Assembly: GCA_021799595.1 (NCBI GenBank)
Contig: JAJZAF010000006.1
Location: forward strand, 1-48,271
Direction of reading: 5' to 3'
DNA length: 48,271 nt
From: a bacterium
GTDB lineage: Bacteria > Patescibacteriota > Saccharimonadia > Saccharimonadales > UBA4665
In this document: in pieces, positions 1 to 48,271 of the stretch
Numbering within the stretch: the stretch's first letter is position 1
How the letters are laid out: every line of letters starts with the position of its first letter
The notes under the pieces: model-generated
The model's input: only the letters and a program-made list of their open reading frames with translations
Told to the model about the DNA's origin: nothing
Databases searched by the model: none
Program-made: the position numbers and the translations under genes

Positions 1-130
1 TACCGCAATTGCCTGAAAGTCTAGTATACGAGATCGAGTAAAGTCTGATACTGACTGTTTGTAGCGACTGACAAAATCCTGATCGCCAAGCAGATTTTTG
101 CTGCGACTTAGTAATAACTGTTTTTTTCAT
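1..130 (-). CDS. Partial IS4-like transposase N-terminus, frame disrupted at an A7 tract
   Basis: The minus strand has an ATG at 130-128 followed by seven A's. The frame set by this ATG reads as unconvincing peptide. The next frame reads protein-like to the window edge, with the segments LLGDQDFVSRYKQSV and SDFTRSRILDFQAI. The pattern F..R......DFTR.R.L.F resembles the N-terminus of IS4-family transposases as I remember it; this is inference. That good frame has a TGA overlapping the ATG and no ATG, GTG or TTG of its own. Either one A must be skipped (slippage or frameshift), or the copy is broken, or the base count is wrong. The rest of the gene lies outside the window. Confidence 0.4.
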   Translation of the reverse strand, partial: MKKTVITKSQQKSAWRSGFCQSLQTVSIRLYSISYTRLSGNCG

Positions 131-136
131 GTAGGA

Positions 137-173
137 GCACTCCTTTTTGCTAATAAGTATATTAGTGGAGTGC
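137..173. repeat. 7-bp inverted repeat flanking a -10 box before the transposase-like gene
   Basis: GCACTCC (137-143) and GGAGTGC (167-173) are perfect inverted copies separated by 23 bp. Between them lies a minus-strand TATACT at 156-161. A second small inverted repeat, AGGAG-CA-CTCCT, sits at 133-144 and contains the minus-strand AAGGAG that could serve as ribosome binding site. These could be an operator or part of an insertion-sequence end. No terminal repeat can be proven because the other end is not in the window. The rest of 131-255 holds nothing recognisable. Confidence 0.35.
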
Positions 174-255
174 CATAAAGTACTAATTCTAAAAGCTTAA
201 GTTAACGGCAGTGCCCAGCCATATTAAACTTAAACTGTTATTAAGTGAGTAAAAA

Positions 256-1413
256 TTACTGAATAAGCTTTGGTGGACGTGGATGACGTTTCTTTGGCTG
301 TACCATATTAGCTCTCGTAACTTCTGTAATAATGGCTTTATGTGAAATACTACTACTTTCGGGATGAGCTGACGATAGAACCTTTTTTGGTGTCTTCGAA
401 CGAAAGCGAAGTAACATAAATACACAACCCAACAGAAGCATAAGTACAAGATAGATAATAATAAAATGATCATCTACTATCATGATTTTATTCCGCAGTA
501 AATGTAGAAATACGGATAGACTTTGACTAAGCGGCTGTTCTGTAACATGTCGAAGAGCGTATTGTTGAGCAGATGATGCAGCCGAGGTAGTAAATTGTCG
601 AGCAGCGAGAACTGCTAAACTACTAAAAAGGAATACTAGAGATATCAAAAGCATGCCGAAGCGTTTTTTTCTGCTACCAAGAACGACAGCCGTCAGACTT
701 GCTAGTATACCTATAGCTAGAATCCATGGCAGTTTCTGAATAAATTGGTATATCTTCGGTGCTGAAGAGAGGCGCAGATAATATGGTTGTCCGCCGACAT
801 TAATACCGCTTGTACTGATGTCGGTTGGAGTAATAACAGGATTTTGCAGATAGCCTTTGGTCGATAAGAGTTGTTGGCTGATCAGGCTTGTAGCTGCTTG
901 CGTATTAATACCTATTGGGAGGCAGCCGAGGAGCAAGGGGCTGGTGCTGCTTAATGGGGGGGCTTCGGTAAGGCTGCATTTCGGCAGATCACCTAGATGA
1001 GATTGCGCTGCTTGACTGGCCACTTGAGACACAAATTGTTGCTTCTCCTTTGTAAGATCTATGGTAAAACGGGGTATATTGGTAACTCCTTTTAGCCATG
1101 CGTAGTTACTAGTAAGGAAGCCCGTTACAACTTGTCTCGTGAGAGGCACGGGAAAGGCATTCTGAGCGGCTTTTTGGATTACACTACTGCTTATGCTTGA
1201 TCCGCCTGGGATATCGTTATATATGGACTTTTGGGCCTTTAGAGCGATTGTACTACTTATACTGCCATAGACATTGCTTTGAGCTATCCATTTCTCGACG
1301 GTCTGCGGCCGCATCAGACTTGTTTGCAGGCTAGTCGTGAAAACTATCCCGATAAGACATACCAATAAAATGACAGAGAAGATAAAGACTAGACCCCGGC
1401 GCACCCATAACAT
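256..1413 (-). CDS. Conserved-type membrane protein, function unknown (about 385 aa)
   Basis: I do not recognise a named family. The protein starts with a transmembrane segment (LVFIFSVILLVCLIGIVF). A roughly 200-residue, probably extracytoplasmic region follows, rich in Ser, Thr and Gln and with two cysteines (PKCSL and LGCLP). Three more hydrophobic segments and a basic cytoplasmic tail (QPKKRHPRPPK) complete it. The frame extends upstream to a GTG at 1446. I prefer the ATG at 1413-1411 because a minus-strand TACAAT (1421-1426) ends 7 nt before it and the start then directly precedes the first membrane helix. It is divergent from the HIT gene. Role unknown; possibly an envelope protein. Confidence 0.75.
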   Translation of the reverse strand: MLWVRRGLVFIFSVILLVCLIGIVFTTSLQTSLMRPQTVEKWIAQSNVYGSISSTIALKAQKSIYNDIPGGSSISSSVIQKAAQNAFPVPLTRQVVTGFLTSNYAWLKGVTNIPRFTIDLTKEKQQFVSQVASQAAQSHLGDLPKCSLTEAPPLSSTSPLLLGCLPIGINTQAATSLISQQLLSTKGYLQNPVITPTDISTSGINVGGQPYYLRLSSAPKIYQFIQKLPWILAIGILASLTAVVLGSRKKRFGMLLISLVFLFSSLAVLAARQFTTSAASSAQQYALRHVTEQPLSQSLSVFLHLLRNKIMIVDDHFIIIYLVLMLLLGCVFMLLRFRSKTPKKVLSSAHPESSSISHKAIITEVTRANMVQPKKRHPRPPKLIQ

Positions 1414-1420
1414 GTTCCCT

Positions 1421-1460
1421 ATTGTAGACCTCTCACTTCCCTTCACAAAACCGGTATACT
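1421..1460. promoter_or_regulatory. Divergent -10 boxes for the membrane protein and the HIT gene
   Basis: A minus-strand TACAAT (1421-1426) lies 7 nt from the ATG at 1413. A plus-strand TATACT (1455-1460) lies 6 nt before the ATG at 1467. Both spacings predict transcripts that begin at or next to the start codon, and neither gene has a Shine-Dalgarno sequence. -35 elements are weak; a minus-strand TTGTGA lies at 1443-1448. Confidence 0.55.
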
Positions 1461-1466
1461 AAAGCT

Positions 1467-1859
1467 ATGAGTGATAGTATTTTCACGAGAATAATTAGAG
1501 GAGAGATTCCTTCCTATAAGGTATATGAGGATGATAAAACTCTGGCCTTTTTAGATATTCACCCGAAACAGCCTGGACACACATTGGTTATACCGAAAAT
1601 CCAAGTAGAGTTTATATGGGATCTAGAAGATGTTGACTACGACGCTCTCATGAAAACAGTTAAAAAAGTGGGCGAACGAATCAAAGCAGTACTGCAACCA
1701 CCATATGTCGGTATGCTGGTTATGGGTATTGATGTGCCTCATGCGCATGTACATGTATACCCTTTCTCTACTCTTGAAGAATCTCAATCTGTTCCGGATC
1801 AAAGTAAGGAGCCCGATCATAACTCCTTGCAAATTATGGTAAAAAAGCTTAAGTTTTAG
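1467..1859 (+). CDS. HIT family nucleotide-binding hydrolase
   Basis: This 130-residue protein has the length and motifs of the histidine triad family. These enzymes cleave nucleotide phosphoramidates or dinucleoside polyphosphates through a nucleotidyl-histidine intermediate. The N-terminus (FTRIIRGEIPSYKVYEDD) and the HPKQPGHTLVIPK segment are typical. The triad is at about residues 92-97 as PHAHVHVYP, with all three alternating histidines present, so it should be active. The natural substrate cannot be told from sequence. A TATACT 6 nt upstream of the ATG predicts a leaderless message. A small membrane-protein gene follows 20 bp downstream on the same strand. Confidence 0.92.
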   Translation: MSDSIFTRIIRGEIPSYKVYEDDKTLAFLDIHPKQPGHTLVIPKIQVEFIWDLEDVDYDALMKTVKKVGERIKAVLQPPYVGMLVMGIDVPHAHVHVYPFSTLEESQSVPDQSKEPDHNSLQIMVKKLKF

Positions 1860-1879
1860 TTGTATAATAACTTCTTAAA

Positions 1880-2053
1880 ATGATATTTCTATATTCAGTT
1901 TTCTTTGGTGCCGGTGTCGCTGCTTTTACGTATACCAGAATGGGTCGACGAACTGGATACAGTAACACCCAGAGCATAACAGTTATTGTTGGCCTCGTTT
2001 TTATCCTTGCAACTGTCTTTTTTTGGACAATACTGGCTACCTTGCATCTGTAA
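1880..2053 (+). CDS. Small two-helix membrane protein (57 aa)
   Basis: An ATG at 1880 opens a 57-codon frame ending in TAA at 2051-2053. It encodes two hydrophobic helices (MIFLYSVFFGAGVAAFTYT and ITVIVGLVFILATVFFWTI) joined by a short polar loop, RMGRRTGYSNTQS. The hairpin topology, the loop charges and its position just after the HIT gene on the same strand support a real gene. There is no strong ribosome binding site, so translation may be coupled to transcription from the HIT promoter. Function unknown. The longer opposite-strand frame here is Lys/Thr/Pro-rich and looks like a shadow. Confidence 0.6.
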   Translation: MIFLYSVFFGAGVAAFTYTRMGRRTGYSNTQSITVIVGLVFILATVFFWTILATLHL

Positions 2054-2101
2054 ATGGCCACTTCATATTGCTTAGCAAGTTAATTATGATATCATACGGC
2101 C

Positions 2102-2932
2102 ATGGACGAGCGGGGGTTGGGGAAACAACTACAAGCTGCCAGGCTGGCGGCAGGTCTAACACAGCAGCAACTTTGCCACCGCGCTAATCTAAGTTTCTCT
2201 ACTCTTACAAAGATTGAAAGAGGTGCCATTAAGGCCCCCTCAATTTTTACCATACGTGCTATTGCCGGAGCCCTCGGGGTTAGTCTTGACGATTTAGTTG
2301 GCCATCGACTGATGTCCCTAAAAACCAAAGGAGGGGCACGCTTTATCTATTTTGACGTTAATGGTTGTCTTATCTATTTTTGGCAACATGCTTTTGATAA
2401 ATTAGCTGCAGATACGGGGGTTGGTACAGAAGCCATTGAATCAGCCTTTTGGCGATATAACGATGAAGTGTGCCGAGGCGACCTCAGCGTCGATGAGTTC
2501 AATAGAAAACTCGCTAAACAAATTGGTGTTCCAAGCGTCGATTGGCTAGATTACTATTTAGAAAGCGTTGAGCCCATTCACGAGATGCAGCAACTGCTAG
2601 TACAAGCGAGTGAACGTTATCAGGTGGGTCTGCTGACAAACACCATGCCTGGACTAGTAGAGAGTATGTTAGAGAATAAACAGTTGCCAGTGCTGCACTA
2701 TGGTGCAATAGTTGATTCTTCTCAAGTTGGTGCTATCAAACCCGAGAAAAAGATATATGAAATAGCTCAACAAAGAACAGGTTGCCCTAGCGATGAAATT
2801 TTGCTCATTGACGACAATAATGCCAATTTAGTAGCTGCCAGCCACTTCGGTTGGCACGTGCTATGGTTTGACGATTCCCGTCTTAGCGAGTCCATTAAAC
2901 GGGTGGCCGAAGCCCTGGAGCCAACAGCTTAA
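2102..2932 (+). CDS. XRE-type HTH regulator fused to a HAD-superfamily hydrolase domain
   Basis: Residues about 5-66 form a Cro/C1-type helix-turn-helix (LQAARLAAGLTQQQLCHRAN, then STLTKIERG). Residues about 79-270 form a HAD-type Rossmann domain. HAD motif I is F84-D85-V-N87-G-C, so the nucleophile Asp is present but the usual second Asp is Asn. Motif II is Thr179 in LLTNT, motif III Lys214 in GAIKPEKK, and motif IV Asp237-Asp238 in LLIDDNN. It could be a metabolite-sensing DNA-binding protein or a phosphatase with a regulatory head; this is inference. A TATCAT at 2090-2095 lies 6 nt before the ATG. Its stop overlaps the valS stop by 3-4 nt, end to end. Confidence 0.85.
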   Translation: MDERGLGKQLQAARLAAGLTQQQLCHRANLSFSTLTKIERGAIKAPSIFTIRAIAGALGVSLDDLVGHRLMSLKTKGGARFIYFDVNGCLIYFWQHAFDKLAADTGVGTEAIESAFWRYNDEVCRGDLSVDEFNRKLAKQIGVPSVDWLDYYLESVEPIHEMQQLLVQASERYQVGLLTNTMPGLVESMLENKQLPVLHYGAIVDSSQVGAIKPEKKIYEIAQQRTGCPSDEILLIDDNNANLVAASHFGWHVLWFDDSRLSESIKRVAEALEPTA

Positions 2933-5562
2933 CTAAAGCGATTGACCTCCGCTTTAATGCTCTCCAGAGTAATTCTTGCCTCAGAAAGCTGTTTCTTAGT
3001 CTCCTCAATGATATTGTTTGGCGCATGTTCCATATATGCCTTGTTGGCAAGTCGGTTTTCCAGGTTTTGTATAACCTTTTCTTGCTCTGTTTGTTTAACC
3101 TGAAGCTCGCGGACGAAGGTATACCCTTTGGCTTTGGGAATATTTAGCCAAACGTGCTCATGGCCAGTCAGATGAATATACTCGAAGGCCTCTTCGCTGG
3201 GGGTAACACTCTCTAGATGAGCTAGATGAGCTATAACAGATCCGTGAGCGGCTAATAAAGGGTCGTTTTTATGGTGGAGTTTTGCATTGCGTACGTTTAG
3301 AGATTTGGTAATAAGACGAGCTTCGACGACTATTTTTTGTATTTTTTCAAACAGTACGCCCTTATCTTTATCGGCTTTGAGTGGTTTATGTAAAACTTGA
3401 GCAGCCAACAAACTATTTGTGCCAGGTGGGAGTGTTTGCCAAATTGTTTCCGTAACAAATGGGGCAAAAGGATGTGCTAAGACGAGAATAGACTGGAGGA
3501 GATGAGCAAGTAGTGGCCTATTGGGCGATACTTTGCTGGCTTCAATATACCAATCGGCCAGATCATTCCATATAAACCGATAGAGCTTAGCATAGGCTTC
3601 GCTGAACTTGTAATTGTCTAAATCCTTGTTAATTCCCTGTTGCGCTAAAGCTAATTGATAAACTATCCAGTGGTCTGCTGGCGTGGTTGGGATGGGTGTA
3701 GTCGTGGACCAGCGATTGCCCAGAACTGTTTCTATGTAACGTGCGATATTCCAGATTTTATTGCAGAAGTTACGATTAGCTTCCACCTTTCCCCTGCCCC
3801 AGTTTTGATCATTACCAGGACTGACGTTCATGATAAGAGCCATTCTCAAGGCATCGGCACCGTAATGATCAATTATTTCTTGTGGCTCTATGATAGACTC
3901 TGGCCGGCTCTTACTCATCTTTTTTCCATCTTCTGCTCTAATTAATCCATGCAGGTAGACATCTTTAAACGGAATTTGCCCGGTCATATAAGTAGTAGCC
4001 AGAACCATGCGAGCTACCCAGAAGAAGAGAATGTCCCAACCAGTTTCCATAACGTTTGTAGGATGATATGCCTGAAAATCTGGACTACGTTTGAGTAACT
4101 CTGACAAAGAAAGCGTATAATCAGCAGCCAGATCCTGGTCGATAAGTGTACTCCACGTCCAGAGAGCCGAACTGAACCAGGTATCAAGTGTGTCAGGGTC
4201 TTGCTTCCATTCATGCCAGCCTTCGTTTTTATCTGTTGGCGGCTGAACACCGACATAGGTCTCCTCTCGACCATCGGTATTGGTTCGATACCAAACGGGT
4301 ATACGGTGTCCCCACCAGATTTGTCGGCTAATGCACCAGTCGCGCAAGTTATCTATCCAATTAAAGTAAACTTTCTCGAAGCGTTTCGGAATAAGATTGA
4401 TATCCTCGTCACGAATAACATGCTGCAGAACGGTTTTTAATGATTGGTTTTCACCTTTCCACATGACGACAGGCTTATTAACATCAACAAACCACTGCAG
4501 GCGTATCTGTGGTTCAATAACTCCCCTACCCCGTTCGTTAATGGCTACGTGGTGAACGTATTTGTTGTCGACGTTCACCAGTAGTCCTTTCTCAGTTAAT
4601 TTCTTAACAATTTGTGAACGGGCTTTGTCTATACTCATACCGGCAAACTCACCAGCTATAGGTAGAAGGTTCCCGTGAAGGTCGATGATTTGTTCTTTAT
4701 CGAGGTTATGTCGCTCAGCAATGTCGAAATCCACCAGACTGTGCGCAGGCGTAATGGTCATAACACCAGTGCCGAATTTCGGGTCAACTGCCTCATCTTT
4801 AATAATAGTGGCGATTATGGGGCCGTTAATCCATTCCACTTCCAGAGTATCGCCGTGCTTATACTGGGCGTACCGTTTGTCCTGAGGATGCATAACGACG
4901 TATTTATCTCTAAATTTGGTTTCTGGACGTGCGGTACCTATTTCAAATGGTCCGTAACGGAAAGTGTAGAAAGTTCCTTTTTCTTCGACGTACATCACCT
5001 CGTCGTCGGAAACGTTAGTTTCAAGCTGTGGATCCCAGTTTACGATGCGATTACCTCGGTAAATGAGCCCGTCATTGTACATCTTAACGAAGGTTTCATT
5101 GACGCAGCGATTAAGTGCATCATCCAGCGTATAACGTAGCCTGGTCCAATCGGCGCTGGCTCCCATTATTCTCATCTGTTTTAGCATTGTATCCCGGCTG
5201 TTGCCAACAAATGTGCGGGTCCGGCGGAGAAATTCCTCTCTTCCGATGGCGTGCTTATTAGTTCCTTCTTCCATGAGCTGCCTTTCAATGATGGCATTAA
5301 CAGGGAGGGCGGCGTGATCAGTTCCAGGTAGCCACAGTGCGTCTTTCCCCTGCTGCCGAGCATGTCGTATCAGGATGTCCTGTAAAGTAATAAAAAGAGC
5401 ATGGCCAAGAGAAAGTGTGCCGGTTTCATTCGGAGGTGGCATACTGATGGCATAATGCTTTTTTTGACTGCTGGGGTCAGCTGTGAAAACGCCGCTTTTT
5501 TCCCACAGAGCGTAGATATCTGCTTCATAGAGCTTGGCCTCGTACTGCTTCGGTAACTTCAT
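2929..5562 (-). CDS. valS: Valyl-tRNA synthetase
   Basis: Class I aminoacyl-tRNA synthetase charging tRNA-Val. Seen in order: PPPNETGTLSLGHAL (signature region, residues 42-56), the CP1 editing domain (GTARPETKF), the catalytic core (WFVDVNKP, WCISRQIWWGHRIPVWY, DTWFSSALW), KMSKS near residue 545 (GKKMSKSRPE), the anticodon-binding domain, and a C-terminal coiled-coil arm (LQVKQTEQEKVIQNLENRLA) typical of ValRS. The first His of the HIGH motif is Ser (S51-L-G-H54). The frame extends 12 codons further up, but the ATG at 5562-5560 is preferred because a minus-strand TATATT ends 7 nt before it and MKLPKQYEAK is the family-like N-terminus. Length is then 877 aa. Confidence 0.96.
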   Translation of the reverse strand: MKLPKQYEAKLYEADIYALWEKSGVFTADPSSQKKHYAISMPPPNETGTLSLGHALFITLQDILIRHARQQGKDALWLPGTDHAALPVNAIIERQLMEEGTNKHAIGREEFLRRTRTFVGNSRDTMLKQMRIMGASADWTRLRYTLDDALNRCVNETFVKMYNDGLIYRGNRIVNWDPQLETNVSDDEVMYVEEKGTFYTFRYGPFEIGTARPETKFRDKYVVMHPQDKRYAQYKHGDTLEVEWINGPIIATIIKDEAVDPKFGTGVMTITPAHSLVDFDIAERHNLDKEQIIDLHGNLLPIAGEFAGMSIDKARSQIVKKLTEKGLLVNVDNKYVHHVAINERGRGVIEPQIRLQWFVDVNKPVVMWKGENQSLKTVLQHVIRDEDINLIPKRFEKVYFNWIDNLRDWCISRQIWWGHRIPVWYRTNTDGREETYVGVQPPTDKNEGWHEWKQDPDTLDTWFSSALWTWSTLIDQDLAADYTLSLSELLKRSPDFQAYHPTNVMETGWDILFFWVARMVLATTYMTGQIPFKDVYLHGLIRAEDGKKMSKSRPESIIEPQEIIDHYGADALRMALIMNVSPGNDQNWGRGKVEANRNFCNKIWNIARYIETVLGNRWSTTTPIPTTPADHWIVYQLALAQQGINKDLDNYKFSEAYAKLYRFIWNDLADWYIEASKVSPNRPLLAHLLQSILVLAHPFAPFVTETIWQTLPPGTNSLLAAQVLHKPLKADKDKGVLFEKIQKIVVEARLITKSLNVRNAKLHHKNDPLLAAHGSVIAHLAHLESVTPSEEAFEYIHLTGHEHVWLNIPKAKGYTFVRELQVKQTEQEKVIQNLENRLANKAYMEHAPNNIIEETKKQLSEARITLESIKAEVNRFS

Positions 5563-5569
5563 GGTACGT

Positions 5570-5598
5570 AATATACTATCACCTCTTAAACTCTCCAA
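5570..5598 (-). promoter_or_regulatory. valS promoter, predicted leaderless
   Basis: On the minus strand TTGGAG (5593-5598), a 17-bp spacer and TATATT (5570-5575) form a sigma70-type promoter. The -10 box ends 7 nt from the ATG at 5562, so the transcript should start at or beside the start codon. Confidence 0.55.
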
Positions 5599-5618
5599 GA
5601 GCCACCCCTAAGGCTACT

Positions 5619-6677
5619 TCACATTGATAGGTTTGGAACGACACCTAACAAATACGGATCAGCCGGAGCTTGGTTAGTCTGAGCAGTAAAATAGCCCAGG
5701 CTCGCTACCATAACAGCATTATCCGTGCAGAGCAAGGGGTCAGGGTAAATAAGCGGGGAAGGTAATATGCTCTGCAGCTGTTGTCGAAGTTCTCTGTTTG
5801 CAGCTACTCCACCAGCGAGCACAATACTATTGGGGCAGTACATCTCATACGCCTTTTTGACTTTGGAGACGACTATCTCAACTGCTGTTCTCTGAAAGCT
5901 GGCAGCAATATTGCTCTTCTGAGCTACGGAGAGCCGCTCTGGCAGCTTAATGGAAGGGAAAGTATAGTTTTCCCCGACTTCGGCCTGGGCTTGCCTTAAA
6001 ACAGCCGTTTTAAGGCCTGAAAAGCTGAAGTCAAATTGTCCCACTCGTGGTTTTGGCAGGGAGAAGGCAGCGGCATCCCCCTTTATTGCTGCTTGGGCAA
6101 TAGCAGGACCCCCGGGGTAGGGCAAACCGAGCATTTTAGCTACTTTATCAAAGGCTTCGCCGAGAGCATCATCGAGGGTTTGTCCAAGAAGCTGGTAATC
6201 ATTGTGGTCATAAAAAAGAACAAGCTGGGTGTGACCACCAGACACAATCGCGGCAAGCAAGGGCCAGGCTGGTTTCTTATCTGGCAGCGATAATCCTGGT
6301 AGGGAAGAATCGGTGATAAAATTGGCATAGACATGAGCGGTGACATGATTAACTGCGTACAGTGGTTTCGTATGTGCTATGGCCAGGGTGCGGGCAGTAA
6401 GCACGCCTATGAGGAGGCTGCCCTCCAAACCAGGGCCGTAGGTAACAGCGATAGCGTCTATTTGCTCCCAAGTGCAGTTGGCTGTATCCAGCGCTTCATG
6501 AATAACTGGCAAGATAACTTCTATGTGGTTACGGGCGGCAATTTCTGGTACAACACCACCGTATCTTGCGTGCAGTGATAGGCTGGAAGCTACCACATTG
6601 CTATGCAGGTAATAGCCGTCTTCTACGATAGCCGCAGCTGTCTCGTCACAGCTAGTTTCTATGCCTAGTATGATCAT
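5619..6677 (-). CDS. tsaD: tRNA N6-threonylcarbamoyltransferase TsaD
   Basis: Catalytic subunit that transfers threonylcarbamoyl to A37 of ANN-decoding tRNAs, working with TsaB and TsaE and using the TsaC product. Visible: N-terminal ASKHA motif GIETSCDETAAAI, HARYGGVVPEIAARNH, metal ligands in VNHVTAHVYANF, SGGHTQLVL, the FSFSGLKTA segment and the C-terminal GGVAANRELR. The frame runs upstream to 6740. The ATG at 6677-6675 gives the usual start (MIILGIETSCDE), and a minus-strand TATGCT (6685-6690) ends 7 nt before it. Length 352 aa, normal for the family. It lies in the same orientation as valS and diverges from the MurE-type gene. Confidence 0.96.
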   Translation of the reverse strand: MIILGIETSCDETAAAIVEDGYYLHSNVVASSLSLHARYGGVVPEIAARNHIEVILPVIHEALDTANCTWEQIDAIAVTYGPGLEGSLLIGVLTARTLAIAHTKPLYAVNHVTAHVYANFITDSSLPGLSLPDKKPAWPLLAAIVSGGHTQLVLFYDHNDYQLLGQTLDDALGEAFDKVAKMLGLPYPGGPAIAQAAIKGDAAAFSLPKPRVGQFDFSFSGLKTAVLRQAQAEVGENYTFPSIKLPERLSVAQKSNIAASFQRTAVEIVVSKVKKAYEMYCPNSIVLAGGVAANRELRQQLQSILPSPLIYPDPLLCTDNAVMVASLGYFTAQTNQAPADPYLLGVVPNLSM

Positions 6678-6684
6678 GGTCCTT

Positions 6685-6753
6685 AGCATACCACCTTGCC
6701 AAACGACACATGAGCGAAGAGAGCTAGAGCAAATACACAATGCGTTTTATACT
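6685..6753. promoter_or_regulatory. Divergent -10 boxes for tsaD and the MurE-type gene
   Basis: A minus-strand TATGCT at 6685-6690 lies 7 nt before the tsaD ATG. A plus-strand TATACT at 6748-6753 lies 8 nt before the ATG at 6762. Neither gene has a Shine-Dalgarno sequence at a normal distance. -35 elements are not convincing. Confidence 0.5.
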
Positions 6754-6761
6754 GAAAGCCA

Positions 6762-8063
6762 ATGGCTTTTCGTAAACTTATAAAAGCATTTATACCTAAT
6801 AGGCTGTTCTCGGTCATTGAGCCATACGGCCACTTGGGGGAGGCTGTTTTTCTGCAGAGCATCAATAGTTTTCCGGCTCGTGGGCTCAAAGTTATTGGAG
6901 TTACTGGTACCAACGGTAAAACGACCACCAGCTTTTTTATTCATAGCATGCTTGAGAAAGCCGGTTATCAGGTTGGTCTGATGAGCACTATAGGATACGG
7001 CGTAGGAACGAATATTACACCCCAGGTTCACCACATGACCAACGTAAGTGTACCTGAAATGATAGGAAGGCTTAAAGAAATGAAACAGCAGGAAATGGAA
7101 TGGCTAGTGCTGGAAACCACCTCACATGCCCTGGCACAATATAGAGTATGGGGTATTCCGTATTCCATAGCAGTAATGACGAATGTGACTCATGAACATT
7201 TGGATTATCACCGGACATTTAAGCGTTACGTCAACGCCAAGCGGAAGTTATTTCAAATGGCTGACCGTAATAGAGGAGGTCTGAGGACTGGCATCATTAA
7301 TGCTGATGATGCCAGTGCTAAATTATTTGCCAGTGATATCTCTCATCCGTTAATGTACGGCGTGAAGGAAGGTGAGCTTCGAGCAACTCAAGTTGAATTA
7401 TCACCGAGCGGTGTTCGCTATAAAGCTCAGTACAAAGGAGAGACCTACGATATAAGCTGTCACATACCGGGAGAATTTAATGTCTATAATTCACTGGCAG
7501 CAGTGGGTGTTGGTATCAGTCTCGGGCTGAGCAAAGAACAGATAGAGCGAGGCATTCAAGCACTTAACCACGTGGAAGGGAGAATGACGCACATTGACGA
7601 AGGCCAAAAATTCGATGTTATCGTTGACTTTGCGCATACCCCGGACAGCTTCGAAAAGCTACTAAAAAATTTTCGACCAATAGTACGAGGAAGGCTTGTT
7701 GCTCTATTTGGAACTCCGGGGCGTCGTGACCAATCAAAGGGAGCAATCCAAGGAGAAATAGCAGGTCGATACTGTGATGAAGTGATAGTTACCGAAGAGG
7801 ACGACAGAGATGTCGATGGTCAGACTCTCATGGATTCAGTGGCAAAAGGAGCCGAGAAGGCTGGTAAAACAAGAGAGAAAGATCTGTTTTTGGTCCATGA
7901 CCGGACCAAGGCTATAGAATTTGCTCTTAGTAGGGCCCAGGCGGGGGATACGGTGCTGCTGCTGGGGAAGGGTCATGAGAAGACAATCGAGCGAGCAGAT
8001 GGTGAACATCCTTGGAACGAGATTGAATTAACCCACAAAATATTAAAGAGATTCAGGACTTGA
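6762..8063 (+). CDS. MurE-type Mur ligase (UDP-MurNAc-peptide synthetase family)
   Basis: ATP-dependent amide ligase of the Mur ligase family; family members add an amino acid to the UDP-MurNAc peptide in cytoplasmic peptidoglycan synthesis. The P-loop is GVTGTNGKTTT (residues 46-56), followed by the central-domain TSHALAQYRVWG and TNVTHEHLDYH, and by the C-terminal domain with VDFAHTPDSFEKLL and LFGTPGRRDQSKG. It is 433 aa, shorter than typical MurE, because only about 45 residues precede the P-loop; most of the UDP-binding N-terminal domain is missing. The position of the DNPR specificity motif reads EDDRDVDG, so a meso-diaminopimelate specificity is not supported. The added amino acid is unknown. 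Confidence 0.85.
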   Translation: MAFRKLIKAFIPNRLFSVIEPYGHLGEAVFLQSINSFPARGLKVIGVTGTNGKTTTSFFIHSMLEKAGYQVGLMSTIGYGVGTNITPQVHHMTNVSVPEMIGRLKEMKQQEMEWLVLETTSHALAQYRVWGIPYSIAVMTNVTHEHLDYHRTFKRYVNAKRKLFQMADRNRGGLRTGIINADDASAKLFASDISHPLMYGVKEGELRATQVELSPSGVRYKAQYKGETYDISCHIPGEFNVYNSLAAVGVGISLGLSKEQIERGIQALNHVEGRMTHIDEGQKFDVIVDFAHTPDSFEKLLKNFRPIVRGRLVALFGTPGRRDQSKGAIQGEIAGRYCDEVIVTEEDDRDVDGQTLMDSVAKGAEKAGKTREKDLFLVHDRTKAIEFALSRAQAGDTVLLLGKGHEKTIERADGEHPWNEIELTHKILKRFRT

Positions 8064-8088
8064 CGCTTTTCTAGCACTCAGGTATAGT
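8060..8088 (+). promoter_or_regulatory. Strong sigma70 promoter of groES-groEL
   Basis: TTGACG (8060-8065), a 17-bp spacer and TATAGT (8083-8088). The -35 overlaps the TGA stop of the upstream ligase gene. This is the closest match to consensus in the window. Confidence 0.8.
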
Positions 8089-8097
8089 GAGTGCCAG
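8071..8097 (+). promoter_or_regulatory. CIRCE operator (HrcA binding site)
   Basis: CTAGCACTC, a 9-bp spacer, then GAGTGCCAG. The known CIRCE consensus is TTAGCACTC-N9-GAGTGCTAA, so the core arms GCACTC/GAGTGC and the spacer length match exactly and only outer bases differ. It covers the -10 box of the groE promoter, so bound HrcA would block RNA polymerase. The hrcA gene is not in the window. Confidence 0.85.
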
Positions 8098-8173
8098 CAG
8101 CAGGTGTTTAGCGCGAGAAAACAGCTGCAATTGCAAATGACTAAAAAGCGAAATAAGGAGGTTCAGTATTCCT

Positions 8174-8440
8174 ATGAGTACACCACTACGTCCCTTGGGG
8201 GATTACATTGTGGCCGTCAGTGAAGAAGCAGAAGCCAAGACGGCCAGCGGTCTGTATTTACCAGACAAGGCCCAAGAAAAACCGAAGATTGCCAAAGTTG
8301 TAGCAACCGGCCCCTCGGCTAAGCAGGTAAAAATCGGCAATCGCATTGTATATAAAAGCTATAGCACAACAGATGTCAAAGTGGCTGACATTGAATACGT
8401 ATTGGTAAAAGAAGAAGACGTACTCGCTACCGTACAATAA
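8174..8440 (+). CDS. groES: Co-chaperonin GroES
   Basis: An 88-residue GroES that caps the GroEL ring during ATP-driven protein folding in the cytoplasm. The N-terminal TPLRPLGDYIVAV, the mobile loop TASGLYLPDKAQEKP and the C-terminal YVLVKEEDVLATV are all typical, and the length is slightly short of the usual 94-100. An AAGGAGG at 8155-8161 lies 12 nt before the ATG, a somewhat long spacing. The leader between promoter and start is about 80 nt. groEL follows after 14 bp. Confidence 0.96.
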   Translation: MSTPLRPLGDYIVAVSEEAEAKTASGLYLPDKAQEKPKIAKVVATGPSAKQVKIGNRIVYKSYSTTDVKVADIEYVLVKEEDVLATVQ

Positions 8441-8454
8441 TAAGGAGGAAATTA

Positions 8455-10104
8455 ATGGGAAAGAAAGTTTTTTATGATGATGATGCCCGCAAGCGGGTAC
8501 TCGGTGGAGCTGAAATACTGTATAACGCAGTAAAAACAACTATGGGACCGAAAGGGCGTAATGTTGTTATAAGTAAGACCTACGGCACCCCGACTGTTAC
8601 TCATGATGGAGTAACGGTAGCCAAAGGTATGGATCTCGATGACGTCGACGATGAAACGCTTGGACAAAAAGTCGGTGCCGAACTTATTAAACAAGCTGCC
8701 GGTAAAATGAACGATTTAGCAGGAGATGGCACAACGACTGTCACTGTTTTGACGTACCATATGCTCTATGAGGCCAATAAGCTGATTGCTGCTGGTCATA
8801 ACCCGATGCTTTTGAGGCGAGGCTTGGAGTCTGCGAGCGAGGAAACAATCCAGAAACTGAACAGTTTCTCGGAAGACATTCAAGGTAAAAAGAGTCGGGT
8901 TGCTGAAGTAGCAACAATATCAGCGGGTGACCAGGAAATCGGTACTTTGATTGCGGATGTTATTGAAAAAGTCGGTAAAGATGGCGTGGTAACAGTTGAA
9001 GAAGGGCAAGGACTGAAGCTTGAAAGCGAAGTAGTCGAAGGCTTCACTTTTGACCGTGGCTTCGTGAGTCCATATATGGTTACCGATACTGCTCGTATGG
9101 AGGCGGTATATGATAAAGCGGCCATTGTTATTACGGATAAAAAAATATCCAGCATCCAGGAGTTCCTGCCGCTACTGGAAAAACTAGCTCAAGCAGGGAA
9201 GAAGGATCTTGTCTTAATTGCAGAAGACGTAGAAGGCGAAGCACTGGGGACGCTTATTTTAAACAGACTGAAAGGTGTCTTCAACACTGTGGCTATTAAA
9301 GCCCCGGCTTTCGGTGACCGTCGCAAGGACATCTTAAACGACATTGCTATTTTAACTGGAGCCGATGTTATAACTGAAGATAGGGGCATGACCTTTGAAA
9401 ACGTCGACATAGATGTCGTTGGTTCAGCTCGTCGGATTATTGTCAACAAGGATGAGACGACCATTATTGAGGGTGGAGGAAGTGCGAGTGAAGTATCGGC
9501 TCGCATTAACCAGATTAATGCGCAAATTGAACAGGCTACCAGTGAGTATGATAAGGAGAATTTAGAAAAAAGACGGGCTGCTCTATCTGGCAAAGTTGCG
9601 GTCATTAAAGTAGGTGGCGCCAGCGAGACCGAGATCGAAGAAAAGAAATTCCGAGTAGATGATGCTGTTCATGCCGTAAAAGCGGCTCTTGAGGAAGGCA
9701 TAGTGCCAGGGGGCGGCGTTACTCTCATTAACCTTACAACGGTGGCAACAGTGAACGATGAAGATGATTCAATTGCAGCTGGCCGGCAGCTGTTCATAAA
9801 AGCTCTAGAACAGCCATTTCGCATTTTGCTTAGCAATGCCGGGCTTAATGCCGATGAGTGGCTACCAAAGGTTAAGACCGGTAAGGCTGGCCAGGGTGTC
9901 AACCTTAATGCGCCAGGAAAACTTGTTGATCTGAAAACAAACGGTATTGTCGACCCAACTCGGGTTACAAAAGAAGCTATTCAAAGTGCTGTCTCGATTG
10001 CCGGTACGGCAATGACGATGGGTGCATTGGTAGTTGATGTACCGAAAGATGAGAAAGCTGACCCAGCCGCTGCCATGGGGGGCGGTATGGGTGGCATGAT
10101 GTAA
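8455..10104 (+). CDS. groL: Chaperonin GroEL
   Basis: 549-residue Hsp60 subunit of the double-ring folding chaperonin. Visible: TTMGPKGRNVVI, the ATPase motif AGDGTTTVTVL, the apical domain with DRGFVSPYMVTD, KAPAFGDRRKDIL, the late equatorial GIVPGGGVTLI and the methionine/glycine tail GGGMGGMM. An AAGGAGG about 6 nt upstream gives strong initiation. It is co-transcribed with groES under the CIRCE-controlled promoter. The first residues (MGKKVFYDDDARKRVLGG) vary from the common AKEI/AKQI start but keep the ARKRVLGG segment. Confidence 0.98.
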   Translation: MGKKVFYDDDARKRVLGGAEILYNAVKTTMGPKGRNVVISKTYGTPTVTHDGVTVAKGMDLDDVDDETLGQKVGAELIKQAAGKMNDLAGDGTTTVTVLTYHMLYEANKLIAAGHNPMLLRRGLESASEETIQKLNSFSEDIQGKKSRVAEVATISAGDQEIGTLIADVIEKVGKDGVVTVEEGQGLKLESEVVEGFTFDRGFVSPYMVTDTARMEAVYDKAAIVITDKKISSIQEFLPLLEKLAQAGKKDLVLIAEDVEGEALGTLILNRLKGVFNTVAIKAPAFGDRRKDILNDIAILTGADVITEDRGMTFENVDIDVVGSARRIIVNKDETTIIEGGGSASEVSARINQINAQIEQATSEYDKENLEKRRAALSGKVAVIKVGGASETEIEEKKFRVDDAVHAVKAALEEGIVPGGGVTLINLTTVATVNDEDDSIAAGRQLFIKALEQPFRILLSNAGLNADEWLPKVKTGKAGQGVNLNAPGKLVDLKTNGIVDPTRVTKEAIQSAVSIAGTAMTMGALVVDVPKDEKADPAAAMGGGMGGMM

Positions 10105-10108
10105 TCCT

Positions 10109-10687
10109 TTAGACTTCAGGCTGCTGGGTAAAATAATTGATCTCGTTGACAATATCTAGTAGCGCTTGAGCCCGCATTTTGTCTTCGTCGATTGTCTGAG
10201 CGATTTGATAAGCTTTGGCGATAAGAGCGTCATTGTCGCTGGCTTGAATGATCATCATCAGGGTCTTGAAATGTTCACTTGGCGCTTGGTCAAGCTTGTC
10301 AATAAGGGGAAACAGTTCTTCAAGTGCCTTCTTTTTGATGTCAATAAGGTCTTCATTTGTAGCATCAACCAGTTTATTATCCTCTTTCGGTGGCTGCACT
10401 GCTGGATTAAAAGTCGAAGGATCCTTGCTGCTCAACGGTTTCGGAAAACCACCAGCCGGGGATATAACTTCATCCTTACTTCCGTTAGTATGATCATGAT
10501 CAAGAGCAGTACCAGGATGCTGCCAATGCGGAGCATCTTTTACTGACGGTGCATCGGGTGGATCACTAGCCGCAGCCACGCTGTTAATATCAGACTGTGG
10601 CTGAGTACCGTTTTGGTATTGGTAGTTGTTTGCTAGATCGTTTTGATCGCTTTGCTGCTGCTGATTATTATCTTGGTGCCCAAACAT
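10109..10687 (-). CDS. Hypothetical protein with a Gln/Asn-rich N-terminus (192 aa)
   Basis: No named family is recognised. Residues 1-100 are low complexity (NNQQQQSDQND, NYQYQNGTQPQ, then Pro/Asp/Ser-rich) and probably disordered. Residues about 105-185 form a helical, acidic domain (IKKKALEELFPLIDKLDQ, then EDKMRAQALLDIVNEINYF) that looks like the conserved part. No signal peptide or membrane helix is seen, so it is probably cytoplasmic. It converges on groEL with 4 bp between stops. Just before its ATG lies AGGGGGGGGATT on the coding strand (an 8-C run at 10691-10698), a purine-rich ribosome binding site made of a homopolymer. Confidence 0.75.
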   Translation of the reverse strand: MFGHQDNNQQQQSDQNDLANNYQYQNGTQPQSDINSVAAASDPPDAPSVKDAPHWQHPGTALDHDHTNGSKDEVISPAGGFPKPLSSKDPSTFNPAVQPPKEDNKLVDATNEDLIDIKKKALEELFPLIDKLDQAPSEHFKTLMMIIQASDNDALIAKAYQIAQTIDEDKMRAQALLDIVNEINYFTQQPEV

Positions 10688-10727
10688 AATCCCCCCCCTA
10701 AATAATGAGCTAGTACCTTCTTTAGGT

Positions 10728-10736
10728 TATACTATA
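10728..10736. promoter_or_regulatory. Overlapping divergent -10 boxes
   Basis: A plus-strand TATACT (10728-10733) faces the isomerase gene, and a minus-strand TATAGT (10731-10736) faces the 192-aa gene. Sharing three bases, the two promoters should exclude each other. Both leave leaders of about 40 nt, unlike the leaderless genes nearby. Confidence 0.45.
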
Positions 10737-10780
10737 TACATTGGGCATTAAAAACAAGAGGGAGTTCCATTCAAAAGATC

Positions 10781-11806
10781 ATGCTCGATGACATTAAACG
10801 TATTCATCAACTAGATGTACAGGATGCACTCGGGATAGCCCAGAAACAGTGGCAACAACTCACATATAATTATACTGTTCATTTACCAAAGTTACCTGAT
10901 ATACGCAATATCGTACTTGCCGGTATGGGTGGTTCGGCTTTGCCAGCAGTTTTCTTGCGCTCCTGGCCCCATGTCTTGCTTCCTTTTGAAATTGTCAGGG
11001 ACTACAGCTTACCGTTTTACGTTAATGAGCACACCCTCTTTATTTCTTCCAGCTATTCCGGCAATACCGAAGAAACACTCTCAGCCCTAGCTGATGCGGA
11101 AGAACGTCATGCCCAAATTATTGTGCTCAGTGCCGGTGGAAAACTTGTTGAGCGCGCGAAAGTTGTCAATTATCCTTTATATCTTATTCCTCAGGGAATT
11201 CAACCACGGATGTCGTCCTTCTATTTTCTGGCTGCTCTTATTCAAATACTAGAACCGCTTGGGGTTATTCCAGCTGGTAGCAGGCAGGAGCTCGAAGCTG
11301 CAGCAATGTGGCTAAAAGAACAGACTCTTCCTTGGGAAGCAGTCATACCAACAAAAAACAATCCTGCCAAAGAACTAGCCTTAGAACTCTTTGGTAAATC
11401 TATAGTGGTATATAGTGGCCCCAAAATGTTTCCGGCAGCCAATAAATGGAAAATTTGTATGAACGAGAATGCTAAAAATGTAGCCTGGGTAAACCAATAT
11501 CCTGAGTTTAACCATAATGAATTTGTTGGGTGGTCGAGCCATCCCACAGAAAAGCCGTATGCTGTTGTTGAAATTCGTTCAGATTTGGAAAACGATCAAG
11601 TGCAGAAGCGTTTTACTATAAGCGAACGTCTTTTGTCTGGTCGTCGACCAGCGCCGGAGGTGGTAGTGCCTGTGGGGGATAGTATTTTGAAGCAACTACT
11701 TTGGACATCCAACTTTGGAGATTTCGTCAGCCTTTACGTAGCACTACTAAACGGACTTAATCCTTCACCTGTAGAACTGGTAGAAAAGCTCAAACAGCTT
11801 CTCTAA
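10781..11806 (+). CDS. Bifunctional phosphoglucose/phosphomannose isomerase (SIS domains)
   Basis: 341-residue protein with two SIS sugar-isomerase domains. GMGGSALPA (residues 48-56) and SSSYSGNTEETLSAL (about 89-103) are phosphosugar-binding loops. The C-terminal half has NENAKNVAWVNQYPEFNHNEFVGW, typical of the archaeal/bacterial PGI/PMI family that interconverts fructose-6-P with glucose-6-P and mannose-6-P. It would supply glucose-6-P to the trehalose enzyme at 30889-33087. The ATG at 10781 has no close ribosome binding site. A GAGGGAG at 10758-10764 would instead suit the in-frame ATT at 10769, so the start is not certain. Confidence 0.88.
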   Translation: MLDDIKRIHQLDVQDALGIAQKQWQQLTYNYTVHLPKLPDIRNIVLAGMGGSALPAVFLRSWPHVLLPFEIVRDYSLPFYVNEHTLFISSSYSGNTEETLSALADAEERHAQIIVLSAGGKLVERAKVVNYPLYLIPQGIQPRMSSFYFLAALIQILEPLGVIPAGSRQELEAAAMWLKEQTLPWEAVIPTKNNPAKELALELFGKSIVVYSGPKMFPAANKWKICMNENAKNVAWVNQYPEFNHNEFVGWSSHPTEKPYAVVEIRSDLENDQVQKRFTISERLLSGRRPAPEVVVPVGDSILKQLLWTSNFGDFVSLYVALLNGLNPSPVELVEKLKQLL

Positions 11807-11828
11807 AAGATACTGTACATGCTTACGG

Positions 11829-11834
11829 TATAAT
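11829..11834 (+). promoter_or_regulatory. Consensus -10 box, predicted leaderless start
   Basis: TATAAT preceded by G, 6 nt before the ATG at 11841. No ribosome binding site and no clear -35. Confidence 0.55.
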
Positions 11835-11840
11835 TAGGTT

Positions 11841-12920
11841 ATGGTTATGTGGTGGCGTTCCGTACGCACGCAATTTCTCATAGCGCTGTTATTAGCAAGT
11901 GCGGTCAGTGTCAGTTTGTTCATGTATGGAGCGCTTGATAATCATAGCTTTCGAGAATTTAGCTATCTGCCCTTTAACCTCGTGCTAGCCTGGCTGCCGT
12001 TTATCTTCGCTATCCGTTTGACTTATGTCTTAAAAAATAAGTTATGGTCGAGTTGGGAAGGATTAGCCATGAGCACATTGTGGCTGATCTTTCTCCCGAA
12101 TAGTTTCTACATGATCAGTGATTTTATTCATCTGCAAGCTATCGGTAACAATACTATCATGTATGACACCTTGCTATTTACTGTTTTTATCTCAACTGGC
12201 GTAGCGCTCGGTTTTACTAGCTTATATCTCGTGCATAATCAGCTTTACCGTCGTCTGACCGCATATGAGGCGCACATCTGGGCAGCAGCGACATTGCTTA
12301 TCTCCAGTTGTGCTATTTACCTAGGACGAGACCTTCGGTGGAACAGCTGGGATATTATTACCAACCCTGGGGGGTTGCTCTTCGATATAGCCGATAGCAT
12401 TGAACATCCGTCTGCTCATCCACAGATGGTTATGACCATTATTGTGTTTTTTATCGTGCTATGCACAATGTATGGTTTGCTCTATTGTGGCGCCACCGTA
12501 TTGAGGAAAAATATAACTCCAACCAGGCAGGTTCGCTATCTAGCCTTATTTAATAGCAAGCGCCGCGGCGGAGACCCCCTGCACCACCCACTATTAAAAG
12601 AGCATCTTGTTTTTCTAGGCTACTGTCATATACCGGGACAGCTTAAAAAAGATAGTTATAAAGAGGAGCTTGTGGCCGGTACGGGTGATGTTGTCGGTGA
12701 GCTTTACATGCTCAAAGACCTTCACATATTGCCGCAACTGGATGACTATGCGGCCGGTAGCCCTGCTCAAAAAAAGGGCTTGAGACGTATACTGGTTGAA
12801 CTCAATCGGCCGAGAGTTCTTGCATGGGTATACTTTTCTGATGTGCCTCAAGAAAGTCAAATGAACTTAGCCCAACATAGAATTGACAATCAACCAACAC
12901 CAAGAGTAAAATTTTATTAA
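11841..12920 (+). CDS. DUF1361 membrane protein fused to a degenerate gamma-glutamylcyclotransferase-like domain
   Basis: Residues 1-225 are a polytopic membrane domain with the DUF1361 signature (LWLIFLPNSFYMISDFIHLQ at 80-99, LGRDLRWNSWDII at 161-173). Residues about 232-340 read as a GGCT-like fold: a start strand with F237-N-S-K (where active members have YGSL), RRGGDPLHHPLL, GELYMLKDLHILPQLDDYAA, RRILVEL, LAWVYF. The catalytic Glu that usually follows LDxY is Ala (D301-D-Y-A-A305), so cyclotransferase activity is unlikely. The domain assignment is by eye. The soluble domain follows the last membrane helix (about 199-218) and a basic linker, so it should be cytoplasmic. A binding role is possible. 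Confidence 0.78.
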   Translation: MVMWWRSVRTQFLIALLLASAVSVSLFMYGALDNHSFREFSYLPFNLVLAWLPFIFAIRLTYVLKNKLWSSWEGLAMSTLWLIFLPNSFYMISDFIHLQAIGNNTIMYDTLLFTVFISTGVALGFTSLYLVHNQLYRRLTAYEAHIWAAATLLISSCAIYLGRDLRWNSWDIITNPGGLLFDIADSIEHPSAHPQMVMTIIVFFIVLCTMYGLLYCGATVLRKNITPTRQVRYLALFNSKRRGGDPLHHPLLKEHLVFLGYCHIPGQLKKDSYKEELVAGTGDVVGELYMLKDLHILPQLDDYAAGSPAQKKGLRRILVELNRPRVLAWVYFSDVPQESQMNLAQHRIDNQPTPRVKFY

Positions 12921-13080
12921 AAATATATAAAATTGACAAAATATTTATATAAACAAAAAAGAAATAGCATAATATTTTGGAAAATACATACAAAATATAC
13001 AAAAAGTTATTAACTACAAGCTTGGAAAAGAATGCCTCACGGTTACTTCAAATTGGTACACTACCAGGAGGCGATATGTC
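12921..13080 (+). promoter_or_regulatory. AT-rich leader of the arg operon
   Basis: This 160-bp gap is much richer in A/T than its surroundings. It contains TTGACA at 12933-12938 without a -10 at 17 bp, several AT-rich near-repeats (AAAATACATACAAAATATAC), and an AGGAGG at 13066-13071, 9 nt before the argB ATG. A two-codon reading frame (ATG TCA TGA, 13076-13084) overlaps the argB start. I see no T-box, no attenuator and no confident ARG box. Confidence 0.4.
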
Positions 13081-13911
13081 ATGAACGAAACTACAAAGAA
13101 AATCGATACGCTTCTTCAGGCGTTAGAATATGTCAAAGAGTTTGATGGAAAAGTCATTGTCATTAAATATGGTGGTAGTGTCATAGAGAACAAACAACTT
13201 CAGGCCTCAGTATTTCAGGATATAAGCCTTTTAAGTAGATTGGGGCTACAGATTGTTATTGTTCACGGCGGCGGCCCGGCTATTAATCAAGCCCTGAAGG
13301 AGCGGGGTATTGTCAGCAAGGCAATTGATGGCCTTAGAGTAACGGATGAACAAATACTGAGGGTGGTCATTGAGTCTCTTAAGCGTATAAATAAAGATTG
13401 CGTCAAGGGCCTCATTAAGGCCGGTGTTCGAGCAGAAGACTACACAAGAAACATGTTGATTGCTAAACAGCGTGATCCAAGGCTTGGCTATGTTGGCGAC
13501 ATAGTGAAACTTAATACAGATGTACTTATAAAGGCACTTGCTTATGGGATTGTGCCAGTAGTGTCTTGTTGGGGTACAGACGGGGCAGGACAAATGTATA
13601 ACATTAATGCCGACACAGCCGCAATGCATGTTGCTGAAGCATTGAAGGCGGAAAAACTCACTATTCTCACCAATATCCATGGTGTGCTTGACGGAAAAGG
13701 AAGAAGACTGGCACATATAAAAGTTCGGGATATTCCTGCTTATATCGAGCATGATGTTATCTACGGTGGTATGATCCCAAAGGTTCAGGCTTGTGCAGAG
13801 GCAGTAACACACGGGGTGAAAAAAGCTCATCTTATCGATGGGACAATTCCAAGAGCTCTGCTTTTAGAGATTTTTACAGAAGAAGGAGTCGGCACAGAGG
13901 TTGTTTTATGA
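13081..13911 (+). CDS. argB: Acetylglutamate kinase
   Basis: Phosphorylates N-acetyl-L-glutamate, the second step of arginine synthesis. The amino-acid kinase motifs are KYGGSVI (29-35), HGGGPAINQ (62-70), DGLRVTDEQIL and YNINADTAAMHVAEAL, then GGMIPKVQACAEAV and EIFTEEGVGTEVV at the end. An N-terminal helix (about residues 5-20) precedes GKVIVIKYGG; in the family this helix marks hexameric, arginine-inhibited enzymes, so feedback control is likely. The C-terminal loop reads LIDGTIPRALL where IDGR is usual. It has a strong AGGAGG, and its TGA overlaps the argD ATG. LysZ (LysW-dependent) is an alternative, but no LysW gene is present. Confidence 0.9.
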   Translation: MNETTKKIDTLLQALEYVKEFDGKVIVIKYGGSVIENKQLQASVFQDISLLSRLGLQIVIVHGGGPAINQALKERGIVSKAIDGLRVTDEQILRVVIESLKRINKDCVKGLIKAGVRAEDYTRNMLIAKQRDPRLGYVGDIVKLNTDVLIKALAYGIVPVVSCWGTDGAGQMYNINADTAAMHVAEALKAEKLTILTNIHGVLDGKGRRLAHIKVRDIPAYIEHDVIYGGMIPKVQACAEAVTHGVKKAHLIDGTIPRALLLEIFTEEGVGTEVVL

Positions 13912-15068
13912 ATGTTAATCAGCTTCAAGAGATCGACAACCAGCATATTATGTCAACCTATTCACGACGACCGTTACTTATCGAGAAAGGAAAGGGGTGC
14001 TATGTCTTTGACGAAACCGGTAAAAAATATTTGGATTTCGTAAGTGGCATTGCTACCTGCAGTGTCGGTCACGCTAATCCTACCGTAGTACGGGCTATTA
14101 CTGAACAGGCTAAAAAATTAATTAGCGTCTCAAATCTTTATTATACCGAGCCGCCTATTCAGTTAGCGTTGACGCTCTCTCGCCTTAGTGGTTTAAAGAA
14201 GGTATTTTTTTGCCACAGTGGCACCGAAGCCAACGAAGCAGCAATTAAGTTAGCGAAGAAAGTAACGGGCAAGAGCGAATTTATTGCATTTACTGAAGCC
14301 TTTCATGGCCGAACAACCGGTAGCCTGGCACTTACCCATAATGAAAAATATCGGCAACCGTTTCTGCCCCTTGCTCCTACAGTACGGTTCGCTCAATACA
14401 ATAATGCAGAGAGTCTTGAGTCGCTTGTTTCAGACAATATAGCGGCAGTGATAGTCGAGCCAATTGAAGGAGAAGCCGGCGTTATTGTTCCTGATGAAGG
14501 TTTTCTGACAGCTGTCAGACAGATTTGTGATCGGCATAAGATTTTAATGATTGTCGATGAAGTGCAAACCGGACTTGGTCGTACAGGGAACTTTTTTGCC
14601 TATCAGGCAGAAGGCATTCGCCCGGATATTGTTACTATTGCTAAGGGGCTTGCAAATGGACTACCTATTGGTGCCTGTTTGTCTGACTATAGCCTGGATA
14701 TTGGTGAGCATGGTTCGACGCTTGGAGGAAATAGCTTATCAACTGCCGCTGCGTTGGCAACTATTGGCTACATTGAGAAGCATAGACTTATAGATAATGC
14801 AGCTAAGACGGGCACATACTTGATGAAACGCCTGGCCTGTCTTTCAAAACAAGGTTCAATCTTAGAAGCAGTGCGAGGTAAGGGACTAATGATCGGTGTT
14901 ACATTAAAGCGTCCGATAGCTAATCAGATTGTAGCCGGCTGCCAAAACGCCGGTTTGCTCTGCAATGCGCCGACACCGAATGTTATTCGGCTATTGCCAC
15001 CACTTATAGTGAAGCGACAGCAAGCCGATGAGTGCGTAGAAATTTTAACAAAAGAGCTGCAGCCATGA
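13908..15068 (+). CDS. argD: Acetylornithine aminotransferase
   Basis: Class III PLP aminotransferase converting N-acetylglutamate semialdehyde to N-acetylornithine. Visible: GKKYLDFVSGIATCSVGH, the cofactor-phosphate loop GTEANEAAIKLAKK, EAFHGRTTGSLALT, DEVQTGLGRTGNFFAYQ, and TIAKGLANGLPIGA with the Schiff-base lysine. The frame continues 39 codons upstream inside argB. The ATG at 13908, in an ATGA overlap with the argB stop, gives MNVNQLQEIDNQHIMSTYSR, the normal N-terminus, and a 386-aa product. LysJ is a close relative, but the neighbouring argS favours arginine. Confidence 0.9.
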   Translation: MNVNQLQEIDNQHIMSTYSRRPLLIEKGKGCYVFDETGKKYLDFVSGIATCSVGHANPTVVRAITEQAKKLISVSNLYYTEPPIQLALTLSRLSGLKKVFFCHSGTEANEAAIKLAKKVTGKSEFIAFTEAFHGRTTGSLALTHNEKYRQPFLPLAPTVRFAQYNNAESLESLVSDNIAAVIVEPIEGEAGVIVPDEGFLTAVRQICDRHKILMIVDEVQTGLGRTGNFFAYQAEGIRPDIVTIAKGLANGLPIGACLSDYSLDIGEHGSTLGGNSLSTAAALATIGYIEKHRLIDNAAKTGTYLMKRLACLSKQGSILEAVRGKGLMIGVTLKRPIANQIVAGCQNAGLLCNAPTPNVIRLLPPLIVKRQQADECVEILTKELQP

Positions 15069-16060
15069 AGACAGTGGGTATAATCGGCGCAAGCGGATTT
15101 ACCGGACACCTGCTCAGTCAGCTCATTGACCAGCATCCTAGTGTGGAGTTAAAGGTTCGCAATAGCAGCCATTACAAGGGACAGAAGGTTAAGATATTGT
15201 ACCCAAGCTATAAAGGCGACGCGGCGTATAGCGGCTATTCCCTTCGGGAAATAGCTACTCTCGGTCTGGATCTTATTTTTCTAGCGCTTCCTCACAAGCA
15301 ATCAATGGACATTATTGCCAAACTGGAACCAACAGGTGTGAAATTAATTGATCTCAGTGCGGACCACAGATTTCAAGACCCGACAATGTATAAACGTATA
15401 TACGGGAAGACACTACTGGCTACAAAACGGCAATGGATCTATGGGTTGCCGGAACTGTTTCGAGAAGATATCAAGAAAGCAAACGCAGTGGCGCTCCCCG
15501 GATGCTATGCGACTGCGGCTATTCTTGCCGTCTATCCTTTACAAAAAGATATCATTCACTGCATCTTCGACTGTGTCAGTGGTTGGTCAGGAGCTGGCCG
15601 TGACAGCCAATATGCGAAGGATAGAAATTTGTTGAAGGATAATCTCATTGCTTACAGCCTTGTCAAACATCGCCACAAGTACGAAATTGAACAATTTCTT
15701 GGCAATAATATAAGTTTCACGCCACACGTATTTAGTGCCATCGAGGGTCTTATGTGCACGGCACATATCCTTATGCCAAATATGTCGGCCGAAGAGATAA
15801 AAACCCGATACAAAAAACAGTACCAAGACGAGCCGTTTACTATTATTACCGAAAAAGTACCGGATATACAAAGTACAGTCGGTACAAATATCTGTCAAAT
15901 TGGCGGATTTGAGACAGACGAAGCCGGTCAATTGGTAGTGGTGGCCACCTTAGACAATCTGATAAAAGGAGCTGCCGGCCAAGCAGTGCAGAATATGAAC
16001 TTGATGTTTGGTTTTGACGAAACAACTGGTCTGCAGTCATCTGTTACACTGAAAGTATGA
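15065..16060 (+). CDS. argC: N-acetyl-gamma-glutamyl-phosphate reductase
   Basis: NADPH-dependent reductase for the third arginine step. The Rossmann motif GIIGASGFTG (residues 4-13), LSADHRFQD, the catalytic cysteine in LPGCYATAAILAVYPL, GWSGAGRDSQYAK and the late TPHVFSAIEGLMCTAHI are as expected. Its ATG lies in an ATGA overlap with argD, which sets the start at 15065 and the length at 331 aa. Gene order B-D-C puts the enzymes out of reaction order but in one translationally coupled unit. LysY is the alternative assignment. Confidence 0.9.
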   Translation: MKTVGIIGASGFTGHLLSQLIDQHPSVELKVRNSSHYKGQKVKILYPSYKGDAAYSGYSLREIATLGLDLIFLALPHKQSMDIIAKLEPTGVKLIDLSADHRFQDPTMYKRIYGKTLLATKRQWIYGLPELFREDIKKANAVALPGCYATAAILAVYPLQKDIIHCIFDCVSGWSGAGRDSQYAKDRNLLKDNLIAYSLVKHRHKYEIEQFLGNNISFTPHVFSAIEGLMCTAHILMPNMSAEEIKTRYKKQYQDEPFTIITEKVPDIQSTVGTNICQIGGFETDEAGQLVVVATLDNLIKGAAGQAVQNMNLMFGFDETTGLQSSVTLKV

Positions 16061-17739
16061 AACAAGAGCTGGAAAACAGCATAACAAAAACGTGCCGAGA
16101 GTTGTTCCATCAACCAGTGGAGGTTAATCTTACTAGGCCAGACAACCAGTTCGGTGATTACTCAACTAACATTGCCCTACTGCTTGCTAGCCGCATCAAT
16201 CAGACTTCTCTCTCGATTGCAGACCAACTTGTCAAGGTGTTAAAGGAATCTCTCGCTGTGACGGTTAGCCAGATAGAAATAGCCGGTCCAGGCTTTATTA
16301 ATCTCCGACTTCGCAACGAAGCCTTACTAATGGGTCTCAATCAAGAACCGGCCAAGACTCGAAAGAGGAAAGTAGTAGTTGCTGAGTACTCAGACCCCAA
16401 CCCGTTCAAGGTTCTGCATGTCGGCCACTTGTACACCACAATTGTTGGGGATAGCATTGCGCGGTTGTTGGAAGTCACTGGTGCCACAGTGCATCGATTA
16501 AATTACGGGGGAGATGTTGGCTTGCATGTCGGCAAGACCATGTGGGCCGTAATAGATAATATCGGTGGTGAAAAACCAGATGCGTTGAAAAATATTCCAG
16601 AGGCTGATCGGCTCACCTGGCTCAGTGAACGTTACGTAGCTGGCAACTTGGCATATGAAGAAAATGAGCAGGCGAAACAGGCAATTACTCTTTGTAATAA
16701 ACGGGTGTATGAGCTATACCAGAATGATGACCGCAACTCGCCATTTGCTCAGATATACTGGATGTGCCGAGACTGGAGCTATAGGGGTTTTGAAAAGCTA
16801 TATGAAGAACTGCAAATTGTGCCATTTGAGCGATTTATTTCTGAAAGCGAAGTCGTAGAACCCGGACTTGAGTTAGTTGAAAGGGGCCTTGCGGAAGGAA
16901 CGCTCGAGCGCTCTGAAGGTGCCGTTATTTTCAAAGCAGCAGATGGCGAGGATATCCATACACGAGTTTTCTTAAATTCCGAAGGGCTACCAACTTATGA
17001 AGCTAAGGAGCTTGGTTTGACGAGTCTAAAATGGCAAGAGTATAACTTTGATGAAAGCATCATGATTACTGCCAATGACATTGTTGCTTATATGAAGGTA
17101 GTGCTGACAGTAGCGGCGGTTTTCTACCCGGAGAGTGTTAATCGCACCAAACATTTAACCCACGGTATGGTGAGATTGCCGGGTGGACAGAAAATGAGTA
17201 GTCGCCGCGGCAATGTTCTGGAGGCCCGAGATATCTTAACGGCAGTTGATCAGGCCAACCGAACAGTTACAGGTAGTTATAATCGAGAGAGCACCCTAGC
17301 TGCTGTCAAGTATGGGTTTTTAAAGCACCGCCTCGGTGGAGATATTATCTATGACCCAAAGGAGTTAGCGGCAATTGAAGGCAATAGCGGGCCGTATATC
17401 CAATACGCATATGCCCGAGCTTGCTCTATTATCCGTAAGGCTACTCAATCAACAGCGTCTTTAAAAGTGACTGCTGATCTGCAATTCCAGGAACGCTCAC
17501 TATTATGGAAGATAACTGAATATAAAGAAGTCATCGATCTGGCGGCGTCGGAACTAGCTCCGCACCATATTTGTAACTATCTTTACGAATTGGCGCAAGT
17601 TTTTAATAGATTTTATGAGCAAAACCGGGTAGTCGGCGATGAACGAGAAGCTACCCGTTTACTGCTGGTAAAACACTATGCAGAAACCTTGCAGAAAGGG
17701 CTTGGCGTACTTGGCATAACAGCGCCGGAGCGTTTGTGA
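16057..17739 (+). CDS. argS: Arginyl-tRNA synthetase
   Basis: 560-residue class I synthetase charging tRNA-Arg. It has the N-terminal Add1-like domain (QFGDYSTNIALLLASRINQ), the HIGH motif as SDPNPFKVLHVGHLYTT, the KMSKS loop as GGQKMSSRRGNVL, and the alpha-helical anticodon domain with YIQYAYARACSI and a DALR-type C-terminus. Its ATG overlaps the argC TGA, so it is the last gene of a four-gene coupled unit. Placing arginine synthesis and arginine use on one transcript is the main reason for calling the upstream genes arginine rather than lysine enzymes. Confidence 0.96.
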   Translation: MKQELENSITKTCRELFHQPVEVNLTRPDNQFGDYSTNIALLLASRINQTSLSIADQLVKVLKESLAVTVSQIEIAGPGFINLRLRNEALLMGLNQEPAKTRKRKVVVAEYSDPNPFKVLHVGHLYTTIVGDSIARLLEVTGATVHRLNYGGDVGLHVGKTMWAVIDNIGGEKPDALKNIPEADRLTWLSERYVAGNLAYEENEQAKQAITLCNKRVYELYQNDDRNSPFAQIYWMCRDWSYRGFEKLYEELQIVPFERFISESEVVEPGLELVERGLAEGTLERSEGAVIFKAADGEDIHTRVFLNSEGLPTYEAKELGLTSLKWQEYNFDESIMITANDIVAYMKVVLTVAAVFYPESVNRTKHLTHGMVRLPGGQKMSSRRGNVLEARDILTAVDQANRTVTGSYNRESTLAAVKYGFLKHRLGGDIIYDPKELAAIEGNSGPYIQYAYARACSIIRKATQSTASLKVTADLQFQERSLLWKITEYKEVIDLAASELAPHHICNYLYELAQVFNRFYEQNRVVGDEREATRLLLVKHYAETLQKGLGVLGITAPERL

Positions 17740-17751
17740 AAGCTGCAAATT

Positions 17752-18156
17752 ATGGAATTGAGTGATGCAGAATGGAAAAAGGAGCTAACACCCCAACAGT
17801 ACTACATACTTCGGGAAAAAGGCACCGAGCGGCCTTTTAGCGGCACACTGCTGCCCGAAGACAGAGAAGGTAATTTTGTCTGCGCTGGTTGTGGCACTGT
17901 TCTTTTTTCGCATGAGGCAAGGTACGAATCAGACATAAACAGCCTGAAAGGGTGGCCTAACTTCTCTGCCGCGGTTAGAAATAATGTAGTCCGTTTGCAA
18001 GACGACAACACACTTGGAATGCACCGCACCGAAGTTATCTGTGCAAATTGTGGTGGTCACCTAGGTCACCTGTTTGATGATAGTTCTTCACCAAGCGGTA
18101 AACACTATTGTATTAATTCAGCTGCTCTCAGTTTTCGTAAGGTTAATACAGACTGA
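17752..18156 (+). CDS. msrB: Peptide-methionine (R)-S-oxide reductase MsrB
   Basis: 134-residue enzyme reducing the R-sulfoxide of methionine in damaged proteins. TERPFSGTLL, the zinc ligands CAGC and CANC, GWPNFSAAV, HRTEVICANCGGHLGHLFDD and the catalytic cysteine in HYCINSAALSF are all present, so it should be active and zinc-bound. It starts 12 bp after argS without a ribosome binding site, so it may be read through from the arg unit. Its 3' end overlaps the convergent HxlR gene by 14 bp. Confidence 0.95.
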   Translation: MELSDAEWKKELTPQQYYILREKGTERPFSGTLLPEDREGNFVCAGCGTVLFSHEARYESDINSLKGWPNFSAAVRNNVVRLQDDNTLGMHRTEVICANCGGHLGHLFDDSSSPSGKHYCINSAALSFRKVNTD

Positions 18157-18484
18157 CCGATTGGGCGTATTTGGTTCCCCAAATAGCCATCTGTTTGAGT
18201 ATAGGAAGTAGGTCGTGACCCTTTTTAGTAAGCGTGTATTCAATGCGAGGCGGTGCTTCGGCATAACATTGTTTCGTAATAATGCCATGGTCTTCCAGGT
18301 CGTCCAGGCGTCGAGATAAGGTCCGGGGGTTAATGATACTGATTGATCGCTCGAGTTCACAAAAACGTTTCGGGCCACTAAAAAGATCGTGCAAAATCAG
18401 CGCTGTCCATTTACTGCCAATAATTTCCATAGCGCTTGAAATACAATCGCTGTCAGGATCAAATGGAGAAGGTGGATACTTCAT
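18143..18484 (-). CDS. HxlR family winged-helix regulator
   Basis: 113-residue one-domain regulator. CISSAMEIIGSKWTALILHDL, then GPKRFCELERSI, NPRTLSRRLDDLEDHGIITKQ and RIEYTLTKKGHDLLPILKQM are the family hallmarks: an early Cys, a recognition helix and a beta wing. HxlR proteins often sense quinones, aldehydes or oxidants through cysteines near the N-terminus; Cys at about position 14 could serve here. It is divergent from an FMN reductase, with a clear inverted repeat between them, so it probably controls that gene and itself. No strong ribosome binding site is seen; the ATG sits at the edge of a 13-bp direct repeat. Confidence 0.92.
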   Translation of the reverse strand: MKYPPSPFDPDSDCISSAMEIIGSKWTALILHDLFSGPKRFCELERSISIINPRTLSRRLDDLEDHGIITKQCYAEAPPRIEYTLTKKGHDLLPILKQMAIWGTKYAQSVSLY

Positions 18485-18541
18485 AACTTTACTACTTCAT
18501 AACTTTACAAAGTATAGTATTATCTCTATACTAATACTATA
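18480..18541. promoter_or_regulatory. hxlR/FMN-reductase promoter and operator region
   Basis: On the plus strand TTTACA (18504-18509), a 17-bp spacer and TATACT (18527-18532) form a good promoter for the reductase. A perfect 10-bp inverted repeat, TATAGTATTA (18513-18522) and TAATACTATA (18532-18541), surrounds that -10 with a 9-bp spacer. This geometry suits a dimeric winged-helix repressor. A 13-bp direct repeat (TTCATAACTTTAC at 18480-18492 and 18496-18508) overlaps the hxlR start and the -35. Repressor identity is inferred. Confidence 0.7.
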
Positions 18542-18570
18542 AAAAGTATACCATAGGAGGAAATAAGTAG

Positions 18571-19155
18571 ATGAAGCTTCAAATAATTGTCGGATCAACC
18601 AGGCCTAATCGTGTAAGCTTAAATGTAGCTAAATGGGTGGCGGCAGCGGCCAAAGAACTTCCTGAAACTACTGTTGAGGTGGTAGATCTTGCTACCTACG
18701 ATTTACCATTCCTGGATGAGCCGATGTCACCACAGCTTAATTCAAACCGCAATCCAAACCCTAATGCCAAAAAATTTCTGAACAAAGTTGCTGAAGGGGA
18801 TGCTTATATACTAGTAACACCGGAATACAATCGTTCATACTCAGCTGTGCTCAAAAATGCCTTAGACTACATCGATTTTCAACTTGAAAAAAAGCCCGTT
18901 GCATTGGTAGCCCACGGATCCACCGGCGGAGCTCAAGCCGTCGCCCATTTGCGAGGAGTCCTGGCGGGGCTAAAGAGCTTTACGACGCCAACAGCAACAT
19001 TCTTGATAGGCAGAGCGGGGGAGTTAATTAACGATTCTGGGGAACTTAACGAAGAGGCTCGCTCCAATCCGTTCAGTCCGCAGGTGGCTCTTAAAGCTAC
19101 ACTGGAAGAGCTCAAATGGTACAGCGATACGCTTAGTGCTGCCAGAGCACGATAA
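18571..19155 (+). CDS. NAD(P)H-dependent FMN reductase family protein
   Basis: 194-residue flavodoxin-fold oxidoreductase of the NADPH-dependent FMN reductase/quinone reductase family. Visible: IIVGSTRPNRVSLNVAKWV (phosphate loop for FMN), DLPFLDEPMSP, VTPEYNRSYSAVLKNALDYI (the family YNxSxxxxLKNALD motif), and VAHGSTGGAQAVAHLRGVL. It probably reduces FMN or quinones with NAD(P)H. An AGGAGG at 18555-18560 gives strong translation. It is likely repressed by the divergent HxlR protein and may act with MsrB in oxidant defence. Confidence 0.9.
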   Translation: MKLQIIVGSTRPNRVSLNVAKWVAAAAKELPETTVEVVDLATYDLPFLDEPMSPQLNSNRNPNPNAKKFLNKVAEGDAYILVTPEYNRSYSAVLKNALDYIDFQLEKKPVALVAHGSTGGAQAVAHLRGVLAGLKSFTTPTATFLIGRAGELINDSGELNEEARSNPFSPQVALKATLEELKWYSDTLSAARAR

Positions 19156-19177
19156 TATTTTTCTCTTAAATCACTTG

Positions 19178-19183
19178 TATAAT
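19178..19183 (+). promoter_or_regulatory. Consensus -10 box of orn, predicted leaderless
   Basis: TATAAT preceded by TTG, 6 nt before the ATG at 19190. There is no ribosome binding site and only an AT-rich stretch at -35. Confidence 0.6.
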
Positions 19184-19189
19184 GACGTT

Positions 19190-19753
19190 ATGGTAGAGAA
19201 ACCAAGCATGCCAACAAGACTGGTGTGGATGGATCTGGAAATGACAGGACTTGATCCCGAGAGCGACCTCATTTTGGAGGTCGCAATGGAAATAACAGAT
19301 TTTAACTTCACAACCCTTGCAAGTTATGAAGCTCGCGTAAATCAACCAAAGCAGTCTGTTTTAGAGTACATGCAACGCAATGTTTGGTGGGCAAACTATC
19401 CGCAGCTTCGAGAAGAATTCTTGGCGGGTCTAGACAAGGCAAAACCTTCTCAAGTGGTTGCTCATGAGCTCGCCGGCCTAATTAACGAACACTGTGGACA
19501 AGATCCGGCAATCATAGCAGGCAATAGTATTCATAGTGACCGTAAGTTCATTAAACGTTATTGGCCTGAAGTTGATTTGAAATTACATTACCGCATGCTT
19601 GATGTTAGTGCCTGGAAGGTATTAATGCAGGGAAAGTATGGTGTACAGTTTAAAAAAAAGGAGGTCCACCACGCCTTTGATGACATACAGGCTTCAATTG
19701 CCGAGTTGCAGTACTACTTGGAGTGGTTCAAGCATGGATCAGAAAACAGTTGA
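19190..19753 (+). CDS. orn: Oligoribonuclease
   Basis: DEDDh 3'-5' exoribonuclease that degrades 2-5 nt RNA (and pGpG) to mononucleotides, finishing the RNA decay begun by RNase J and PNPase encoded in this window. LVWMDLEMTGLDPESDLILEVA carries the first acidic pair, IIAGNSIHSDRKFIKRYWP the second Asp, and HHAFDDIQASIAEL the catalytic His and last Asp. The frame opens at 19136. The ATG at 19190 is chosen from the -10 box 6 nt upstream, giving 187 aa; an ATG at 19208 is also possible. Its end overlaps the next gene by 20 bp. Confidence 0.93.
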   Translation: MVEKPSMPTRLVWMDLEMTGLDPESDLILEVAMEITDFNFTTLASYEARVNQPKQSVLEYMQRNVWWANYPQLREEFLAGLDKAKPSQVVAHELAGLINEHCGQDPAIIAGNSIHSDRKFIKRYWPEVDLKLHYRMLDVSAWKVLMQGKYGVQFKKKEVHHAFDDIQASIAELQYYLEWFKHGSENS

Positions 19754-20063
19754 AAATTATATCTTGAGCTTACCGAACACGTGGTCAGATTATCCCTTCG
19801 GCAAAGAGGTAGTTGTTTATAAAGTAGGTGCCCAACCGGACGGTTCTATGTTTGCTCTCATCGCTAATGATAAACAACCGCTGCGACTTAGCCTACGTTG
19901 TGATCCTGAGCTAGCCAAAGTACTAAGAGGTAAGTATGAGGAAATAATGCCTGGATATCGCTTAAGCCCGAAACAGTGGAACACATTGGTATTGTCTGGC
20001 CAGTTAACCTGGAGTGAAGTACAAGATCTTATCCAGCATAGCTATCAATTAGCTATAAAGTAA
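19734..20063 (+). CDS. MmcQ/YjbR family protein
   Basis: 109-residue single-domain protein with the family pattern: WSDYPFGKEVVVYKV, MFALIANDKQPLRLSLRCDPELAKVL, and MPGYRLSPKQWNTLVLSG, followed by a C-terminal helix (EVQDLIQHSYQLA). The fold resembles a double-wing DNA-binding module, but no defined cellular role is established. Translation begins inside the last codons of orn, so the two are coupled. The frame extends further upstream, but the family N-terminus fits the ATG at 19734. Confidence 0.85.
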   Translation: MDQKTVENYILSLPNTWSDYPFGKEVVVYKVGAQPDGSMFALIANDKQPLRLSLRCDPELAKVLRGKYEEIMPGYRLSPKQWNTLVLSGQLTWSEVQDLIQHSYQLAIK

Positions 20064-20064
20064 T

Positions 20065-21111
20065 TTAATTAACTGCGGAATTGGCTTCATTAAGTTGCTT
20101 AAGCAATAAACCAGTTTGTTTATATTCATTAAGCAGCTCAATATGCCCGTTTTTACCAGTTGTCTGATTATATGCAAAACGAATATCTGCTCGGTAGGTG
20201 TTCAGTTCGGTGGTCATAATAGACTGGAAAGTGCTGGGGAAAGTATTAGATGTAACAGCGGCCAACAGCTGACTATCTGTTGTTGTTAACTCTTTCAGAC
20301 TAATGTCTTTCGGATTAATTTTTTGCTTGTTTAGCAGCAAGTAATTAATGAGTTGGTTTTGTGAACTTGTCACAGTAGCCTGAGTAGTAGCAATAAAGTT
20401 ATTATAAGTAGGCGGCAAGGCAGCTTGCTCACTGGGGTTTTGCACCACTTCGCTTGTCAGATGAATTAATTCCTGCTGATCCTGTAAGACCGATAAAAAC
20501 GGTGAAAGATCGAAACTCGTCGATAAGAAGCTATGTAAGATAACAATAAGGAGTAAGCAGACAACAAACCCACCGCCGAGGATACCGAGAAGCTTAGGCA
20601 ACGAAGTTTCATGAAAGACATCTAAAAAGGAAGTTTTCGGAGGCGAGGGGGGGTTAGTGATAAAGTCGTATGGTTCTGCTGGACCACTTGGTTGAACTTC
20701 ATCCTGGGGCTTGCTTGTTTGAGGCGATATTGTCGGCGACACTGTCATTCCCGGCAACTCGTGGCGTTCACTGAGGTGTGTCAGGTCATGAGAAATTTGA
20801 TGCTCGGACAGAGGGTGAGGAGTGGATTGAGCGACCAGTGATGCCTCCGGTGTAAGGTACTGGGTGGCGACCCGTTGTTGCATGTAAGGGCCAATATACT
20901 GTTTCAAATTTGCTGGCAGTGTTTGTTGCATATGCTGTGCCATCTGCTGTTGAATATGTGGCGGCACATAGCCACCGGATCTCTGATAATATTGTAAATT
21001 CGCTGGCAGCGTTTGCTGCATACGTTTGGCCATTTCTGCTTGAACCCGAGGTGGAATAATAGCGGCTCTGTCTTGTGAAATGTGGGAGGACCTAGGAGGC
21101 ATAGTCTTCAT
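20065..21111 (-). CDS. Single-pass membrane protein with MQQTLPANL repeats, function unknown
   Basis: 348 residues, family not recognised. The N-terminal 70 residues contain two and a half copies of a repeat: PPRVQAEMAKRMQQTLPANL, PPHIQQQMAQHMQQTLPANL and a decayed YMQQ unit. A Pro/Ser/Thr-rich linker follows, then one transmembrane helix (LLGILGGGFVVCLLLIVIL, about residues 185-205). The last 140 residues are a helical, probably extracytoplasmic domain (SEVVQNPSEQAALPPTYNNF onward). No signal peptide precedes it, so the repeat region should be cytoplasmic. The start may be 3 codons later, at 21102. It converges on the MmcQ gene with no space for a terminator. Confidence 0.72.
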   Translation of the reverse strand: MKTMPPRSSHISQDRAAIIPPRVQAEMAKRMQQTLPANLQYYQRSGGYVPPHIQQQMAQHMQQTLPANLKQYIGPYMQQRVATQYLTPEASLVAQSTPHPLSEHQISHDLTHLSERHELPGMTVSPTISPQTSKPQDEVQPSGPAEPYDFITNPPSPPKTSFLDVFHETSLPKLLGILGGGFVVCLLLIVILHSFLSTSFDLSPFLSVLQDQQELIHLTSEVVQNPSEQAALPPTYNNFIATTQATVTSSQNQLINYLLLNKQKINPKDISLKELTTTDSQLLAAVTSNTFPSTFQSIMTTELNTYRADIRFAYNQTTGKNGHIELLNEYKQTGLLLKQLNEANSAVN

Positions 21112-21205
21112 TAAACCATAAGCGGCAGGTCTCAGTCAGTAGTTTGGAGTTGTTAAAGTCGGTAATTAGACATTATCCTTATGCTAGGCAAGCCGCTCCG
21201 TTCAC

Positions 21206-21211
21206 TATAAG
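21206..21211 (+). promoter_or_regulatory. -10 box of the dnaG-rpoD unit
   Basis: TATAAG 8 nt before the dnaG ATG; no ribosome binding site and no clear -35. Predicted leaderless or nearly so. The rest of the gap 21112-21219 shows nothing recognisable. Confidence 0.45.
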
Positions 21212-21219
21212 CTAGTGGT

Positions 21220-22983
21220 ATGGATGTTCGGGAAGAGATTGTATCTCGCTTATCTATTGAGGATATTATTGGTGAATACGTTACCCTAAAGCGTAGCGGT
21301 CGTAACTTCAAAGGCTTAAGTCCGTTTACTAATGAGAAAACACCGAGCTTCACGGTTAGCCCAGAGAAGCAAATCTGGAAAGATTTTAGTTCTGGTAAAG
21401 GCGGTTCTGTCTTCGACTTTGTTATGGAAATGGAAGGGATGGACTTCAAAGGAGCTTTGGAGTTGCTAGCTCGCAAAGCAGGTGTTGACCTGGAGCAATA
21501 TCAGTCTTCGCCAAGACGGAGTGGTCCAGACAAAAAGCGTCTTGAGCAGCTCCTTGAATCAGCTACTAAGTTTTATCAGGTACAGTTTTCAAAACACCGT
21601 GAAGCATTGGAATATGTCTTTAAAGTTCGTCACTTCACGAAAGAAACTGCTCTTACTTGGTGTCTCGGATATGCGCCGAATACCGGCCAGGCACTATGTA
21701 AATTCTTAATTGACCACGGCTTTAATGAGCGTGAACTAAAACAAGCTGGTGTAGTATCCCAAGCTTACGGTGGCGGTATACAGGATATGTTTCGCGGACG
21801 ACTCATGATTCCACTACAGGATTCGCAGGGCAAGGTTATTGGTTTCACAGCTCGTTTGCTTTCTCAGGAGAATAAAGCGCCAAAATATATTAATACTCCC
21901 CAGACCGTGCTTTATGATAAGAGCCGTCACATATACGGTTTGCATGAAGCAAAAGAAGCTATACGTCAAAACAATTACGTTGTGATCGTCGAGGGCAACC
22001 TTGATGTTATTAGTAGTCACCAAGTAGGTGTTAAGCAAGTAGTTGCCACAGCTGGCACAGCACTGACAGAGCAGCATTTAAAGGTTTTAGGACGATTTAC
22101 TAACGATATCCGACTATGTTTCGATGCTGACCGAGCCGGTCTGATGGCCAGTGAACGTGCCATTACGTTAGCCAGTCGTGCTCGATTATCACTTGGCATT
22201 GTTTCACTACCGACCGCTAAGGATCCTGATGAGCTTATTCAAAAGGATCGAGATGCCTGGAAGAAAACCGTTGGCAATGCCCAGTACGCCCTCGATTGGC
22301 TCATAGAACGCCACAGCACTCTACTGGATTTAACGTCAGGACCTGGCAAACGTAAGTTCAGTGACATTCTCCTGCCACTGGTACGGAGTCTGACTGATCC
22401 GGTAGAACGTGATCACTATCTCAACCGACTGGCCGAGATCTTAAAAGTAAGTAAAAGTGCGCTGGACCAAAAGTACCAAACAGCTTCATCACTTGTGTCA
22501 CGTACTTCACATAAATCTACTAAAGCACCTTCTGCAGTAGATTATGCTTTGGTTGCAAAAGAAAAACTGCAAGATAGGTTTCTGGCGCTACTGCTTCTAC
22601 GACAGACCTTGCGCGATCTTTTGGAGCTTGTCAGTCCACAGATGCTTTATACAGAGCCTGGAAAACGTCTACTGGAGCTTATGAAGAAACGGCCAAGTTT
22701 AACAAGTGAAGATGCCAGCAGAGTGCAAAGCTTAGCAGATTATGTTAAAATAGAGACACTGTTATACGAAGAACTGTACGAAGGCCTTGAGCTGAATGAA
22801 CTTCATGACGAGGCGACTAGATTGCAGGCAGAATTAGTAACCACATACGTCAAAACTCAAAAAAAACAATTATCAGAGAAGCTTCAAGAGTCAGATAATG
22901 AGCAGGTATTGTCTCAGTTGAGACAGCAGGATAAGCGATATAATGAATTATTGAACAAGGTGAAAGGAAAGGCTTATGGCTAA
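21220..22983 (+). CDS. dnaG: DNA primase lacking the zinc ligands
   Basis: 587-residue DnaG that makes RNA primers at the replication fork. The N-terminal zinc-binding-domain fold is conserved ([19 protein letters not shown], then [19 protein letters not shown]), but all four canonical ligands (Cys, His, Cys, Cys) are replaced: S34, T37, D55, S58. The RNA polymerase core has the [17 protein letters not shown] and GFTAR segments. The TOPRIM residues are intact (E258-G-N-L-D-V and F-D302-A-D304-R-A-G), so catalysis should be preserved. The helical C-terminal region is present for helicase contact. rpoD starts 8 nt before the dnaG stop, the usual dnaG-rpoD pairing. Confidence 0.95.
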
Positions 22984-24118
22984 AGAAGGAGAGAAGAAAA
23001 ATAAAAAGGACAAACCGACCGAGGAGGCATCCTTGGAGCATCACAAGAAGGAACTTCTTGCTAAAGCTAAAAAGGACGGCCATATAGAGCAAAGAGATAT
23101 TTTCAATGCTATCCCTGAAACACCAGAGAATGCTGAAACACTTGATGCTCTCTATACTGAGCTAGCTGATGCCAACATAGAAATCACTACGACGGAACCT
23201 AATCCAGAAAATTTTACTGACGAATGGGAAGCAGAAGATATTGAAGAAGAGGCAGCTGGTACGGACGCTGTCTATCTTGATGATGATGTAGCGGATGACT
23301 CGGTTCGCCTATACTTACGAGAAATCGGTAAAATACCACTGTTAAATGCTGAAGAGGAACTGGCGCTGGCGAAACGGGTCGTAGCTGGCGATAAAGATGC
23401 TAAGGACAAAATGGCTGAAGCCAATATGCGTTTGGTGGTCTCCATTGCCAAACGTTACGTTGGCCGAGGATTAGATCTGCTGGACCTTATTCAAGAAGGT
23501 AATACAGGTTTACTCAGGGCCGTCGAAAAGTTTGATCCAGATAAAGGTTTTAAATTCTCCACCTATGCTACTTGGTGGATTAGACAGGCTATTACTCGAG
23601 CTATCGCTGATCAGGCTCGCACGATACGCATACCAGTACACATGGTAGAAACGATCAATAAACTATTACGTACCCAACGCCGTCTTACTCAAGAATTAAA
23701 TCGTGAACCTACTAATGAGGAGATTGCCAAGGAAATGGAAATTGATGTTGATAAGGTTGAACACATCATGAAGATTAAGCAGGATATTTCCTCGCTGGAT
23801 GCTTCAATTCGTGATGATGAAGAGGATAGTGTGTTGGCTGACTTTATTGAAGACGAAGACACAGTTAGCCCTGAGGAGTCCGCTACCGGGCAGTTGCTAA
23901 AAGAGCAGGTGAAAGATATGCTTGGCGCACTCACTGAACGTGAGCAAAAAATCTTGAAACTCCGATTTGGTCTGGAAGATGGCAAAAGTCATACTCTGGA
24001 AGAAGTTGGTCAAGAATTCAGTGTGACTAGAGAACGCATTCGTCAAATTGAAGCTAAAGCCCTAGCCAAGCTTCGCAAACATCGTGATGCCAAAAAACTT
24101 CATGACTATATAAAATAA
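22976..24118 (+). CDS. rpoD: Primary sigma factor (sigma70/RpoD)
   Basis: 380-residue housekeeping sigma. The acidic N-terminus is short, without a full region 1.1. Region 1.2/2 has [54 protein letters not shown] and [17 protein letters not shown]. Region 3 has [15 protein letters not shown]. Region 4 has [15 protein letters not shown] and [21 protein letters not shown]. All are close to consensus, so the -10/-35 elements noted here should be read by it. GAAAGG lies upstream of the ATG, within the end of dnaG. It is followed directly by the next gene (TAA then ATG). Confidence 0.97.
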
Positions 24119-24721
24119 ATGAAGAGCACTGCGTCCATTATTGGTTTGGCTGGAACGAATGGCAGCGGTAAAGACACTGTCGGCCAATTACTTCAAAAAC
24201 ATTGCGACTACTTTTTTGTATCTGTGACAGACATGTTGCGAGACGAACTAAGACGGCGTGATCAACCTGTCGACCGAAAGCACATGCGAGGCTTAAGTAG
24301 TGAATGGCGAGAAAAATATGGCATGAGTGTGCTTGTAGATAGGGCACTTGCTCTCTTCAAAGCACAGAAAAATCGTTATCAGGGAGTGGTCATGTCAAGT
24401 CTTCGCAACCCAGGTGAGGCCGATCGCATACATGAAATTGGTGGCATTATGTTATGGATTGATGCAAATCCACACCTACGCTATATGCGCGTACAGGCAA
24501 ATGCTGCGACAAGAAACCGCTCGGGTGAAGATGACAAAACATACCAACAATTTTTAAAGGAAGAGAAGGCCGAGATGAATCGAACAGTTGACAGTAGCGC
24601 TGTTTCCCTTGATATGTCTGCGGTCAAAGCACGAAGTGACAAAATAGTCATGAACGATTACCGAAATCCGGAGGACCTTTGGCAAGCAGTGCGGACAGCT
24701 CTTAATTTGGACGATGAATAA
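24119..24721 (+). CDS. P-loop (deoxy)nucleotide/dephospho-CoA kinase-like protein
   Basis: 200-residue P-loop kinase with GLAGTNGSGKDTVGQLL (Walker A at residues 12-20), then DMLRDELRRRDQP, a substrate-side segment (RGLSSEWREKYG), SSLRNPGEADRIHEIGGIMLWIDANPHLRYMRV, and a lid-like RNRSGEDDKTYQQFLKEEKAEM. The overall pattern resembles dephospho-CoA kinases and dNMP kinases, but substrate-specific residues are not clear enough to choose. It starts at the base after the rpoD stop and overlaps the folate enzyme gene by 8 bp, so the three are co-translated. Confidence 0.75.
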   Translation: MKSTASIIGLAGTNGSGKDTVGQLLQKHCDYFFVSVTDMLRDELRRRDQPVDRKHMRGLSSEWREKYGMSVLVDRALALFKAQKNRYQGVVMSSLRNPGEADRIHEIGGIMLWIDANPHLRYMRVQANAATRNRSGEDDKTYQQFLKEEKAEMNRTVDSSAVSLDMSAVKARSDKIVMNDYRNPEDLWQAVRTALNLDDE

Positions 24722-25223
24722 AATTGAATTTAGGAATGATCTCAAACGGAAACGTTTGGGGCTTGGCGTGTCAAAACGAGCACAGCTTAGTCAGCGTATT
24801 TGTCAGCAGTTACAGACACTCGATTGGCGAGATGTGATACAAGTTCATTGTTATGAACCACTGCTTGAACTTGGAGAAGTAGATATAGGTACATTTATGC
24901 GTTGGCTTACCGGATCTTTTCCGCACATAAATCTCTTTACCTCCAAACGATTCGGTCAAGCATGGAGAATTGTCGCTCAAAAAGACCAAGTTTCGCTGAA
25001 GAAAATTTCGTTTGATGTAGTAATTGTGCCAATGCTTGGGTGCGATATAAGCCTGAATCGTATAGGATATGGCGGTGGCTACTACGATAAACTGCTTATT
25101 GCCCAGCCACAAGCACAGAAAATAGGAGTTTGCTTTGAGATCTGCCGAGTAGCACAGCTACCCGTTCAAGAACATGATGTCCCGATGGACAGAATTGTTA
25201 CAGAACGGCAGATATACCAATAA
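24714..25223 (+). CDS. 5-formyltetrahydrofolate cyclo-ligase
   Basis: 169-residue MTHFS/YgfA-family enzyme converting 5-formyl-THF to 5,10-methenyl-THF with ATP. It shows the basic N-terminal helix (FRNDLKRKRLGL), the substrate region VHCYEPLLELGEVDIG, DVVIVPMLGCDISLNRIGYGGGYYDKLL (the family signature) and the terminal HDVPMDRIVTE. Its ATG lies within the stop region of the preceding kinase gene. In a genome with few biosynthetic genes it would recycle scavenged folate; that role is inference. Confidence 0.92.
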   Translation: MNKIEFRNDLKRKRLGLGVSKRAQLSQRICQQLQTLDWRDVIQVHCYEPLLELGEVDIGTFMRWLTGSFPHINLFTSKRFGQAWRIVAQKDQVSLKKISFDVVIVPMLGCDISLNRIGYGGGYYDKLLIAQPQAQKIGVCFEICRVAQLPVQEHDVPMDRIVTERQIYQ

Positions 25224-25340
25224 CTTTTCCTCAAAATCGCTTTTTTGTTCTTTCAGAGCTCATTAGCATGACTAAAATTTACGGAAACAAGCGACTTTAA
25301 GATTAATATGTTTGCTTTTTTTGCGAGCTTCTCGATAGCG

Positions 25341-25346
25341 TATACT
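25341..25346 (+). promoter_or_regulatory. -10 box of polA, predicted leaderless
   Basis: TATACT preceded by G, 7 nt before the polA ATG. The 130-bp gap 25224-25353 also has T-runs and a weak TCGCTT/AAGCGA inverted pair. I do not call a terminator there. Confidence 0.5.
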
Positions 25347-25353
25347 GTGGATA

Positions 25354-28014
25354 ATGAGAGAGAGTAATCCCCAGAAAGGGAAAAGGCTGGTCATTATTGA
25401 TGGTAAAAGCGTCTTTTACAGAGGATATTACGCTATGCCTAATTTGGCTACCAAAGAGGGTAAACCAACCGGTGGCGTTTTTGGTTTTGCCACCATGGCC
25501 TTAGAAGTTATCAGGCAGCTAAAACCGGATTATGTAGCGGTCGCCTGGGACAAACCGAAGACTAATATTCGTAAGCGTCTTGAACTTTATTCTGAATACA
25601 AAGCAGGTCGCAAGCCTGCTCCACCAGATTTTTATGAACAAATTCCTTTGTTGCACGAACTACTCAATGCATTTGGCTGGCCACTTTATGAACTCGACGA
25701 CTACGAGGCCGATGACATTATGGGTACTTTAGCAGTTCAAGCTCGCAAGAAAGAGATTGAAACGCTGCTTGTTACTTCTGATCTTGATATGTTGCAGCTC
25801 GTTAATGGCAAAGTGCATGTTTATGTTCTCAAAACTGGCTTATCTAACATTGAACTATATTCGCCAAAGAGCTTTGAGGCTAAATATGGTATTCGGGTAG
25901 ATCAATTTCTTGACTTTAAGGCTATTAAAGGCGACACCTCAGACAATATACCTGGTGTACCTGGTATAGGTGAGAAAGGGGCCTTAGATCTTATCAGACA
26001 GTTCAAGACGCTCGATAATGTCTATGCTAATCTCTCGCTCATAAAAGAGTCAGTCCGGAAAAAATTAGAAGCCGGTCGGAAGTTGGCCTATTTAAGTAAA
26101 GAACTGGCTCGTATTTGGACTGACGCGCCTTTGAAGTTGAAGTTATCTGACCTCGATGGCAGTCATATCCAGCCCGAGAAAGTGCTACAGCTATTAGAGC
26201 AGCTGGAATTTCGATCCCTGGCTCGTCGCTTGCCAGAAGTGATGCAGGTAGCAATAGATAATCATCAGGGTGCTCAAGGAGCAATGCCTATTAAACCTAT
26301 CCAAAACGTTGTCGTCGATAGCCTATCCAAGCTAAAGCAGCTGGCTTTAGTCGGCGGCGAAAAGCTATATATATACCCTCAGGCAGCCGGTAAACACGGT
26401 CGTCAGCCGCAGGTGTTGCTTTTAAGTATTGATGGCAAGACGGTTTACAGTTTTGATCTACGAAAAATCGGGAATCTGTTTGTGGAACATTTTAATCTAC
26501 CACAATTGCCGCTTATTGGCTATGACGTGAAATATGGTTTGAAAGTTCTGCGGGCGCTCGGTTACGATAAACGTCCCCCGGTAGGCCATGATGTGTTAAT
26601 CGGGGCCTTTTTACTTAACTCTTTGCGTCGTGAACAGACGCTTAGCGAATTGGCGGTAAGTGACCTAACATACGAGGTTTCTCCTCTTGAGGACCTTGAT
26701 CCTGAGCAAATTATTGTTAGAGCACCTGAAATAATCTCGGTTATTAAGTCACTCCATGAACAACAGATAGAAGCGATCAAGAAGGTGCCAAAACTTGATT
26801 CGCTTGCCAAAGACATTGAGTGGCCGGTCATACCAGTTTTAGCAGACATGGAGTACGTTGGCATAGAACTTGATACTGACTACCTAAAACAATTTGCTCA
26901 AGAGATCAATGATTATATTTCTGATTATGAACAGCAAATATATGGTTATGCTGACCAGCAGTTTAATATCGGTTCACCAACGCAGCTAGCAGACATTCTG
27001 TTTGTAAAATTACATTTACCAAGTACAAGTATAAAAAAGGGCAAGACTGGCTATAGTACCGCTGCTAGCGAGCTGGATAAACTTCGTGGCGTACATCCCA
27101 TTATTGATCTGATCACGCAATATCGGGAGGTAGCGAAACTTAAAAACACGTATGTCGATACACTGCCGAAGCTCGTTGATGAACATTCACGTGTCCACAC
27201 GACCTTCAATTTAACTATTGCCCAGACTGGTCGCTTGAGTAGCACAGATCCTAATTTACAGAATATCCCAATTCGAACTGAACTTGGTCGACACATTCGA
27301 ACAGCCTTCGTCTCCGGTCCTGGCAAACAATTAATAAGTGCTGACTATTCTCAGTTTGAATTGCGTCTCGCCGCAGTGCTTGCAAAAGACAGAGACCTGA
27401 TTGCCATGTTCAACCGGGGGGCAGATATCCATGCTATGACGGCAGCTTTAGTATACGAACGACGGCCGGAAGATATAACAAAACAGATGCGGAGAGCTGC
27501 CAAAGTTATCAATTTTGGCATCCTCTATGGCATGAGCCCGCATGGCTTATCAATTGCCACCGGCATGAGTCAGGAGCAAGCCGTATCATTTATAGAAAGG
27601 TATAAAGCAGTTCGCAGACCATTGTTCCATTACATGGATACATTAAAAGAAAAGGCACGTACCGATGGGTATGTGGAGACCCTTTTTGGCCGTCGCCGCC
27701 CGATGCCGGATATCCATTCCAGCAACTTTGTGGTCAGACAAGCAGCAGAACGGGCTGCTATTAATATGCCTATACAAGGCACAGAAGCTGATCTTATGAA
27801 GATGGCGATGAAGAAGGTTGCTGATGAGTTATCGACCCAATTCGACGAAGCAGTGCTGCTATTACAAATTCATGATTCCATTTTGTTGGAATGTTTAGAA
27901 GGTGACACTAAACGTATCGGGACTATGCTGAAAAATTCTATGGAGCATGTCTATAAACTGCCGGTTCGGCTTGATGTAGATGTTACGGTTGGAGATAATT
28001 GGGGGCAACTATAG
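25354..28014 (+). CDS. polA: DNA polymerase I, proofreading domain degenerate
   Basis: 886-residue family A polymerase for primer removal and repair synthesis. The 5'-3' nuclease occupies about 1-290 (VIIDGKSVFYRGYYAMP, YEADDIMGTLA, SDLDMLQLV, GVPGIGEKGALDLI). The middle 3'-5' exonuclease domain is inactive by motif: the DxE site reads LYIYPQAAG (about 337) and exo II reads GYDVKYGLKVL. The polymerase domain has SADYSQFELRLAA (about 663), RRAAKVINFGILYGM with the O-helix Lys and Phe, and QIHDSILLE, where the usual HDE is H840-D-S842. The catalytic Asps are present, so synthesis should work without proofreading. Its stop overlaps the convergent gene by 6 bp. Confidence 0.96.
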   Translation: MRESNPQKGKRLVIIDGKSVFYRGYYAMPNLATKEGKPTGGVFGFATMALEVIRQLKPDYVAVAWDKPKTNIRKRLELYSEYKAGRKPAPPDFYEQIPLLHELLNAFGWPLYELDDYEADDIMGTLAVQARKKEIETLLVTSDLDMLQLVNGKVHVYVLKTGLSNIELYSPKSFEAKYGIRVDQFLDFKAIKGDTSDNIPGVPGIGEKGALDLIRQFKTLDNVYANLSLIKESVRKKLEAGRKLAYLSKELARIWTDAPLKLKLSDLDGSHIQPEKVLQLLEQLEFRSLARRLPEVMQVAIDNHQGAQGAMPIKPIQNVVVDSLSKLKQLALVGGEKLYIYPQAAGKHGRQPQVLLLSIDGKTVYSFDLRKIGNLFVEHFNLPQLPLIGYDVKYGLKVLRALGYDKRPPVGHDVLIGAFLLNSLRREQTLSELAVSDLTYEVSPLEDLDPEQIIVRAPEIISVIKSLHEQQIEAIKKVPKLDSLAKDIEWPVIPVLADMEYVGIELDTDYLKQFAQEINDYISDYEQQIYGYADQQFNIGSPTQLADILFVKLHLPSTSIKKGKTGYSTAASELDKLRGVHPIIDLITQYREVAKLKNTYVDTLPKLVDEHSRVHTTFNLTIAQTGRLSSTDPNLQNIPIRTELGRHIRTAFVSGPGKQLISADYSQFELRLAAVLAKDRDLIAMFNRGADIHAMTAALVYERRPEDITKQMRRAAKVINFGILYGMSPHGLSIATGMSQEQAVSFIERYKAVRRPLFHYMDTLKEKARTDGYVETLFGRRRPMPDIHSSNFVVRQAAERAAINMPIQGTEADLMKMAMKKVADELSTQFDEAVLLLQIHDSILLECLEGDTKRIGTMLKNSMEHVYKLPVRLDVDVTVGDNWGQL

Positions 28015-28461
28015 AGAAACGTGCGACTTCCGACGTCTTTGGCGTTTAACGACACGTCGACCGCCAGATCGAATGAGTCTATAGGCTAGACTTATAACCC
28101 ATAGAGAGAAAGCAATATCGAGTAGTGAGGTTATAAGACCGAGTAAGCTGTTATGGTATGTAAGATTGAGCTTGACATTATAGCCGGCAACGCAAAACAC
28201 AGCAAACTCAGCTAGTATAAGTAATATGGCTAACTTCCGGTTACGACTATTTTGGGCCAAGACGCCAATTGCAGCAACTATACCAAACCAGGTCACGAGC
28301 AGTAAGTAGAAAATAACGGATACTAGTAGATTGCTAACGCAGCTATTACCATTGTGACGGCAGGTGCTAATTATAGATTCCAGTGCACCGGCAATATTGA
28401 TGAGGCCGAGGACAATAAATTGTGCAAGTGTCGCTATGCCTGTTTCATATGTTAAGCGCAT
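28009..28461 (-). CDS. Four-helix membrane protein, function unknown
   Basis: 150 residues, family not recognised. Hydrophobic segments lie at about 9-30, 44-68, 77-95 and 104-130, and the tail is strongly basic (GGRRVVKRQRRRKSH), probably cytoplasmic. Two cysteines (STCRHNGNSCVSN) sit in the first loop and could form a disulfide outside. A minus-strand TATAAT (28471-28476) lies 9 nt before the ATG, again close to a leaderless arrangement. It converges on polA with a 6-bp overlap. Confidence 0.72.
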   Translation of the reverse strand: MRLTYETGIATLAQFIVLGLINIAGALESIISTCRHNGNSCVSNLLVSVIFYLLLVTWFGIVAAIGVLAQNSRNRKLAILLILAEFAVFCVAGYNVKLNLTYHNSLLGLITSLLDIAFSLWVISLAYRLIRSGGRRVVKRQRRRKSHVSL

Positions 28462-28580
28462 ACCTAACCTATTATAAAGTATGTAACTTTAACAAAAGCT
28501 GAGTGCCGAGGCATGTAGTTTAACGTTATATTTGCAAGAAATACAAGGCAGTGTTATTATACTGCAATAGGAAAAGGAAG

Positions 28581-29141
28581 ATGCGGCGTTACTATATTGG
28601 ATTTTTAATTACCTTTTTACTGTTGCTTTTGTTAGTAATTCTTTTCATTCACCCTTCAAATAAACCCAATGTTCCGTCTATTCATATGCCGCTAGCAGAT
28701 TATGCAACAACAGGTTCATACGCGCGTTTAACTATTGATGGACCGACTAATGCCGATATAGAGCACCAGCAAGTACAAATAACTGTCAATGCTTCAAATG
28801 TAACGTTCGCTCAGTTGCAAGGATATAACGGCAAAGTGGTGGTGCAAGAGCAATTTGCTAACTCTTTGAATGCCTATTCAGCCTTTTTAAAATCACTTGC
28901 TTTAGGTGGCTACACACAAGGTAATACAAGTAGCGCTCTGAGGAGCGAGCAAGGTTACTGCCCGCTTGGTGATCGATATATTTTTGAACTGAACCAAGGC
29001 GGTAGCGATATTGAGCGTTTATGGGCAACCAGCTGCCCAGGTATTACAAAGACATACGATGGCAATCTGCCACTTACGCTTGATTTATTTGAGGCTCAGG
29101 TGCCGAATTATATAAACCTCGTCAGAAACGTTACATTCTAA
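28581..29141 (+). CDS. Membrane-anchored extracytoplasmic protein, function unknown
   Basis: 186 residues, family not recognised. It begins with a signal-anchor (MRRYYIGFLITFLLLLLLVILFI) without a lipobox, then a Pro/His-rich stretch and a soluble domain with beta-type segments (YARLTIDGPTNA, QQVQITVNASNVTF, KVVVQEQF) and two cysteines (GYCPLGDRY, TSCPGITK) suited to an external disulfide. The frame extends to a GTG at 28551, but the ATG at 28581 is preferred: TATACT at 28558-28563 places that GTG before the likely transcript start, and the signal-anchor then sits at the N-terminus. Confidence 0.72.
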   Translation: MRRYYIGFLITFLLLLLLVILFIHPSNKPNVPSIHMPLADYATTGSYARLTIDGPTNADIEHQQVQITVNASNVTFAQLQGYNGKVVVQEQFANSLNAYSAFLKSLALGGYTQGNTSSALRSEQGYCPLGDRYIFELNQGGSDIERLWATSCPGITKTYDGNLPLTLDLFEAQVPNYINLVRNVTF

Positions 29142-29163
29142 ACGAATATGTAACAATAAAGGT

Positions 29164-29736
29164 ATGATCCGGGCTCTTATTTTTGATTGTTTTGGTGTGC
29201 TCATCGGTGAAGGTTTCGATAGTACATACCAACAAGCTGGTGGCGATCCATCACGTGACAGAGGTTTTATTAATGATACGCTTAAGAAAGCAAATCTCGG
29301 CCAGATTAAAGATAATCAATTCCATAAAGCTATGGCCGACAAACTGAAAGTAACTATGGCCAGGTGGCAACAGATAATTAGAGATGCCGAACAAGTGAAC
29401 GTTGAGCTGCTTGCCTACATAGGTACTATTCATGCCCATTACAAGACGGCTATTTTAAGTAATGCTAATTACGGCGTCCTAGACCAAAAAATAGGAAAAG
29501 AATGCCTAGAGCAATTATTCGATGAAGTTATTGTTTCTGCAGATGTCGGCATGATAAAACCGGATATCCGAATGTATCAACTTACTATTGATCGCCTGGG
29601 AGTATCTGCTAATCAGTGCATCTATATTGATGACAGAGAAAGTTTTGTACAGGTTGCTGACTCTATTGGTATGCTAGGTTTGGTTTACCATAATACCCAA
29701 CAGATCAAAAGTGCCATAGCGGCGCGGTTAGTTTAG
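29164..29736 (+). CDS. HAD-superfamily hydrolase
   Basis: 190-residue haloacid-dehalogenase-like protein. Motif I is FDCFGVL with nucleophile Asp8; the second position is Phe10 instead of Asp. Motif II is Ser99 in AILSNAN, motif III Lys132 in VGMIKPDIRMY and motif IV Asp156-Asp157 in IYIDDRES. A helical cap lies between residues 15 and 85. Members with this motif I include sugar-phosphate and nucleotide phosphatases; the substrate is not predictable. Its HAD core resembles that of the HTH-HAD fusion at 2102-2932 in motif spacing, so the two may be distant paralogues. Confidence 0.88.
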   Translation: MIRALIFDCFGVLIGEGFDSTYQQAGGDPSRDRGFINDTLKKANLGQIKDNQFHKAMADKLKVTMARWQQIIRDAEQVNVELLAYIGTIHAHYKTAILSNANYGVLDQKIGKECLEQLFDEVIVSADVGMIKPDIRMYQLTIDRLGVSANQCIYIDDRESFVQVADSIGMLGLVYHNTQQIKSAIAARLV

Positions 29737-29737
29737 T

Positions 29738-29974
29738 CTATTCGATGCGGAAGACAAGCCGTTTGTCTATTTGGCAACGACGTTTCAGGTCAGGACTCCG
29801 TAGCCTTAGGGTATTGGCTAAAGAGGCACTATGAACTGAAATAATGATGGATTGAGCCTGCATAGTAATACGTGGTGTCATATTAAATTCTTTTTTAATG
29901 TATCTTTTAATCGCATCAACCTCCGGCGGTGTTGAGAAGTCATAATCATCTAAGATGCTTTTAAGAGAGTCCAT
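29738..29974 (-). CDS. Small DUF721/DciA-like protein (78 aa)
   Basis: 78 residues starting MDSLKSILDDYDFSTPPEVD, with a helix (VDAIKRYIKKEFN), then strands IIISVHSASLANTLRLR and KRLVFRIE. The strand with 'V.S..LAN.L.LR' resembles the C-terminal core of DUF721/DciA proteins that help load the replicative helicase. The match is by eye and tentative. The ATG at 29974 has AAGGA 7 nt upstream and a minus-strand TATACT (29987-29992) before it; the open frame to a TTG at 30001 would overlap the promoter. It diverges from mutM. Confidence 0.6.
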   Translation of the reverse strand: MDSLKSILDDYDFSTPPEVDAIKRYIKKEFNMTPRITMQAQSIIISVHSASLANTLRLRSPDLKRRCQIDKRLVFRIE

Positions 29975-29986
29975 AAGCCAGTCCTT

Positions 29987-30002
29987 AGTATACTGATACA
30001 AT
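29987..30002. promoter_or_regulatory. Back-to-back -10 boxes, DUF721-like gene and mutM
   Basis: Minus-strand TATACT (29987-29992) and plus-strand TACAAT (29997-30002) are only 4 bp apart. TACAAT ends 7 nt before the mutM ATG, predicting a leaderless mutM message. The two polymerases could not bind together. Confidence 0.5.
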
Positions 30003-30009
30003 AAACAGC

Positions 30010-30885
30010 ATGCCAGAATTACCGGAGGTTGAGACTGTTCGACGTGGGTTAGCGCGACTGCTGCCGAACAGGATTATCCAATCAGTTAAAGCCGATTGGC
30101 CGAAATCGTTTCCGAACTCAGAAAATGAGGTAAAACAATTTCTCATAAATTCTCAAATAATACGTGTCTCACGTCGCGGCAAGGTGCTGATTTTTGTTCT
30201 TTCAAGTGGATATGTATTACTTGTTCACTTAAAAATGACCGGTCAGTTAGTCTTTCGTAGCAATCATGAGCATTTTGGGGCCGGTCACCCGACGCATTCT
30301 CTCATAGGTAAACTACCGGACCAATCAACGCGAGTTACTATCAAATTTATTGATGGTAGCCGATTATTTTTTAATGATCAGCGAAAGTTTGGTTGGATGC
30401 GTCTTCTACCGGGCAACAAAGTGAATGAGCTGGACTTTTTCAAGAAGTTCGGGCCAGAACCCTTGGCAAAAGGCTTTTCTTGGTACCAATTGCAAGAACG
30501 TCTCAAGCGTCGACCCAACACTACTATCAAAGCGGCGCTGCTGGACCAGAGTGTTGTTGCTGGGGTTGGTAACATCTATGCTGACGAGGCGCTCTGGGGG
30601 GCAAAAATCCATCCTGCGACACTCACAAAATCTCTATCTGCCAACCAATTACAGCAACTCCATAAAGAACTAATTTTCGTTCTCAAACTAGCAATTGCTA
30701 AAGGTGGATCTACTGACAAGAATTATGTGGACGCAGAAGGCAAACAAGGAAGCTATCTTAACTTTGCGCACGTTTTTCGTCGAGAGGGTCAAACTTGCCC
30801 TCGTTGCAGCAATACTATTATGAAAATCCGGGTAGCAAGCCGGGGTACACACATCTGTCCGTCATGCCAACAGCTAAAAGCGTAA
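30010..30885 (+). CDS. mutM: Formamidopyrimidine-DNA glycosylase (Fpg/MutM)
   Basis: 291-residue bifunctional glycosylase/AP lyase that removes 8-oxoguanine and FaPy lesions. The N-terminal PELPEVETVRRGL provides the Pro nucleophile and Glu; VHLKMTGQLVF holds the conserved Lys; DQRKFGWMRLL, AGVGNIYADEALWGAKIHP and the C-terminal zinc finger (CPRCSNTIMKIRV...GTHICPSCQ) are complete. All four zinc cysteines are present, in contrast to the DnaG in this window. It converges on the trehalose gene with 3 bp between stops. Confidence 0.97.
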   Translation: MPELPEVETVRRGLARLLPNRIIQSVKADWPKSFPNSENEVKQFLINSQIIRVSRRGKVLIFVLSSGYVLLVHLKMTGQLVFRSNHEHFGAGHPTHSLIGKLPDQSTRVTIKFIDGSRLFFNDQRKFGWMRLLPGNKVNELDFFKKFGPEPLAKGFSWYQLQERLKRRPNTTIKAALLDQSVVAGVGNIYADEALWGAKIHPATLTKSLSANQLQQLHKELIFVLKLAIAKGGSTDKNYVDAEGKQGSYLNFAHVFRREGQTCPRCSNTIMKIRVASRGTHICPSCQQLKA

Positions 30886-30888
30886 TCC

Positions 30889-33087
30889 TCAATCGCGCTG
30901 GGAATAGGCTATCTCTTCAAGCAGGGCAATAACTTCTTGACTGGAGTTAAGGCGAAAACGGGCAGCACTGTGGCCGTGGCCGACCTTCACGCTAAAACTA
31001 TCAGGCGGAAGGGCTGTAAACAGCGATTCATCAGTTGTATCATCGCCAATAGCCAAGATAAAGTCGTGAGGCTTATTAAGCCAAGCTTGAGCAGCGTGGG
31101 CTTTAGATACTTGAGGATTTTTAATCTCCAGTATTTTATTGCCCTGCAGCATCTCTAACCTATAAGTCTTAAGCAATGGCTTAAGGGCACGCTTGATAAT
31201 GACCAGATTTTTAGCTGCAAAATAGGGGTCAGCTGCTCGATAATGCCAGACAATAGAGTGTGGTTTAATTTCTATACGTGCACCAGGAGTAGCTTCGGCA
31301 TATTGTTGTAGAGCGGGTAGAAGTAGCGACTTCCAGTCGGTGTTAATGGGCTTAACTAACTTCCAGGTTTTACGATTCGCATTTCTAAACGATGCCCCAT
31401 GCTCACTAATGAGATTAATAGGCAGACCAGAAAACCAATTGTCAAGTTCCTCGTCGCTACGACCGCTCACGATAACTATCTCATTAGCTGGATCAGCTGC
31501 TAAGTCACCTAAGAGGTGAAGTAACGATTGCGGCGGCGAAGCTTGCTCATAGTTCATGGTAAAAGGCACCAGACTGCCATCGTAGTCGAGTAGTAGTAGT
31601 CGTTTCTTTGCCTGATGGTACGATTTTATCAAATGCTCTTGTTGCTGCCCGCGCAATAAATGCATCATGCGTCGAGGAGCAGGGAACGGTTGTTGTAGCG
31701 CTTCAACAAATGTCTTGGCCCAATGATGAACAGTGTTCATTGCTATATCTTTTTGCATTCGCTTTAATCTGCTTCGAAGTTCTCGTTTTCGCATCGATAG
31801 CGCTAGCTCAAGAGCATTAACAAGGCTGTCCTGCTTACGAGGATTGACAATAAGTGCATCCTGAAGTTCCTGAGCAGCGCCAGCGGTTTCACTTAAGATA
31901 AGGACGCCACGACCATGGTTGCTCGCTACAAACTCTTTGGCAGAGAGATTCATACCATCCCTCAGCGGAGCAATGAAGGCAACGTCGGCTATACTAAAAA
32001 GTGCTGCCACGTTCTCAAACGGCTGGATCTCAGGAATGTAATCTATGGGTTGCCAACTAGCTGAACCATAATGCTGATTGATGCTCTTCGCAAGTGCTTC
32101 CAGGCGCCGCGCTAAATGAGCGTAGACCGAAAGATCAGTACGTGAAGGAGCTGCTACCATCACAAATATAACCTTATTTCTAAATTGCGGGTTATCATGC
32201 AGAAATTCTTCATATGCGTGAAGTCGGCCCTCAAGGTTTTTCGTAGGGTCAAGCCGGTCAACGCTGACAATTACCTTGCAGCCAGCATAATTTTTCTTAT
32301 ATGCTTTTGCTATTTTTTTAACGGTCTTCGACTTGCTGGCGGCAGCATATTTTTCATAGTCTATGCCCATAGGAAATTGAGCAATGCGGACTATTCGATC
32401 TCCCAACCTGATTGAATGATTATCATTAACCTCTCCGGCTCTTGTAGCTTTGACACTCTCCAAGAAATTGTGAACATAGTCAGCTGTATGAAAGCCGACA
32501 AGGTCAGCTCCGAGCATTCCGTTGATCAGCTGTTTAGCCTCAGGTAATCTCTGGATGGTTTTAGGAGCAGGAAAAGGTATATGAAGAAAAAAACCGATGT
32601 TTCTATGTAAGCCGGAAGAGCGGAGTAAATTGGGCAAGAGTAATAGTTGGTAATCATGAATCCAAATTTGGCTTTTATCTTCAGCTAAACTTTCAACTGT
32701 CTCGCCGAACCGCTGATTAATACGCTTATACGTTTGCCACCAGTTTTGTCGTCTCCTTTGGTCTATATTTTTCAGAGGCAGGTTGTGAAATAGCGGCCAG
32801 AGCAGGGAATTACTATAGCCACTATAGAAGGCGCTAATTTCTTTGCTACGCAAAAAGATAGGGTAGAAATTATGCTGTTTCAGTTCAACTATGATTGCTT
32901 CTCTATCTTCTGATGTCAGCTCATCGCTGGCAATGCCCGGCCAACCAACCCACCGATTGGCTGGGTCTTCCGCGTAGCTAGCAAGCCCAGTGGCAACACC
33001 GCCAATACTTGGTGAAAATATAAGTTGATCATTTTCTTTACTAACACTGATAGGAAGTCGGTTAGAGATAATTATTACCTGAGCCAT
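30889..33087 (-). CDS. Fused trehalose-6-phosphate synthase and phosphatase (OtsA-OtsB)
   Basis: 732 residues. The N-terminal half (about 1-455) is a GT20 synthase: VIIISNRLPISVS, SIGGVATGL, HDYQLLLLPNLLR, GFFLHIPFPAP, VDRLDPTKNLEGRL and LRDGMNLSAKEFVAS. It would join a nucleotide-glucose and glucose-6-P. The C-terminal part (about 480-732) is a HAD phosphatase with LLLDYDGSLVPF, IVIVSGRSDEELDNW, SEHGASFR and FILAIGDDTTDESLF, which would release trehalose. All motif residues look intact. The ATG at 33087 gives MAQVIIISNRL; a weak TAGATT lies 7 nt upstream. The isomerase at 10781-11806 could supply glucose-6-P. Confidence 0.95.
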   Translation of the reverse strand: MAQVIIISNRLPISVSKENDQLIFSPSIGGVATGLASYAEDPANRWVGWPGIASDELTSEDREAIIVELKQHNFYPIFLRSKEISAFYSGYSNSLLWPLFHNLPLKNIDQRRRQNWWQTYKRINQRFGETVESLAEDKSQIWIHDYQLLLLPNLLRSSGLHRNIGFFLHIPFPAPKTIQRLPEAKQLINGMLGADLVGFHTADYVHNFLESVKATRAGEVNDNHSIRLGDRIVRIAQFPMGIDYEKYAAASKSKTVKKIAKAYKKNYAGCKVIVSVDRLDPTKNLEGRLHAYEEFLHDNPQFRNKVIFVMVAAPSRTDLSVYAHLARRLEALAKSINQHYGSASWQPIDYIPEIQPFENVAALFSIADVAFIAPLRDGMNLSAKEFVASNHGRGVLILSETAGAAQELQDALIVNPRKQDSLVNALELALSMRKRELRSRLKRMQKDIAMNTVHHWAKTFVEALQQPFPAPRRMMHLLRGQQQEHLIKSYHQAKKRLLLLDYDGSLVPFTMNYEQASPPQSLLHLLGDLAADPANEIVIVSGRSDEELDNWFSGLPINLISEHGASFRNANRKTWKLVKPINTDWKSLLLPALQQYAEATPGARIEIKPHSIVWHYRAADPYFAAKNLVIIKRALKPLLKTYRLEMLQGNKILEIKNPQVSKAHAAQAWLNKPHDFILAIGDDTTDESLFTALPPDSFSVKVGHGHSAARFRLNSSQEVIALLEEIAYSQRD

Positions 33088-33203
33088 ATACACCAATCTA
33101 TTGAAGCATAGCAGAAAGTAGCATCTCCAGGCCTAAAAATTATTGGTAAAGAGTTGGCCAAAAATATGCAACTAGTTAACTTCACTTGTTTAGCCCCCTT
33201 TGT

Positions 33204-33232
33204 TTGGATTGATAGTGCAGCCACTTTACAAT
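33204..33232 (+). promoter_or_regulatory. holA promoter, predicted leaderless
   Basis: TTGGAT (33204-33209), a 17-bp spacer and TACAAT (33227-33232), 7 nt before the ATG at 33240. No ribosome binding site. The rest of 33097-33203 shows nothing recognisable. Confidence 0.5.
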
Positions 33233-33239
33233 ATATAGA

Positions 33240-34154
33240 ATGATTACGACATTGTATGGAGAAAACAGTTTTGCTTTGGATGAAGAGCTGCATCACCTCA
33301 TTGCCGACTTTGTAAAAATTCACGGTGAACTATCTATTGTACGACTGAACGGGGATGAAGTAGAGCTCGGCAAGATAGAACAGGCTTTAACCAGTTTGCC
33401 ACTTTTGGTCCCATGTCAGCTAGTTGTTCTGAAAAGTCCAAGCAAAAACAAACAATTTCTTGAAAGCTATGCAGAGCTCTTGGGGGGGTTGTCAGCTGAT
33501 ACCGATCTCCTTATTGTTGAGCATCATCTCGATAAACGACTCCGTTACTTTGGCTTTTTGAAAAGGGAAACGGATCTGCGTATATTTAACGAACTTGATC
33601 AAGAGGCTCTTATACGTTGGTTAGTGGAAGCAGCTAAACGTTATCAGGGCTCCATAACAGTTGCTGATGCTTTGTATCTCATTGGTCGAGTTGGTACTCA
33701 ACAGCAACTTTTGGTTAACGAGCTGCAGAAGCTTATTCTATATAATCCTGTTATTACTCGTCAGACTATTGATGATCTGACACAAGAAACAGCACAGAGT
33801 ACTATATTCGAGTTGTTGGAAGCAGCATTTAAGGGTCAAAAAAGCCAGACAATTCGGTTATATACTCAACAACGTTCGTTGCGCGTAGAGCCACAACAAA
33901 TTATCGCTTTACTAAGCTGGCAATTAAATGTCCTGGCTGTCATAAAAACGGCTCAAGGCCATTCATTAGCAACTATTGCAAAGCAAACGGGGATAAATCC
34001 ATATGTAGTTAGAAAAAGCGATAATCTTTCGAGACACCTGCATCTTGAAGACATAAAGACGCAACTAGCTCGTTTGAAACAAATTGATATTGGCTTAAAA
34101 CAGACCTCTATTAATGCCGACGAAGCTCTCCAACACTATCTATTAACACTTTAA
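33240..34154 (+). CDS. holA: DNA polymerase III subunit delta
   Basis: 304-residue clamp-loader subunit that opens the beta clamp. The N-terminal TTLYGENSFALDEELHHLI, the QALTSLPLLVPCQLVVLKSP segment, the TDLLIVEHHLDKRLRYFGFL stretch, the helical domain with RWLVEAAKRYQG and DALYLIGRVGTQQQLLVNELQKLILY, and the C-terminal collar (IIALLSWQLNVLAVIKTAQG, LKQIDIGLKQTSINADEALQ) fit HolA in order. The usual P-loop is absent, as expected for delta. It converges on rpsT with 3 bp between stops. Confidence 0.9.
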   Translation: MITTLYGENSFALDEELHHLIADFVKIHGELSIVRLNGDEVELGKIEQALTSLPLLVPCQLVVLKSPSKNKQFLESYAELLGGLSADTDLLIVEHHLDKRLRYFGFLKRETDLRIFNELDQEALIRWLVEAAKRYQGSITVADALYLIGRVGTQQQLLVNELQKLILYNPVITRQTIDDLTQETAQSTIFELLEAAFKGQKSQTIRLYTQQRSLRVEPQQIIALLSWQLNVLAVIKTAQGHSLATIAKQTGINPYVVRKSDNLSRHLHLEDIKTQLARLKQIDIGLKQTSINADEALQHYLLTL

Positions 34155-34157
34155 GCT

Positions 34158-34460
34158 TCATCCCTTCTTTGGGGTTTTAGCTGCTTTGGATTTGGCAGCG
34201 GCTTTTACAGCTGGCTTAACACCAGCTGCTTTTGCATGGGCTGCTGCCCTGGCTTTGAGACGGGCAGCCTTATTCTTGTGAATGACACCTTTTTTAACGG
34301 CAATATCGAAACGACCCTGCAATGTTTGGCTAGATTTTGTTCCCGGGCTCTTAATGAAAAGTTTCAAAGCAGACTTTACCTCTCGTTTCATTTTACGGTT
34401 ACGAGAAGCAGCCTTGCGAGTTGTGCGGACACGTTTTTTGGCGGAAGCAATGATTGGCAT
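34158..34460 (-). CDS. rpsT: 30S ribosomal protein S20 with a Lys/Ala-rich tail
   Basis: 100-residue S20, which binds 16S rRNA at the base of the small subunit. MPIIASAKKRVRTTRKAASRNRKMKREVKS and GRFDIAVKKGVIHKNKAARLKARAA are the family core. After about residue 70 comes an extension of roughly 30 residues of Ala, Lys and Pro (AAGVKPAVKAAAKSKAAKTPKKG), longer than the usual end of an 85-90 residue S20. AAGGA 8 nt before the ATG provides the ribosome binding site. Confidence 0.93.
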   Translation of the reverse strand: MPIIASAKKRVRTTRKAASRNRKMKREVKSALKLFIKSPGTKSSQTLQGRFDIAVKKGVIHKNKAARLKARAAAHAKAAGVKPAVKAAAKSKAAKTPKKG

Positions 34461-34525
34461 GGGTGAAAATCCTTATCTTACATGACTAAACTTCAGACAG
34501 TGACTATAACAAAAAAGGACAGGGG

Positions 34526-34554
34526 TTGTAAAGTAAAAGTGTTTATGCTAGAAT
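34526..34554 (+). promoter_or_regulatory. Extended -10 promoter for the 540-aa gene
   Basis: TTGTAA (34526-34531), a 17-bp spacer and TAGAAT (34549-34554) preceded by TGC, an extended -10 motif. The leader to the ATG at 34609 is about 48 nt, A-rich and without a clear ribosome binding site. Confidence 0.5.
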
Positions 34555-34608
34555 CCAGGTGAAAATCTTGGTTGAAAACACAAACCCAAACAAATTAAAA
34601 ATAAAGCC

Positions 34609-36231
34609 ATGGACAACCCGAAACAACAGCTTATTGAACGGCTCAAGTCTGCCAACAATGTGCTTGTTACTGTCGCCCGCAATCCTTCCGTTGATGCCTT
34701 GTCGGCACTCCTCGGTTTAACCTTAGTGCTTAATAAACAGGGAAAACACACCGCGGCTGTATTCAGTGGTCAGATCCCATCAACAATTGAGTTTCTACAG
34801 CCAGAGGAAACTATTGAGAGGAACACCGATAGCTTACGTGACTTTATCATTGCGCTCGATAAAAGTAAGGCAGACAAACTGCGTTATAAGGTTGAAGATA
34901 ATGTCGTTCGTATCTTCATCACACCATACAAAACTTCTATTTCCGAAAAAGATCTTGAGTTTAGTGAAGGCGACTTTAATATCGATGTAGTAGTAGCACT
35001 TGGTGTGCAGAAACAAGAAGATATTGACGAGGCCATTACAGCTCATGGCCGGATTTTACATGATGCGACAGTTGCTAGTATTAATCTCACGAGCGAAGGT
35101 GGCGTCGGCAGCATTAATTGGCACGCACCACAAGCTAGTAGTTTAAGTGAATTAGTAACTGAACTAACACAACAACTTGGCTCAGACCTCATCGATGCTC
35201 AGATTGCTACAGCACTTTTAACGGGTATAGTGGCCGAGACTGATCGTTTTAGCAATGATAAAACCAATTCTGTCACCATGAGCGTGAGCGCGACCCTCAT
35301 GAAAGCCGGTGCCAACCCGCAGCTGGTAGCCAGTAAGCTAAATGAGCCTGTTGAGGAAGTATCGCTTGTGCCTGATAGCGAGCCAACTAGTGGAGAGACA
35401 GAGGAACCTGTTGGAGATGATGGCACTATTCGGATTGATCATGAAGAGAAACAGCCAGAGGCAATAGAGGAAGTGTCTGCTGAAGAGAATGAAACGTTAG
35501 AGCCGGAAAAGAAGCCGAGCGAAACGAAGCCAAGGAAAGGCACATTATTGCCACCTTCGCCCAAAGAAGAGCAGCCGAGACCGATTGATGCGACAACTAT
35601 GTTGTCGCCGGGCCCAAAACTCATGACTGAACCACCAACAATGGGCGGTACACTAACCGCTAACACAGAAGAAAAAGACATAGAACCAGTCACTGATCCA
35701 CTAAGTCTTCCTGAAAATGAAGCTGATCAGGTACTTAATCGGACACCGACTGAAGTAAAACTGCCAAATCTTACGCCGTTGCCACTCACTTCTCCGCCAA
35801 AATTAAACTCACCGCCTTCTTCATCACCACCAGCTGTGCCATCACCAACTTCTCCGACAGTCGTCCCCTCTAACTTTACGCCTCCTCCTCCCGGCTGGAC
35901 ACCACCAGTTGCCCCCGCGGCCATAAGTGTACCCCCAGCAAATCACATTAAACCTGAGCCAACGGAAACCTTATCTGATATTGAGAAGGCAGTAGCCAGC
36001 CCACATGCTTCGACGTCAAATGTTGAAGCTGCCAGGCAAGAGGTAAAACAAGCATATAATGAAACACCGGTGAATGAAAATGAGCCGTTGCCACCGATTG
36101 ATGCATTGAATGCAAAACCTCTCGGTGAGGAACTTCATTCGGAGGGCGATACAACTCCTCAACCACCACCACCTGTACCACCACCTATTATTCCGTCTCA
36201 ATTCGGCAGTTCACCACCGGCTGCCCCGTAA
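34609..36231 (+). CDS. Degenerate DHH phosphoesterase-like domain with a long proline-rich tail
   Basis: 540 residues. Residues about 1-235 align by eye with the N-terminal DHH domain of NrnA/RecJ-type phosphoesterases, but the metal motifs are damaged. The HxxPDGDAxGS motif reads ARNPSVDALSALLG (residues 23-36), no DHH triplet is found where expected (VASINLTS), and the late motif reads TGIVAETDRFSND with Glu for Asp. Residues 240-540 are acidic then Pro-rich and probably disordered (TPLPLTSPPKLNSPPSSSPP, PPPPGWTPP). Catalysis is unlikely. It may be a nucleotide-binding or scaffold protein. truB follows after 14 bp. Confidence 0.7.
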   Translation: MDNPKQQLIERLKSANNVLVTVARNPSVDALSALLGLTLVLNKQGKHTAAVFSGQIPSTIEFLQPEETIERNTDSLRDFIIALDKSKADKLRYKVEDNVVRIFITPYKTSISEKDLEFSEGDFNIDVVVALGVQKQEDIDEAITAHGRILHDATVASINLTSEGGVGSINWHAPQASSLSELVTELTQQLGSDLIDAQIATALLTGIVAETDRFSNDKTNSVTMSVSATLMKAGANPQLVASKLNEPVEEVSLVPDSEPTSGETEEPVGDDGTIRIDHEEKQPEAIEEVSAEENETLEPEKKPSETKPRKGTLLPPSPKEEQPRPIDATTMLSPGPKLMTEPPTMGGTLTANTEEKDIEPVTDPLSLPENEADQVLNRTPTEVKLPNLTPLPLTSPPKLNSPPSSSPPAVPSPTSPTVVPSNFTPPPPGWTPPVAPAAISVPPANHIKPEPTETLSDIEKAVASPHASTSNVEAARQEVKQAYNETPVNENEPLPPIDALNAKPLGEELHSEGDTTPQPPPPVPPPIIPSQFGSSPPAAP

Positions 36232-36245
36232 CTATTTTTAAAAGT

Positions 36246-36935
36246 GTGAAAGGATTACTCCTTATTAATAAACCAAACGGTTGGACCAGTTTTGATGTCG
36301 TGAATTATGTTCGACGTCAAGCTGCCCTAGCCGAAGATGTACTTCCGAAGTCTATAAAAGTAGGACACTGCGGGACACTTGATCCCTTTGCGACAGGTTT
36401 ATTGATCGTTCTGGTTGGAAGAGAATACACCCGGGTAGCCAAACAATATACTGGCTTAGATAAGGTATATGAAGTTACTGCACGCCTCGGTTTAGTTAGT
36501 ACTACTGGAGACAGTGAAGGCCAGATCAAACACGTCAATGGATCCCGGCCAGATAAAGCAGTTATTGTTAATGTTTTAGAAAAACTAACTGGTACAATCC
36601 TCCAAAAACCACCGGCGCATTCTGCAGTTAAAGTAAATGGGCAGCGGGCATACAAACTGGCTCGATCGGGAAAATCTCTCCAACTCTTACCTCGACAAGT
36701 AACGGTGTATGGTTTAACTCTAAAATCATATAGATATCCTGATTTACAACTTACGGCGCATGTATCATCTGGAACGTACATTCGAAGTTTAGTATATGAT
36801 TTGGGAAAAATGCTTCATTCCGGTGCATATACCATTGCCCTAAAACGAACACAGGTAGGAGAGTATAAACTAGATAAAGCACATGAAGTTGCTCAACTGA
36901 CCTCAGAAAATATAAGCGACTTATTACAAAAATAA
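36246..36935 (+). CDS. truB: tRNA pseudouridine-55 synthase TruB
   Basis: 229 residues, start codon GTG at 36246. The N-terminal GLLLINKPNGWTSFDVVNYVR, catalytic-Asp motif GHCGTLDPFATGLLIVLVG, YEVTARLGLVSTTGDSEG, KPPAHSAVKVNGQRAYKLAR and SSGTYIRSLVYDLG identify TruB, which makes the T-loop pseudouridine 55. It is shorter than E. coli TruB because the C-terminal PUA domain is missing, as in many small-genome bacteria. It heads the conserved truB-rpsO-pnp order. Confidence 0.95.
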   Translation: MKGLLLINKPNGWTSFDVVNYVRRQAALAEDVLPKSIKVGHCGTLDPFATGLLIVLVGREYTRVAKQYTGLDKVYEVTARLGLVSTTGDSEGQIKHVNGSRPDKAVIVNVLEKLTGTILQKPPAHSAVKVNGQRAYKLARSGKSLQLLPRQVTVYGLTLKSYRYPDLQLTAHVSSGTYIRSLVYDLGKMLHSGAYTIALKRTQVGEYKLDKAHEVAQLTSENISDLLQK

Positions 36936-36994
36936 AAAATAAAAGAACGGATAACTTTTGTTTTCAGACCCAATAAACAAGGTGGAGGACCGGC

Positions 36995-37023
36995 TTGTGT
37001 TTTACCTTCCTATCTGATACTAT
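36995..37023 (+). promoter_or_regulatory. rpsO promoter, predicted leaderless
   Basis: TTGTGT (36995-37000), a 17-bp spacer and TACTAT (37018-37023), 7 nt before the ATG at 37031. A GGTGGAGG at 36981-36988 is unexplained by this start; it would suit the in-frame TTG at 36995. Confidence 0.45.
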
Positions 37024-37030
37024 TGAGGTA

Positions 37031-37297
37031 ATGATCACAACTGAAAAGAAGGCTGTAGCTATTGCGGCTGTTCAGAAGGAAAAGAACGACACTGGTAGTT
37101 CTAGTGTACAGGTTGCAGTGTTAACAGAACGCATTAAAGAGTTAACGAAGCACCTTAAAGAGCACAAACATGACTACATGGCTCGCCGTGGCTTGCTGCA
37201 GATGGTTGGTAAACGTCGCCGACTACTACGTTATGTCGCCGAGCGGGATAGCCCATCCTACCTTGCTTTGATTCAGAAACTCGGCATTCGTCGCTAA
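37031..37297 (+). CDS. rpsO: 30S ribosomal protein S15
   Basis: 88-residue S15, binding the central domain of 16S rRNA. The family core is complete: DTGSSSVQVAVLTERIKELT, LKEHKHDYMARRGLLQMVGKRRRLLRY and YLALIQKLGIRR. The frame begins 12 codons earlier, but MITTEKKAVAIAAVQKEKN is the normal N-terminus and a -10 box sits 7 nt before it. pnp follows after 185 bp, as in many bacteria. Confidence 0.95.
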   Translation: MITTEKKAVAIAAVQKEKNDTGSSSVQVAVLTERIKELTKHLKEHKHDYMARRGLLQMVGKRRRLLRYVAERDSPSYLALIQKLGIRR

Positions 37298-37383
37298 TAG
37301 TGCCCAGACTCTAGAGTTTTGAAACTGATCGAAATTCCAAGCTTGTGCACATTAAGAGTAAAGTTTTTTTAAAGTTACCTTGT

Positions 37384-37445
37384 CAGAGCCGCAGATATAT
37401 AGTTACCAAAATATAAGGCACAAGAGACTATATATTTGAACTCTG
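37384..37445 (+). promoter_or_regulatory. Long hairpin in the pnp leader
   Basis: CAGAG (37384-37388) pairs with CTCTG (37441-37445). Inside it CAGATATATAGT (37392-37403) pairs with ACTATATATTTG (37427-37438) over 12 positions with one G-U. The terminal loop is 23 nt, with a CCG/AA internal loop between the two stems. It ends about 18 nt before the purine-rich ribosome binding site of pnp. A leader hairpin is the target of RNase III/PNPase autoregulation in E. coli; a similar role here is inference. The rest of the gap 37298-37482 has only a short ACTCTAGAGT palindrome after rpsO. Confidence 0.6.
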
Positions 37446-37482
37446 CCAGGGAACCTAAAAGTCGAAAGGAAAGGCAGTATAT

Positions 37483-39639
37483 ATGGAAAAAACTATTAAT
37501 CCGAACGGCAAACAAATAATTCAGGTCGAAACACAATTTTGCGGTCGGCCGCTTAGTTTAGAGATCAACCGAGTTGGCTTTCGTAGTAATGCCTCTGTTA
37601 TTGTTCGCTACGGTGAAACAGTTATTTTAGGCACTGCCATGGTAAGCCAAAAGCGTGTACAGGGTTTTGATTATTTCCCGCTCAGCATAGATTATGAAGA
37701 ACGTTTTTATGCGGCTGGTAAAATCAGTGGCTCCCGGTTTATTAAGCGGGAGGGGCGCCCCTCCGATGAGGCAATCCTAATCGGCCGTCTTATCGATCGC
37801 CCGATCCGTCCGCTGTGGCCGAAGGGTTATCGTCACGAAGTACAAGGAGTAGCGACTGTTCTCAGCATGGATCCAACATTTCGACCGGACATTATCGCGA
37901 TGATTGCCATAAGTGCAGCCTTCTGTCTAACTGGAGCACCATTTGATGGCCCGGTGGCCGGCCTTCGCGTCGGCTATGACAAGGACGGTAAATTAGCAGC
38001 ATTCTTGTCTGCCGAGCAGCTCAATAGGGGTGGTCTTGACCTCGTAGTTGCTGGTACAAAAAACGCTATTATGATGGTGGAAGCAGGAGCAAACGAGGTT
38101 AGCGAGAGCCAAGTAGCTGAAGCATTGGAGTTTGCCCATAAGCAGATGCAGCCGGCTATAAGCTTACAAGAAGAGCTGCTGAAAAAGGCAGAGGTTACTA
38201 AACAGGAATTTGAGTTGGATTTACCTGACGACAACATTCAAAAGAAGGTAGACAAATGGGTAAAAGGGAAGCTTGGCGAAGATCTCCGTCTGCCTTATCC
38301 GGAGCGGAATGTTCTCATTCAAAACTTGCGGGATGAAATGCACGCAACCTTCAAGGAAGAAATCGGAGGGGAGGAGTACGAGTCGTTATGGCAAGAGTAT
38401 GATGATGCTTTTACGGTAGCTTTACATGCCGATGTGAGAGAGGGGATTGTGAAAGACGGCATTCGCCCCGATGGGCGGAAGTTTCAAGAAGTCCGCTCCT
38501 TGAGCTCAGAAGTTAACATCTTACCAAGAGCGCACGGCTCAAGCTTGTTTACTCGCGGCGTTACACAAGCTATGAACATAGTGACATTGGCGCCGCTTAG
38601 TTATGCTCAACATATTGACAGCATGGAGCAGAGCGGTGAAAAGCGTTATATGCATCATTACAATGCACCAGGATACACAGTTGGTGAAATCAAACGCTTA
38701 GGTAGTCCTGGTCGTCGCGAAATTGGACACTCATATTTGGCAGAACGAGCACTGCTGCCAGTTATTCCGGAAGAAAACGAATTTCCTTATGCCATCCGAT
38801 CAGTGACAGAAATTATGTCTCAAAACGGCTCTACTTCAATGGCTGCTACTTGTTCTAGCTGCATGGCACTGCTTGATGCTGGTGTGCCACTCAAGAGTCC
38901 AGTCAGCGGTGTTGCCATGGGGCTTATTATGGATAACGATCGCCCAATTATCCTAACAGATATTGCAGACGCTGAAGACTTTGCTGGAGATATGGATTTT
39001 AAAGTAGCTGGTACTGCCAAAGGCATTACGGCTTTGCAGATGGACATGAAAATTCACGGCCTATCTATTGATGTGTTGTGCGAGGCACTAGAAGCGGCCA
39101 AAAAGGGCAGGGCCTTTATCCTTGATCATATGAATGCAACCATTGCTGGGCCACGGCAGACACTGAGTCCGTATGCACCGCGCGTCGAGTCAATACATAT
39201 AAAGCCAGACAAAATTCGAGAGGTCATAGGTAAGGGAGGTGAAACCATTCAGAAGATAACTGCTGAAACAGGGGCCGAAATTGACATCAAAGACGATGGT
39301 ACGATCATGATTGCTAGCCCAGATCACACAAGCATTGTGGCTGCTAAGCAGTGGATAGACAGCATTGTAGCTGAACCGGAAGTCGGCAAAATCTATGTTG
39401 ATGTACCAGTGGTAAGTGTATTAGATTTTGGTGCCTTTGTCCAAATTATGCCAGGTAAAGATGGTTTAGTGCATGTTAGCGAGTTGTCTGAAGAACGTGT
39501 CAGTAAGCCGAGCGACGTCGTGAAAGAAGGTGACAAAGTTACAGTAAAGCTTGTAGCGATCGATGATCGTGGCAGATTGCAATTGAGCATGAAAGCGGCT
39601 ACAAGAGAGCTCAAGGAAAAGCAGAAGATGGCCGTATGA
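37483..39639 (+). CDS. pnp: Polyribonucleotide nucleotidyltransferase (PNPase)
   Basis: 718-residue phosphorolytic 3'-5' exoribonuclease. It has two RNase PH domains (first core: NASVIVRYGETVILGTAM, GSRFIKREGRPSDEAIL; second: RPDGRKFQEVRSLSSEVNIL, LPRAHGSSLFTRGVTQAM, GRREIGHSYLAERAL, SQNGSTSMAATCSS, LTDIADAEDFAGDMDFKVAG), then a KH domain (IKPDKIREVIGKGGETIQKI) and an S1 domain (VLDFGAFVQIMPGKDGLVHV). All are full length. GAAAGGAAAGG lies 6-16 nt before the ATG. Its stop overlaps the next start (ATGA). Confidence 0.97.
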   Translation: MEKTINPNGKQIIQVETQFCGRPLSLEINRVGFRSNASVIVRYGETVILGTAMVSQKRVQGFDYFPLSIDYEERFYAAGKISGSRFIKREGRPSDEAILIGRLIDRPIRPLWPKGYRHEVQGVATVLSMDPTFRPDIIAMIAISAAFCLTGAPFDGPVAGLRVGYDKDGKLAAFLSAEQLNRGGLDLVVAGTKNAIMMVEAGANEVSESQVAEALEFAHKQMQPAISLQEELLKKAEVTKQEFELDLPDDNIQKKVDKWVKGKLGEDLRLPYPERNVLIQNLRDEMHATFKEEIGGEEYESLWQEYDDAFTVALHADVREGIVKDGIRPDGRKFQEVRSLSSEVNILPRAHGSSLFTRGVTQAMNIVTLAPLSYAQHIDSMEQSGEKRYMHHYNAPGYTVGEIKRLGSPGRREIGHSYLAERALLPVIPEENEFPYAIRSVTEIMSQNGSTSMAATCSSCMALLDAGVPLKSPVSGVAMGLIMDNDRPIILTDIADAEDFAGDMDFKVAGTAKGITALQMDMKIHGLSIDVLCEALEAAKKGRAFILDHMNATIAGPRQTLSPYAPRVESIHIKPDKIREVIGKGGETIQKITAETGAEIDIKDDGTIMIASPDHTSIVAAKQWIDSIVAEPEVGKIYVDVPVVSVLDFGAFVQIMPGKDGLVHVSELSEERVSKPSDVVKEGDKVTVKLVAIDDRGRLQLSMKAATRELKEKQKMAV

Positions 39640-39845
39640 AACAAGGCACTATGCAGAAATGGCACCGTACAAGATCAGGATATCTGGTCTTTAGTGTTTT
39701 TGAGCTTGTCATTGCTTACGGTTTCGGTAGTTTGTCTATTGCTCGTGGCAACCTCTGGTGGTATTTATTAACTATCATTTTTTTGATTGGCGCTCTCAAA
39801 AACCTTTTCCATCTTATTGGGGCATATATCCATGGTAAATTCTAA
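39636..39845 (+). CDS. Small two-helix membrane protein (69 aa)
   Basis: 69 residues with a basic start (MKQGTMQKWHRTRSGY), a helix VFSVFELVIAYGFGSLSI, a short RGNLWW turn and a second helix YLLTIIFLIGALKNLFHLIGAYI. It begins in an ATGA overlap with the pnp stop and ends inside the next gene's start region, so it is embedded in the pnp-udg transcript. Family not recognised. The tight overlaps and hairpin topology make it very likely real. Confidence 0.75.
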   Translation: MKQGTMQKWHRTRSGYLVFSVFELVIAYGFGSLSIARGNLWWYLLTIIFLIGALKNLFHLIGAYIHGKF

Positions 39846-40416
39846 TCAAGACAAGCTCGACGAGCTAAAAGCTCGTATCGTAACAGAGAAAGTGACGCCA
39901 GAACTAGCAGCGACGGCTACACAATTAGTGTTCGGTGATGGTAACCCAAGTGCCAAGATAGTACTCATTGGTGAAGCCCCGGGTAAGAATGAAGATCTGC
40001 AAGGCAAGCCGTTCGTTGGCGCAGCCGGGAAGTTCCTTAATGAGATGCTAGCCATGATTGGTCTCAAACGCGAGGATGTCTATATTACCAATATAGTAAA
40101 GTACAGGCCGCCGAATAACCGTGACCCATATCCAGACGAGAAAGAAACTTTCTTGCCTTTCTTACAAGAACAGCTATCAATCATTCAACCACTTCTCATC
40201 GTCACCCTTGGCCGGCACAGTCTGAACTGCTTCATGCCAGGTTTACAAATTTCTCAAATTCATGGACAGCCGAAACGCAAGGACGGTCAGATTTATCTAC
40301 CACTATTTCATCCTGCTGCCGCCTTGTATAACAAGGCTATGCGCCAAACGCTAATCGATGACTTTGCTAACATTCCTCTTATAATGCAAAAGCTTGAACC
40401 TTCTCTAACAACGTAA
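39832..40416 (+). CDS. Family-4-type uracil-DNA glycosylase without Fe-S cysteines
   Basis: 194 residues. Motif A is VLIGEAPGKNEDLQGKPFVG (residues 44-63), followed by GKFLNEMLAMIGLKREDVY, ITNIVKYRPPNNRDPYPDEK and motif B LFHPAAALYN with His160. It should remove uracil from DNA. Active family 4 enzymes bind a 4Fe-4S cluster through an N-terminal CxxC, a Cys in KCRPPNNRDP and one in the following helix. Here the N-terminus has no cysteine and the other two positions are Tyr91 and Phe107; the only cysteine is C133. The start at 39832 overlaps the preceding small gene by 14 bp. Confidence 0.9.
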   Translation: MVNSNQDKLDELKARIVTEKVTPELAATATQLVFGDGNPSAKIVLIGEAPGKNEDLQGKPFVGAAGKFLNEMLAMIGLKREDVYITNIVKYRPPNNRDPYPDEKETFLPFLQEQLSIIQPLLIVTLGRHSLNCFMPGLQISQIHGQPKRKDGQIYLPLFHPAAALYNKAMRQTLIDDFANIPLIMQKLEPSLTT

Positions 40417-40441
40417 GATATCTACACAAGAAAGGAAATAT

Positions 40442-42484
40442 ATGACTCCATCTCAACTTAATAACAAACAATCACGTTCTCAAAAGGACTCTCATCAGAG
40501 TCCAAAGACTAATGTAACGTCTCGTGGGCAAGCAGTCCGCGCACAGCGGCGTTCACAGGCAGATGCACAACGCATTGCTAACCAGTATGTCGCGGCCGAA
40601 CCTGCCAAGACGAGTGGTCCTCGCCAGGCAAACCGGATTGACGATCAGCCAAGACTTAAAATTATCGCTCTCGGCGGCATGGACGGTGGTGGATCAAAAA
40701 ATATGATCCTCTTGGAATACCAAGAAGACGCTATTATTTTAGACTGTGGTAATGATCTCGGCATCGATTTGCCGGGTATTAACTATGGCATTGCCGACAC
40801 TGCTTACCTAGAAGAAGTTAAGCCCAAATTAAAAGCCTATGTGATCACACATGGGCACCTTGATCATATCGGAGGCTTGCCACATATTGTGCCGCAATAT
40901 CCTGCTCCTATATACGGTAGTCGTTTTAGTATTGGACGTGTGGAAGAAATATTTGAGAATTTTGGCTTACCTATGCCGGAGGGTTTTGAGTTAAAAACCG
41001 TCACAATGAATGAAAATACTCACGAACGGCTGAAAATAGGAGTATTTTATGTCGAGTTGGTTCGGATTACTCACTCTATACCAGGCAGCACCTGCATTGT
41101 GGTCGATACCCCAGTTGGCCGCATTATTAATACCGGTGATTTTCGGTTTGATCCTAACCCACTTGACCACGAGCGGAGTGATATAGAACGCTTGACCGAG
41201 CTTGGCAAGGAAGGAGTGCTGGCCCTTCTCAGCGAGTCCACCACTACCGAACGGCCGGGCCGTACCCCGAGCGAATCGACCATCGAACAGAGTTTTATAG
41301 ATATTATGAATAATGCGCCGGGCCGCATTTTTGTTGGTTTGTTTTCGACAAACATGAATCGAGTCCAGATGATTATTAATGCAGCCGTGCATCACAATAA
41401 GAAAGTGGCCATGGACGGGCGGAGTATGGTTAGCACCTTAGAAATGGCTGTCCGGCATGGTTTTGTGCGTATTCCAAAAGGGACTTTCGTGCCAATTGCA
41501 TCAGTGAATACAATGAAGGACGATGAACTAGTAGTTGTGTGTACTGGCTCACAAGGAGAGCCGAGCTCAGCGCTGCAACGTATGAGTAATGGTGAGCATC
41601 GTCATGTCAAACTTAAAGAACAAGATACTGTCATTCTCTCCAGTACGCCAATACCATATTCTGGTAATGACGGCACTATCCGCATTATGGTTGACGATCT
41701 CTTCAAGAAAGGCGTTCACGTCTTTCGTCATGAGAGTCGGGAAATAGACGGCGTCGGCCCCTTACATGTATCAGGGCATGCATCAAGAGAAGAGTATGCA
41801 GAGATGATTACTATGATTAAGCCGAAGTTCTTTATCCCCATTTACGGTGACTTTACTGCCAAACGCTATCATATTGAACTGGCTATTGAGCAGGGCATAC
41901 CTCGTCGGAATACTGTCAATGCCGAAAATGGCCAAATTATTACTCTGACACCAGATACCATGGAAGTGATCGGGGAAGTGCCACATGGTACCATTTTAGT
42001 GGATCAGACCGGCGCAGTAGTGAGTAATGTCGTCATTAAGGATCGAGTGCTCTTAAGCGAAGAAGGGTTAGTTGCTATTGTGTTAACTATAGACAAGAAA
42101 ACAGGTTCGCTTTTGACGAGTCCGGACATTATTAGTCGTGGCTTCATTTACATGCGGGACAATGAAGAGATTATGAATGGGCTGCGGACAGAACTCAAAC
42201 GAGCGGTTGCCCAACGGTTTAAACGGGTTGACCTTGATCGGTTTAAGGCTGAACTAAAAGACCACGTGACGCATTACCTATTTGAACGGACACAGCGCAG
42301 CCCAATTATTATACCGGTGGTAAACATTATTCATGGTGGCGCCAAAGCGACAGGAGAGACAAAATCTATTGGCCAGGTTGAAATAAAATCACTCAAATCT
42401 CCAGAACAGATTGCTGCCGATCAGCAGAAACGTTTCCAGGAAATGAGAGCTCGGCTTCTTGTGCAAGATCCTCGTGTTGACTAA
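40442..42484 (+). CDS. rnj: Ribonuclease J
   Basis: 680-residue metallo-beta-lactamase/beta-CASP RNase with endo- and 5'-3' exonuclease roles in mRNA decay and rRNA maturation. The zinc motif is THGHLDHIGGLPHI (H137, H139, D141, H142). RITHSIPGSTCIVVDTPVG, NTGDFRFDPNP, beta-CASP GRIFVGLFSTNMNRVQMI, CTGSQGEPSSALQRM and the late HVSGHASREEYAEMI match. The first 70 residues are a polar, basic extension (QSRSQKDSHQ, AVRAQRRSQADAQR), possibly RNA-binding. AAAGGA lies 6-11 nt before the ATG. The window has no RNase E; J, PNPase and Orn form a complete decay set. Confidence 0.95.
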   Translation: MTPSQLNNKQSRSQKDSHQSPKTNVTSRGQAVRAQRRSQADAQRIANQYVAAEPAKTSGPRQANRIDDQPRLKIIALGGMDGGGSKNMILLEYQEDAIILDCGNDLGIDLPGINYGIADTAYLEEVKPKLKAYVITHGHLDHIGGLPHIVPQYPAPIYGSRFSIGRVEEIFENFGLPMPEGFELKTVTMNENTHERLKIGVFYVELVRITHSIPGSTCIVVDTPVGRIINTGDFRFDPNPLDHERSDIERLTELGKEGVLALLSESTTTERPGRTPSESTIEQSFIDIMNNAPGRIFVGLFSTNMNRVQMIINAAVHHNKKVAMDGRSMVSTLEMAVRHGFVRIPKGTFVPIASVNTMKDDELVVVCTGSQGEPSSALQRMSNGEHRHVKLKEQDTVILSSTPIPYSGNDGTIRIMVDDLFKKGVHVFRHESREIDGVGPLHVSGHASREEYAEMITMIKPKFFIPIYGDFTAKRYHIELAIEQGIPRRNTVNAENGQIITLTPDTMEVIGEVPHGTILVDQTGAVVSNVVIKDRVLLSEEGLVAIVLTIDKKTGSLLTSPDIISRGFIYMRDNEEIMNGLRTELKRAVAQRFKRVDLDRFKAELKDHVTHYLFERTQRSPIIIPVVNIIHGGAKATGETKSIGQVEIKSLKSPEQIAADQQKRFQEMRARLLVQDPRVD

Positions 42485-42502
42485 ACAGCCCGAACTATAA
42501 AG

Positions 42503-42531
42503 TTGCACTTTGTGGTATTTTATGCTACAAT
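42503..42531 (+). promoter_or_regulatory. Extended -10 promoter upstream of ftsK
   Basis: TTGCAC (42503-42508), a 17-bp spacer and TACAAT (42526-42531) preceded by TGC. An ATG at 42537, 5 nt after the -10, opens a 12-codon frame that stops at 42575. A second TACAAT lies at 42568-42573, 20 nt before the ftsK ATG. Confidence 0.55.
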
Positions 42532-42593
42532 TCTGTATGGAGGGTCGTCTTCCTGCTGTAAAATTGATACAATAACTCTAGACAATTTCAACT

Positions 42594-44792
42594 ATGGCTC
42601 AGAAGAAAAAATCGAAAAGAACTAAAATAATTCCAAAATCTGCCGAGCATTCACTTTTTTGGGCAACAGCTGGCGCTGTCATGTTAATATTGGCGGCCTT
42701 TCTTATTCTTATTGGGAGTTTCGGAACGGGCGGAAAGGCTCCGGTCGATCTGTTTGAAGCCGTCTATTGGTTTCTCGGCTGGGCAGCTTATATAACACCA
42801 GTTGCACTTGTATATTGGGGTGTCTATAAGTTTATGCGTGATGATCGTCGCATTCCACTTATGCAACTTAGCAGCATGACCGCTCTTCTCATTTTTTTAA
42901 GTAGCTGGTTCACTACTTTGTTCGCTCATAAAAATATAAGTGGTGTGTGGATTGGCGGTCATGGCGGCAAGGTTGGACAGATTGTAGGCAGTATTGTGCT
43001 TACCGTTATTGACAAAATCCCCGCTTCAATCCTGCTTTTTGTATTTGCTCTCTTGTCTCTATTTCTCGCCTTCGGTATTGATCCGAAAGCCATATTAAAA
43101 CTAGCTACACTTTTCAAGCGACCAGAGAGAGAAGCCGATGAGCTAGCTGCACTGAAACAAAAAGCCGACCAAGCTAATTTTAAACTGAATGAAGGTGTCC
43201 CGGTGGTGCACCATATCTCAGGCGAACAATCTGCCCGTCTGAGTACGTTGAAAAACACAGCCCAAAAACTAACAGGTGACGAGAATCATGAGGCACTCAC
43301 AACAACTAGTGACCCAGATTGGCAATTTCCAAGTATTGATTTGCTTAATCAGAAGCAAGATAAAGCCGATGCCGGTGATGTTAATGCCAATGCTCAGATC
43401 ATTCACGATACTTTTGAGAACTTTAATATAGAGGTTACCATGGAGGGCGCCAACATTGGGCCCAGGGTGACTCAGTACACGTTGAAGCCACCGACCGGCG
43501 TAAAACTTACTAAAATAACGGCACTGGAAAATAATCTAGCACTTGATCTAGCAGCACACTCTATTCGTATGGAAGCGCCTATTCCCGGTAAGCGAGCAGT
43601 TGGTATTGAAGTGCCGAATGTAAGAGCAGCTACCGTACGAACCAGTTCTATATTGCTGTCACCACAGTGGCAAGAGACGCAGAGTCCGTTGGCTATCGCT
43701 ATTGGTAAAGATATTGCCGGAGCTGCTATAGTCTCAGATCTTGACATTATGCCACACTTACTCGTAGCCGGTCAGACTGGATCTGGTAAGTCAGTTATGA
43801 TTAATACTATACTGACCAGCTTGCTTTACCGAAACTCGCCAGCAGACTTGAAACTTATTCTTGTTGATCCGAAGCAGGTGGAACTCAAACCTTATGACGA
43901 AATTCCGCATCTATTAACTCCAGTTATTACCGAACCAGAAAAATGCATCAGCGCTCTTAAATGGGCCGTAGCGGAAATGGAACGACGCTATCGAGCCCTT
44001 GCAGAGGTAAGAAAGCGCAACATTGGTGAATATAACGATCTCAAGAAAGAAGAAGGCATGCCGTACATTGTCATTGTTATTGATGAGTTGGCCGATCTTA
44101 TGATGATGGCCGCCCGTGATGTCGAAGCGCTGATTGTGCGTATTGCTCAAAAGGCTCGAGCAGTTGGCATCCATCTCGTACTGGCTACTCAGCGACCATC
44201 AGTTGACGTTATTACTGGTCTTATTAAGGCTAATATTCCAGCCCGTATTGCATTCACGACTGCTTCTCAAGTCGACTCACGTACTATTATCGATCAGATT
44301 GGAGCAGAGAAACTGTTAGGCCAGGGAGACATGTTATTCACGACGGCAGATATGCCTAAGCCAAAACGTATTCAGGGAGCATTAATTAGCGAGCAAGAAA
44401 CAACTCGGGTCACTGACTTTATTCGCATGCAACGGCCACCACAGTATGATGAGGAGGTGGTATCGCAGCCTGTGCAGCTAAATGGCAAGGGTGGTGTGAT
44501 ATCAGATTTTGGTGGCCAAGAGGCAGATGATGAAATGTGGCGAGATGCAGTCAGAGTAGTAATAGAAAACCGCAAAGCCAGTACGAGCTTATTGCAACGC
44601 AGATTAAGAATAGGATACGGTCGTGCTGCTCGATTGATTGAAACAATGGAAGAACAGGGTATCGTTGGCCAAGCTGACGGCTCAAGGCCTCGAGAGGTAT
44701 TGGTGCATTCGCTCGATGATGTGTTCGGTGGAGGTGCTGATACAGCAATAGAGAGTGACTACGGGACCGAGACATCTTTAGAAGAAGTCTAA
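42594..44792 (+). CDS. ftsK: DNA translocase FtsK/SpoIIIE
   Basis: 732-residue septal DNA pump that clears chromosome ends during division. A basic N-terminus (KKKSKRTKIIPK) precedes four to five transmembrane helices (about 22-41, 55-78, 92-110, 125-161). A short linker leads to the alpha domain with EVTMEGANIGPRVTQYTLKP, the motor with Walker A LLVAGQTGSGKSVMINTIL (near residue 393), VDPKQVELKPYDEIPHLLTPV and Walker B VIVIDELADLMMMA, then QRPSVDVITGLIKANIPARIAF. The C-terminal winged-helix gamma domain (STSLLQRRLRIGYGRAARLI) reads KOPS-type sites. The linker is short compared with E. coli FtsK. Confidence 0.96.
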   Translation: MAQKKKSKRTKIIPKSAEHSLFWATAGAVMLILAAFLILIGSFGTGGKAPVDLFEAVYWFLGWAAYITPVALVYWGVYKFMRDDRRIPLMQLSSMTALLIFLSSWFTTLFAHKNISGVWIGGHGGKVGQIVGSIVLTVIDKIPASILLFVFALLSLFLAFGIDPKAILKLATLFKRPEREADELAALKQKADQANFKLNEGVPVVHHISGEQSARLSTLKNTAQKLTGDENHEALTTTSDPDWQFPSIDLLNQKQDKADAGDVNANAQIIHDTFENFNIEVTMEGANIGPRVTQYTLKPPTGVKLTKITALENNLALDLAAHSIRMEAPIPGKRAVGIEVPNVRAATVRTSSILLSPQWQETQSPLAIAIGKDIAGAAIVSDLDIMPHLLVAGQTGSGKSVMINTILTSLLYRNSPADLKLILVDPKQVELKPYDEIPHLLTPVITEPEKCISALKWAVAEMERRYRALAEVRKRNIGEYNDLKKEEGMPYIVIVIDELADLMMMAARDVEALIVRIAQKARAVGIHLVLATQRPSVDVITGLIKANIPARIAFTTASQVDSRTIIDQIGAEKLLGQGDMLFTTADMPKPKRIQGALISEQETTRVTDFIRMQRPPQYDEEVVSQPVQLNGKGGVISDFGGQEADDEMWRDAVRVVIENRKASTSLLQRRLRIGYGRAARLIETMEEQGIVGQADGSRPREVLVHSLDDVFGGGADTAIESDYGTETSLEEV

Positions 44793-44818
44793 AGGCATCT
44801 TTTCAATCTTGAGATTTC

Positions 44819-44843
44819 GATAATATTAAAATATTATTTTTTA
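44819..44843 (+). terminator. Possible AT-rich terminator after ftsK
   Basis: TAATATT (44821-44827) and AATATTA (44830-44836) form a stem with a 2-nt centre, followed by TTTTTT. The stem is all A/T and therefore weak, so this is tentative. Confidence 0.35.
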
Positions 44844-44854
44844 TCCAAGAGGTC

Positions 44855-44883
44855 TTGTTCAACACTTCTCTTTCAGGTATACT
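44855..44883 (+). promoter_or_regulatory. rpsF-ssb-rpsR promoter and leader
   Basis: TTGTTC (44855-44860), a 17-bp spacer and TATACT (44878-44883). The leader of about 70 nt to rpsF contains AGC-TTCG-GCT, a small tetraloop hairpin (44899-44908). I looked for the S6:S18 binding motif with its CCG bulge and did not find CCG in the leader. Confidence 0.55.
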
Positions 44884-44959
44884 TTACATGTCAATAAGCT
44901 TCGGCTCACGACCTCTAAAGTGTGCGTGGGCTTTAACCATCAAGAAGGAGTCTAGATAC

Positions 44960-45343
44960 ATGTATCAGTATGAGATAGCAATACTCTATCATCCGGATTT
45001 GGAGGTGGATATTACCAAAGCCGAAGCTCGAGTAAAAAAAATAATTGATGAAAACGACGGAAAAATAACCACTACAGATAATTGGGGTAAACGCAAGCTG
45101 GCTTACCCCATAAAACACAGCGAATATGCGGTGTATGTCTTCTATGTAGTACAATTGCCACCACAAAATGTAGCAAGAATAGAAAGAGCACTGAACATTA
45201 CTGATGAGGTACTGCGTTTTCTTATTACTCGTCCTGACCTTAAAGCCGCTGCCAAGTCTGAGGCAGAAAAAGCCAAGAAAGCCAAACAAGCGGCTCAACG
45301 GGATGATAGTGAAGACAAAGAGAAGGGTGATGATGAAGATTAA
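44960..45343 (+). CDS. rpsF: 30S ribosomal protein S6
   Basis: 127-residue S6, pairing with S18 on the platform of the small subunit. YQYEIAILYHPDLEVDITKAE, DNWGKRKLAYPIKHSEYAVYVFYVV and LNITDEVLRFLITR are the family core. A Lys/Ala then acidic tail follows (KSEAEKAKKAKQAAQRDDSED). The frame opens far upstream, but AAGGAG at 44945-44950, about 9 nt before the ATG at 44960, sets the start. First gene of rpsF-ssb-rpsR. Confidence 0.94.
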   Translation: MYQYEIAILYHPDLEVDITKAEARVKKIIDENDGKITTTDNWGKRKLAYPIKHSEYAVYVFYVVQLPPQNVARIERALNITDEVLRFLITRPDLKAAAKSEAEKAKKAKQAAQRDDSEDKEKGDDED

Positions 45344-45437
45344 AATATTATTAATTTCATGGGCACTCTTTGATTTATTTCTTGACGGGCATTGTGTTAA
45401 CGGCGTAGGGTCAAGGTAGATAAAGGAGGGAAGATAT

Positions 45438-45917
45438 ATGGCTAGAAGTCTTAATCAAGTAATATTGATGGGTAACTTAACCCGTGATCCGGAGTTGCGC
45501 CAAACTCCAACTGGACAGAACGTGACGAGTTTTAGTTTAGCGTTGAATCGTAGCTATAAAGATGCTAGTGGCGAATGGCAGGAAGCAACGGATTACGTGG
45601 ATATTGTCTGTTGGGCTACTCTTGCAGAACGAGTTGCACAGTATCTGACTAAGGGTCGTCGTTGTCTAGTCCAAGGTCGTTTACAGTCGCGTTCATGGGA
45701 GCAGGATGGTCAGAAACGATCAAAAGTCGAAGTGCTCGCAAACGATGTTACATTCTTGGATAACCGAATTGGCGATGTCGATAGCATTGTTTCAACTAGT
45801 GAAGATACTGTAACAGCTGAAACAAAGCCGAAGTCTAGTAAAAAAACTAAGAAAGATGATATCGTGATTGAAGATATCAGTGATGAACCCATCAATCTTG
45901 ACGATATACCATTTTAA
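45438..45917 (+). CDS. ssb: Single-stranded DNA-binding protein
   Basis: 159 residues. OB fold with SLNQVILMGNLTRDPELRQTPTGQNVTSFSLALNRSY, ATDYVDIVCWATLAERVAQYLTKGRR and LVQGRLQSRSWEQDGQKRSKVEVLANDVTFL. A short linker leads to the acidic tip EPINLDDIPF, through which SSB recruits repair and replication partners, so the interaction tail is intact. AAAGGAGGG lies just before the ATG. It sits between S6 and S18, the normal order. Confidence 0.97.
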   Translation: MARSLNQVILMGNLTRDPELRQTPTGQNVTSFSLALNRSYKDASGEWQEATDYVDIVCWATLAERVAQYLTKGRRCLVQGRLQSRSWEQDGQKRSKVEVLANDVTFLDNRIGDVDSIVSTSEDTVTAETKPKSSKKTKKDDIVIEDISDEPINLDDIPF

Positions 45918-45928
45918 GGAAGGGAAAT

Positions 45929-46132
45929 ATGGCAAAGATTTTTAAATCTCGAACAGATGTCGCTTACTTTGATTACAAAGACGTTAAAACGCTGCAACGC
46001 TACGTCAATTCTTATGGGCAAATAGAGAGTCGAAAAAAAACTGGATTGACCGAAAGCCAACAAAGACATTTGGCTCGGGCAATCAAGCAGGCTCGTCATA
46101 TTGCTCTGTTGCCCTTCATAGCAAGTAATTAA
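45929..46132 (+). CDS. rpsR: 30S ribosomal protein S18
   Basis: 67-residue S18. FDYKDVKTLQRYVNSYGQI and TGLTESQQRHLARAIKQARHIALLPF are the conserved core. The protein is shorter than the usual 75-80 because the N-terminal extension is trimmed. GGAAGGGAA, 4-12 nt before the ATG, is the ribosome binding site. Last gene of the rpsF-ssb-rpsR unit. Confidence 0.95.
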   Translation: MAKIFKSRTDVAYFDYKDVKTLQRYVNSYGQIESRKKTGLTESQQRHLARAIKQARHIALLPFIASN

Positions 46133-46158
46133 AGCTGCCTTTCTAGGATTTTGACTAT

Positions 46159-46731
46159 ATGTCGTCGTTAAGCATTACTGAGCTAAAGAAAGGCACTCTT
46201 TTCCAGTGGGAAGGAAAACCGTTTCGGGTGGTTGCATATAATCAAAAAGTCATTGGTCGCGGTGGCTCGATAGTGAATGTGCGCATCAAGAGCTTAATTG
46301 ACGGTAAGGTGTTAGAAAAAACATTCAAGGGCAGTGACCAGCTTGATAGGGCAGATGTGATAACCCAGAACGTACAGTATCTTTACCGGGACGACAAAGC
46401 TCTTTTTTTTATGAACGAAACAAACTTTGAACAATTTAAGGTGCCTGTAGATATTGCTCATGATGCGGCCAGCTACTTAAAGGAGGGCGATCAACTGCAG
46501 CTGCAGCTCTTTAATGGTCAGCCGATTAATGTAGAGCTACCGAAGAACGTACCCCTCAAAGTGACTTACACCGAGACTGCCGTAAAGGGTGATACCAGTT
46601 CGTCGATTACAAAAAATGCCACTCTAGAAACGGGAGTTACTATTAAGGTGCCGGCTTTTGTTAAGCGAGGTGATGTGGTGTCAGTTGATACCTCAACCGG
46701 GGCCTATCGTGAACGGGTCAAGACTGGATAA
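46159..46731 (+). CDS. efp: Translation elongation factor P
   Basis: 190-residue EF-P that relieves ribosome stalling at polyproline. Domain I starts SITELKKGTLFQWEGKPFRVV, with the acceptor loop KVIGRGGSIVNVRIKSL. Domains II-III include ERTF-like LEKTFKGSDQLDRADV, YLYRDDKALFFMNETNFEQF and the C-terminal GVTIKVPAFVKRGDVVSVDTSTGAYRERV. The loop tip is Arg34, not Lys, so lysylation by EpmA is excluded. Arg-type EF-P is rhamnosylated by EarP in some bacteria; no earP is in the window. The window also encodes a very Pro-rich protein (34609-36231) that could need EF-P. Confidence 0.95.
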   Translation: MSSLSITELKKGTLFQWEGKPFRVVAYNQKVIGRGGSIVNVRIKSLIDGKVLEKTFKGSDQLDRADVITQNVQYLYRDDKALFFMNETNFEQFKVPVDIAHDAASYLKEGDQLQLQLFNGQPINVELPKNVPLKVTYTETAVKGDTSSSITKNATLETGVTIKVPAFVKRGDVVSVDTSTGAYRERVKTG

Positions 46732-46741
46732 AGCGACCATA

Positions 46742-47476
46742 ATGGACCGGATTCGGCTTGATCAAGCACTGGTGAATAAGAAACTTGTCCGCACACGCAG
46801 CCAAGCCGAGGGCTACATAAAGCTAGGAACTGTGATGGTCAATGATCACATAGTCAGTAAACCTGGTCGATTAATTTGGCCGCAAGATATTATTCAGCTT
46901 ACTATTACTGAACATTACGTTAGCCGCGGTGCACTGAAACTTGATTCTGTCACTGATCGCTTAAAGCTCGATTTTCATAACAAAGTTGTGTTAGACGTTG
47001 GTAGTAGCACTGGTGGTTTTAGTGAATACAGTTTGCGCCATGGTGCTAAAAAAGTCATTGCTATAGATGTCGGTAAAGATCAACTGCATGCTAGTTTGCG
47101 AGATCATCCGCGCATTGAATTACATGAGAAAACAGACATTCGAAAAATTAGCCAGTTATCCGAACTAGTTGACCTGGTCCTAGTTGACGTGTCCTTTATA
47201 AGTGTTCGACCCATTTTATCTCATATCTCTAAGCTTGTTCAGCCTAAGACAATCGTCATAGCCATGGTAAAACCACAGTTTGAGGTCAAAAGCGATCTCA
47301 AACACAAAGGCGTAGTTAAAAACGACAGCTTGCGAAGGGATATTTTACACAAGTTTGAAATATGGGCCCAGTCTTATGGCTGGTTTATTGAAGCAAAAGC
47401 TGATTCAACTGTTGTTGGCGCAAAAGGAAACCAGGAAAGATTTTATCGCCTGAAGCGTGACCCCAAACGTATCTAG
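46742..47476 (+). CDS. tlyA: TlyA family rRNA 2'-O-methyltransferase
   Basis: 244 residues. An N-terminal S4 RNA-binding domain (RIRLDQALVNKKLVRTRSQAEGYIKLGTVMVND, residues 3-60) is followed by an FtsJ-like methyltransferase (VVLDVGSSTGGFSEYSLRHGA, AIDVGKDQLH, LVLVDVSFISVRPIL, IAMVKPQFE). TlyA methylates cytidines in 16S and/or 23S rRNA using S-adenosylmethionine. The frame starts upstream within efp; the ATG at 46742, 10 bp after efp, gives the usual N-terminus MDRIRLDQALV. Often annotated as hemolysin A, but methyltransferase is the supported role. Confidence 0.93.
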   Translation: MDRIRLDQALVNKKLVRTRSQAEGYIKLGTVMVNDHIVSKPGRLIWPQDIIQLTITEHYVSRGALKLDSVTDRLKLDFHNKVVLDVGSSTGGFSEYSLRHGAKKVIAIDVGKDQLHASLRDHPRIELHEKTDIRKISQLSELVDLVLVDVSFISVRPILSHISKLVQPKTIVIAMVKPQFEVKSDLKHKGVVKNDSLRRDILHKFEIWAQSYGWFIEAKADSTVVGAKGNQERFYRLKRDPKRI

Positions 47477-48126
47477 GCGAGGTGCTTGTTAAGAAGTTCT
47501 ATATCTTTAAGGAGCGTGTATGATTGTTTATTCTCTAATAAACCTTTCCGCTCTAATGCAGAGATTTCACGACTCGTGGTTTCCCGAGTAGCATTAACTG
47601 AACTGGCAATGTCTTGGTGGCGCAGTGGTACTTCGATTAGAATGCCATCTTCTGTTTCCTTACCAAAACGTCGGCTCATCCCCAATAGAAAAGAGATAAT
47701 GCGCTCTCGAACAGTCCGGTATTCTAGCGTTAAAATGCGCTCCCCATGGAGCCGATACATCTCCATTGTCATATCTAGTAATGGCACTAACGCATCAGAA
47801 CTGCTCTTAATGAAATTCAGAAACATTTCACGGTTAACCTTGTATGTAGTGGTGGGAGCCAATGCCTGGTATATGATGTGGTGCTCTTTGCCGGTCACTG
47901 CCCATATGAGAGGAAAAATCTCGTCTTGTTTGCGGATAATAAGAAGATTTTCTTCATTATACTTGGTTATATCGTAAGCTTTAACGAGACCTTGAAATAC
48001 ATAGAAGACGCCATGTGGCGAGTCTCCAGGACGAATAATGAAGTCATTTTTCTTAAATGTTTGTTTTGATCCATGCACCCTGAAGAAGTCCACCAGTTCA
48101 GCTGTCTGCTTCAGCGTGGCCAGCAT
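47473..48126 (-). CDS. Crp/Fnr family transcriptional regulator
   Basis: 217 residues from the ATG at 48126 (a GTG at 48186 would add 20). The cyclic-nucleotide-binding-like beta barrel covers about 20-110 (FKKNDFIIRPGDSPHGVFYVFQGLVKAY), then a long dimer helix (MYRLHGERILTLEYRTVRERIISFLL). A Crp-type helix-turn-helix follows: LRHQDIASSVNATRETTSREISALERKGLL. Neither the Fnr cysteines nor the RxS motif for cAMP is seen, so the signal is unknown. A minus-strand CATAAT (48133-48138) lies 6 nt before the ATG at 48126, supporting the shorter form. Its stop overlaps the tlyA stop. Confidence 0.88.
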   Translation of the reverse strand: MLATLKQTAELVDFFRVHGSKQTFKKNDFIIRPGDSPHGVFYVFQGLVKAYDITKYNEENLLIIRKQDEIFPLIWAVTGKEHHIIYQALAPTTTYKVNREMFLNFIKSSSDALVPLLDMTMEMYRLHGERILTLEYRTVRERIISFLLGMSRRFGKETEDGILIEVPLRHQDIASSVNATRETTSREISALERKGLLENKQSYTLLKDIELLNKHLA

Positions 48127-48229
48127 ATCCTTATTATGATAGATATAGAAACTGATGTCAATTTGTTGTGGAGTAAGTGCTCCCACCCTCTTGTGTTAAA
48201 CTAGCACCAGTACACTTAAAACAAACAAC

Positions 48230-48271
48230 ATGCCCAAAAAGTTATCTCCTGCTACCATCAAAAAACGTATG
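48230..48271 (+). CDS. Start of a gene cut by the window edge
   Basis: An ATG at 48230 opens 14 codons (MPKKLSPATIKKRM) with no stop before the window ends. TACACT at 48211-48216 could be its -10. It diverges from the Crp/Fnr gene. Too short to identify. Confidence 0.4.
   Translation, partial: MPKKLSPATIKKRM

Follow-up and report, generated by a model that had tools for sequence, protein, structure and literature searches.

A rare fusion of a DUF1361 membrane protein to a predicted GGACT/AIG2-derived domain lacking its active-site motifs, at an arginine gene locus in Saccharimonadales

The window, by which we mean the whole 48,271-nucleotide stretch of DNA analysed (contig JAJZAF010000006.1 of assembly GCA_021799595.1; Saccharimonadales, UBA4665), contains a gene for a 359-residue protein that joins a DUF1361 membrane part to an additional C-terminal domain. 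The gene and its neighbours are arranged as follows.

10781-11806, forward strand: phosphoglucose-isomerase-like SIS protein, the upstream neighbour (PF10432, 1.2e-39)
11829-11834, forward strand: TATAAT, ending 6 bases before the start codon of the fusion gene (read from the sequence)
11841-12920, forward strand: fusion gene, 359 aa, an open reading frame having orthologues with the same fusion in genomes G001 (locus L048) and G020 (locus L049)
12921-13080, no strand: A+T-rich spacer, 26% G+C, where G001 carries argJ (composition; comparison with G001)
13081-13911, forward strand: argB, acetylglutamate kinase (TIGR00761, 2.9e-61, over cut-off)
13905-15068, forward strand: argD, acetylornithine transaminase, start codon chosen by us (TIGR00707, 1.6e-142)
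15062-16060, forward strand: argC, N-acetyl-gamma-glutamyl-phosphate reductase, start codon chosen by us (TIGR01850, 1.1e-104)
16057-17739, forward strand: argS, arginyl-tRNA synthetase (PF00750/PF05746/PF03485)

The window's own genome is referred to below as G000; G001 is a second species of the same genus, and G020 belongs to another genus of the same family. A TATAAT also stands 9-12 bases before the start codon in G001 and G020, and a leaderless transcript of the fusion gene is possible. A promoter and terminator scan of 11700-13150 gave no more than chance and left the TATAAT unreported, the scan needing a -35 match, and an Rfam search of the window gave no match. Two further frames of the window, 20065-21111 and 10109-10687, both on the reverse strand, have no Pfam match at 1e-4 and are present in the syntenic loci of relatives.

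Within the fusion gene we distinguish the following parts, all on the forward strand.

11841-12506, forward strand: membrane part, about residues 1-222, six long helices and a shorter one (model)
11973-12467, forward strand: DUF1361 (PF07099) region (profile match, 4.3e-36)
12507-12533, forward strand: linker, residues 223-231, positively charged and following the last membrane helix (charge count of 217-231)
12534-12842, forward strand: predicted degenerate GGACT/AIG2-descended domain, residues 232-334 (homology via the G020 and G001 domains; hhalign score above 200 shuffles)
12549-12560, forward strand: F-N-S-K replacing YG(S/T)L, residues 237-240 (alignment; codons of residues 237-239)
12750-12752, forward strand: Ala304 (GCG) at the position of the acid/base Glu (codon comparison)
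12843-12917, forward strand: unconserved C-terminal end of the tail, residues 335-359 (comparison with G001 and G020)

The initial annotation had named a DUF1361 membrane domain, and a Pfam profile search confirmed this, with PF07099 matching residues 45-209 at 4.3e-36 (124.8 bits, cut-off 25). Aligned with 42 DUF1361 relatives from other phyla, the window protein retains their invariant residues and differs from them in having about 105 extra residues C-terminal of DUF1361, a domain that the relatives do not have. A full-length model built with the same 42 relatives, with no usable alignment for the tail, shows six long helices, and one more that is shorter, in a block of pLDDT above 80 covering about residues 11-220; the sequence had been called seven-helix-like, and a multi-helix membrane part stands, but seven membrane spans are not clear from this model. 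A Foldseek search of the model against the PDB listed 272 matches with E values as high as 10 and not one at or below 0.001, and the best VIA-align hit was TTYH2 (Z 8.6 over 116 residues), in a range common for helical bundles. Positive charges counted in the loops place the N-terminus, residues 64-72, residues 131-141 and the stretch just before the tail on the cytosolic side, so that the tail domain is probably cytosolic. We found no function for DUF1361 in the literature searched; an excerpt of one report lists a DUF1361 gene among transcripts altered by erythritol (PMC10483758).

The tail was assigned through its orthologues. Alone, the window tail has no match in Pfam, PF06094 (GGACT) included, or in NCBIfam, and its best match among PDB sequences, to an unrelated acetyltransferase (E 0.25), is not meaningful; a genome-level search with PF06094 likewise found nothing in G000 or G001. 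PF06094 does match the isolated tails of G020 (57.4 bits) and G001 (30.3 bits) over its cut-off of 22.8, the latter match being absent from the listing for the whole G001 protein and appearing once the tail is isolated. The window tail aligns end to end with both and is 55% identical to that of G020; in full-length alignment the tail domains of the fusions are 55-60% identical, and the three whole proteins share 64% identity. The sole credible PDB match of the G020 domain is E. coli YtfP (1xhs; PF06094), at E 0.0034.

We also compared each tail by hhalign with a GGACT profile drawn from 16 free-standing members in the phylum, kept from 22 loci; the other 6 loci were left out for having no frame that passed a motif filter (Glu after LDx(F/Y/L) or similar), and since the filter demands the Glu, the profile is biased to intact members. 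The window tail alone scored 24.8, against 21.1 for the best of 200 shuffles, at a probability of 18%; the G001 tail scored 21.8, barely above shuffles, and the G020 tail 41.8. In the hhalign alignment of the window and G001 tails, LDDYAA/LDxFEG and AWVYF fall in register with the profile. On these sequence comparisons we assign the window tail to GGACT/AIG2 (gamma-glutamylcyclotransferase) descent, resting on the orthologues because the HHalign probability of the window tail is so low. That low probability and the absence of a Pfam match are what a chance resemblance, or an unrelated domain, would give, but this reading is hardly credible, being already contradicted by the 55-60% identity, in full-length alignment, of the domains, two of which match PF06094 significantly.

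The GGCT-like domain claimed in the initial annotation is thus upheld by way of the orthologous tails; in the profile search of the two halves that it had proposed, the DUF1361 half was matched and the tail half of the window protein was not. Single-sequence AF2 of the tail reached pLDDT 34, and the full-length model shows the tail as low-confidence helices, which speak neither for nor against a GGCT fold. Likeness to GGCT and to ChaC of glutathione metabolism, which belong to the same fold family according to an excerpt of PMC7022552, would be one of general fold only.

The combination had been unfamiliar at annotation, and a census shows it to be rare, confined to 3 of 93 family genomes that form one clade. 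A profile of the tail matches these three genomes, from 2 of 41 genera, and a search with the whole protein matches 65 of 98 genomes, the match running through the tail only in G000, G001 and G020. With the window tail as query, 2 of 294 class genomes were matched, G000 and G020 being part of the sample. Among 392 class genomes, 84 have DUF1361, and frames of more than 312 codons are found only in the three fusions; the 312-codon frame itself is an ordinary DUF1361 protein of 249 residues at most. Judged by the last 60 residues, none of 46 DUF1361 loci in other phyla has such a tail; 42 of them hold a complete frame of 180-320 residues, L046 has one of 103 residues, and three run off an end. 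PF06094 matches 20 of 379 phylum genomes, and each time the frame, at 146-196 codons, leaves no room for the fusion; in the family it matches 4 of the 93 genomes. Viral contigs gave 57 pattern matches with no relative among them, plasmids and phages searched with the G020 domain gave no match, and we found no description of a DUF1361-GGACT fusion in the literature searched.

In a DUF1361 tree of 30 family members and four outgroup sequences the three fusions form one group with 100% bootstrap support, while the deeper branches are poorly supported; an unrooted ten-gene tree of ten genomes agrees on this grouping. Assembly error had been considered as the source of the fusion and was dropped, three genomes carrying it at 64% identity over the whole alignment.

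Proteins of the GGCT fold have a YGSL motif and an acid/base glutamate, Glu98 in GGCT and Glu82 in human GGACT, as given in an excerpt of PMC7022552. The window domain differs from the GGACT/AIG2 family (PF06094) in having neither the catalytic Glu nor YG(S/T)L, and in being fused to a membrane protein. Ala304 occupies the Glu position, so the missing glutamate had been correctly seen, and the readings FNSK for YGSL (residues 237-240) and DDYAA for LDxYE (residues 301-305) proved exact, the full window motif being L300-D301-D302-Y303-A304-A305. The orthologues differ at these positions: the first motif is YGTL in G020, YGAK in G001 and FNSK in the window, the second is LDEYE, LDEYV and LDDYA, and the codon at the Glu position is GAG (Glu), GTG (Val) and GCG (Ala), respectively.

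Since G020 retains the whole motif set, the fusion as such is not Glu-less. This excludes loss of the Glu as a typical feature of the fusion; judging by these alignments, the loss of the Glu and of YGxL is secondary, within the window's genus, and the fusion would have arisen with an active-looking enzyme. The Lys in place of Leu is common to both species of that genus, which argues that motif decay probably began before G000 and G001 split.

Constraint on the tail was assessed by codon position rather than by dN/dS, dS being saturated or nearly so, and changes on each branch were counted at sites where the other two fusion genes agree. In the tail, the G000 branch shows changes at 11 of 76 second and 19 of 36 third codon positions (p 5.6e-5), the G001 branch at 8 of 73 and 23 of 40 (p 3e-7). 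In the DUF1361 part of the G000 branch the counts were 12 of 186 and 39 of 86. Purifying selection acts on the tail, though less strongly than on the membrane part. Identity between G000 and G001 is 59% in the GGACT part and 70% in the DUF1361 part, and such faster divergence of the tail is what partial relaxation would give. Should the Glu have disappeared late on the G000 branch, some of the constraint on the tail would date from before the loss.

These counts bear on the reading that the GGACT tail is an accident of insertion with no function in the window's genus, retained for no other reason than that truncation has yet to occur or would impair the folding of the membrane part. The loss of both motifs, the faster divergence of the tail and the lack of a tail on DUF1361 in 27 of 30 family loci would all suit a tail without function, as would its unconserved borders: the linker is identical at 3 of 9 positions between G000 and G001, residues 335-359 are identical to G001 at 4 of 16 aligned positions, and the G020 protein stops just past the domain. 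We regard it as a real alternative but an unlikely one, in view of the strong conservation of second relative to third codon positions on both branches of the genus, the absence of any frameshift or stop in the fusion gene of the three genomes, and the core stretches HPLLKEHL, GYCHIPG, GDVVGELYMLKDL, VLPQLD and VLAWVYF, which are kept with small changes in the alignment of the three fusions.

A domain under constraint might instead still be an enzyme, catalysing through another acidic residue, such as D301 or D302, or carrying out a different reaction, and D301 and Y303 do not vary among the three fusions. The YGxL loop holds the gamma-glutamyl group, which fits the residues named for the GGCT fold. 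In the window this loop is gone as well, replaced by FNSK with an L to K change common to G001, and continued catalysis of this kind is distinctly improbable. As both catalytic motifs are gone, we prefer to see the window tail as a pseudoenzyme domain, retained for a binding or stabilising role.

The gene neighbourhood suggests how the fusion may have arisen. Among the 30 DUF1361 loci of the family, the phosphoglucose-isomerase-like gene lies upstream in 20, and in 25 of the 27 non-fusion loci argS lies downstream, on the same strand and within 1.5 kb; in most of the family genomes examined (L051-L076, e.g., L054 and L056) DUF1361 is directly followed by argS, often at 35-140 bases. At 46 DUF1361 loci from other phyla, argS or argB, C, D was found in 0 of the 46 stretches examined. 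All three fusion genomes have an arginine block between the fusion gene and argS, a setting that the initial annotation did not mention: argB, argD, argC in the window; argJ, argB, argD, argC in G001; and carB with carA (opposite strand), argH, argF, argJ, argB, argD, argC in G020, where argF was named from a partial frame and where, as in G001, argB, argD and argC were identified by match to those of the window. As DUF1361 adjoins argS in most relatives and the block intervenes in the fusions, the fusion probably arose upon insertion of the arginine block between DUF1361 and argS, and since the three fusion genomes are one clade, the insertion counts as one event.

A donor of the GGACT domain was sought among the genomes with PF06094 matches, 20 of 379 in the phylum and 4 of 93 in the family, and none was found, so that the insertion account is short of a source for the domain. 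When the G020 domain was compared by BLAST with 23 loci, the best match had E 2.05e-4, with many rows being unrelated frames; the free-standing GGACT genes of G050 and G017 have, by eye, no arginine-biosynthesis gene alongside.

Across the family, argC is over cut-off in 4 of 93 genomes, namely G013 and those with the fusion, and argJ in 3 of 93 (G001, G020 and G013); no argJ match was found in the window's genome, although G001 carries argJ in the slot corresponding to 12921-13080, and the ArgJ steps in the window's genome may be lost or done otherwise. argG is over cut-off in 6 of 93 genomes, among them the three with the fusion, where it sits on a contig other than that of the fusion gene. 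In the window's genome it lies on contig 31 (L132:11258-18996), adjoining a dimethylargininase-like gene (NCBIfam match under cut-off), beyond which genes resembling pyrB, carB and carA by eye lie on the other strand. An excerpt of PMC8386444 describes partial arginine biosynthesis encoded by oral Saccharibacteria of two clades.

G013, which has no DUF1361 or GGACT match, carries argC, argJ, argD, argB and argS in a different order (all but argC and argJ were identified by eye), its arginine block (L131:90-6557) lying just upstream of argS; arginine genes thus seem to have come to the argS site more than once. In G031 and G016 an ArgB-like kinase of about 29% identity lies between DUF1361 and argS (L088:433-1269 and L089:8977-9861), and neither genome has an argJ or argC match. 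In G041 (L094:2260-6462) a 1401-codon open frame, partly repetitive by eye, lies between the phosphoglucose-isomerase-like gene and DUF1361.

We propose a single fusion event in an ancestor shared by the two genera: as the arginine block entered between DUF1361 and argS, a cytosolic GGACT domain was joined to the C-terminal end of a DUF1361 membrane protein with six or seven helices. On the simplest account the left end of the inserted block was, or carried, a GGACT gene that would have fused in frame. The G020 domain, which by its motifs keeps the parts for catalysis, would probably be a membrane-tethered cyclotransferase. In the window's genus, loss of the Glu and of the YGxL loop would have ended the cyclising of gamma-glutamyl compounds, and the tail may persist as a folded pseudoenzyme domain that binds a ligand or a protein partner or stabilises the DUF1361 protein. 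Taken whole, from a single fusion at the insertion of the block to a pseudoenzyme tail in the window's genus, we consider this account reasonably probable.

The initial annotation had suggested that the protein might sense or bind a gamma-glutamyl compound. N-acetyl-gamma-glutamyl phosphate is made by ArgB and used by ArgC, and a link of the tail to this compound is speculation. A bolder form of the idea, which we hold to be a long shot, is that a membrane-anchored pseudo-cyclotransferase captured with the arginine pathway might bind a gamma-glutamyl compound or an arginine-pathway enzyme and so tie arginine supply to the DUF1361 protein, whose gene elsewhere pairs with argS.

The fusion is small and rare, and it puts known parts, DUF1361 and GGACT, in a new combination. 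It offers a traceable case in which an enzyme domain was fused to a membrane protein and its active site then lost while selection continued. An active-looking state survives in a related genus, which makes the step from enzyme to pseudoenzyme testable by comparing the G020 domain with that of the window, and the conserved DUF1361-argS gene pair is a lead on the role of DUF1361.
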